DNA of 33,928 bases from Vulcanimicrobiota bacterium (GTDB lineage: Bacteria > Vulcanimicrobiota > Xenobia > Xenobiales > JADMJV01), in NCBI GenBank assembly GCA_022842865.1, contig JALHOV010000010.1, positions 1-33,928 of the forward strand, given 5' to 3'. Positions 1 through 33,928 of this stretch are shown here, piece after piece. Both the position numbers and the translations under genes were made by a program. The notes under the pieces were generated by a model. The model saw only the letters and a list, made by a program, of their open reading frames with translations, did not search any database and was not told the DNA's origin. How positions within the stretch are numbered: the first letter of the stretch is position 1; each line of letters begins with the position of its first letter.

Positions 1-36
1 GAATCGTGCTGTTCGAGCACCAGTTCCAGCAAGACT

Positions 37-2055
37 TCAGGCCTGCAAGATGGAAAGCTTATGGTGAAAGCGGCCGTGCTGCTCAAGATAGGCGCACACC
101 TGGTTGCGGAACTGGCCTAAGGGCTTGTTGGAGACCACCGACTCCGTCAATTCTTGATTCTGCGAATCCAGCAACCAGCGGTAAAGACAATCCAGACGGA
201 AGCTTCCGCCATGCAGAGCTTCAGCGTCGGGGGAAGTCCAGGCGGGACGGTGCAGCAGTTGATGGGCGGCCCGGGCCGCCAGTCGCTGGCAGGTCTGGCT
301 GTAGCGGTGATTGTAATGCTCCTGCAGATGCAGGCGCAGATTTTCGTGGGCCAGTTGCAACTGCCAGCCAGTGTTGGCGGTCGGCCGCTCCGCCAAAAAG
401 AGGGCGGGAACGTCGTAAAGGAGTTCCTGAACCATCGAGGGCGAAAAGCCCAGGTCGCTTAGTTCCTCGATCGGAACCGGATTGTAGGCAGTGGCCAAAA
501 CCATGAGCAAGCGCAACCAGGGGTCGCCCCAGCGTCGCTCCAGGTTGGCGATCAAGTCGAGCAAGACCTCATCCTTGCCGGGCCAATTGCTCGGCGGCAG
601 GTGATCGGCTTCCACTCCCTGGCCCAGCAGCCGTGACTCCATCAAAGGGTAGCCTTGCTCCACCAGTCGGGCGGCATTCTCGGGGGTGACGAAGCTGGCC
701 GTGATAATGCGCTGGCACCAATTCGTGTAAACCGGTTTGTCGAGCGGGAAGTCAAGGGACAGCGCGCCGCGCTCCAACAATTGCGTAATCCGTCGTTGCA
801 GCCGAGCGGAGCAGCCATCGCCACGATAGGCTAACAGCAGAAAGATGCCGTCGGGGAGTTGGTCGGGCAAGAAATCCGCCAAAGAGAGGCTGCTATCGGA
901 GCCCTCAAAGGCTTCGTCCAGGCCATCTAGGGCGAGCACAAAGCGCTGGCCATTGCGCAACACCAACTGGCTGAGATAGGCCTGGAACTTCTCCGCCGGA
1001 GAGAGCGGAGAGTAGCGGCGATTCAGTTCCTGAATGACCAGGGGGCCGAGCGGGACCATGGTGGTGACCTGAGCATCCAAACGGGTCTGGATGCCTTCAT
1101 CGATTTCCTCGATCAGCGTTTGGAAATCCCCCCCGAAACAGGTGCGCACGGAAAAGTGAAGGACCGCCAGATCGGGGCTCAGGGCTTGCTGCAAACCGGC
1201 CAACGAGAGGGACTTGCCGGTACCGGCGGGGGCGTCTACTAACAGATAGGCCGACGCGTGATGAGCGACTTGATGACGCAAAGGAGCCAGCAAGAAATCA
1301 GGGGGATGCAGGGCGGCCAGCGGCGGAAAGCGCTGCTGCAGGTGATGGATGACTCGGTCGAACTCACTGCGCGACCATTGAGGACTCCACTCGCCGGCCT
1401 CGTTGGAGTCGGCGGCTGACTCGTCAGGACGCCAGGGGCAAGCAGGCATCAAGGGAATCAACCGTGAGCCAAGCTGCCAGCCCTGAATTTCTTCACGGCC
1501 GGTGCGGGAATTGACGGCCACCTGCCACTCGACCTCCCGAAGCGCGGGCAGACAAGCCGACACCCACGATTCCAGCACTTCGCGATAGCGAGGAAGCAAG
1601 CTTTCTTGATCGAGGCTACCCGGCGCCCAGCGCGAGAGCGGCGGCAAGGGGCTGGCCTCCGAACTCAACTGCAGCCAGACGGTGTGCAAGGGAGCGCTCA
1701 AGTCTTCGCGGGCGGCGTGCGGGAAAAAGATGTCCATCAGGACCTGCTGGCTGGGTTGCGACTCAAGATGGCGCAGCAGGTTGACCGAAAAGCGTAGCAG
1801 GCGCTCGTACTGGAGTGGTCGGTCCAATCCCGAGGCCAGGGCGGCGATTTCCGGGCGGCTCGGGTCCAGGCTCCGAGCCAGGCCTGCGCTCATTCCAGTG
1901 AAGAGTCGCAACAAGTGGTCCAGGCAGGCGTACAGGTTATCCTGCGTGAGAGCGCCTTGCTGGACCCGTGCATAAGTCGCGGCAAAACGAGGCGACAAGC
2001 GGGAGGCGGGCGCCGAGGGGGGGCTACCTGGAGGGGAGTGGTCTAAATCGTGCAT
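37..2055 (-). CDS. STAND/NACHT-like P-loop ATPase
   Basis: A 672-residue protein with a single P-loop NTPase module in its middle. The Walker A motif (APAGTGKS) lies at residues 275-282 and a Walker B of the NACHT type (LALDGLDEA, ending D-x-x-D-E) at about 374-382. An arginine after a hydrophobic strand (LLLAYRG, about 406-412) fits the sensor position. The first 250 residues are helical and unrecognised, and the C-terminal 250 residues are helical, as in the arm and sensor regions of STAND ATPases. Such proteins normally act as ligand-triggered oligomerising switches; no effector domain (TIR, nuclease, protease, membrane segment) can be recognised here, so the output is unknown. The gene stands alone, divergent from a small membrane protein gene across a 168-bp gap. 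The start at 2055 has no strong ribosome binding site, so the exact N terminus is uncertain. Confidence 0.85.
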   Translation of the reverse strand: MHDLDHSPPGSPPSAPASRLSPRFAATYARVQQGALTQDNLYACLDHLLRLFTGMSAGLARSLDPSRPEIAALASGLDRPLQYERLLRFSVNLLRHLESQPSQQVLMDIFFPHAAREDLSAPLHTVWLQLSSEASPLPPLSRWAPGSLDQESLLPRYREVLESWVSACLPALREVEWQVAVNSRTGREEIQGWQLGSRLIPLMPACPWRPDESAADSNEAGEWSPQWSRSEFDRVIHHLQQRFPPLAALHPPDFLLAPLRHQVAHHASAYLLVDAPAGTGKSLSLAGLQQALSPDLAVLHFSVRTCFGGDFQTLIEEIDEGIQTRLDAQVTTMVPLGPLVIQELNRRYSPLSPAEKFQAYLSQLVLRNGQRFVLALDGLDEAFEGSDSSLSLADFLPDQLPDGIFLLLAYRGDGCSARLQRRITQLLERGALSLDFPLDKPVYTNWCQRIITASFVTPENAARLVEQGYPLMESRLLGQGVEADHLPPSNWPGKDEVLLDLIANLERRWGDPWLRLLMVLATAYNPVPIEELSDLGFSPSMVQELLYDVPALFLAERPTANTGWQLQLAHENLRLHLQEHYNHRYSQTCQRLAARAAHQLLHRPAWTSPDAEALHGGSFRLDCLYRWLLDSQNQELTESVVSNKPLGQFRNQVCAYLEQHGRFHHKLSILQA

Positions 2056-2223
2056 GAGATGGCGCGTGGCCTTGCTACGTCGTTTCTACCGCCGAGCGGC
2101 TTATCCCTGGCTGTGACAGTTTAACCAGCCAGCTCTCACTTTAACTAGCAGGAAAAGCCTGCAGGTGTCCCAATATGTGCAATCAGGGTATAACCCGTTC
2201 AACAGAGGAAAGCGAGGGCCCCC

Positions 2224-2832
2224 ATGTCACAAGGCGGTCAACTTCAGGGAGCTTGGGGCCGGCGTCGCCGACGCTTGGGAGATAGCGTCCCCGGCTGTCT
2301 GCTCTTTATCGCGCTCGTGATAGGTGGCAGCATCTGGACCTACTTTAAGTTTGTCCACTGGCGTCCCCTCACCTTGGCCGGCAATAATCACAAGACGTTT
2401 GATTACAAGAAGAACTCGGCCGCTTACCTGGAGTATGGCCGGCGAATGCGCACGGGCTTTGGCTATCAGGTCAGGGCCATGTGCGGGCAGAACGCCGACC
2501 TCATCAAAAAGTTCAAAAAAGGCGAGTACAAGGAAAACAAGAGTCTGTTTGACGAGGAAACTTCCGCCTTCTGCAACAGCCTGCTAGATTCGATTCAGCA
2601 GTTCGACGGGCAGCAGGTACCCAACGTGCTGGAAAAGTCTCACGCCAAGATCTCCAAGTGCCACAAACTCTGTTATGAAAGTGTGCAGGCGTTGCGCGAG
2701 GCCTACGGGTCCGAGGGGGCCGAGCAAACTCGTCTTGTAAAAGAGGCCGAGAAGAAGCTGAAAGATGCCTGGGTGACCGGCAGTGCCGGAGTCAAGCTCC
2801 ACGACTCCATCTGGGCGAACACGAGGACCTGA
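2224..2832 (+). CDS. Hypothetical single-pass membrane protein
   Basis: A 202-residue protein that I do not recognise. An arginine run (residues 13-17) is followed by one hydrophobic segment at about residues 23-43, predicting an N-in anchor with the remaining 155 residues outside the cytoplasm. That part is helical, rich in lysine and glutamate, and carries four cysteines (MCG, FCN, KCHKLC). The sequence GAGGAAAG lies about 15 bases upstream of the ATG. Lysine codons are unusually frequent compared with the arginine-rich neighbours. The gene is divergent from the STAND-like ATPase and converges on the LpxB-like gene, whose last 41 bases it overlaps. A hairpin terminator lies about 40 bases after its stop codon, inside that neighbour. 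Coding is supported by an intact frame with sensible membrane topology; function is unknown. Confidence 0.75.
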   Translation: MSQGGQLQGAWGRRRRRLGDSVPGCLLFIALVIGGSIWTYFKFVHWRPLTLAGNNHKTFDYKKNSAAYLEYGRRMRTGFGYQVRAMCGQNADLIKKFKKGEYKENKSLFDEETSAFCNSLLDSIQQFDGQQVPNVLEKSHAKISKCHKLCYESVQALREAYGSEGAEQTRLVKEAEKKLKDAWVTGSAGVKLHDSIWANTRT

Positions 2833-3991
2833 CCGCCTCGAGCATTTTTTCACTGGCTCCGGCCAGTGCTTGAAAAGCCTGCCGCAAAAGCAGGCTTTTT
2901 TCTTGCAGTTCCTCAGGACACGCCAGCAAAGCGGCCGTTTGGGCGGCGATGTCCCGGGCGCTAAGAAAATCCACCATTTCCGGCATAAGCGCCCGGCCCA
3001 GCAGTTGATTGGGTTGGGCCAGCAGTCCCACCCGGTGCTTTTGGCGTAGCAGCAGCCTGCCCTTCAGGTGGGACCCGCCCGGCAGCCAGTCGAGCAAGCC
3101 CAGCAGTCCATGCACCGGTAAAACTTCCGGACAATTCAGGGGCACGATGGTCAAGCAGGGGACACCCAGGCAGGCGGCCTCAGCCGTTTTGGTGCCGGGC
3201 AGCGAAAGGGCCAGCACCGAGCGGGCTTCGTGCAGCAGCGATTGCTCTTGAATGACCTGAACTTCCAACCCATCGCGGCATACATAGCGGTCTCCGACCA
3301 GCTTGCCTCCGGCGTGATCCATGCGCGAGTCGACCGGACGGCCCAACAAGTCCCCCAGACGCTGCAGGCTGAGAAAGGGCGAAAGCAAGGCCTGAAAGCG
3401 TAGCTCTGGTCGTGTCTCGCGTAAGATTTCGGCGGCCCGGCTAAAGAGCGGCAGGGCGTGGCGGATTTCTTCATCGCGGCTTCCCGGCAAAAAGGTGATC
3501 AGGTGTGGATCTTGCGGAGGCAGCTCGGGCACTTGAAAGTTGACCGAATCCACTACCAGGTCCCCGACCTCCAAAATTTTTCGGGTGGCCACGCGGCGGC
3601 GCAGCAGCCCCCCCGTGGATTGGGCGTTGCGGCTGAAGTAGCCGGTGAAGGCACCATCCCACCAGGGACGAGCCCAAAGATAGCTCCAGCATTTCCAGCC
3701 GAAGCGGCGCTGAAAGAAGGCCGTGTACATCAGGTCGCCGCCTAGATGGATGAGCGGTGTGCCCGGCGGGTAGCGCCGCCCTTCTTTCCAAAACAGCGAG
3801 AGCAGGGACTGCTTGGGCCAGACCCGCTCCACTCCCGGGTAGGCGCGCAGCACTTCGGCCTCCTGGCCGGTCGCAAAGGTGCAAGGATAAAGAATAACGT
3901 CACAGCTCCAGCCGCGAGCGACGATCTGCTCGGCCAAGGGCCGGATCCAGGCGACTTCGCCCGGACTATTGGCGGTGATGAGGAGTTTCAC
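2792..3991 (-). CDS. LpxB-like glycosyltransferase (lipid-A-disaccharide synthase related)
   Basis: A 399-residue protein of the LpxB/GT19-related type. The N terminus reads GEVAWIRPLAEQI, as in the N-terminal Rossmann domain of this family. The central FLPGSRDEEIRHALPLFSRA matches the LpxB PGSR...EI...LP signature, and ALSLPGTKTAEAACLGVP corresponds to the family's sugar-nucleotide binding segment (SGTATLE... in true LpxB). Canonical LpxB joins UDP-2,3-diacyl-GlcN and lipid X at the inner membrane. Differences in the donor motif suggest a related but perhaps not identical acceptor. It is the last gene of an operon with the two HldE-type genes, which supports an envelope glycoconjugate role. 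The start is GTG at 3991 with GAGG about nine bases upstream, overlapping the previous gene by 26 bases. No other lpx gene is present in the window. Confidence 0.82.
   Translation of the reverse strand: MKLLITANSPGEVAWIRPLAEQIVARGWSCDVILYPCTFATGQEAEVLRAYPGVERVWPKQSLLSLFWKEGRRYPPGTPLIHLGGDLMYTAFFQRRFGWKCWSYLWARPWWDGAFTGYFSRNAQSTGGLLRRRVATRKILEVGDLVVDSVNFQVPELPPQDPHLITFLPGSRDEEIRHALPLFSRAAEILRETRPELRFQALLSPFLSLQRLGDLLGRPVDSRMDHAGGKLVGDRYVCRDGLEVQVIQEQSLLHEARSVLALSLPGTKTAEAACLGVPCLTIVPLNCPEVLPVHGLLGLLDWLPGGSHLKGRLLLRQKHRVGLLAQPNQLLGRALMPEMVDFLSARDIAAQTAALLACPEELQEKSLLLRQAFQALAGASEKMLEAVRSSCSPRWSRGA
2873..2901 (+). terminator. Intrinsic terminator inside the convergent LpxB-like gene
   Basis: A 10-bp perfect stem (AAAAGCCTGC / GCAGGCTTTT) with a 7-base loop is followed by T residues to 2901. 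It lies 41 bases after the stop of the 202-residue membrane protein gene, so it can end that transcript. It also sits within the 3' coding end of the opposite-strand LpxB-like gene; because the outer stem is A:T on both sides, it could also act weakly on that strand. Confidence 0.6.
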
Positions 3992-4433
3992 GAAGCTGAG
4001 CCTCGATTTTGGTGGTAGAGCGGCCCTCGATGAGCGGTGTCACCAGCACTTCCCCGCCCCAGCTTTTGACCAATTCGGCTTCGGGTAGGTCCTCGGGCCG
4101 ATAGTCTCCACCCTTGACATGGACGGCCGGGCGAATCTGAGCAAGCAGGCGAGTGGGGTTGGATTCCTCAAAAATCACCACAAAATCCACGCAGGCAAAG
4201 CCGGCCAGAAGCTCAGCCCGGTCCTGTTGGCCGGTAATAGGCCGGCCGGGCCCTTTGAGCTGATGGACGCTGGAATCGGAATTGAGGCCCACCACCAGCA
4301 CCTCGCCCTGACGCCGCGCCCACTGCAGGGTGCGCAAGTGGCCCACGTGGAGCAGATCGAAGCAGCCGTTGGTGAAAACCACCCGGCCGCTCAGTTGGGG
4401 GAGCAGTTGCTCGACGGTGACGACCTTACCCAT
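3966..4433 (-). CDS. rfaE2: ADP-heptose synthase nucleotidyltransferase domain (RfaE2-type)
   Basis: A 155-residue cytidylyltransferase-fold protein equivalent to the C-terminal domain of HldE. Near the N terminus it has TNGCFDLLHVGHL, containing the HxGH nucleotide-binding motif, then GLNSDSSVHQLKGPGRP and the C-terminal EGRSTTKI that ends this family. The enzyme transfers AMP from ATP to D-glycero-beta-D-manno-heptose 1-phosphate, making ADP-heptose for lipopolysaccharide core or S-layer glycans. An ATG at 4433 is preferred over the in-frame TTG at 4442, because it gives the usual length and a typical short overlap (8 bp) with the kinase gene upstream. The neighbouring kinase gene supplies the other half of HldE, so the bifunctional enzyme is encoded here as two proteins. 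Confidence 0.92.
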   Translation of the reverse strand: MGKVVTVEQLLPQLSGRVVFTNGCFDLLHVGHLRTLQWARRQGEVLVVGLNSDSSVHQLKGPGRPITGQQDRAELLAGFACVDFVVIFEESNPTRLLAQIRPAVHVKGGDYRPEDLPEAELVKSWGGEVLVTPLIEGRSTTKIEAQLRETPHHRQ

Positions 4434-5412
4434 GGTCGCCAAAGCTCGTCAGAATTTCTTCGAGATTGGCCGTGGCCGTTCCGACCTTGCGCACCACCAC
4501 GGCGGCGGCGTGACTGGCAGCTTCGATGGCTTGAGCCGGTGTGGCACCGCCAGCCAAAGTCCAGGCCAGGGTGGAAAGAACCGTGTCGCCGGCCCCGCTC
4601 ACGTCGAAGACCTGGCTGGCCAGGGCCGGTTGATGATGCACCGAACCCTCCTTCTCAAAAAGCGACATGCCGTGCTCCCCCCGGGTGATCAGCACATGAC
4701 TGCCAGGCATCTGTCGTTGCAGCTCCGCTCCGGCCAAAAGCAGGCTGTCCAGCGGTAAAGCGGCGTGCCCGGAGGCCTGGCTGGCCTCTTTGGCGTTGAG
4801 CGTCACCAGATCCGCTCCTTGAAAGCGCCCCAGGTTTGCTGGCTTGGGACCGCCGATGACTCTTTTGCCGGCCTGGCGGGCTTGTTCGAACAGTGCCTGG
4901 ACCAGCGCCGGCTGAAACAAACCCTTGTCGTAGTCGGAAAAAACAATCAACTCAACCCGTCCCATGAGCTCGCCGATTCGCTCCAGGACCTGTTCCTGGA
5001 CGGGGCCTGAAAGGGGCTCGCGGCTTTCAAAGTCGGCTCTCACCATCTGCTGACTGTGGGCCACGATGCGCGTTTTCAAGGTGGTGGGACGAGCCGGGTC
5101 GACGACCAGGCCGGTGACGTCGGCCCCTTCCCGGCGCAAAATGGCACGCAGCTTGCGCCCAGAATCATCGCGTCCGATCACGCCGACCAGAAAACAGGGG
5201 ACATCCAGTTCCCTCAAATTGGTGACCACGTTGGCGGCTCCGCCCGCGGTGTAGGTATAACGCTGCACATCCACCACCGGGATGGGCGCCTCGGGCGAGA
5301 TCCGGGTGACGCTGCCCCACACCCAGTGGTCGAGCATCAGATCGCCCACGACCATCACCGGCACTTTGGAACAATGCGCCAGGCAGTCGTGTAGCCAGGT
5401 TTTCTTGGACAT
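4426..5412 (-). CDS. rfaE1: D-glycero-beta-D-manno-heptose-7-phosphate kinase (RfaE1-type)
   Basis: A 328-residue PfkB/ribokinase-family kinase matching the HldE N-terminal domain. It begins with VMVVGDLMLDHWVWG, contains the substrate-side GGAANVVTNL motif, and ends with the PfkB signature DVSGAGDT, whose aspartate is the catalytic base. It phosphorylates heptose 7-phosphate at C1 in the cytoplasm, the step before the nucleotidyltransferase encoded just downstream. The start is placed at ATG 5412 because GAGGAG lies at proper spacing upstream. A TTG at 5415 would add one residue and overlap the stop of the glycosyltransferase gene. Tight linkage with rfaE2 and two glycosyltransferase genes points to a core-oligosaccharide operon. 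Confidence 0.92.
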   Translation of the reverse strand: MSKKTWLHDCLAHCSKVPVMVVGDLMLDHWVWGSVTRISPEAPIPVVDVQRYTYTAGGAANVVTNLRELDVPCFLVGVIGRDDSGRKLRAILRREGADVTGLVVDPARPTTLKTRIVAHSQQMVRADFESREPLSGPVQEQVLERIGELMGRVELIVFSDYDKGLFQPALVQALFEQARQAGKRVIGGPKPANLGRFQGADLVTLNAKEASQASGHAALPLDSLLLAGAELQRQMPGSHVLITRGEHGMSLFEKEGSVHHQPALASQVFDVSGAGDTVLSTLAWTLAGGATPAQAIEAASHAAAVVVRKVGTATANLEEILTSFGDHG

Positions 5413-6557
5413 CAAATCTCCTCGGGAATTTGCAGATGAGCCGGCAGGCTGGGAAAGACTCCGGAATTGCTGCGCCGCGGCCGTTGGCCCACCTCTTCCA
5501 GAAAGTGCAGAACCTCGTCCGCTGTCTGACTCCAGCTGAAGTGGTGCAGATGCTGCTCAATCTCTTCGCTGCTGCGGTTCGGCTTGTCCAGTGCATCCAT
5601 CAAGACTTTGGCCATATCCACCGAGTCCTTGGGGTTGAACCAGAAGGGCAGGGGTCCTCCCACCTCCGGCAAGGAGGCGGCGCGAGCGGCAGCCACTTTG
5701 GTTCCGCAGGCAAGCGCCTCCAGCAGTGGCAAACCGAATCCTTCGTAAAGAGAGGGCATGACAAAAAGATCCGTCCGTCGATAGAGTTCTACCAGATGCG
5801 TGTCGTCCATCGGATCTAACCAGACCAGGCGGGAGTCCAGCGCTTGGGTGATTTCCTGCAACGGATGGGTTTTGCCCCAAATTTTGTCGGTCCAGGGGGT
5901 GCTGGGGCGTGGGCAAAGCAAGGCCAGCTGATGAGGTATCTGCTTTTCCATCAGGCTCATGGCCTCGAGCAGACCCCGCAAATTCTTGCGCGGTTCCAAA
6001 GTTCCCACATAAAGCAAGAACGGTTTGTCGTGCAGAGCTTCGGGCAGTCGATCTTTGCGCACCAGTGCGCTGGGACTGAAGATCTGCCGATCCGGAGCCC
6101 AATAAACCACTTCCATTTCCTCAATGGGATAGCCTAGATGATGGTGGATCTCCGCTCGCGAGAAGTTGGAAACGGTCATCACCGCGTCGGCGTGACGTAC
6201 CGCCTCGGCCATGCGGGCCTGGTCGTCCTCTCGATGGCGCGTTTCCGGGTGGTAATCGGTAAACGGAGCGACATCGTGAATGAGAGCGACGCGCGGGCAC
6301 TCCGGGTCCCAATCGATGCGGTTCCAGGGAAACCAGCAGACCGATAGATCAGGGGCCTGGTTATACAAGCACGTCTCCCAGCCGCGTTGGGCGTATTCCT
6401 TCAAGGAGGCCAGGTGGCGCCGGCTCAGCGCCAGCAAAATGAAACGCTCCGGGTTTTCTTCCCACTGATGCAGGACGGCTCGCACACAGCGGCCCATTCC
6501 GCGGGTGTCCCGGGTCAGGTAGGTGGCGTCGACCCCAATCTTCAGGCCTGAATTCAA
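5412..6557 (-). CDS. GT4-family glycosyltransferase
   Basis: A 381-residue GT-B glycosyltransferase. The linker between the two Rossmann domains reads LYVGTLEPRKNLRGLLEAM, the hallmark of GT4 mannosyltransferase-like enzymes. The C-terminal donor-binding region carries EGFGLPLLEALACGTKV, with the E-x7-E motif of retaining GT4 enzymes, followed by AAARAASLPEVGG. It probably transfers a sugar-nucleotide-derived hexose or heptose to a cell-envelope glycan on the cytoplasmic face. The start is TTG at 6557, sharing its last two bases with the TGA of ade (TTGA overlap); no in-frame ATG occurs before the conserved GVDATYL segment. Specific donor and acceptor cannot be read from sequence; the neighbours suggest lipopolysaccharide-like core assembly. 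Confidence 0.9.
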   Translation of the reverse strand: MNSGLKIGVDATYLTRDTRGMGRCVRAVLHQWEENPERFILLALSRRHLASLKEYAQRGWETCLYNQAPDLSVCWFPWNRIDWDPECPRVALIHDVAPFTDYHPETRHREDDQARMAEAVRHADAVMTVSNFSRAEIHHHLGYPIEEMEVVYWAPDRQIFSPSALVRKDRLPEALHDKPFLLYVGTLEPRKNLRGLLEAMSLMEKQIPHQLALLCPRPSTPWTDKIWGKTHPLQEITQALDSRLVWLDPMDDTHLVELYRRTDLFVMPSLYEGFGLPLLEALACGTKVAAARAASLPEVGGPLPFWFNPKDSVDMAKVLMDALDKPNRSSEEIEQHLHHFSWSQTADEVLHFLEEVGQRPRRSNSGVFPSLPAHLQIPEEI

Positions 6558-8278
6558 GCGTTGAGACCAATCAAAGCGAATTGATCGACGTCCACCAGCC
6601 CCAGGTCCGTCAACTTGAGTGAGGGAATCACTGGCAAGGCCAGAAAAGACAACGACATGAACGGGTTGGGCGCGGTTCCTCCCAAGCGTTGAGTGGCTTC
6701 GATCAGGTCGAGGTTGAGCTGAGCTACTTTCTCCAGTTCCTGGTCGGACAGCAACCCGGCAATCGGTAAGGGCAGTGCGGCCAACACCTGACCATCGGCC
6801 ACAACTACCCAGCCCCCCTCGAGTTTGGCCACTTCGCGTGCGGCCAGCAGCATATCGCTGTCGCTGCAGCCGGCGATGACCAGGTTGTGGCTATCGTGAG
6901 CCACCGTCGACGCGATGGCCCCCTTTTTGAGGCCAAAGCCCCGCACGAATCCGAGGCCGATGTTACCGGTGGCGCGATGGCGCTCAACCACTGCCAGCTT
7001 GAGCACGTCTTTTTCCAGATGTGGCTGGAGCTTGCCGTCTTTCACCGGCACCTGCTCCGTGGAGCGACCGGTCACGATTTGATGGGGGATCAATTCCACC
7101 ACGTGAACATGCCCGTTGTCGTTGTGGATGTCGAAGCTGGACTCGCTCAAGGAGGGCAGGTGCACGGTCGGTTTGGGTGCAGCCACCTGGGACGGCTGGC
7201 CGTCCCAGGTCAGCTGTCCGTTCTCGGCCACCCAACGCCCGCCTTTCATGACCCGGTCGACCTTCACTTCGTGCAAATCACTGATAATGGCAAGATCCGC
7301 CATGTAGCCGGGAGCGATGGCTCCCTGGAAATGCAGTTGAAAGTAGCGGGCCGCGTGATAGCTGGCCATCATGTAAGCGCGCACGGGCGGACAACCGAGG
7401 CGGATCGCCTTGCGAATGCAGAAGTCGATGTGGCCCTCGCGCAACAAATCAATTGGCTCGCGATCGTCGGTGACGAAAAAGCAGCGGTGAGCGTTGACTT
7501 CATCCACCACCGGGAGGAGGGCCTCGATGTCACGAGTGACCGATCCTTCGCGCAACATGATGTGCAGACCCAGGCGCAGCTTCTCGCGGGCTTCAGCGGC
7601 GGTGGTGCACTCATGATCGGATTGCACGCCGGCCGCTACATAGGCACACAGGGCCTGTCCGCTCAGGCGCGGGGCGTGACCGTCGACCGGCTGATCGCCG
7701 GTCTGCAGCACCTTTTTCAAGCACTCCGGGTCGCCGTTGAGCAGGCCGGGGAAGTTCATCATCTCGGCCAGGCCCAGCAACTTGGGGTGTTGGAGGCCGG
7801 CCAGGTCGGCTGCCGTCAGAGTGGCCCCGGCGTTCTCCAGATGCGTGGCGGGCACACAGGAACTGCGCATGACCCACATGTCCAGAGGCAGCCCCTGGGC
7901 GCTGTCGAGCAAATACTGGATGCCGGCGGCGCCGAGCACGTTGGCGATCTCGTGGGGGTCGGTCACCACGCTGGTGGTCCCGCGCGGCACCACCGCCCGG
8001 GCAAACTGGCGCGGAGTCATCATGGAGGATTCCAGGTGCATGTGGCCGTCGATAAAGCCGGGCACCAGGGTGCGACCACCCAGGTCGATTTCTTCCACCC
8101 CTTCATAGGTGCCCACTCCGGCGATTCGGTCAGCGCATAGGGCCACGTCCTGCTCGAGAAACTCGCCGGTGAAAACGTTGAGCACGCGGCCGTTTTTTAG
8201 CACCAGAGGCGCTTTTTCCTGACCGCGGGCCACCGCCAGCAATCGTTGCGCGTCATCGTAAGAAGGGCGGTTGTTCAT
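6554..8278 (-). CDS. ade: Adenine deaminase
   Basis: A 574-residue amidohydrolase matching bacterial adenine deaminase, which converts adenine to hypoxanthine and ammonia in purine salvage. Metal-site and family motifs include PGFIDGHMHLESSMM, VVTDPHEIANVLG, VDGHAPRLSG, and in the C-terminal domain VAHDSHNLVIAGCSDSDM. The start is set at ATG 8278 (MNNRPSYDD), giving the normal family length. The frame stays open for another 106 codons upstream, but that stretch is low-complexity, arginine-rich and runs through the divergent lipoprotein gene, so it is not coding. No clear Shine-Dalgarno sequence precedes 8278. It is the first gene of an otherwise envelope-sugar operon, an association that is probably just shared transcription. 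Confidence 0.94.
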   Translation of the reverse strand: MNNRPSYDDAQRLLAVARGQEKAPLVLKNGRVLNVFTGEFLEQDVALCADRIAGVGTYEGVEEIDLGGRTLVPGFIDGHMHLESSMMTPRQFARAVVPRGTTSVVTDPHEIANVLGAAGIQYLLDSAQGLPLDMWVMRSSCVPATHLENAGATLTAADLAGLQHPKLLGLAEMMNFPGLLNGDPECLKKVLQTGDQPVDGHAPRLSGQALCAYVAAGVQSDHECTTAAEAREKLRLGLHIMLREGSVTRDIEALLPVVDEVNAHRCFFVTDDREPIDLLREGHIDFCIRKAIRLGCPPVRAYMMASYHAARYFQLHFQGAIAPGYMADLAIISDLHEVKVDRVMKGGRWVAENGQLTWDGQPSQVAAPKPTVHLPSLSESSFDIHNDNGHVHVVELIPHQIVTGRSTEQVPVKDGKLQPHLEKDVLKLAVVERHRATGNIGLGFVRGFGLKKGAIASTVAHDSHNLVIAGCSDSDMLLAAREVAKLEGGWVVVADGQVLAALPLPIAGLLSDQELEKVAQLNLDLIEATQRLGGTAPNPFMSLSFLALPVIPSLKLTDLGLVDVDQFALIGLNA

Positions 8279-8336
8279 GGCGGGGGCTTTGCCTGCGGAG
8301 CCAGGATTTCCTTGGCGGGTGGGGTATGCCCAAAGC

Positions 8337-8765
8337 ATGAAGACCCCCCCCTGGATCGTGTGGTGTTGGATCGCATTGGCTTTGCTGGCCGCGGGCTGCG
8401 GTCTGGATCCACGTCCACGGGCCCTGCGTCGCGGCCTGGACCAGACGCGCAGCGTGCTGGCCGACCCGAGGTTGCGTAGCCTGGCCGATAAGGCCCCCAA
8501 AGGAGCCTTGGAAGAACGTTTGGTGGAAGCGCTTTTCTCCGCTAACGCACGCTCCCTCTGGCCGCCGCGTCTGGTCTCCGAATACGATTTCAGCACCGCC
8601 GATCAGTCTCGCTTACCGGGACGCATCGCCTACCTGCCACAACCGGGACTGCCCTGGGCCGTAGTGGTCCAGGCCGACACCAAAAATCACCAAATTCGGC
8701 TTTTCGGCTACGGCAGGTCCCTGCGCCATCCCCTGATGCAAGACACAGTCCAGGTGCAGCCGTGA
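8337..8765 (+). CDS. Putative small lipoprotein
   Basis: A 142-residue protein with a type II signal peptide: a short basic start, hydrophobic core, and lipobox LAAGC with the modified cysteine at residue 21. The mature part has basic and helical stretches (about 27-70) followed by a beta-rich tail. I do not recognise a family. The ATG at 8337 is chosen because it places the signal peptide at the N terminus; an in-frame ATG at 8271 would add 22 residues and overlap the ade start on the other strand. The stop overlaps the GTG start of the methyltransferase gene by four bases, so the two are probably co-translated. Likely exported and membrane-anchored; role unknown. Confidence 0.8.
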   Translation: MKTPPWIVWCWIALALLAAGCGLDPRPRALRRGLDQTRSVLADPRLRSLADKAPKGALEERLVEALFSANARSLWPPRLVSEYDFSTADQSRLPGRIAYLPQPGLPWAVVVQADTKNHQIRLFGYGRSLRHPLMQDTVQVQP

Positions 8766-9541
8766 GCATGCCTCGCCTGCAAGGCCTGGAGCTCGAGGAT
8801 TCCAGGTTCTGCCCCGCCTGGCTCCGGGACGAAGCCACCGAGATTCTGGTGCGCGGGCTCAACCTGGCCGGTTGGCCCAGGTCTATCGCCAGGGTCTGGT
8901 TGCCCTGGCTTCAGCAACTGAACTTCCCCAGGATTATCGACTGCTGTTCCGGGTCGTCCGGACCGATCGGGGGTATTTTGCAGGAGCACCCGCTGCAAGT
9001 GACCGTCACCGATCGCTACCCCAACCCAAAAGCCTGGAGCCAATTGCAGGCTCGCTTTCCTGGCTGGGTGGATTATGAGGAGGCGTCGGTGGACGCGCGC
9101 TGCCTGCCCCCCGATTTTCAGGGAGTCTGGAGTTTTTTTAATAGCTTCCATCACTTCGCGCCGTCCGATGCCCGCAAGGTGCTGCGCGAAGCCGTTTTGC
9201 GACGTCAACCGGTGGCTATCTTCGAGGCCCTGCAGCGCCGTTGGACGCGGTTACCGAGCGTTTTTTTGATGCCGATTCTTAGCCTGAGCAGTATTTTCTG
9301 GGCCCGGCCGTTTCGTTGGCGTCGTCTCCACCCGTTGGTTTCATTTCTTCTCGCCTTTGACGGCTGCATGTCGTGCTTTCGCGTTTACACCGAGGATGAG
9401 TTGCGCGCCATGACCCGAGAGGTCGATCCTGAGGCTACTTTTGATTGGCGCATCGGCTCACACCGGCTCGGTTGGACTCCCATGGACTGCCCCTACCTGC
9501 TCGGCTCTCCCAGGTTTGCGGAAGCTCCCGCCGAGGCATAA
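8762..9541 (+). CDS. SAM-dependent methyltransferase-like protein
   Basis: A 259-residue protein with a class I methyltransferase fold pattern. Motif I appears as IIDCCSGSSGPIG at about residues 59-71, with an acidic residue after strand 2 (VTVTDRYPNP) and a later motif IV-like segment, GVWSFFNSFHHF. Motif I is diverged from the usual D-x-G-x-G-x-G, keeping D and glycines but with cysteines and serines, so activity should not be assumed. The C-terminal half contains a hydrophobic aromatic segment (about residues 165-205, around FLMPILSLSSIFWARPF) that could contact the membrane. The gene follows the lipoprotein gene with a GTGA overlap; an ATG at 8768 is an alternative start. Its substrate is unknown. 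Confidence 0.72.
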   Translation: MSMPRLQGLELEDSRFCPAWLRDEATEILVRGLNLAGWPRSIARVWLPWLQQLNFPRIIDCCSGSSGPIGGILQEHPLQVTVTDRYPNPKAWSQLQARFPGWVDYEEASVDARCLPPDFQGVWSFFNSFHHFAPSDARKVLREAVLRRQPVAIFEALQRRWTRLPSVFLMPILSLSSIFWARPFRWRRLHPLVSFLLAFDGCMSCFRVYTEDELRAMTREVDPEATFDWRIGSHRLGWTPMDCPYLLGSPRFAEAPAEA

Positions 9542-9577
9542 TAGCTTTCCATTCTTCATCAAAGGAACCCTAACTGG

Positions 9578-10474
9578 ATGAGCCTCGAGGTCTATATCGA
9601 TGGAAAGTATTATCCGAAGGAGCAGGCACGCATCTCGGTCTATGACCACGGCCTGCTTTACGGGGACGGCGTTTTCGAGGGAATTCGCGCCTACAGCGGA
9701 CGCGTTTTTCGGCTAGACGAACATCTCGAGCGTCTCTACGCCTCGGCTCGCTCGGTGGCCATCGAAATTCCCATGACTTTGCCGGAAATGCGCACCACTG
9801 TCTTGGACACTTTGCGCCGCAACGGATTGCGCGACTCCTACATCCGCCTGATGGTCACCCGCGGCGTGGGCGACCTGGGACTGGACCCTCGCAAGTGCAA
9901 CCGGGCCTCGATCATCGTCATCACCGATACCATCAAGCTTTACCCGGCCGACGCCTATGAGCACGGCCTGCGCATCATCATCGCCTCGACTCGCAAGAAT
10001 TCGCCGGACTGTTTGAGCCCGCGTATCAAGTCGATGAACTACCTCAACAACATCCTGGCCAAGATCGAAGCCATCGGAGCCGGCGTGGCCGAGAGCCTCA
10101 TGCTGGACAAGAACGGCTTTTTGACCGAGTGCACCTCGGAAAACATCTTCATTGTGAAGAATCGCACCCTCTACACGCCCACCTCGGTGGTGGGCATTCT
10201 CGAAGGCATCACCCGCAGTGTGGTCATGGAATTGGCCCAGCGGGCCGGCATTGAAGTGCAGATGGCCTTCCTCACTCCTCACGATCTCTACACTGCCGAC
10301 GAAAGTTTCGTGACCGGCACGGGCGCTGAAATTTTGCCGGTGGTGGAAGTTGGCCAGCGCAAAATCGGCGACGGCAAAGTGGGACCCATCACTCGCCAAC
10401 TGCTGGGGGCCTTTCGCGAACTTACCCAACGCGAAGGCACCCTGATCTTCGAGCCCGATGCAGCCAGCGTTTAG
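9578..10474 (+). CDS. ilvE: Branched-chain-amino-acid aminotransferase
   Basis: A 298-residue fold-type IV PLP aminotransferase. Key elements are YDHGLLYGDGVFEGIRAYSG near the N terminus, the PLP lysine K151 in PRIKSMNYLNN, ECTSENIF with the conserved glutamate at 184, and FVTGTGAEILPV near the C terminus. These fit IlvE, which interconverts leucine, isoleucine and valine with their 2-oxo acids; D-amino-acid transaminase or ADC lyase are less likely relatives. AAGGAACC about ten bases before the ATG is the ribosome binding site. It follows the methyltransferase gene by 36 bases. Its TAG stop directly abuts the -35 box of the tRNA-Pro promoter. Confidence 0.93.
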   Translation: MSLEVYIDGKYYPKEQARISVYDHGLLYGDGVFEGIRAYSGRVFRLDEHLERLYASARSVAIEIPMTLPEMRTTVLDTLRRNGLRDSYIRLMVTRGVGDLGLDPRKCNRASIIVITDTIKLYPADAYEHGLRIIIASTRKNSPDCLSPRIKSMNYLNNILAKIEAIGAGVAESLMLDKNGFLTECTSENIFIVKNRTLYTPTSVVGILEGITRSVVMELAQRAGIEVQMAFLTPHDLYTADESFVTGTGAEILPVVEVGQRKIGDGKVGPITRQLLGAFRELTQREGTLIFEPDAASV

Positions 10475-10502
10475 TTGACACAGAAAAGGCCTGTGCTATA
10501 AT
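10475..10502 (+). promoter_or_regulatory. Consensus sigma-70 type promoter of tRNA-Pro
   Basis: A perfect TTGACA (10475-10480) and a perfect TATAAT (10497-10502) are separated by 16 bases. Transcription would begin near 10509, a few bases before the tRNA. The -35 box begins on the base after the ilvE stop codon. Confidence 0.88.
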
Positions 10503-10514
10503 CAGGCCTGGCTT

Positions 10515-10591
10515 CGGGGCGTAGCGCAGCCTGGTAGCGCGCTTCGTTCGGGACGAAGAGGCCGGAGGTTCGAATCCTCTCGCCCCGACCA
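10515..10591 (+). tRNA. tRNA-Pro (anticodon CGG)
   Basis: A 77-base cloverleaf. Acceptor arms CGGGGCG (10515-10521) and CGCCCCG (10581-10587) pair perfectly, followed by A and a genome-encoded CCA. The anticodon stem CTTCG/CGAAG encloses the loop TTCGGGA, giving anticodon CGG, which reads the proline codon CCG. The T arm is GGAGG-TTCGAAT-CCTCT, closing with one mismatched or wobble position. It has its own consensus promoter upstream and an intrinsic terminator starting four bases downstream, so it is a monocistronic tRNA unit. Confidence 0.96.
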
Positions 10592-10594
10592 TTC

Positions 10595-10630
10595 GAGGAC
10601 CTCGGTTTTACCGGGGTCCTCACGTTTTTT
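10595..10630 (+). terminator. Intrinsic terminator after tRNA-Pro
   Basis: An 11-bp stem (GAGGACCTCGG with CCGGGGTCCTC, one G-T pair) with the five-base loop TTTTA, then ACG and six T residues. It begins four bases after the tRNA CCA end. Confidence 0.88.
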
Positions 10631-10666
10631 CTGGGATTTTTCCGCCCTTCCGCCTACCCTCAAATC

Positions 10667-11206
10667 ATGATCTCCGGCTCCGCCTTGCGCTTACACGATC
10701 GATTTGCCCAGATAGCCGGTGCGCGCTGGACCACGTTGCAGGGCGTGGAGTTGCAACAGCGGCCGGCGGGTGTCTCGGGCGACGACGCCTACTGGGCGGA
10801 CAAGCTGGACCTGGCCCGGGATCCGGCGCGCGGGCACAAGATCGATCCTGCTACCATCGAAGAAGCGGCCGTGGCCGTGCATGCCGACGTCAGCGGGGTG
10901 CTCCGTCAGGTGGAGCGGGAGAAATCCGGCCATTCTGAGTTTACCGATTGGCAGAGCCAGCGCTGGGACGTGAAAAGCCCCATTTCGCCGCCCCCCGATA
11001 AGGAGTTTTGGGTTTTTGACGTCAACCACGAAGCCGACGTCGTCCAGGACGAGGTGCAGGGCGATGAAAACGTGCTGCTCAATTTGACGCGCTGCACGCC
11101 CCAGGATGCGGCTGCGCTGCGTCAGGCTCTGCTGGAGCGATTGCCCGAGTGGGAGTCGCGCAAGGTCCTGGTCCTGGCCGCCACCGCTCCCGCACGGAAG
11201 CCGTAA
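10667..11206 (+). CDS. Small protein resembling a PD-(D/E)XK-fold nuclease or toxin domain
   Basis: A 179-residue protein that I cannot place firmly. Residues 91-104 read [14 protein letters not shown], with D94 and then D101-V-K103. This spacing, and the following [19 protein letters not shown] and KVLVL segments, resemble the restriction-endonuclease-fold C-terminal domains seen in some polymorphic and CdiA-type toxins and their stand-alone relatives, where the D...DxK residues bind metal. There is no signal peptide, membrane segment or recognisable delivery domain, and no obvious immunity gene beside it. It starts 36 bases after the tRNA terminator. Its last 85 bases overlap the 3' end of the transketolase gene on the opposite strand. 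The family assignment is by motif memory only. Confidence 0.6.
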
Positions 11207-13032
11207 AGCTCCATAAGCTCCGGGCCGGGGCCGGAGGCTCCGAATCGATCCAGGCCCAGCACCTCGTCCGCCCAGCGGTGCCAGCCCAGAGACGCCGCCG
11301 CCTCGACCGCCAGTCTTGGACCGCTGCCCAGCACCTCCCGCTGATACTCGGCCGTTTGCAGCTCAAACAGCTCCCAACAGGGCATGCTGACCACGCGCAC
11401 GGGAAACTCCAACAGCTGAGCTGCGGCCAGGCAAAGATGCACCTCCGATCCGGTGGCCAGCAGGGTAACGCTGCCGGCCAGCGCCTCGAGCACCACATAG
11501 GCGCCCCGCTCGACTCGGGTCGGAACGGAAAGAAGCGGCAGGGTCTGTCGGCTCAGCACCAATCCGCAGGGGCCGTCGCGGCGTTGCAGGGCCAGTTCCC
11601 AGGCCTGCACCGTTTCCTGTGCATCGGCCGGGCGCAGCACCCAAAAGTTGGGCAAAGCCCGCAGACTGGCCAGTTGCTCCACCGGTTGATGAGTCGGGCC
11701 ATCCTCCCCCAAGGCCAGACTGTCGTGGGTCCAGACGCAGATGACTCCCAGACCGGCCAGGGCTGCCAGCCGCAGCGAGGGCTTCATCTGATCCGAAAAG
11801 GCAAAATAGGTGGAGCAGAAGGGGATCAAGCCACCGTGTTGAGCCACTCCATTGCAGAAAGCGGCCATGGCGCCCTCGCGCACGCCAAAAGCGATCTTGC
11901 CGGCCTGGGTGTTGGTGGAGCCGGCCAGATCAGCCGAGCCCCCCACCAGTTGGGGAAGACCCAGGCCTTGCAAAACCTGACCTGAGGCCACACGAGTGGC
12001 GGTGGGGGAAAAAAATGTTGGTCCCGGTTGGGGCTGCGGTCGACTGTGAAACGTTCTCCACAAGTTGCGCTGGGGGGAAGCTTCCAGCCTTTCGTTCCAG
12101 GCCGTCGCCAGCCGGCGCCGGGTCAGCTTTCGGCGCACCTCCTCGAGCGCCGCGGGAACCTGATAGCAGGCCTCGGGGTCCAAGCCCAGCAATTGCTTGG
12201 TGGCTCGGATTTCCTCATGGGAAAAAGCCGGGCTGTGGGCCTCGCTGCGGCCCTGCATGGTGGGCGCCGGGTAGCCGATGATGGTGCGCACTCTCACCAG
12301 GCTGGGTCTGGGATCGCAGTGTGCGGCTCGGACCGCCTGTTCCAGGCCTGCCCAATCCTCACCCTCGGCGCTGAGCACCTGCCAGCCATAAGCCAGATAG
12401 CGTTCCAACACGTCTTCGGTAAACGACTGCGAACAGGGACCGTCGATGGTGACGCCGTTGTCGTCGTAAAAGACGATCAAGCGTCGCAATCCCAGGTGTC
12501 CGGCCAGGGAGGAGGCTTCCGCGCTAACTCCCTCCATGAGGTCGCCGTCGGAGCACATCACATAGGTGTAGTGGTCGACCAGATCCGTTCCGAATTCCTC
12601 GCTCAGGCGCTGCTCGGCCCAGGCCATGCCCACCGCTGCCGCCAACCCTTGACCCAAAGGACCGGTCGAGAAGTCCACTCCGGGCGTGACCCAACTCTCC
12701 GGATGGCCGGGAGTTTTGCTGCCGGGCCGGCGGAACTGGCGCAGATCCTCCAGGCTCAGGTCAAAACCGCAAAGGTGGAGCAGGCCGTAGAGCAGCACAC
12801 AGGCGTGGCCGTTTGACATGATCAGACGGTCACGGTCGGGCCACTCAGGAACCAGCGGATCGTAACGTAAAATCTTGGAATAGAGCAGCCAGCCCAGCGG
12901 GGCCAGCGACATGGCGGTTCCGCTATGGCCACTGCCACTGTCCGCCTGACGCGGTAAATCCAGTGAAAGTCCTCGCAAACAGGCGATGGCCAGCCGGTCG
13001 GTTTCGGTCAAGTTTGCAGCTCTCCGCACCAT
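11122..13032 (-). CDS. tkt: Transketolase
   Basis: A 636-residue thiamine-diphosphate enzyme of the pentose phosphate pathway. The N-terminal domain has GSGHSGTAMSLAP, SNGHACVLLYGLLH and TGPLGQGLAAAVGMA, and the ThDP/metal signature SDGDLMEGVSAEASSLAGH followed by FYDDNGVTIDG. The central domain has THDSLALGEDGPTHQPVEQ, and the C-terminal domain ends with the substrate-phosphate motif DRFGAS. The protein is slightly short for the family but no domain is missing. About 15 residues beyond the usual C terminus overlap the convergent 179-residue gene. Its start (ATG 13032) lies 25 bases inside the end of the GH57-like gene, so the two are probably co-transcribed and translationally coupled. Confidence 0.95.
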   Translation of the reverse strand: MVRRAANLTETDRLAIACLRGLSLDLPRQADSGSGHSGTAMSLAPLGWLLYSKILRYDPLVPEWPDRDRLIMSNGHACVLLYGLLHLCGFDLSLEDLRQFRRPGSKTPGHPESWVTPGVDFSTGPLGQGLAAAVGMAWAEQRLSEEFGTDLVDHYTYVMCSDGDLMEGVSAEASSLAGHLGLRRLIVFYDDNGVTIDGPCSQSFTEDVLERYLAYGWQVLSAEGEDWAGLEQAVRAAHCDPRPSLVRVRTIIGYPAPTMQGRSEAHSPAFSHEEIRATKQLLGLDPEACYQVPAALEEVRRKLTRRRLATAWNERLEASPQRNLWRTFHSRPQPQPGPTFFSPTATRVASGQVLQGLGLPQLVGGSADLAGSTNTQAGKIAFGVREGAMAAFCNGVAQHGGLIPFCSTYFAFSDQMKPSLRLAALAGLGVICVWTHDSLALGEDGPTHQPVEQLASLRALPNFWVLRPADAQETVQAWELALQRRDGPCGLVLSRQTLPLLSVPTRVERGAYVVLEALAGSVTLLATGSEVHLCLAAAQLLEFPVRVVSMPCWELFELQTAEYQREVLGSGPRLAVEAAASLGWHRWADEVLGLDRFGASGPGPELMELYGFRAGAVAARTRTLRDSHSGNRSSRA

Positions 13033-14015
13033 TCCACCAGTCGCCGCAAAGACTCTAGCTGAGCCGGAGTGGCGGCTGCGAAGGTGGAGGAGGTAAGCAA
13101 CTCGTCCAGGCGATCCTGCACTGCTTCCAGGCCGGAAATGGCCTGCTCGCTAAGCCGCCAGGCTTCTCCCTGAGCCTGCCAGGGACTGAAAAAGTTGCCG
13201 TTCCAAAACTCTTCCACCGAAGTGGTGCACGATCCCGGCGGCACGTCGCCTTCGAGCAGGGGATAGTGGTCAAAGAGCTTTGAGGCATGCAGCCAGTGGT
13301 TGCCCAGCTGCTGGTGGGTTTCTACGAATTTGCGCAGCACGCCGGGCTCGGTCGCCTCACCGGGAAGACGCAGCACCTGATAGCCGCGCTCCGCTCCCTC
13401 TAACCAGCGCTGCAACTCCTCGTGATGATTGCCTGCGAAGCGGGTCACCGAGAAGTTGCCCAGGTGCTGGAGGCGCTCGCTCCACAAGCGGGAGCTCATC
13501 AACACCGACAGCCCGGCGCAGCGCACGATGTGCCCACCCGGCACGGTCCCGTGCAGGGCCGCGAAGGCGCTGTCGTCCGCCAGGCACCAGTTGAACCCCA
13601 GCGGCTGGAGCACCCGGCTCAGTTCATGACCGTAACCGAGCTGAGGCGGAGCAAAACCGGCCGGGCGCCACTCCGGATGCAGCAGTTGTTGGAGCAGACG
13701 CGAATTGCGGCGCACCTGCCGGAAGGCTACGCTTTCAGGGACCAGTGGCAAAATGGCGTGATGCGAGGCCGTTCCGCACACTTCCACCTTGCCAAAGTCA
13801 TACAGTTCGCGCAGTGCTTGCAGGCCGGCTTCCCAGCCTTGCTCCAGCCAGTGTTGCAATAGCCAGCTGTTGATGCTCAAGGTTACAGCGGACTGCGACC
13901 ACTTCAGCAAGTCTTGCAACAGGGGCAGATGATGTTGCTGGTAGAGCTCTTGAAGCCGTTGCGGCGGCGTCGTGACGGCCACGGAAAAATCGACAACCAG
14001 AGCCAGATGAACCAC
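13008..14015 (-). CDS. GH57-like protein with altered catalytic motifs
   Basis: A 335-residue protein with the layout of the glycoside hydrolase 57 N-terminal barrel: HLPLLQDLLKW, then INSWLLQHWLEQGWEAGLQAL, then GKVEVCGTASHHAILPLV, then GFAPPQLGYG, then a WCLADDSAF segment. In active GH57 enzymes the motif near the position of PPQLGY carries the catalytic glutamate (for example W-x-P-E or P-S-E); here a glutamine stands there. The first HxH-type motif at the N terminus is also missing (VHLALVVDF). It may therefore be a non-hydrolytic relative or have a different mechanism. It precedes transketolase in the same operon and starts at GTG 14015, 43 bases from the divergent pseudouridine synthase gene. 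Substrate unknown. Confidence 0.7.
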   Translation of the reverse strand: MVHLALVVDFSVAVTTPPQRLQELYQQHHLPLLQDLLKWSQSAVTLSINSWLLQHWLEQGWEAGLQALRELYDFGKVEVCGTASHHAILPLVPESVAFRQVRRNSRLLQQLLHPEWRPAGFAPPQLGYGHELSRVLQPLGFNWCLADDSAFAALHGTVPGGHIVRCAGLSVLMSSRLWSERLQHLGNFSVTRFAGNHHEELQRWLEGAERGYQVLRLPGEATEPGVLRKFVETHQQLGNHWLHASKLFDHYPLLEGDVPPGSCTTSVEEFWNGNFFSPWQAQGEAWRLSEQAISGLEAVQDRLDELLTSSTFAAATPAQLESLRRLVEWCGELQT

Positions 14016-14058
14016 GCCGGTCCCCTTTGCAGCAAGAGCTAAAGACCCTGCACTCGAA

Positions 14059-14655
14059 GTGCAGCGGGTGATTCTCGTTTTCCATAAGCCCTACGGTGTG
14101 CTCAGCCAGTATAAACCGGTGGCCGGCAAGCGCACGCTGCTGGAGTTTCCCGCTCTCAGCGGCGGCAAGGCGGTGGGCCGGTTGGACGAAGACAGTGAAG
14201 GCCTGCTGATGATTTCCGACCTGGCCTGGGTGCAGACTTTGCTGACCCGGCCCGGCCAGATCGAGAAATGTTACCGCGCACAGGTGGAGAGGATTCCCGA
14301 CGCGGCCGCTCTGCAACGCTTACGCCAGGGGGTCCGTTGCGGGGATTTTGTGAGTGCGCCGGCCCGGGCCAACCTGCTTGCGGACCTGCAAATGGCCGAG
14401 CGCGAGCCGCCCATTCGTCATCGCCTGAATGTGCCCACCGTCTGGCTGGAGCTGCAGTTGCGCGAGGGCAAGAATCGCCAGGTCCGGCGCATGACCGCGG
14501 CGGTCGGCCATCCCACCTTGCGCCTGCTGCGAGTGGGCATTGGACCTGTTCAGCTGGCCGATCTGGCTCCCGGTGCATGTCGCGAGCTAACCCGCCCCGA
14601 AAGAGATTGGCTCAATCGGGTTGGTAAACAGAAGGGAGGCTTATGGCAAAAGTAG
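14059..14655 (+). CDS. rluE: RluE/RsuA-family 23S rRNA pseudouridine synthase
   Basis: A 198-residue pseudouridine synthase of the RsuA/RluB/E/F group. The catalytic aspartate is D43 in [11 protein letters not shown]. It also has the family C-terminal motif [22 protein letters not shown]. There is no N-terminal S4 domain, which matches RluE (U2457 of E. coli 23S rRNA) better than RluB or RsuA, though the exact target is inferred. The start is GTG at 14059, giving [16 protein letters not shown]; a second GTG at 14068 is possible. Its 3' end overlaps that of the convergent histidine kinase gene by 44 bases. Confidence 0.9.
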
Positions 14656-16531
14656 TCCCTTCTCCCGCCTGGCTGGTCACGGCCACGCTGCCTCCCATGA
14701 GTTCCACGAAACGCTTGACGATTGCCAGCCCCAGGCCGGTGCCGCCATATTTGCGCGTGGTCGACTCGTCGGCCTGGGCGAATTCGTCAAAGATTTTGGA
14801 GCATTGTTCCTCGCTCATACCGATGCCGGTGTCGATGACCCGGATCAACACCGTTTTCCCGGCCACCTCGGCCTGAAGCTCAATGGTGCCGTCCTTGGTG
14901 AATTTGGCCGCGTTGCTGATCAGATTGAGCAAGACTTGCTTGAGCTTGGTGCGGTCCTGGCTGATCTCGTCGCCCGCATGGTATTCGCAACGGTAGGTGT
15001 TGTTTTTCTCGCGCACCAACGGCACCACAACTTGGCCGACCTCTTGGAGGAGATCAAGGAGAACAAAATTTTCGGCGTCCACCGACATTTTGTCGGCTTC
15101 CATCTTGGACAGGTCCAGGATGCTGTTGATCAGGGCCAACAGTTCCTTCCCGGAGCGACGAATGACACCGAGGTCCTCCACCCATTGCTTCCCTGGGTGT
15201 TCTTGGGGGAGATTACCCGCCACCCACTCGTGGTCGCCCAACTCGGCGATGAGCATTTCGCTGTAACCGATGATGGCATTCAAGGGGGTGCGCAGTTCGT
15301 GGGTCATGTTGGCCAGAAAGCGGCTTTTGGCCCGGTAGGCGGCCAGCGCTTCGTCGCGAGTCGCCTCCAGGTCAAGCAAGGTGGTTTCTAGAGAAGCGGC
15401 CATACGGTCAAAGGTGTCACCCAGATCGCCTATCTCATCACCGCGGCGCAGGCGCACGCGCACGGAGCGCTCGCCTTCGGCCAGGGCATGGGCGGCACGA
15501 GTCAGGCGCCGCAGTGGCTTCAGCAGACGCTCCGCCACCAGAAATCCGATGGTGGCCACCAACAGAGACAAGCCCAGGCTCACGCTCAGGGCCGAGCGTT
15601 CGGCCATTCCTTTGGGCTCGCTGATGATTTCGCGATTGACTTGAACCAACACCATAAAGTTGGTGCCGGGCACCGGTTGCCAGGCGCCGGCCACGCTACG
15701 GCCGGCGTAATCTTGATAGCCCTCGATGGAGTGGCCGGGCTCCTGAAAGTTGTCTCCGCATGGAACGGTCTGCCGGAAGGTCGTGCGATCCACCTTGCGA
15801 TTGCAAGACACCATCCAGCCCTCGTGAGTGACCAGGAAAACGTCGACCGGCACGTTGTTGGCTTCGGTGGGGAAGAGGTAGTTGGCGTCGCTGACGGCCA
15901 CGCGGCAGGCCAGCACCCCTTGCGATTCCCCTTCGCCGCGTACGGCCGACATCAGCCACATGGTGGGAAAGCCGAGAGATAACTCGGTTGAATCCATGTG
16001 CTCGGCGGACGGCCGGGCGGCGGGATAGACACTGGTGTAGGCGGAACCGCCCTGTTCCATCAACTTGACGACCTTGTCGATCTGATGCCGCTCGACCGCC
16101 TGGGTGAAGCCGTCGCCGTTGTCGGTCAGCACCAGTTTGCCGTCGGCGCCGACCAGGCAGACTTCGGTAAACCAGCGAGAGCTCTCGTCGCACAGGTGGA
16201 TGACGCCGTTGAGCCGGTAGAGAGACAGGAAATATTCGTCGGCGTCCTGCTTGCCCAGCTTGGAAAATCGGTTGATCTCGGCAAGTTGCTGGACCACGTC
16301 GGTAGAGCGGGCGATCGCCTCAGCTGTTGACTTTTGCTCGTTGAGCCAGAGTTCCACCTGGAAGGCTGAGGACTGAGCGACCGAGTCCAGCAGGTTCAAA
16401 GTGGAGGATTCGACTTGATTGCCGATGTTCACATAGGACTGGAAGCCCATGAACAGGGTAGGAAACAGACAGGAGAAAAGGACCAGCAAGATCAGCTTGG
16501 TGGAAAAGCGCAGCCTGCGGGTTTTCTTCAA
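14612..16531 (-). CDS. Membrane sensor histidine kinase (Cache-like sensor, HAMP, HisKA, HATPase)
   Basis: A 639-residue sensor kinase. A first membrane segment lies at about residues 11-30 and a second at about 313-333, enclosing a periplasmic domain of some 280 residues that resembles a double Cache sensor. A HAMP domain follows (about 334-385, ending [15 protein letters not shown]). The phosphoacceptor is H411 in [18 protein letters not shown]. The ATPase domain has the N box [12 protein letters not shown]1 DTGIGM, F box DEFAQAD and G2 GGTGLGLAI. There is no receiver domain. The start is TTG at 16531, overlapping the TGA of the periplasmic binding-protein gene (TTGA); no ATG occurs before the first membrane segment. 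Operon position and the divergent REC-kinase gene suggest a three-part signalling system, with the binding protein as input and the REC protein as phosphate acceptor. Confidence 0.94.
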
Positions 16532-17709
16532 GGCTTCACCCTGGGAAAGGGCTCGGGACGGATCGGCAGTTCAGAGCTCCACACCACCCTGGCCCGGCCA
16601 GCCTGAAAGCGAGCGATACGAATGGCTCGCCAGCAGTAAAGGTTTTTGGGATCGTAACGTATCAGGCCGCCCGGGGTATCCAGGATCAGGGCGCGGGTCG
16701 CCTTGCGCAGAGCCGCCGGCTCGGCTCGGCCGCAGCGCATGAGCGCCCTGGCAAAGGCTCGCACCTGGGAGTAAGCGGTTTCGCAAGCATCGTCCACCAC
16801 CCGGTCGCTGCCATAGCGTTTCTGGAAAGCAGCGCAGAAGCGGGCGTTCTGGGGCGACCGCAAGGACATAAAGTAGCCGGCGCAACTGAAGTGACCGTCG
16901 GTCAAAGAGCCCAGGCTCAGGGCCTGCGATTCGCTGAGCGACATGGACATCACCGGGGCCTTGCCGGCCGCGTTCTGGTATTGCTGAAAAAAAGCCCGCT
17001 GGCTGCTGCCATTGATGGTGTTGAGCACGACGCTGCAGCCGCTTTTTTTGATCTCGCGGATGATTTCGGTAAAGTCGCTGGCACCCCGCCGCCGGTAGCG
17101 TTCGCCCACCACCTGGCCTCCGTGCCGGGCCAAATACTGTCTGCAAAGTTCGTTGGTAGCGCGGGGATACAGGTAGTCAGAGCCAACCAGGAAGACCTTG
17201 GGGGGGCCAGCGTTGCCCAGATAGCGCAGGGCCGGAAAGAGCTGTTGATTGGCGGTTAGTCCCGAATAGATGGCGGCCGGCGAATCCTCCATGCCCTCGA
17301 ACTGAACCGGATAATAAAGTAACCCGCCACGAGGTTCGAGAACTTTCAGCACGGCTTTGCGTGAATCGCTGGTCCAGCAACCGAAAAAGACTCGCACCCC
17401 GTGGTGGTCCATCAAATCGGCCGCTTTGTCTGCGAACTCGGCGGGCGAGGAACCGCCATCGGCCACCACCGCCTCCAGACGGAGGCGTCGCTCGGATGCC
17501 AACACGATACCGCTTTGGTTGACTTCATCAATGGCCAAGAGAGTGGCTTCTTGGAGCGGTTTCTCGTTCTCGGCCATGGTCCCGGTGCTGGAGAATAGAA
17601 CTCCGACCTTGACGATATGCCGCGGCGCATCCTGAGCTTTCGACCGGGGAGTCAGGCAAAGTGCGCCCAGCAAAACCACCAGGATAACTAAAACTCGGCT
17701 TGAGCGCAT
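16528..17709 (-). CDS. UrtA/AmiC-like periplasmic binding protein
   Basis: A 393-residue type I periplasmic binding protein closest in pattern to UrtA (urea/short-amide binding). It shows VGVLFSSTGTMAENEKPLQE, FFGCWTSDSRKAVLKVLE, LLYYPVQFEGMEDSP and VLNTINGSSQRAFFQQY, all of which have counterparts in UrtA. The start is ATG 17709, giving a signal peptide with a hydrophobic core (RVLVILVVLLGAL) and likely cleavage after S-K-A. The frame stays open 36 codons upstream, but that stretch lies over the divergent kinase start and is unlikely to be coding. No urea ABC permease or ATPase genes are adjacent. Instead it is translationally coupled to a histidine kinase gene, so a sensory rather than transport role is likely. 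The ligand is inferred only from family resemblance. Confidence 0.88.
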   Translation of the reverse strand: MRSSRVLVILVVLLGALCLTPRSKAQDAPRHIVKVGVLFSSTGTMAENEKPLQEATLLAIDEVNQSGIVLASERRLRLEAVVADGGSSPAEFADKAADLMDHHGVRVFFGCWTSDSRKAVLKVLEPRGGLLYYPVQFEGMEDSPAAIYSGLTANQQLFPALRYLGNAGPPKVFLVGSDYLYPRATNELCRQYLARHGGQVVGERYRRRGASDFTEIIREIKKSGCSVVLNTINGSSQRAFFQQYQNAAGKAPVMSMSLSESQALSLGSLTDGHFSCAGYFMSLRSPQNARFCAAFQKRYGSDRVVDDACETAYSQVRAFARALMRCGRAEPAALRKATRALILDTPGGLIRYDPKNLYCWRAIRIARFQAGRARVVWSSELPIRPEPFPRVKP

Positions 17710-17779
17710 GAATCGCACTTCTCTTGCCGGGGCAACGCCCCTGGCAAGAACTCTGGACCGGGCGCAGAAAGGCGACCGC

Positions 17780-19012
17780 ATGATTGATCCCAAGCTGTTA
17801 CTGGTAGACGACAACAAGGAAAATCTGACCTGGCTGGCCCGCCGACTGCGACGCGATGGTTATCAGACGGTGCTGGCCGAAAGCGGCCCGATGGCTCTGG
17901 AGATCCTGGACATGGAAGCGATCTCCCTGGTGCTTCTGGACGTGCAGATGCCTGAAATGGATGGCTTCCAAGTGCTGGAGGCCATCCGCAAGACTCACAC
18001 CGAGAATGAGCTTCCGGTTTTTATGGTGTCGGCTAACACCGACACCGCTTCCAAGGTTCAGGGTATGGAACGGGGGGCCAACGACTACATCCCCAAGCCG
18101 GTGGAGTATGAATTTTTGTTGGCCAAGCTGAAGTCGCTCTTCAAGGTGCGTGAGTCCGGCAACTTCAATGCCGCTGTCCCACCCGTCGCTCGGGCTGCCT
18201 CCACCCTGGAAATCGGCGATCGGATCCAGCACTACCGTCTGGTCAGTCTGCTCGGAGAAGGCGGCATGGGCAAAGTCTATCGGGCCACCGATGAGAAGTT
18301 ATTGCGCGACGTGGCTTTGAAAGTCATGAGCGGCGAGATGAAACGGGAATCCCAGCTGCGCTTTTTGACCGAAGCCCGGGCTGTGGCCAGGGTGGCTCAC
18401 CCCAATGTGGTGACCATCTATGAGATCGGCGACTCTCCGCTCTCGTTTCTGGCCATGGAGTTGGTGGAGGGTCAGGAACTGGACAAGTATACTGAGGGTA
18501 AGGCGTTGGCGCCGTCGGAGGCGGTGCGTCTCACCTTGCAAATCGCGGAGGCTCTCGCGGCCGTCCACGAACGCGGCATTCTTCACCGCGACCTGAAGCC
18601 TTCCAACATCATGGTAAGCGGCGACGGTCGGGTGCGCGTAATGGATTTCGGCCTGGCCAAAATCGCCGAACTCGACGAAAAGCTGACGCGCACTGGCGAT
18701 GTCTGGGGCACTCCGCAGTTCATGTCGCCCGAGCACTTTGACCCTTGCCTGGGAGACGTCGACGCCCTCAGCGACCAGTTTGCCCTGGCAGCTCTTTTCT
18801 ATCTGCTGCTGACGGGTTTTCCGCCCTTTCGCTCCACCGCCATGGCTGCTTTGATTTTTGAAATTATGTCGAAACGGCCGAAGGACCCGGTGGAACTCAA
18901 TCCATTGGTGGCGCGGGCGGTGGCCGACGTCTGCTTGAAGGGTCTGAACAAGAAAAAAAGCGACCGCTATGCGAGCGTGGCCGAAATGGCCCGCGCCTTA
19001 AGGGGTCTCTAA
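17780..19012 (+). CDS. Response regulator receiver-Ser/Thr protein kinase fusion
   Basis: A 410-residue fusion. Residues 5-120 are a receiver domain with the acidic pair D10/D11, phosphoacceptor D54 in [14 protein letters not shown]84 and the invariant lysine K106 in YIPKP. Residues 150-410 are a Hanks-type kinase: glycine loop [12 protein letters not shown] lysine K181, catalytic HRDLKPSN (H269-R270-D271), DFG at 289-291 and MSPEH in the activation segment. All catalytic residues are present, so both phosphorelay input and Ser/Thr output look functional. The start at ATG 17780 has AAAGG upstream; an earlier ATG (17708) would overlap the divergent binding-protein start. It ends without transmembrane or PASTA segments, so it is cytosolic. 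The cognate histidine kinase is probably the one encoded just beyond the binding-protein gene. Confidence 0.95.
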
Positions 19013-19606
19013 GGCCTGGTCCTCGGGCCAATTGTCACAGCGCAGGCAGCCCTGGGGGTCCAAGCGGTAAACCCAGCCACTTTCGGGACATATCCAGCTA
19101 CCGTCGGGCTGTTCCTTCAGGCGAAATCCGTGCCGGCTCATCCAACCCTTGCGTTTGGCCGGCACTCCCGCCATCAAGGCGTAGTCGGGGACGTCGCCTT
19201 TGACCACCGCGCCGGCCGCCACAAAGGAGTAGCGCCCCAGGGTGGCGCCGCAGACGATGGTGCTGTTGGCTCCCAAAGTCGCTCCGCGGCGCACCAGGGT
19301 GCGCTGGTATTGTCCGCGGCGTACGATTTGCGAGCGCGGATTGATGACATTGGTGAAGACGCAGCTGGGGCCGCAGAAGACGTCGTCTTCCAGCTCCACG
19401 CCCTCGTAGACAGAGACATTGTTCTGGATTTTGACGTTTTTGCCAATGCGCACTCCCGGCGCCACCACTACGTTCTGGCCCAAGATGCAGCCTTCGCCCA
19501 GTAGCGCGCCCGGCATGATGTGGCAAAAGTGCCAGATGGTCGTGCCGGCTCCAATTTGGGCGCCCTCATCCACAAAAGCAGAGGGGTGAATCTTAACGTT
19601 ATCCAT
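18998..19606 (-). CDS. Hexapeptide-repeat sugar N-acetyltransferase (WbpD/WlbB-type)
   Basis: A 202-residue left-handed beta-helix acyltransferase. Hexapeptide repeats run from about residue 10 to 150, including the family features [27 protein letters not shown] and [16 protein letters not shown]. The C-terminal tail [10 protein letters not shown]...[10 protein letters not shown] is typical of WbpD/WlbB, which acetylates the 3-amino group of UDP-2-acetamido-3-amino-2,3-dideoxy-glucuronate from acetyl-CoA for surface polysaccharide. The WbpA/B/E partners are not in this window, so the substrate is inferred. ATG 19606 overlaps the TAA of moaC by eight bases, making it the last gene of the gatB-moeA-moaC unit. 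Its last 15 bases overlap the 3' end of the REC-kinase gene. Confidence 0.9.
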
Positions 19607-20066
19607 TCTGTTTCCAGTCTCCCGACTTGCCGCCGGTTTTTTCTAGAAGGCGAATGGGGCCGATGGTGATCCCCTTGTCCAGGCTTTTGAGCATGTCATA
19701 GAGGGTCAGGCAGGCTACCGAGACCGAGGTCAGTGCCTCCATTTCTACTCCGGTGCGCTCCGTGCAGCGCACTGTGGCCGTTACTTCGATCTTTTCCGGT
19801 GGGTGGGGCGTGATCTCCACGTTGACGCCAGATAGTCGCAAAGGATGGCACAGGGGAATCAGATCACTGGTCTTTTTGGCGGCACTGATACCGGCCACAC
19901 GCGCAACGGCGGCGGCGTCCCCCTTGTCTAGCGAGCCCTCGCGAAAGCGTCGCAGAGTTTCCTCCGACATGCTTAACCAACCCTGGGCGGTGGCCTGTCG
20001 CACGGTTTCGCCCTTGCCGGAAACATCCACCATATGGGCTTCACCGCGCTCGTTCCAGTGTTTCAA
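19599..20066 (-). CDS. moaC: Cyclic pyranopterin monophosphate synthase
   Basis: A 155-residue MoaC. It has the family opening [16 protein letters not shown], the central [11 protein letters not shown] and the [21 protein letters not shown] segment that forms the active site. It converts the MoaA product (3',8-cyclo-GTP) to cyclic pyranopterin monophosphate in molybdenum cofactor synthesis. The start is TTG 20066 ([12 protein letters not shown]), overlapping the moeA-like TGA; starting at the internal ATG would remove conserved residues. No moaA is present in the window, but a MoaD-MoaE fusion lies about 12 kb away. Confidence 0.95.
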
Positions 20067-22018
20067 GTAGGACTCTCCCAGAGTATCTGGCCCGTCTGGC
20101 TGAAGTCATAGTCGCTCAATTGCTGGGGCGCTTCGCTCTTGAAGCGGCTGGAACGAATGACCTGCACCAGTCCGGCCACTGGATAGCGGGCGAAAAAGCG
20201 CTTGGGGATGAGCAAATCCAGGCGCTCCTTGATGCAAGGGACGAAGTCCAATCGGAGCGTACGGGCGGCGGTCGAGATACCCGGTCCACAGTCGACGGCC
20301 TGGCTGGAGACGGCCGCGGCGACGGCCATGTGGGTCTTCACTTCGCGCGGGAAGCCGCCGATTTTCTCCGGGTCGAGGCCCAGCTTGCGCAAATGCCAGT
20401 CGAGCAAAACACGTGTGCCGCTGCCCTTTTGGCGGTTGATGAATTTCAGGTCGGAACGGCCCAGGTCTTGCAACCCCTCGATTTTCAGGGGGTTGCCCGG
20501 AGCTACGATCAGACCCAGGTCCCGGCTACAAAGGTTCATCAGCACCATCGGCTCGGGCAGGGCGCCGCCCTCTAGAAAGGGGACGTTGTACTGGCCCGTC
20601 TCCTCATCGAAGAGATGGATGGCGGCGGCGTGGCAGAGGCCAGCCTTGATGGCCTGCAGCCCTTTCATGCCGCCGGTCGCGGCCGTGTGCAGGGTTAATT
20701 CCGGGAAAGTGGAGCGCATCAAGCTGCGCAGCAGGTCAAAGCAAATGTCGTGCGTGCCCAGCACCAGCACGTTGTTGTGGAGTGAGCGCTGAGGGCTGAG
20801 CAGGCGTACAGAAACGTTAGTACGGGCCGGCAACTCTTCCACGTCGGCGTTGACGCGGAAGAGGCCCGAGGCGCGCACCAGGGACATCAGCGTGGAGGCG
20901 CCGCCGACCTCGGGGACGGCCACCAGTCGGTCATCCACCCAACCCATGCGCACGCGTACGAACTCTTCGCTGCCGGAGTAATTGCGTTTGAAAGGTACAG
21001 CCAGAGTGGCCTGGGCTCGCGGCAGATCTTCCTGGGAAAGCGAGGGTCCCAAAATTTGCTCGAGCACCGGCCGCGCGAAGGATTCAAAGCCGGCGAAGAC
21101 GCCGACGGGATGGAAGGGCAAGCCGATCAGCGGCTTGCCGCCCAGCACGCCAAGGACCAGGCTTTGACAGGGATTCAGGGCCACGCCGTGGAGGATGCGT
21201 TCTCCCAGGTCACTGACCAGACGGGAGAGCAGTGCCGTTCCGTGACTCGGGCCGGCCACGGTTAAAATCAAGTCCGCCTTTTGGGCGGCTTCTTTGAGCG
21301 CCTGGCCGGCTTCCTCCAGGCGCTCGGGTGCGATGGTCAAAATCTCGGGGATGGCTCCCAGTTCCTGCACCAACCCACTGAGCGTCAGGCTGTTGGAGTC
21401 AATCATCTGGCCGACTTGCGGCTTGGTGCCGGCCGGAACCAGGTGATTGCCCAGCGACAGAATCGCCACCACCGGCTGCTGATAAACGTCGAGGGTCTCG
21501 ACTCCCGCCGCCGCCAGAGCGCCGATGTCGACCGGTTGAATGCGGTGGTCCTTGGGAATGACCACCTCGTTTTGCTGCACGTCTTCGCCGGCCGGTCGTA
21601 CGTTGCGCCAGGGATTGGAGGGTTTCACCAGGACCACGGTGCCGCGATTGGTGGCTTCCAGTTCCGCCAGCGGAACCACCGCGTCGTAGCCTTCCGGCAC
21701 CGGACTGCCCATTTCCACAAAAGCATTTCCCGAAGTGATGGAAAGCTCGACGGGATGGTCGCGAGTGGCGGTGAACGTATCGGCCGAGCGCACCAGCAGG
21801 CCGTCGATGGCTGCCGAATAGTAGTGCGGGGAGTCGGAAGCGGCGGCCACCGAGCGGCTGGTGATGCGTTTGAGCGACTGGGCCAGGGGCACATTCTCGT
21901 GTTCCGGACGTCGCAGAGCCTTGTGAAACTCAAGTTCCGAGAGGAAACGGTCCAGCGCTTCCTCGGCTGGCCATTCTTGAAGGCCCAGTTCGTTAGAGTC
22001 CATCACACTCTCAGGCAT
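20063..22018 (-). CDS. MoeA-like protein fused to a periplasmic-binding-protein-like domain
   Basis: A 651-residue fusion. Residues 15-410 follow the MoeA/gephyrin-E layout, and residues about 415-630 form a PBP-like domain (VLVLGTHDICFDLLRSLM...INRQKGSGTRVLLDWHL) like those attached to some MoeA proteins and resembling tungstate/molybdate-binding folds. The MoeA part has lost several hallmark residues: the usual GDE is GNH (190-192), the SGGxSxGD loop is AGPSHGT (255-261), and PGNP is PFHP (301-304). D72 in SAAIDG is retained. Canonical MoeA inserts molybdate into adenylated molybdopterin, so with these changes enzyme activity is doubtful and a sensing or scaffold role is possible. It lies between gatB and moaC with 4-8 bp overlaps, supporting co-expression with molybdenum cofactor genes. 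Confidence 0.88.
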   Translation of the reverse strand: MPESVMDSNELGLQEWPAEEALDRFLSELEFHKALRRPEHENVPLAQSLKRITSRSVAAASDSPHYYSAAIDGLLVRSADTFTATRDHPVELSITSGNAFVEMGSPVPEGYDAVVPLAELEATNRGTVVLVKPSNPWRNVRPAGEDVQQNEVVIPKDHRIQPVDIGALAAAGVETLDVYQQPVVAILSLGNHLVPAGTKPQVGQMIDSNSLTLSGLVQELGAIPEILTIAPERLEEAGQALKEAAQKADLILTVAGPSHGTALLSRLVSDLGERILHGVALNPCQSLVLGVLGGKPLIGLPFHPVGVFAGFESFARPVLEQILGPSLSQEDLPRAQATLAVPFKRNYSGSEEFVRVRMGWVDDRLVAVPEVGGASTLMSLVRASGLFRVNADVEELPARTNVSVRLLSPQRSLHNNVLVLGTHDICFDLLRSLMRSTFPELTLHTAATGGMKGLQAIKAGLCHAAAIHLFDEETGQYNVPFLEGGALPEPMVLMNLCSRDLGLIVAPGNPLKIEGLQDLGRSDLKFINRQKGSGTRVLLDWHLRKLGLDPEKIGGFPREVKTHMAVAAAVSSQAVDCGPGISTAARTLRLDFVPCIKERLDLLIPKRFFARYPVAGLVQVIRSSRFKSEAPQQLSDYDFSQTGQILWESPT

Positions 22019-23489
22019 CGAGAACCTCCTTGAGGATGCGCATGACCTCGGCGGCGTTGGCTCGCCCCTTGCTCTGCTTCATCACCTGTCCTACCAATTG
22101 ATTGAGGGCTTTTTCCTTGCCCGCCTTATATTCTCCAACCGGGCCCGGGTTGGCGTCCACAGTTTGTTGGACCATTTGCTGGAGTTCATCGCCGCCGCTC
22201 ATCTGGGCAAGACCCAGTTTTTCAATCCACTCGGCCGGTTGACCGCCCTCTTCAAAGAGCTTTTCCAGCACCTGACGAGCGCCCTGCCGATTGACTTTTG
22301 ATTGAGCCAGTTGCTGGATGATTTGCACCAGTCCCGTCGGAGTGAGGCGGCTCTCGACCAGCGGAAGGTTGCGTTCCTGGCTGAGACGGGTCACTTCATT
22401 GGCAAGCCAGTTGCTCACTTCCTTGGCTTCGGCGCCCAGACTCAGGCACTGCTCGAAGAAGTCGGAGAGAGCTCGACTCTGCACCATCAAGCCGGCGTCG
22501 TACGGGCTCAGGCCGCCGTCCAGGTAGCGCTGGCTGCGTTGGCGCGGCAGTTCTGCCAGGCCCTTTTCGATCTCGGCCAGCCAATCCGGGGAGATTTCCA
22601 ACGGGGGCAGGTCGGGTTCTGGAAAATAGCGATAGTCGTGGGCGTCCTCTTTGCTGCGCATGGAAATGGTGACTTTGCGAGCTTCATCCCAGCCGCGCGT
22701 CTCCTGAACGATTTTGCCGCCTTCCTTGACGACCTTGATCTGGCGCTGAATTTCAAAGTCGACCGCGTCGCGCACCGACTTGAAGCTGTTCATGTTCTTG
22801 ATCTCCGCCTTGGTGCCCAACTCTTCCTGACCCACTGGTCGCACCGAGATGTTGGCATCGCAGCGCATGGAGCCCTCTTCCATACGGCAGTCGCTGATGC
22901 CCAACCAGACCAGGATCTCGCGCATCTTCTGCAGGTAGGCGCTGGCTTCGTCGGCGCTGCGGATTTCGGGCTCGGAGACGATTTCCATGAGCGGCACCCC
23001 GGCCCGGTTGTAGTCCACCAGACTCAACTCGGAGGAGGCCAGACGGTCGGGCACCAGCTCCCCGTTGGCGTTGCGCTTGAAGTGAATCGACTTGCCGGTG
23101 TCTTCTTCCAGGTGGATGCGAGTGATGTTGATGACCTTCTCCGCTTCGCCCAGGTCGGAGATGATCAGGCGGCCGTGGGCGGCCAGCGGCTGGTCATACT
23201 GGGAGGTTTGGAAGTCCTTGGGCATGTCCGGGTAGAAGTAGTTTTTGCGGTCGAACTTGGACAGGCTGGGAACCTGGCAGTCCAGCGCCTTGGCCGCCAG
23301 AAGGTGCAGTTCCACGGCTTTCTGGTTGACCACCGGCAGACTGCCGGGCAGTCCCAGGCAGATGGGGCACACCAGCGAGTTGGGGGGCGCCCCGAAGCGG
23401 TTGGCGCAACCGCAAAAGAGTTTGCTGTGGGTGGCCAACTCAACGTGGACTTCCAGACCAATGACGGCTTCGTACTGCACTGTTCTCAC
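22011..23489 (-). CDS. gatB: Asp-tRNA(Asn)/Glu-tRNA(Gln) amidotransferase subunit B
   Basis: A 492-residue, full-length GatB. It starts YEAVIGLEVHVEL, has the zinc-type cysteines FCGCANRFG and CPICLGLPG, the kinase-like core (YFYPDMPKDFQTSQYD, HLEEDTGKS, DYNRAGVPLMEIVSEPE), and the C-terminal helical and YqeY-like domains that bind tRNA. In the GatCAB complex it phosphorylates the mischarged aminoacyl-tRNA and directs amidation. The start is GTG 23489. gatA and gatC are not in the window. It is first in a four-gene minus-strand unit; a YqeY-domain gene lies 6.4 kb away. Length and motifs leave little doubt about identity. Confidence 0.97.
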   Translation of the reverse strand: MRTVQYEAVIGLEVHVELATHSKLFCGCANRFGAPPNSLVCPICLGLPGSLPVVNQKAVELHLLAAKALDCQVPSLSKFDRKNYFYPDMPKDFQTSQYDQPLAAHGRLIISDLGEAEKVINITRIHLEEDTGKSIHFKRNANGELVPDRLASSELSLVDYNRAGVPLMEIVSEPEIRSADEASAYLQKMREILVWLGISDCRMEEGSMRCDANISVRPVGQEELGTKAEIKNMNSFKSVRDAVDFEIQRQIKVVKEGGKIVQETRGWDEARKVTISMRSKEDAHDYRYFPEPDLPPLEISPDWLAEIEKGLAELPRQRSQRYLDGGLSPYDAGLMVQSRALSDFFEQCLSLGAEAKEVSNWLANEVTRLSQERNLPLVESRLTPTGLVQIIQQLAQSKVNRQGARQVLEKLFEEGGQPAEWIEKLGLAQMSGGDELQQMVQQTVDANPGPVGEYKAGKEKALNQLVGQVMKQSKGRANAAEVMRILKEVLDA

Positions 23490-23567
23490 TCCCGGGCGAT
23501 AGACTCGGGCCGAACTTCCTTCCCACCCAGGTCATCCCTCCTGGTGGCGGTTGTTTCCACTGCTGGC

Positions 23568-24197
23568 CTAAACGGCCGGCTCTTCGTCCTCGACAAAGGC
23601 GATGCTTTCGGGAAAGGTCCGGTCGGTGCGCACCAGGGTCCAGCCGTCGGCACGCCGGTTGAAGGTCCAGTATTCTTTGTAGAGTTCGATAGCGATGTGA
23701 TCGGCGCTCTGGCCGACTTCTCCTGAACCCTCCTGAAAACAACCCTCGGGTCCCTGCACGTAGTCGCGCCGGCGCGTCTCGATTTCTACGGTCACAAAGT
23801 CCTTTTCGTAGCCGGGCCGGTTTTGCAAGTTGACCGGTTGCACGTCGACAATCTCGAGCGGGTCGAGCACCCAGCGGACCCCGATCTTTTGGCGGCGTTC
23901 CCACTCGCCTCGCCACTCCTGGATGGGGCCGAGGGCCACCTTAGCAGACAACGCGTCCCAGTCACCGGCCAGACGCAACTTCTGGATGCTTCGGTAGTCC
24001 TGGCGCAGTTCAAAGCGCAGGTGTCCGGGATTCCAGTGGTCCTCTTGCAGGCTCAGGCGCTGCAGAGCCTGGCGCGTTCGCTCGTGGCGGTTGATGCGTT
24101 TCTTGATGCGCTGGTCGGTTTTCTTACGATCGAAGGCCAGGTAGAGCCCGAACGGGACGGTCACAGCCGCAACGGTCAACAGGAGTGGCTCGATCAT
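23568..24197 (-). CDS. Tim44-like domain membrane protein
   Basis: A 209-residue protein with one N-terminal membrane segment (about residues 3-22, PLLLTVAAVTVPFGLYLAF) followed by a basic helical region and a C-terminal Tim44-like domain. The domain features are the conserved VEIETRRRDYV strand and YKEYWTFNRRADGWTL near the end. In bacteria such domains are found in envelope proteins of mostly unknown role, distantly related to mitochondrial import protein Tim44 and the ribosomal protein L45 family. I set the start at ATG 24197, with GGTGAG upstream; ATG 24233 would add 12 residues. It is divergent from mqnE and about 80 bases upstream of gatB on the same strand, so it may precede gatB in one transcript. 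Confidence 0.82.
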   Translation of the reverse strand: MIEPLLLTVAAVTVPFGLYLAFDRKKTDQRIKKRINRHERTRQALQRLSLQEDHWNPGHLRFELRQDYRSIQKLRLAGDWDALSAKVALGPIQEWRGEWERRQKIGVRWVLDPLEIVDVQPVNLQNRPGYEKDFVTVEIETRRRDYVQGPEGCFQEGSGEVGQSADHIAIELYKEYWTFNRRADGWTLVRTDRTFPESIAFVEDEEPAV

Positions 24198-24259
24198 AAA
24201 GTTAGCATAACTCACCGTCGCCAGGATTGCCATTTTCTCGGTCTGGGTAGGATACCGCT

Positions 24260-25345
24260 ATGGATACGATTGCATTACCACTACGGGGGATTATTGAAGA
24301 GAAAGTGGAGCTCGGCCAACGCCTGAGCGCCGCTGAAGGCCTGGCCTTATACCAGGAACCTGACCTGGAGTGGGTTGGCGCACTGGCCAACAAAGTGCGC
24401 GAGCGCCGCTACGGTATCCGCACCACCTACATCGTCAACATGCATCTGAACTATTCGAACTTGTGCACCCTCTCGTGCATGTTCTGCGCCTTTGCACGCA
24501 AACGCGGCCAGGAAGGCGGCTACGAGATGTCTATGGATGAAATGATCGAGCGCGTCTCGATCATGAAGGACGTCAAAGAGCCCGAAATCCACATTGTGGG
24601 CGGCCTGCACCCAGACTATCCCTATGAGTATTACCCCAAGCTACTCAGCACTCTGCGTGAGCATTATCCGCAGGCTCACCTCAAGGCTTTCACAGCGGTA
24701 GAGATCGATTATTTTGCCGAACTGGCCGGTAAGAGCGTCGACTGGGTGCTTTCCGACCTGCGCGAACATGGTCTGCAGTCTATGCCGGGCGGCGGAGCCG
24801 AGGTGTTGACCGACCGCATCCACCAGAAGCTTTACCGTGACAAGATGGGTCCGGAGCGCTGGCTTGAGATTCACGCCATCGCCCACAAGATGGGAATCCG
24901 CACCAGCGCAACCATGCTCTACGGACATATCGAAACCGATCAGGAACGGGTCGAGCACCTGGTGAAACTGCGCGATCTGCAAGATCAGCACGCCGGCTTT
25001 CTGGCCTTCATTCCGCTCCGCTTTCATCCAGATAACACCCCGCTCAAGAAGTTACCGCTGCGCACCGGCGATGAAGTCGTCCGCCAGACTGCATTGGGCC
25101 GTCTGATGCTGGATAATTTCGACCACATCAAGGCCTACTGGATCATGAGCGGCCTGGAGAACGCCCGCCGTTCCCAGTTCTTCGGGGCGGACGACTTTGA
25201 CGGCACGGTGGTGGATGAGCGCATTACCCACATGGCCGGTTGCGACACGCCCGTGGGCCTGACCGAAGAATCCCTGCGCCAGATGATCCGCGAATCAGGC
25301 CGGGACCCCAAACGCCGCAATGGGCTCTACGAAGTCATAGAATAG
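24260..25345 (+). CDS. mqnE: Aminodeoxyfutalosine synthase (radical SAM)
   Basis: A 361-residue radical SAM enzyme. The iron-sulfur cluster cysteines are C69, C73 and C76 (C-x3-C-x2-C in CTLSCMFC). Family-specific segments match MqnE: VHIVGGLHPDYPYEYY (here EIHIVGGLHPD), KAFTAVEIDYFA, SMPGGGAEVL, TSATMLYGHIET, FIPLRFHPDNTPL, HIKAYWIMSG and DFDGTVVDERITHMAG. It joins SAM and 3-[(1-carboxyvinyl)oxy]benzoate to make aminofutalosine in the futalosine route to menaquinone. This implies menaquinone respiration; other mqn genes are not in the window. The alternative assignment MqnC is less likely given the Y-G-H-I-E-T and GGGAE motifs. The gene is monocistronic or ends at the remnant gene that follows. 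Confidence 0.95.
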   Translation: MDTIALPLRGIIEEKVELGQRLSAAEGLALYQEPDLEWVGALANKVRERRYGIRTTYIVNMHLNYSNLCTLSCMFCAFARKRGQEGGYEMSMDEMIERVSIMKDVKEPEIHIVGGLHPDYPYEYYPKLLSTLREHYPQAHLKAFTAVEIDYFAELAGKSVDWVLSDLREHGLQSMPGGGAEVLTDRIHQKLYRDKMGPERWLEIHAIAHKMGIRTSATMLYGHIETDQERVEHLVKLRDLQDQHAGFLAFIPLRFHPDNTPLKKLPLRTGDEVVRQTALGRLMLDNFDHIKAYWIMSGLENARRSQFFGADDFDGTVVDERITHMAGCDTPVGLTEESLRQMIRESGRDPKRRNGLYEVIE

Positions 25346-25905
25346 ACGCTACGCCAGGCTCTCAGAGCTTAGCAACATTTCAAGCAGCGCCCTTTGCCGA
25401 TTGGAAAAGGGCCGCTGGCTACCCAAGCCGGAAGAGGCACGAGCGCTGGAAAGAACGCTAACATCCGAGGTCTGCCCGATTCGTCCCAGATCCTCTCGTG
25501 GGAGCGAACACATCGGTTGGCCGAACCGGTATCTTTGCCAATCCACACCTCCTGGGCTATCGCACTCAAGCTGTGCTCGACCGTGATGGTCTTGCGCTCG
25601 GCGAACGACTCCTGGCCGGACTAAGCCTACCAACCGGGGATAAAGAGGAAATTTTGATATTCCCCCAGGTCACCGTCCTAACGAATCGTGGCTGCTTTCG
25701 CCTGGATTTTCTCGTGTTGGCCAAGAAACAATGGGTTCCGGTCGAGGTTGACGGTCCGAACCATGTTTCTGAACGGGATGCCTATCGAGATCGAATGCTC
25801 GCTATAGAGCCAGTCAGGATCGCCAACTGGGAAGTCGTGAATCTCCAGTTCGTCCCGCGCCTTTTAGACCGACCGAGCATACGCCTGGGAAGGAGTGCCG
25901 CCTGA
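25341..25905 (+). pseudogene. Remnant of an HTH (XRE-like)-endonuclease-like gene, truncated and frameshifted
   Basis: Two parts lie in different frames. In the frame read from 25341 to about 25460, the translation RLSELSNISSSALCRLEKGR followed by W-L-P-x-P-E-E matches helices 2-4 of an XRE-type helix-turn-helix, but helix 1 and any ATG/GTG start are missing (stop at 25338-25340; only a TTG at 25401). One base out of phase, from 25462 to the stop at 25905, is a domain with RLDFLVLAKKQWVPVEVDGP then N-H, the D...ExD/H pattern of DUF559-like or Vsr-like PD-(D/E)XK proteins. The GTG at 25498 could still express a 135-residue C-terminal fragment. The simplest reading is one ancestral HTH-nuclease gene broken by a start loss and a +1/-1 shift near 25440-25500. 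Base composition is less GC-rich than the neighbours. Confidence 0.6.
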
Positions 25906-25964
25906 CTCGCAGTCCAGACTGGCAAGCCGGCAGGGCGGGACGGAAACGCTCGAGCAATCCGAAC

Positions 25965-26903
25965 TTAGCGCTTGAAGCTCCAGTCCAACCAGCTGACTTC
26001 CAGCCGCTCCCCTAGCGCGTAGTAGTGGACTGCTTTGCGCTCCAGCTCCAGCAGCGGCTCAAAGCCGGGCATCTCCTCCAAACTGACCGGCCATTGCCCG
26101 GTCTCGGCCCGTTGCAGCAGTATTCCCGTCAGCAGATGCATGAAGGCCTGCTGGCGGCGCACCTTTTCGAACCGTTCGTGGCACCCTGGAACGGATTTCA
26201 GGAAGGGGCTGCGCAAGCTTCCGTGGCGTCCGCATACCCAGTCCCAGTCCGCCGGAGCGTCCCCGGGAAGCGGCTGAAAGTCCTCGCCCGCCCGTACTCG
26301 CTCCAGTTGAGCGGTGAAGTCAATCTTGAACAACCGGGCCTCGCGAGACATCATCCCCGGCCAGGCAAACAATCCGCCGAGCCGGGGCAATTCTCGCGGG
26401 AAATCCAGAACCGACCCCTCGTAGGCCTGCACGTAATCTTCCGGCTTCCACTGGCTGCGCGCCAACTCCGCCTGCAGTTTCTTCAGGTGCGTCGGCTCCA
26501 GACCGGCCGGTTCGAGCGACGCCAGAGCCCGAGTGCGCACCTGAAGATTGGCGGAAAGCATGGCCAGGTTGTCCAGCCAGCTTCCTGGTAGACCGGCAAA
26601 GTGAATCAAGTCCAGGGCCGACGCACGGGAAGCCAGCAGGCTATCGATCTGGAACGGTCCTGTGACGATCAGGCATTCTCGATTCAGACCGGCGCCCACA
26701 TCGCCAGAGGCCGCGGAGCCGCGCAAGACTGGACCGAGAACCGGGTCGTCGTAAGCGTTGCTCCCTTTGGGCCGCTCGCCCAAGCGACCGCGCTGCCGCT
26801 GTAAAACTTGTTGGAATTGAACCTCGTAGTGCGAAGGTGGGAGGCTGACCCAGTAGGCGTAACTGCCTACCAGGACGGCCAGCACCAAGAGCAGACGCTT
26901 CAG
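25965..26903 (-). CDS. Membrane-anchored protein of unknown function
   Basis: A 312-residue protein if started at CTG 26903. That codon overlaps the TGA of the upstream gene (CTGA), has GGTGGT just upstream, and gives a typical anchor: K-R then about 16 hydrophobic residues (LLLVLAVLVGSYAYWVSL). TTG 26888 and GTG 26885 are more usual but cut into the anchor's basic start. Upstream frame continuation into the previous gene is not coding. The rest is largely helical, extracytoplasmic and rich in leucine and arginine, with two cysteines close to CGRHG and PGCHE and a late segment FMHLLTGILLQRAETGQWP that resembles type II pseudopilin-associated or DUF helices. I recognise no family. It is last in the NlpC/P60 operon. 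Confidence 0.68.
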   Translation of the reverse strand: MKRLLLVLAVLVGSYAYWVSLPPSHYEVQFQQVLQRQRGRLGERPKGSNAYDDPVLGPVLRGSAASGDVGAGLNRECLIVTGPFQIDSLLASRASALDLIHFAGLPGSWLDNLAMLSANLQVRTRALASLEPAGLEPTHLKKLQAELARSQWKPEDYVQAYEGSVLDFPRELPRLGGLFAWPGMMSREARLFKIDFTAQLERVRAGEDFQPLPGDAPADWDWVCGRHGSLRSPFLKSVPGCHERFEKVRRQQAFMHLLTGILLQRAETGQWPVSLEEMPGFEPLLELERKAVHYYALGERLEVSWLDWSFKR

Positions 26904-27769
26904 GGCACCACCAGGGCGTGGGCCGTATCGCTTTGCAGCTGATGAATTAGATGCTGGTGAGTCTGGTAAACGACCACGCGTAGATTGGGTTGGGGCCGTC
27001 GCAGGGCCGGAGGCAGCGCCTCCAGCGAAGGAGTGAGCAGCACGCTGGGCTTGTTCCAGGCCAGAGCGGCGCCTACTTCCACCCAGATGCCCGAGGGCCG
27101 GGACTTGCTGTCGTAGAGATAAAAGACGCAGTTTTCGGACTTTCGGAGGGCCGCCAGATCCAGAGCGAGAGCCTTGGCTGGACTGTCGAAATCGGCGGGT
27201 TTGGCTACGTTCAGCGCCTCGCAATAGGGCGCCTTGCGCCCTCCGGCGCGCACCATGGCCTCTTGAATGGCCTGCAGGTGCAACCTCGCCTCACCATACT
27301 CGAAGTTGTTGAGATTGGACATCAGGCTGCCGATAAAACTGTCGACCGGCCGGTCCAGGGTGGCGAGTGGCGCCGGAACGGTTTCAAAGGCTACGTTCCG
27401 GTCCGAAGGTCCGGGAATGAGGACTTGTCCCGGACGAACCTTGTCAGCCTGACGCAAGAAGTAGGGAAGCTGTTCCCGGCCCATCACCAGGTAGGCGGAA
27501 GGCTTATTTAGAGCCAAAGCGGCGCCGGCCACCAGCAAGCCGTCTTCTGCTTGAGGATGATCCAGTTGGAGGGCCAGCCATTGGCAGCGGGCGATCTGGT
27601 CCAGGGAAAAGCCTTCCTCGGCCTCCACTCCGTCCAGCCAGTAACGGTTGTAAACTCCGCCGCGGGCTTCTTCGACCACCTGTCCCAGGCTGAGCGGCTC
27701 GGCCCCGACGCACAGGGCCAGCAGCCACAGCAACAGGATTACCAGTTGCGCCGGGCGCCCAGATAGCAT
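26900..27769 (-). CDS. Secreted protein with nucleoside-2-deoxyribosyltransferase/TIR-like signatures
   Basis: A 289-residue protein with a signal peptide (core LVILLLWLLALCVGA, likely cut after V-G-A, not a proper lipobox). Two half-related segments follow. The first has EDGLLVAGAALALNKPSAYL (about 75-94). The second, in the C-terminal domain, has CVFYLYDSKSRPSGIWVEVG and then A-A-L-A-W-N-K-P-S-V-L-L. The pattern D-S-G-x-x-x-E-x-G-x-A-x-x-x-x-K-P is characteristic of nucleoside 2-deoxyribosyltransferase and related TIR-like folds, with the glutamate catalytic; the first copy lacks that glutamate (VAG). A DUR- or NAD-like hydrolase outside the cytoplasm would be unusual, so the real activity is unknown. 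The start overlaps the LysM-NlpC gene by 31 bases. Confidence 0.7.
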   Translation of the reverse strand: MLSGRPAQLVILLLWLLALCVGAEPLSLGQVVEEARGGVYNRYWLDGVEAEEGFSLDQIARCQWLALQLDHPQAEDGLLVAGAALALNKPSAYLVMGREQLPYFLRQADKVRPGQVLIPGPSDRNVAFETVPAPLATLDRPVDSFIGSLMSNLNNFEYGEARLHLQAIQEAMVRAGGRKAPYCEALNVAKPADFDSPAKALALDLAALRKSENCVFYLYDSKSRPSGIWVEVGAALAWNKPSVLLTPSLEALPPALRRPQPNLRVVVYQTHQHLIHQLQSDTAHALVVP

Positions 27770-28716
27770 CTCGAGAAATATTCGTCGCGAAGGTCGCCGA
27801 AGGTGATGTAACCGGCGCCGGAAGAGGCATGCACAAACTGATTGCGGCCCATGTAGATGCCCACATGGGATGCGCCCGGGCAGTAGGTTTCGAAGAAGAC
27901 CATATCCCCGGGTTGCTCCTGGCCTCGCGGCACTACCTGGCCGACCTCAAACTGTAAGTCGGCCGTGCGCGGAATCGGCATGCCACGGTCACAGTAGACC
28001 TTCTGGGTAAAGCCGGAGCAGTCCATGCCGCTGGGATCTTCGCCGCCCCAAACATACGGCACGCCCAGGTACTTGAAGGACTCCTTGATCAGCTTGACCA
28101 CTTTCTGGCCGCGCGGAGAGAGAGCCACCAGTTTGTCGTCGTCGTCCTTCATTTCCTTTTTCTTGGCCACCCGTTTGGGGGCGGCGCTGGGCACGGCCAG
28201 GGTGCGGCCATCGGCGGTGATCATCACATTCTGATGGGAAGGTAGCGCCAGGGGCTCGCTGTCTTCGACCGCGCCGCGGCGAGTAACCACCACGTGCTCG
28301 AAAATGTAGTCGACTTCTTCCTCACTCAGACCGAAGCTGCCGGAGCGGGCCGGGCGGGGGGCCGGGGGGGCGGCTGCGGGGGGGGCGGGAGCGGCGGCGG
28401 TCACCGGAGCGGCCGAGGCCACCGCCTCCGTGTTGGGACGCAGGCGTCCGGAGCGGGCCGCCAGCGGGCGACGCGGCGCTTCCAGGCGCGGGGGAACGAA
28501 GATCACGGTGCCTTCCTGGGGAAACACGACATTCTCCAGGGCCGGGTTCAGCGAACGCAGAACATCGGGCCGTAGGCCCCGACTGTTGGCGATGGTTTCC
28601 ACACTTTCGCCGCTGCGAACCTTATAAAACTCGTAGTCTTGCGTATCGGTGGGGGCGGCCGCGGCCCAGAGTTGGACACCAAACAGCGCCATGACGAGAA
28701 CGCCAGCTTTCTTCAT
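27739..28716 (-). CDS. LysM-NlpC/P60 peptidoglycan endopeptidase
   Basis: A 325-residue secreted cell-wall hydrolase. A signal peptide (residues 1-21) is followed by a LysM domain (about 29-76, YKVRSGESVETIANSRGL...IFVPP) for peptidoglycan binding, an alanine/proline-rich linker (about 98-123), an unassigned segment, and an NlpC/P60 domain (about 205-325). Catalytic residues are visible as C233 in MDCSGF, H284 in ASHVGIYMG and H296 in FVHASSG. It probably cuts gamma-D-glutamyl-diamino acid or related peptide bonds. The start is ATG 28716 with GGAGGT (28721-28726) four bases away; an in-frame start at 28743 is less suitable. The palindrome TGAAATAATTTCA (28730-28742) just upstream may be an operator. 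It heads a three-gene overlap set with the NDT/TIR-like and membrane proteins. Confidence 0.94.
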   Translation of the reverse strand: MKKAGVLVMALFGVQLWAAAAPTDTQDYEFYKVRSGESVETIANSRGLRPDVLRSLNPALENVVFPQEGTVIFVPPRLEAPRRPLAARSGRLRPNTEAVASAAPVTAAAPAPPAAAPPAPRPARSGSFGLSEEEVDYIFEHVVVTRRGAVEDSEPLALPSHQNVMITADGRTLAVPSAAPKRVAKKKEMKDDDDKLVALSPRGQKVVKLIKESFKYLGVPYVWGGEDPSGMDCSGFTQKVYCDRGMPIPRTADLQFEVGQVVPRGQEQPGDMVFFETYCPGASHVGIYMGRNQFVHASSGAGYITFGDLRDEYFSRCYLGARRNW

Positions 28717-28790
28717 AGGCACCTCCATTTGAAATAATTTCACCGCGGCTACTTCCGATACCCCCGCTCTTACCCGCCTGAAGAGAAAAT

Positions 28791-29372
28791 CTAACCAGGG
28801 GGAGCGGTCTTCATTAACGTTACCAGCGATTCATTGGTAGAACGCAGCAAGTCGGGAATCTTGCGGGCCAGGTCGCCGAAGTGCCTGGCCAATTCTTGGA
28901 AAAGCTCGGGCTGCTGATTGCTCAGGCGAAAAAGCGGTTGCAGCATCAGCCAGCGACTGACTTTTTCTTCCACTTCCGGAGTGGCTTCCAGGTGCTTTTC
29001 CAATTCGGTTACCAGGTAGCTGGCGCGAGTGCGGTTACCGCGCTGATTGGCTGCCAGGTTTTGAGCCAGCTGGGCGGCCTGTTTGGACACGCCTTCGGGC
29101 AGACATTGCATCAAGGCGAAGCCCAGCAACTGGTTGCGCAGCTCTTGCATCAGCAAAGCGTGGGCGTCGGGCCCCTGCACCCCCTGACGAACTTTTCCCT
29201 GGACTTCATAGGTTTCCAGGATGGTCAGATAGAGTTTCTTGCACTCCATCATGAAGAGGGTCGGATGGTTTTGGCACTCTTCTTTGAGAGCCGCCCGCAT
29301 CTGCGATAGGGCCGCATCGGCCGGCGACTTGGGCGGCACCGGCTGTGGAATAGGCGAGGAACCGAAAAACAT
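28791..29372 (-). CDS. Hypothetical helical protein
   Basis: A 193-residue protein with no recognised domain. After a proline-rich start (MFFGSSPIPQPVPPKSP) it is almost wholly alpha-helical, rich in leucine, glutamine and glutamate, with no signal peptide or membrane span, so it is likely cytosolic. ATG 29372 has GGAGGA immediately upstream, and the 48-codon upstream extension is arginine-rich noncoding sequence. It precedes the LysM-NlpC gene by 74 bases on the same strand, with no visible terminator between, so it may share its transcript. The opening of its mRNA lies beside the 115-bp repeat region. Confidence 0.78.
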   Translation of the reverse strand: MFFGSSPIPQPVPPKSPADAALSQMRAALKEECQNHPTLFMMECKKLYLTILETYEVQGKVRQGVQGPDAHALLMQELRNQLLGFALMQCLPEGVSKQAAQLAQNLAANQRGNRTRASYLVTELEKHLEATPEVEEKVSRWLMLQPLFRLSNQQPELFQELARHFGDLARKIPDLLRSTNESLVTLMKTAPPG

Positions 29373-29898
29373 AGTCCTCCCTGTTCTCTTTTCGCGCTCC
29401 CGCTCCCCCTGGCTTTCCCTTGAAAGGGGGACCCGAGAGATGAGGGGGACGAGGAGACGGTTTTGCGCCAAGGCCGGTCCAGGCTTTCCTCGCTTTTTTT
29501 GGGGTAGGTTTGGCACTAGCCTCCGCCGCGCGCCGCGCCATCGATGACAATCAAACTTTAGGGCGCGCGGCTCCGTTGGTTCCCAACTCCTGTTCGGTCC
29601 GCTTCGCTCCCCTGAACAGGGTGTTTGGCACTAGCCTCCGCCGCGCGCCGCGCCATCGATGACAATCAAACTTTAGGGCGCGCGGCTCCGTTGGTTCCCA
29701 ACTCCTGTTCGGTCCGCTTCGCTCCCCTGAACAGGCTGTTTGGCACTAGCCCCAGCAAATCCATAAAAATCAACCTGCGGTTTTCTTGGCCCTGGCTGTC
29801 AGTTGTCTCCAGGTCCCCATCCGTCCCCGGGGTCCCCTTTCCACGGCCAGGCTCCGCCCAACAAGGAAAACAAGCAAGCTGAGGTGTAGCCCGGTAGC
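29373..29898. other. Gene-free intergenic region between two divergent genes
   Basis: About 526 bases separate the start of the hypothetical helical protein (minus) from yqeY (plus). I see no convincing gene. It contains a GC-poor/C-rich inverted stretch near 29410-29435 (CCCTT-GA-AAGGG core), a T-run at 29494-29500, the 115-bp tandem repeat (see the separate entry) and, at 29752-29898, unique C-rich sequence before yqeY. Open frames here are short and lack protein character. No clear promoter pair could be identified, though both flanking genes need one. Confidence 0.6.
29508..29751. repeat. Tandem 115-bp direct repeat (two copies plus a 14-base partial third)
   Basis: Copies at 29508-29622 and 29623-29737 differ at one base (29621 G versus 29736 C), and a third copy starts at 29738 but keeps only GTTTGGCACTAGCC. 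Each unit contains two inverted repeats: GCCGCGCGCC with GGCGCGCGGC, and CCTGTTC with GAACAGG. Near-identity implies recent duplication or gene conversion. The unit resembles dispersed palindromic intergenic elements or tandem structured RNA units; no other copy is visible in this window. Confidence 0.92.
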
Positions 29899-30348
29899 AT
29901 GGGAATGTTAGAACAAGTGCAAGCCGACCTGACGGCCGCTATGAAGAGTCAGGAAAAAATACGTCTGAGTTCACTGCGGATGCTCAAAAGCGCTCTCAAG
30001 AATGCGCAGATCGAAGCCGGCACGCTCGACGACAATGCCGCCATGGCCGTGATCATGAAGCTATGCAAGCAGCGCAAAGAGTCGATCGAAGTTTTCGAAA
30101 AAAATAACCGCCAGGAACTGGCCGATTTAGAAAAGGCCGAACTGGCGGTTTTGGAAGAGTACCTTCCTAAGGGGCTGTCGGATGAGGAACTGGGATCCAT
30201 TGTCGATGAGGTCATTGCCCAGCTTGGCGCCGCCGACCCCAAGAAACAGGGACCGGTGGTTGGAGCGGTTATGAAGAAGCTTGCCGGAAAGCCCGTCGAC
30301 GGGAAGAAGGTGAACGAACTGGTTCGCTCTCGCTTGAGCCCCGGGTAG
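29899..30348 (+). CDS. yqeY: YqeY-domain (GatB/YqeY) protein
   Basis: A 149-residue YqeY protein, small and helical, related to the C-terminal tRNA-binding part of GatB. It opens LEQVQADLTAAMKSQEKIRLSS, has the family block IMKLCKQRKESIEVFEKNNR and YLPKGLSDEEL, and ends with GPVVGAVMKKLAGKPVDGKKVNELVR. Its cellular role is not settled; it often sits beside rpsU or gatB genes elsewhere but here is alone. Start ATG 29899 is preferred, with GAGGTG 13 bases upstream; the ATG at 29905 is an alternative. The 3' end overlaps the possible antisense small gene on the other strand. Confidence 0.93.
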   Translation: MGMLEQVQADLTAAMKSQEKIRLSSLRMLKSALKNAQIEAGTLDDNAAMAVIMKLCKQRKESIEVFEKNNRQELADLEKAELAVLEEYLPKGLSDEELGSIVDEVIAQLGAADPKKQGPVVGAVMKKLAGKPVDGKKVNELVRSRLSPG

Positions 30349-30448
30349 GCAGTTCGTAAAGAGAAAGTAGCTGATCTTGTGAGAGCTGGCGCAGTAAACT
30401 TGTGAAGGTGCCCACCTTGGGCTTGCGGATGCGGTGCACGTAAGTCAT
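30269..30448 (-). CDS. Possible small protein, translationally coupled to the coiled-coil gene
   Basis: A 59-codon frame starting at ATG 30448, overlapping the TGA stop (30445-30447) of the upstream coiled-coil gene as ATGA. The first ~37 residues (M-T-Y-V-H-R-I-R-K-P-K then V-G-T-F-T-S-L-L-R-Q-L) lie in the intergenic gap and look like a compact basic helix; the remainder runs antisense to the end of yqeY and is less protein-like. Coupling is the main support. It might be a true short gene or chance. Confidence 0.35.
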   Translation of the reverse strand: MTYVHRIRKPKVGTFTSLLRQLSQDQLLSLYELPTRGSSESEPVRSPSSRRRAFRQASS

Positions 30449-31062
30449 GAGCTGGCTCCCTGGTTCTGATTTAGACTCATCGGTCGCAAGGAGCGCGGCG
30501 GTAACACTTTGCGACGGTTGGCTCCAATGGGTGCGCGGATGGCGTCCATCTGGCTCTTGTTGCGACGGACCTCCTCGAAGGCTTGTTGAGCCTGCTCCTG
30601 GGCCGTCTTCATGGCCTGGTAGTGCTGCACAATCACTTGTCGGGCCTGCTGTTTGACGCGCTCGAGCTCCTGAGAGCCGGCCTGGTTGGCCTGCTGTAAG
30701 GCCACCAGTTGCTCATCGCGCTCAGCCAGCAAGGTGCGCAGTTCCTGCAATTCCAGAGTCTGGCGCTGCGCCAGACTGGTCACCGCCTGACGCTGGCTTT
30801 CCCAGTGCTGCTGTTCTGCTTCCAGTGTTTCGACGCGAAGCTTCAGGTCTTGAAGCTCCTGTAGCTGCTTTTCGGCTTCCGTCAACTGGACCTCGAGCTG
30901 GCGTTTTCTGGAGCCGGACTCGTTGGCTTCGCAGCTTGCCGTCTCGCAGTCGCTCTGGAGGGTTCGCATTTGACGCTGAAGGCTGATGTTCTCGAGGCGA
31001 AGTCTTTTCATCGCGGAAAGGAGTCTGGAGTCGAGAGGCTGCTGGGGATTGGCGGTACTCAT
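30445..31062 (-). CDS. Coiled-coil protein
   Basis: A 205-residue protein that is one long coiled coil from about residue 15 to 165, rich in glutamine and glutamate with leucine heptads, and a basic, proline-containing C-terminal tail (NRRKVLPPRS). No signal peptide or membrane segment, so cytosolic. Function unknown; candidates include filament scaffolds or partners of the second coiled-coil protein encoded next upstream. The start at ATG 31062 has a strong AGGAGGG at proper spacing. Its leader contains three palindromes including a CRP-like box, so it may be separately regulated. A possible 59-residue gene overlaps its stop. Confidence 0.82.
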   Translation of the reverse strand: MSTANPQQPLDSRLLSAMKRLRLENISLQRQMRTLQSDCETASCEANESGSRKRQLEVQLTEAEKQLQELQDLKLRVETLEAEQQHWESQRQAVTSLAQRQTLELQELRTLLAERDEQLVALQQANQAGSQELERVKQQARQVIVQHYQAMKTAQEQAQQAFEEVRRNKSQMDAIRAPIGANRRKVLPPRSLRPMSLNQNQGASS

Positions 31063-31080
31063 TGACCCTCCTACTAGGTG

Positions 31081-31149
31081 GTGACTGGGTTCTCTGTAGT
31101 CACAGTTTAGTAGATAGCTACTAGTAACCCATGTGATCTAGATCACATG
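31081..31149 (-). promoter_or_regulatory. Cluster of three palindromes with a CRP/FNR-like box
   Basis: Three inverted repeats lie in 70 AT-rich bases between the two coiled-coil genes: GTGACT...AGTCAC (31081-31103), TAGTAG-ATAG-CTACTA (31108-31123), and the perfect 20-bp palindrome 31130-31149 (CATGTGATCTAGATCACATG). The core TGTGATCTAGATCACA is a perfect match to the CRP half-site pattern TGTGA-N6-TCACA. It lies about 68 bases upstream of the start of the 205-residue gene. No T-tract follows, so it is not a terminator. Confidence 0.6.
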
Positions 31150-31157
31150 TTACAAAA

Positions 31158-32270
31158 TTATTTTTCTTGAATGGCCGGAATGTCGGCTACGGTCTCTTCG
31201 AACGAGCTCTCAAGCTCGGCAACACGGGCTTGCGCCTCTCGCAAAAGCTCGTGTGCCTTGGGTAGCTGGCTAAAGAGCTGGTCCTGAAGGCTGGCCACCT
31301 GATGCTGAGAGTCTTCCAGCGAGACGCGAGTCTCGTCCAGCTCCCACTCCAGCTCGTCCACCCGCTCCTTGAGCTTGCCCACCGTCGCCTGCAACTCGGC
31401 GCGGGCGGACTCGGCGTTGTTGTAACTGGCCTCCCAGGCGCGGCACTGGCTGGCCAGCATCAGCCTCTGTTCCTGGAACTGCTTGAGCATGCTGTTGCGA
31501 TGCTGCAGGGCCTGGCCCGCTTCGTTCAGCTTGCTCTGAGCCTTACGCAGTTTGTCCAGATACTGGGCCACCTGACTACGCAGGCTTTCGATGATCTCTT
31601 CGCGCTCTTCGACTTCGCCTTCCAACCAGTTGAGCTGGTCTTCGTTGGTTTCCAGCGCGAATTCGTGATCGGCCAGGTCGCTCTGGGCTTCGCGCAAGCT
31701 GTTTTTCAGCTCCTTGATTTCCCGGCGGAAGATCTGGGACTGTGCGTCAAAGCTCGTTTCCAGCTCCAGCCGGTGCTGGGTTTCGCGCTCCCAAAGCTTA
31801 TGGCGGCGCTTTAACTCCTCGGCCAGACCTTCCAATTTTTCTTTGCTGGCCTGGTGCAGCGTCTTGAGCTGGGCGTGCAGTTTTTGGGCGATTTCCGAGT
31901 TGTTGGGTTGCATCTCGCCGGACAGCCGTAGAAAAAGCTCGTCCCGCTCTCCCTGCAGAGCCACCAGAGTGGCTTGGAGTTCCGCCAGTTGCGCGTGGGT
32001 CTGGCGCTGTTGGTCCAGCATGTCCTGTTCCAGCTGCTGCTGCCGTTCCGAGGCCTGAGAGAGGAGCCGCACCAGTTCCAGGTTACGCTCTTCACCCGCC
32101 TGGCGAGCGACTTCGGCGGCCTGGAGCATGGCCTGAGTCTCATCGAGACGCTTCAGGTCGGGTTGTTGCTGAAGCAACTGAGCCAGCCGACGCCTTTCGG
32201 CCTGGGTGTTGTCCAACTCTAGCTGAACCTTGGCCAGCTTGCTTTTCAGCTCTTCTACCTCTTGACTCAC
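31158..32270 (-). CDS. Long coiled-coil protein
   Basis: A 370-residue protein that is almost entirely continuous coiled coil (about residues 3-350), rich in leucine, glutamine, glutamate and arginine, without transmembrane or signal sequences. Several local QLA/LQ heptad blocks suggest extended rod-like dimers; aromatic positions (W170s in WERETQHRLELE, and W in LNWLEGEVEE) break the pattern at intervals. No domain family is recognised. The start is GTG 32270 (MSQEVEELKSKLAKVQ), lacking an obvious Shine-Dalgarno sequence. It follows moaDE on the same strand by 66 bases and precedes the smaller coiled-coil gene by 95 bases. Its size and structure fit bacterial cytoskeleton-like scaffolds, but this is only a structural guess. 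Confidence 0.85.
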   Translation of the reverse strand: MSQEVEELKSKLAKVQLELDNTQAERRRLAQLLQQQPDLKRLDETQAMLQAAEVARQAGEERNLELVRLLSQASERQQQLEQDMLDQQRQTHAQLAELQATLVALQGERDELFLRLSGEMQPNNSEIAQKLHAQLKTLHQASKEKLEGLAEELKRRHKLWERETQHRLELETSFDAQSQIFRREIKELKNSLREAQSDLADHEFALETNEDQLNWLEGEVEEREEIIESLRSQVAQYLDKLRKAQSKLNEAGQALQHRNSMLKQFQEQRLMLASQCRAWEASYNNAESARAELQATVGKLKERVDELEWELDETRVSLEDSQHQVASLQDQLFSQLPKAHELLREAQARVAELESSFEETVADIPAIQEK

Positions 32271-32336
32271 GGGCCGAATGTCTGCGCGATAACAGCGAAG
32301 GATCCTCCTCCCCCTCTCACCCCCTGGAACGGTGGA

Positions 32337-33017
32337 TCACATGGAAGGTACGCGGGCGTCGCCTTCGATCCAGACGGCCCCGTCCGGGCCGATCTCCTTT
32401 TTCCAGATCGGCACACGTGCTTTCAGTGCGTCAATCAGCCATTGGCCTTCTTGGTAGGCGGCCTGGCGATGGGGAGTGGCCACTGCCACCGCCACACTGG
32501 CTTCTCCCGCGGCCACGATCCCGAGGCGATGCCAGACCGCCACGGCCGAAGGCTCACCCAGGCGGCCCAACGACTCCTCGGCCAGGCCTTTCAGCTCCGC
32601 TAAAGCCATCGACTCGTAGGCGCTGTAGTCAATCTTCTCCACCACTTCACCCTGGAAAGAGTCGCGCACGCAGCCCAGAAAGAGCAGGACCGCTCCGCAG
32701 TCGGGGCGACGCACCGCCTCCAGCACCTCCTCGCTAACGATCGGCTCGTGGTCGAGCCGCACCCAGGCGCCGCGGCCGCCACTGACCGGGGGAATCAAGG
32801 CGATCTCCTGTGCCCCTGCGAGGAGTGCCGCTTCCGAGCTCGCCATTTTTTGGTCGACGGCCACCCGATAGCGCCCACGCATGGCCTTCATAGCAGGAAC
32901 CTGCGTCTCCAACTCATTCAGCAAACGACCTACGGTCCAGCCCGGTTCGATTTCGAGGGCTTGCTCTCGGCAGCCCATGGTTTCCGCCAGGCTGGCGAAA
33001 AAAAGCAGCCGAGCCAT
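32337..33017 (-). CDS. MoaD-MoaE fusion (molybdopterin synthase)
   Basis: A 226-residue fusion. Residues 1-81 are a ubiquitin-like MoaD ending in PPVSGG (G80-G81), and residues about 85-226 are MoaE, with a typical GAVLLFLGCVRD strand, HRLGIVAAGEASVAV, the HRQAAYQ helix and the active-site lysines of PIWKKEIG. MoaD carries a C-terminal thiocarboxylate that donates sulfur to MoaE-bound precursor Z; a buried Gly-Gly must be released by proteolysis, as known for mycobacterial MoaX, or the sulfur chemistry must differ. ATG 33017 lies one base after the hexokinase stop, so the two are co-transcribed. An upstream 17-codon extension exists but lies over the hexokinase end and is unlikely. Confidence 0.92.
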   Translation of the reverse strand: MARLLFFASLAETMGCREQALEIEPGWTVGRLLNELETQVPAMKAMRGRYRVAVDQKMASSEAALLAGAQEIALIPPVSGGRGAWVRLDHEPIVSEEVLEAVRRPDCGAVLLFLGCVRDSFQGEVVEKIDYSAYESMALAELKGLAEESLGRLGEPSAVAVWHRLGIVAAGEASVAVAVATPHRQAAYQEGQWLIDALKARVPIWKKEIGPDGAVWIEGDARVPSM

Positions 33018-33018
33018 T

Positions 33019-33928
33019 TCAGGCCAGGGCGGCGGCGGCCGCGCCCACCAGATTGATGTCCTCGCCATGAATGATGGCGAATTTGCGCTCGATTAGTTTT
33101 TTCAAGGTGGCCTCGACTCTGTCCCGGTAACCGGTGGCCTTCCAAAAGAGACCGCCCTCGGCCTGAACCGCCAGGTTGCCTTCGCTCAGATGGTCGGCGA
33201 CAGCCGCCAGTCCAGCCGCAACCATGTCGGCCGAGCGGTCGAGCAACCAGCGCGCCGCCACCGAGGCGGGCTCTTGACCGGGCTTATCGGCCCACTCCAC
33301 GACTTCTTTGGAACTGGCGCCTTCGGGCAGGCGCAGGTGGGGGCACAGGCACTGTAACAACTGGGGCAGATAAAACCCGGACACGGCCTTTTCGTAGCGC
33401 TGCTTGCCGGGATTGTCGCTGATCGAGTCGACGGTGTCATCGACCGCATTCAGATGGGGCGGGTGAAAATTGCCCGACTCCAGGTTTACAGCCAGAGGCC
33501 CCTCCCAAGATTCCGCCAATTTGCCAACCTTGGAAGCCGGCAGGAAGGTGGCCATGTTGTTGCCGGTGCCCACGATCAAGCCGATGTGTTGAGCATACTC
33601 GGCTCCAGCGAAGATGGCTCCGCCCAACAGAGCCGCCACCGTATCATTCAGCACTTTGACCACTCCGGGGCGCCCGTAGGCGGCGCGCAAGCTCTGACCC
33701 ACCAGTTCGCCCACCACCCCAGTCACCCGGATTCCCTTGGTCCAGTGCAATAGTTTCGCATCCCCGCTGGCCTCTACCTTGGCCGGATACGAGAAGCAGT
33801 AGCCTAACGGCAGGTCGGCGGGTGCGCCCAGCTGACGCAATAAATCGGACTGGTAGCCAAAAAACTCGGGTGAGTGGACGGGGCGGGTGCGCCCGTCGGG
33901 CAAAACTCCACTGAGCGGGCCCTCGACC
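33019..33928 (-). CDS. Hexokinase family protein, N-terminally cut by the window edge
   Basis: The 303 C-terminal residues of an eukaryotic-type hexokinase (ATP-dependent glucose phosphorylation). Visible features are YCFSYPAKVEASGDAKLLHW (sugar-binding region), VVKVLNDTVAALLGG (the catalytic aspartate DTVA), GLIVGTGNNMA (glucose-binding), AVNLESGNF, and the late AVQAEGGLFWKATGY before the C-terminal helix. The reading frame continues past 33903 to the window edge, so the TTG at 33903 is not taken as a start; the N-terminal phosphate loop lies beyond. Full-length bacterial homologues are about 400-450 residues. It is upstream of, and nearly touching, the MoaD-MoaE fusion gene, an odd functional pairing. 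Confidence 0.93.
   Translation of the reverse strand, partial: VEGPLSGVLPDGRTRPVHSPEFFGYQSDLLRQLGAPADLPLGYCFSYPAKVEASGDAKLLHWTKGIRVTGVVGELVGQSLRAAYGRPGVVKVLNDTVAALLGGAIFAGAEYAQHIGLIVGTGNNMATFLPASKVGKLAESWEGPLAVNLESGNFHPPHLNAVDDTVDSISDNPGKQRYEKAVSGFYLPQLLQCLCPHLRLPEGASSKEVVEWADKPGQEPASVAARWLLDRSADMVAAGLAAVADHLSEGNLAVQAEGGLFWKATGYRDRVEATLKKLIERKFAIIHGEDINLVGAAAAALA

What the first reader, a model, noticed from the sequence alone, without database searches (positions are those of the whole stretch)
14612..19012. Candidate three-component system: periplasmic binding protein, histidine kinase and REC-Ser/Thr kinase
A UrtA/AmiC-like exported binding protein (16528-17709) is coupled by a TTGA overlap to a Cache-like histidine kinase (14612-16531), and divergent from them, 70 bp away, is a receiver-Ser/Thr kinase fusion (17780-19012) with all catalytic residues. 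Seen: gene order, overlap, motifs. Known: urea/amide binding proteins of this type usually feed an ABC transporter, and REC-STPK fusions are uncommon. Inference: ligand binding drives histidine phosphorylation, which passes phosphate to D54 and switches the Ser/Thr kinase, linking small-molecule sensing to a eukaryotic-like kinase output.
Basis: partly seen in the sequence, partly recalled or inferred. Interest (0 to 1): 0.75.

Follow-up and report, generated by a model that had tools for sequence, protein, structure and literature searches.

The report
Urea-type sensor driving a protein kinase
Three neighbouring bacterial genes look like a relay in which a secreted protein resembling a urea-binding protein tells a membrane sensor kinase to switch a eukaryote-like protein kinase, a pairing kept in related species but not yet tested at the bench.

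Summary
In detail: three intact genes encode a probably exported UrtA-like binding protein (SBP), a two-TM histidine kinase (HK) joined to it by a TTGA overlap, and a divergent receiver-Ser/Thr kinase (REC-STPK) 70 bp away. All 5 genus genomes held keep the order, the overlap and a 70-79 bp gap. Three genomes of another family keep the divergent HK/REC-STPK pair without the SBP and without any other window gene. A third family (G006) has SBP-HK at one locus and REC-STPK overlapping a hybrid HK (ATGA) at another. The SBP keeps 8 of 8 conserved urea-pocket residues of UrtA; AmiC departs at four. No permease scoring best as UrtB/UrtC was found in the genome. Best reading: a transporter-type binding protein serves as co-sensor of an older HK/REC-STPK pair, so a small ligand (urea predicted) controls a Hanks-type kinase. 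Phosphotransfer, SBP-HK contact, ligand and targets are inferred, not shown. SBP-HK-regulator systems (AioXSR, CuaDSR) and SBP-to-STPK sensing (GlnH-GlnX-PknG) are known; the combination was not seen in the searches made. New variant of a known kind.

The parts
16528..17709 (-). SBP (P0002): probably exported UrtA-like periplasmic binding protein, 393 aa; urea-pocket equivalents W112, S114, Y133, Q136, E138, Y179, N233, S257
   Evidence: Pfam Peripla_BP_5 2.1e-109; TIGR03407 330 bits, below cut-off 492.75; pocket mapping on residues named in PMC10392092
14612..16531 (-). Histidine kinase (P0001): TM - periplasmic dCache-like domain - TM - HAMP - HisKA - HATPase_c, 639 aa, no receiver or Hpt match
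16528..16531 (-). TTGA overlap: SBP stop TGA shares bases with HK start TTG (translational coupling inferred)
   Evidence: 5 of 5 genus genomes
15299..15301 (-). Codon of H411, predicted autophosphorylated histidine
   Evidence: motif MTHELRTP at residue 409
17710..17779 (.). 70-bp divergent intergenic region, presumed to hold both promoters; no sigma-70-like site found
17780..19012 (+). REC-STPK (P0003): receiver domain (residues 7-117) fused to Hanks-type kinase (152-398), 410 aa
17939..17941 (+). Codon of D54, predicted phospho-acceptor of the receiver
   Evidence: Asp in 15 of 15 REC-STPK rows compared
18590..18592 (+). Codon of D271, catalytic Asp of the HRD motif
   Evidence: Asp in 15 of 15 rows compared

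Best explanation
A three-component relay with a Ser/Thr kinase output. The secreted SBP binds a small ligand (urea most likely) in the periplasm; the closed SBP docks on the dCache-like periplasmic domain of the HK and shifts its kinase/phosphatase balance; H411 phosphate passes directly to D54 of the REC-STPK (no hybrid receiver or Hpt in between); the phosphorylated receiver changes the activity of the fused Hanks-type kinase, which then phosphorylates unidentified cytoplasmic targets. The HK/REC-STPK pair is the older core and the SBP was recruited from a urea-transporter-type family. Shown by sequence: gene integrity, domains, catalytic residues, overlap, conservation, pocket residues. Inferred: each molecular step of the relay and the order of recruitment.
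For: SBP-HK coupling: TTGA overlap 5 of 5 in the genus; a GTGA overlap is possible in G006. Of the 10 SBP-family matches (E<=1e-45) in the 149 genomes of the phylum searched, 7 lie in this order and all 7 are followed by an HK gene; the other 3 have a urea permease gene within the 1.5 kb held downstream, two above the UrtB cut-off and one a partial UrtC below it. HK-REC-STPK: divergent pair in 5 of 5 genus genomes and in G010, G011, G012 of another family, where no other of 32 window frames matches; in G006 the REC-STPK overlaps the end of a Cache hybrid HK by ATGA. So in 9 of 9 genomes with a P0001-like HK (E<=1e-70; 19 searched) the best REC-STPK lies beside an HK. Presence: both in 9, neither in 8, REC-STPK only in 2. 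Receiver residues D10, D54, S84, K106 are intact in these 9, while the HKs of G010-G012 end in a degenerate receiver-like stretch, with no Response_reg hit in the one scanned, leaving the neighbouring REC-STPK as the natural acceptor. Ligand: 8 of 8 conserved UrtA urea residues in 7 of 7 SBPs aligned; AmiC differs at W120, Q144, N246, S274 (residues from passages of PMC10392092). Orphan SBP: no close second copy in the genome; the three PF02653 permeases score best as LivH, LivM (own fused SBP) and ribose permease, all below those models' cut-offs.
Against: No biochemical data. Conservation inside the genus is partly general synteny (flanks shared in G001-G003). The three family-f3 genomes are one genus, so the divergent pair is seen in two lineages only. 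G005, of the window's own family, has none of the three proteins at the thresholds used, and G013, of the same genus as G010-G012, lacks the pair. The genome encodes many HKs and receivers, so another regulator could be the HK's partner. The HK sensor could not be modelled (mean pLDDT 41.7) and matched no solved structure, so dCache and SBP docking rest on sub-threshold profile hits. REC-STPK relatives in G007 and G009 occur without a P0001-like HK. No urease in 4 of 5 genus genomes (G000 is 82% complete). The tree of REC-STPKs leaves the deep order of the groups unresolved, so orthology across families rests on shared arrangement.
Confidence: 0.55

Rival explanations
1. The SBP and HK form a sensing pair, but the HK signals to another response regulator encoded elsewhere; the REC-STPK is only a divergent neighbour or has its own HK.
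For: The own-genome search with P0003 gave 152 matches, among them many separate receiver domains, and REC-STPK paralogues C264, C18 and C452 have no P0001-like HK (tblastn 1e-20) in the 6.5-16 kb fetched around them.
Against: The divergent HK/REC-STPK pair is retained in two families with different flanks and the REC-STPK overlaps an HK in G006; none of the other window genes scanned with Pfam has a receiver domain (22 of the 29 other frames called).
Confidence: 0.2
2. The HK senses by its own dCache-like domain; the SBP serves mainly as a scavenger or transporter component using permeases elsewhere, and the coupling is only co-regulation.
For: The f3 HKs do without an SBP; in CuaDSR the two-component form still perceives cellobiose without its SBP (abstract and passages of PMC10384115).
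Against: No permease scoring best as UrtB/UrtC was found; the only Liv-like system has its own SBP fused to the permease. SBP-HK overlap is conserved 5 of 5, and the SBP scores far below the UrtA model (330 and 350 bits in the two genus members scanned) whereas a phylum UrtA beside UrtB scores 514, as expected if the transporter-docking surface is no longer kept (inference).
Confidence: 0.15
3. Same relay, different ligand: the pocket kept its urea-type geometry but the physiological signal is another small amide or urea-like compound.
For: Sub-threshold UrtA score; one pocket position differs, F192 to Y181, as in AmiC; no urease in 4 of 5 genus genomes.
Against: F192 has little effect on binding in UrtA, and the eight other residues are retained (passages of PMC10392092).
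Confidence: 0.3
4. The information runs the other way: the Ser/Thr kinase phosphorylates and tunes the HK, and the receiver domain only tethers it to the HK.
For: STPK phosphorylation of two-component proteins is documented in other bacteria (recalled; reviews on it only seen in the listing).
Against: The receiver keeps its phosphorylation site (D10, D54, S84, K106; D11) in the 9 HK-linked copies aligned, which mere tethering would not need.
Confidence: 0.08

Closest known systems
AioX-AioS-AioR (arsenite) and CuaD-CuaS-CuaR (cellobiose) three-component systems
   Same: SBP gene linked to an HK and a response regulator. CuaS is 627 aa with TMs at 30-49 and 316-339, much like P0001, and CuaD binds CuaS (PMC10384115, abstract and passages); [quoted passage not shown]
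   Different: There the regulator controls transcription; here the receiver carries a Ser/Thr kinase and no DNA-binding domain was found. The SBP families differ (UrtA-type here).
LuxP-LuxQ
   Same: SBP bound to an HK with a tandem-PDC (dCache-type) periplasmic domain (passage of PMC8534201); P0001 has a weak dCache_1 match.
   Different: Ligand, SBP family and output differ; LuxQ is a hybrid kinase (recalled).
GlnH-GlnX-PknG of Actinobacteria
   Same: Works alike in outline: a solute-binding protein is proposed to report a nutrient across the membrane to a Ser/Thr kinase (abstract of PMC6069109).
   Different: The membrane link GlnX is described as a transmembrane protein, not an HK feeding a receiver; transmission is proposed to be by protein contact.
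UrtA of the urea ABC transporter UrtABCDE
   Same: Closest named binding-protein family; 8 of 8 conserved urea-pocket residues kept.
   Different: Below the UrtA cut-off; no urea permease gene beside it, and none of the genome's PF02653 permeases scores best as UrtB/UrtC; an HK gene lies in their place.
AmiC (amide regulator, partner AmiR)
   Same: Same Pfam family used for regulation rather than transport (1PEA match; AmiR/ANTAR pairing recalled).
   Different: AmiC differs from both UrtA and P0002 at four of nine pocket positions; no ANTAR partner gene found in the window genes scanned; P0002 has a signal-like N-terminus.

Membership tests
SBP-HK-RR three-component system | SBP gene genetically linked to the HK gene | tested here: met
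   TTGA overlap 5 of 5
SBP-HK-RR three-component system | HK with two TMs and an extracytoplasmic sensor domain | tested here: met
SBP-HK-RR three-component system | Linked protein with an intact receiver domain | tested here: met
   D10, D11, D54, S84, K106, divergent neighbour
SBP-HK-RR three-component system | SBP binds the HK sensor and is needed for full signalling | not testable with these tools
   single-sequence model of the sensor unusable, pLDDT 41.7
SBP-HK-RR three-component system | Regulator output is transcriptional (a feature of AioXSR and CuaDSR rather than of the definition) | tested here: not met
   only receiver and kinase-type families in P0003; hence filed as a variant
UrtA, urea transporter SBP (TIGR03407) | Score above the curated cut-off | tested here: not met
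   330 vs 492.75 bits
UrtA, urea transporter SBP (TIGR03407) | Conserved urea-binding residues | tested here: met
   8 of 8 conserved positions
UrtA, urea transporter SBP (TIGR03407) | Linked UrtBC permeases | tested here: not met
   the three PF02653 hits of the genome lie on contigs C172 and C589, none in the window (C10), and score best as LivH, LivM and ribose permease
AmiC | AmiC-type pocket | tested here: not met
   P0002 has UrtA's residue, not AmiC's, at 4 of the 5 pocket positions where UrtA and AmiC differ; it matches AmiC at the fifth (F192 to Tyr)
AmiC | Adjacent AmiR/ANTAR regulator | tested here: not met
   HK and REC-STPK are the neighbours; an ANTAR gene was annotated beside an SBP in 3 of 3 plasmid loci viewed
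Hanks-type Ser/Thr kinase | Catalytic Lys, Glu, HRD, Asn, DFG | tested here: met
Hanks-type Ser/Thr kinase | Kinase activity | not testable with these tools
   needs an assay
dCache sensor kinase | dCache_1 domain above cut-off | tested here: inconclusive
   25 bits (cut-off 45) in P0001 and 24.7 in the G012 HK, both spanning nearly the whole profile
GlnH-GlnX-PknG type | GlnX-like membrane protein and PknG-like kinase | not tested
   no GlnX or PknG comparison was made; resemblance is functional only

The most novel reading that the evidence does not exclude
A urea-type transporter binding protein has been recruited to gate an older HK/REC-STPK pair, giving a three-component system whose output is Hanks-type Ser/Thr phosphorylation rather than transcription, within a lineage that also fuses periplasmic-binding domains directly to Ser/Thr kinases.
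Probability: 0.5. Interest if true: 0.7.

Novelty: new variant of a known kind. Interest (0 to 1): 0.55.

Why it matters
[quoted passage not shown] Here the presumed input (an SBP with a predictable ligand), the membrane step and the kinase sit in one 4.4-kb locus, so a defined ligand-to-Ser/Thr-kinase path can be rebuilt from three proteins. It would also show how a transport-type protein becomes a receptor subunit: in the same phylum the family is found beside urea permeases in 3 genomes and, in this order, beside sensor kinases in 6 genomes.

Tried and rejected
Structure of the HK sensor: one single-sequence prediction gave mean pLDDT 41.7 and was not used for a fold search; a five-sequence profile of the sensor found nothing meaningful in the PDB, best E 0.34. 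Sigma-70 promoter scan of the divergent region: nothing; the intergenic DNA aligns poorly (mean column identity 61%). Urea utilisation as the purpose: urease in only 1 of 5 genus genomes. SBP-HK or REC-STPK-HK pairs elsewhere: 0 of 19 UrtA-like loci (from 13 of 47 genomes reached through loci; their phyla and that of the window were not compared) had an HK core (tblastn 1e-6) within the about 1.5 kb held on each side (one locus shorter), and 0 of 3 full-length REC-STPKs had one in the stretch held (1.5 kb a side for two, 8 kb for Alcanivorax); only 47 and 22 of the 80 loci were used for these two searches, so this is a small sample. REC-STPK tree: relations between the HK-linked copies of the families are unresolved. 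Literature: ten searches, of which 35, 73 and 74 found no paper; of the others I saw titles and abstract beginnings of the rows listed only (for example 20 of 165 and 20 of 282). No row described an SBP-HK-REC-STPK system, but the library lacks most subscription journals, and Galperin's response-regulator surveys were not held.
Full report
What is there. The window is contig C10 of an 8.0-Mb, 809-contig assembly, 82.2% complete and 6.25% contaminated. The three reading frames are intact at the given coordinates. P0002 is a probably exported 393-aa binding protein of Pfam Peripla_BP_5 (2.1e-109), related to UrtA (TIGR03407, 330 bits against a cut-off of 492.75). P0001 is a 639-aa membrane HK with HAMP, HisKA and HATPase_c and a periplasmic region that matches dCache_1 below its cut-off. 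P0003 is a receiver fused to a Hanks-type kinase with the key receiver and kinase residues. The SBP stop and HK start share TTGA; the REC-STPK starts 70 bp away in the other direction.

Conservation in the genus. All 5 genomes of the genus held (G000-G004) have the same order, the same TTGA overlap (5 of 5) and a gap of 70-79 bp (5 of 5). In G001-G003 the flanks are also shared, so this alone is weak evidence; in G004 no window gene is matched beyond the HK and about 2.2 kb of unmatched DNA lies beyond the REC-STPK, yet the three genes stay together.

Conservation beyond the genus. In G010, G011 and G012 (one genus of another family in the order) a P0001-like HK (46-48% identity over the matched C-terminal part) and a REC-STPK (45-46%) lie divergently. 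With the starts I chose, the gap is 53 bp in G012 and 96 bp in G010; in G011 the HK start is unclear and the gap is at least 55 bp. No SBP of this family is in the 18 kb fetched (tblastn, best E 0.48), and of 32 window frames only the HK and the REC-STPK match there (tblastn 1e-8). The HKs of these genomes end in about 115 residues that align with a receiver but lack most of its acidic cluster, its phospho-Asp and its Lys; Pfam finds no Response_reg in the one scanned, G012. In G006 (a third family) an SBP and a hybrid HK can overlap by GTGA on one contig, and the REC-STPK on another contig overlaps the end of a Cache hybrid HK by ATGA. Over the 19 genomes searched with both proteins, HK (E<=1e-70) and REC-STPK (E<=1e-60) are both present in 9, both absent in 8, and REC-STPK alone is present in 2 (G007, G009). 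In 9 of 9 genomes with both, the best REC-STPK lies beside an HK gene. Against a universal role: G005 of the window's own family lacks all three proteins at these thresholds, and G013, of the genus of G010-G012, lacks the pair.

Origin of the SBP. Of 149 genomes of the phylum searched, 9 have the SBP family at E<=1e-45, with 10 matches. The 7 in this order are each followed by an HK gene (including a second copy in G001 beside a hybrid HK with GAF, two receivers and Hpt). The 3 others (G155, G186, G193) have a urea permease gene close by (UrtB above cut-off in two, a partial UrtC below cut-off in one) and no HK core at 1e-3 in the about 1.5 kb held on each side; the one SBP scanned there is a true UrtA at 514 bits. 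In 47 genomes reached through loci, 0 of 19 UrtA-like loci (in 13 genomes) had an HK core nearby. Three plasmid loci viewed, picked among the 40 rows listed of 1506 records because their labels were not urtA, were all urea-transporter clusters with an ANTAR gene beside an SBP. The simplest reading is that a transporter binding protein was recruited to an HK in this order, and that in the window's genus this HK was already paired with a REC-STPK. The order of these events is inferred, not reconstructed.

Ligand. PMC10392092 (passages read) names nine residues near urea in UrtA, eight of them strictly conserved, four making hydrogen bonds. All eight are kept in 7 of 7 SBPs aligned here (P0002: W112, S114, Y133, Q136, E138, Y179, N233, S257); the ninth, F192, which matters little for binding, is Tyr in the five genus copies. 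AmiC departs at W120, Q144, N246 and S274, and at F192. Urea is therefore the best prediction. Against it: the overall score is far below the UrtA cut-off, and urease was found in only 1 of the 5 genus genomes.

Is it a transporter subunit? In the window's genome PF02653 permeases number three: two in a Liv-like operon (a LivH-like permease fused to its own SBP, then LivM-, LivG- and LivF-like genes) and one ribose-like. Their best NCBIfam models are LivH, LivM and ribose permease; UrtB and UrtC score lower; all are below the curated cut-offs, so the substrate of the Liv-like system is open. P0002 has no close second copy. It is best seen as a sensing SBP, with the reservation that the assembly is 82% complete.

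Mechanism. Most likely the ligand-bound SBP engages the HK periplasmic domain, as stated for LuxP-LuxQ (tandem-PDC sensor; PMC8534201, passage), reported as binding for CuaD-CuaS (PMC10384115, abstract) and proposed for AioX-AioS (PMC5908839, passages). The HK has no receiver or Hpt match of its own, so phosphate can pass directly from H411 to D54, and the receiver then controls the kinase domain. The lineage without the SBP parallels CuaSR, which still perceives its signal without its SBP. The sign of the control (activation or inhibition) and the targets cannot be read from sequence.

What is known and what is new. SBP-HK-regulator systems are known, response regulators with kinase output domains have been noted in surveys (recalled; those papers were not held), and SBP-to-Ser/Thr-kinase sensing is proposed for GlnH-GlnX-PknG (abstract of PMC6069109). 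No row listed describes an SBP-HK-REC-STPK system; searches found no paper. Full-length REC-STPK matches were also seen in Alcanivorax (L022), an unclassified MAG (L196) and Labilithrix (L216), without an HK core in the stretches held, so the domain fusion is not unique to this group; its linkage to an SBP-HK pair is what sets this apart.

Noticed in passing
L148:5106-7433 (-), G000 contig C19: One 775-aa protein joins a Ser/Thr kinase (29-266), a hydrophobic stretch near 328-346, a TPR and a Peripla_BP_6 domain (445-765): probably a membrane kinase with its own binding-protein sensor. Weak SBP matches in open frames of 753-777 aa occur in G001, G003 and G004; their kinase content was not checked.
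   Followed up: partly
L167:4929-9453 (+), G000 contig C172: A Liv-like ABC transporter operon in which the binding protein is fused to the LivH-like permease in one 717-aa frame.
   Followed up: partly
L147:3354-4607 (+), G000 contig C452; L156:1548-2795 (+), G012: REC-STPK paralogues with degenerate receivers (acidic position lost in both; conserved Lys lost in C452) but intact kinase residues: candidate pseudo-receiver kinases.
   Followed up: partly
L149:8071-10389 (-), L150, L151: HKs paired with REC-STPKs in family f3 end in a degenerate receiver-like region.
   Followed up: partly
L144:5871-10591 (-), G001 contig C23: A second UrtA-like SBP (472 bits for UrtA) upstream of a hybrid HK with GAF, two receivers and Hpt; the same genome also has a urease.
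   Followed up: partly
whole genome of the window (G000): A search with P0003 gives 152 matches at E<=0.001 (kinase or receiver domains, only 150 of 293 candidates scored): a large signalling-kinase repertoire.
   Followed up: no
window 18998-22018 (-): Hexapeptide transferase, MoaC and a MoeA fused to a PBP_like domain (651 aa), next to GatB at 22011-23489.
   Followed up: no
window 17764-17769: A GCAGAA word 10 bp before the REC-STPK start is invariant in the 5 genus genomes although most of the gap varies; it may be part of the ribosome-binding region.
   Followed up: no
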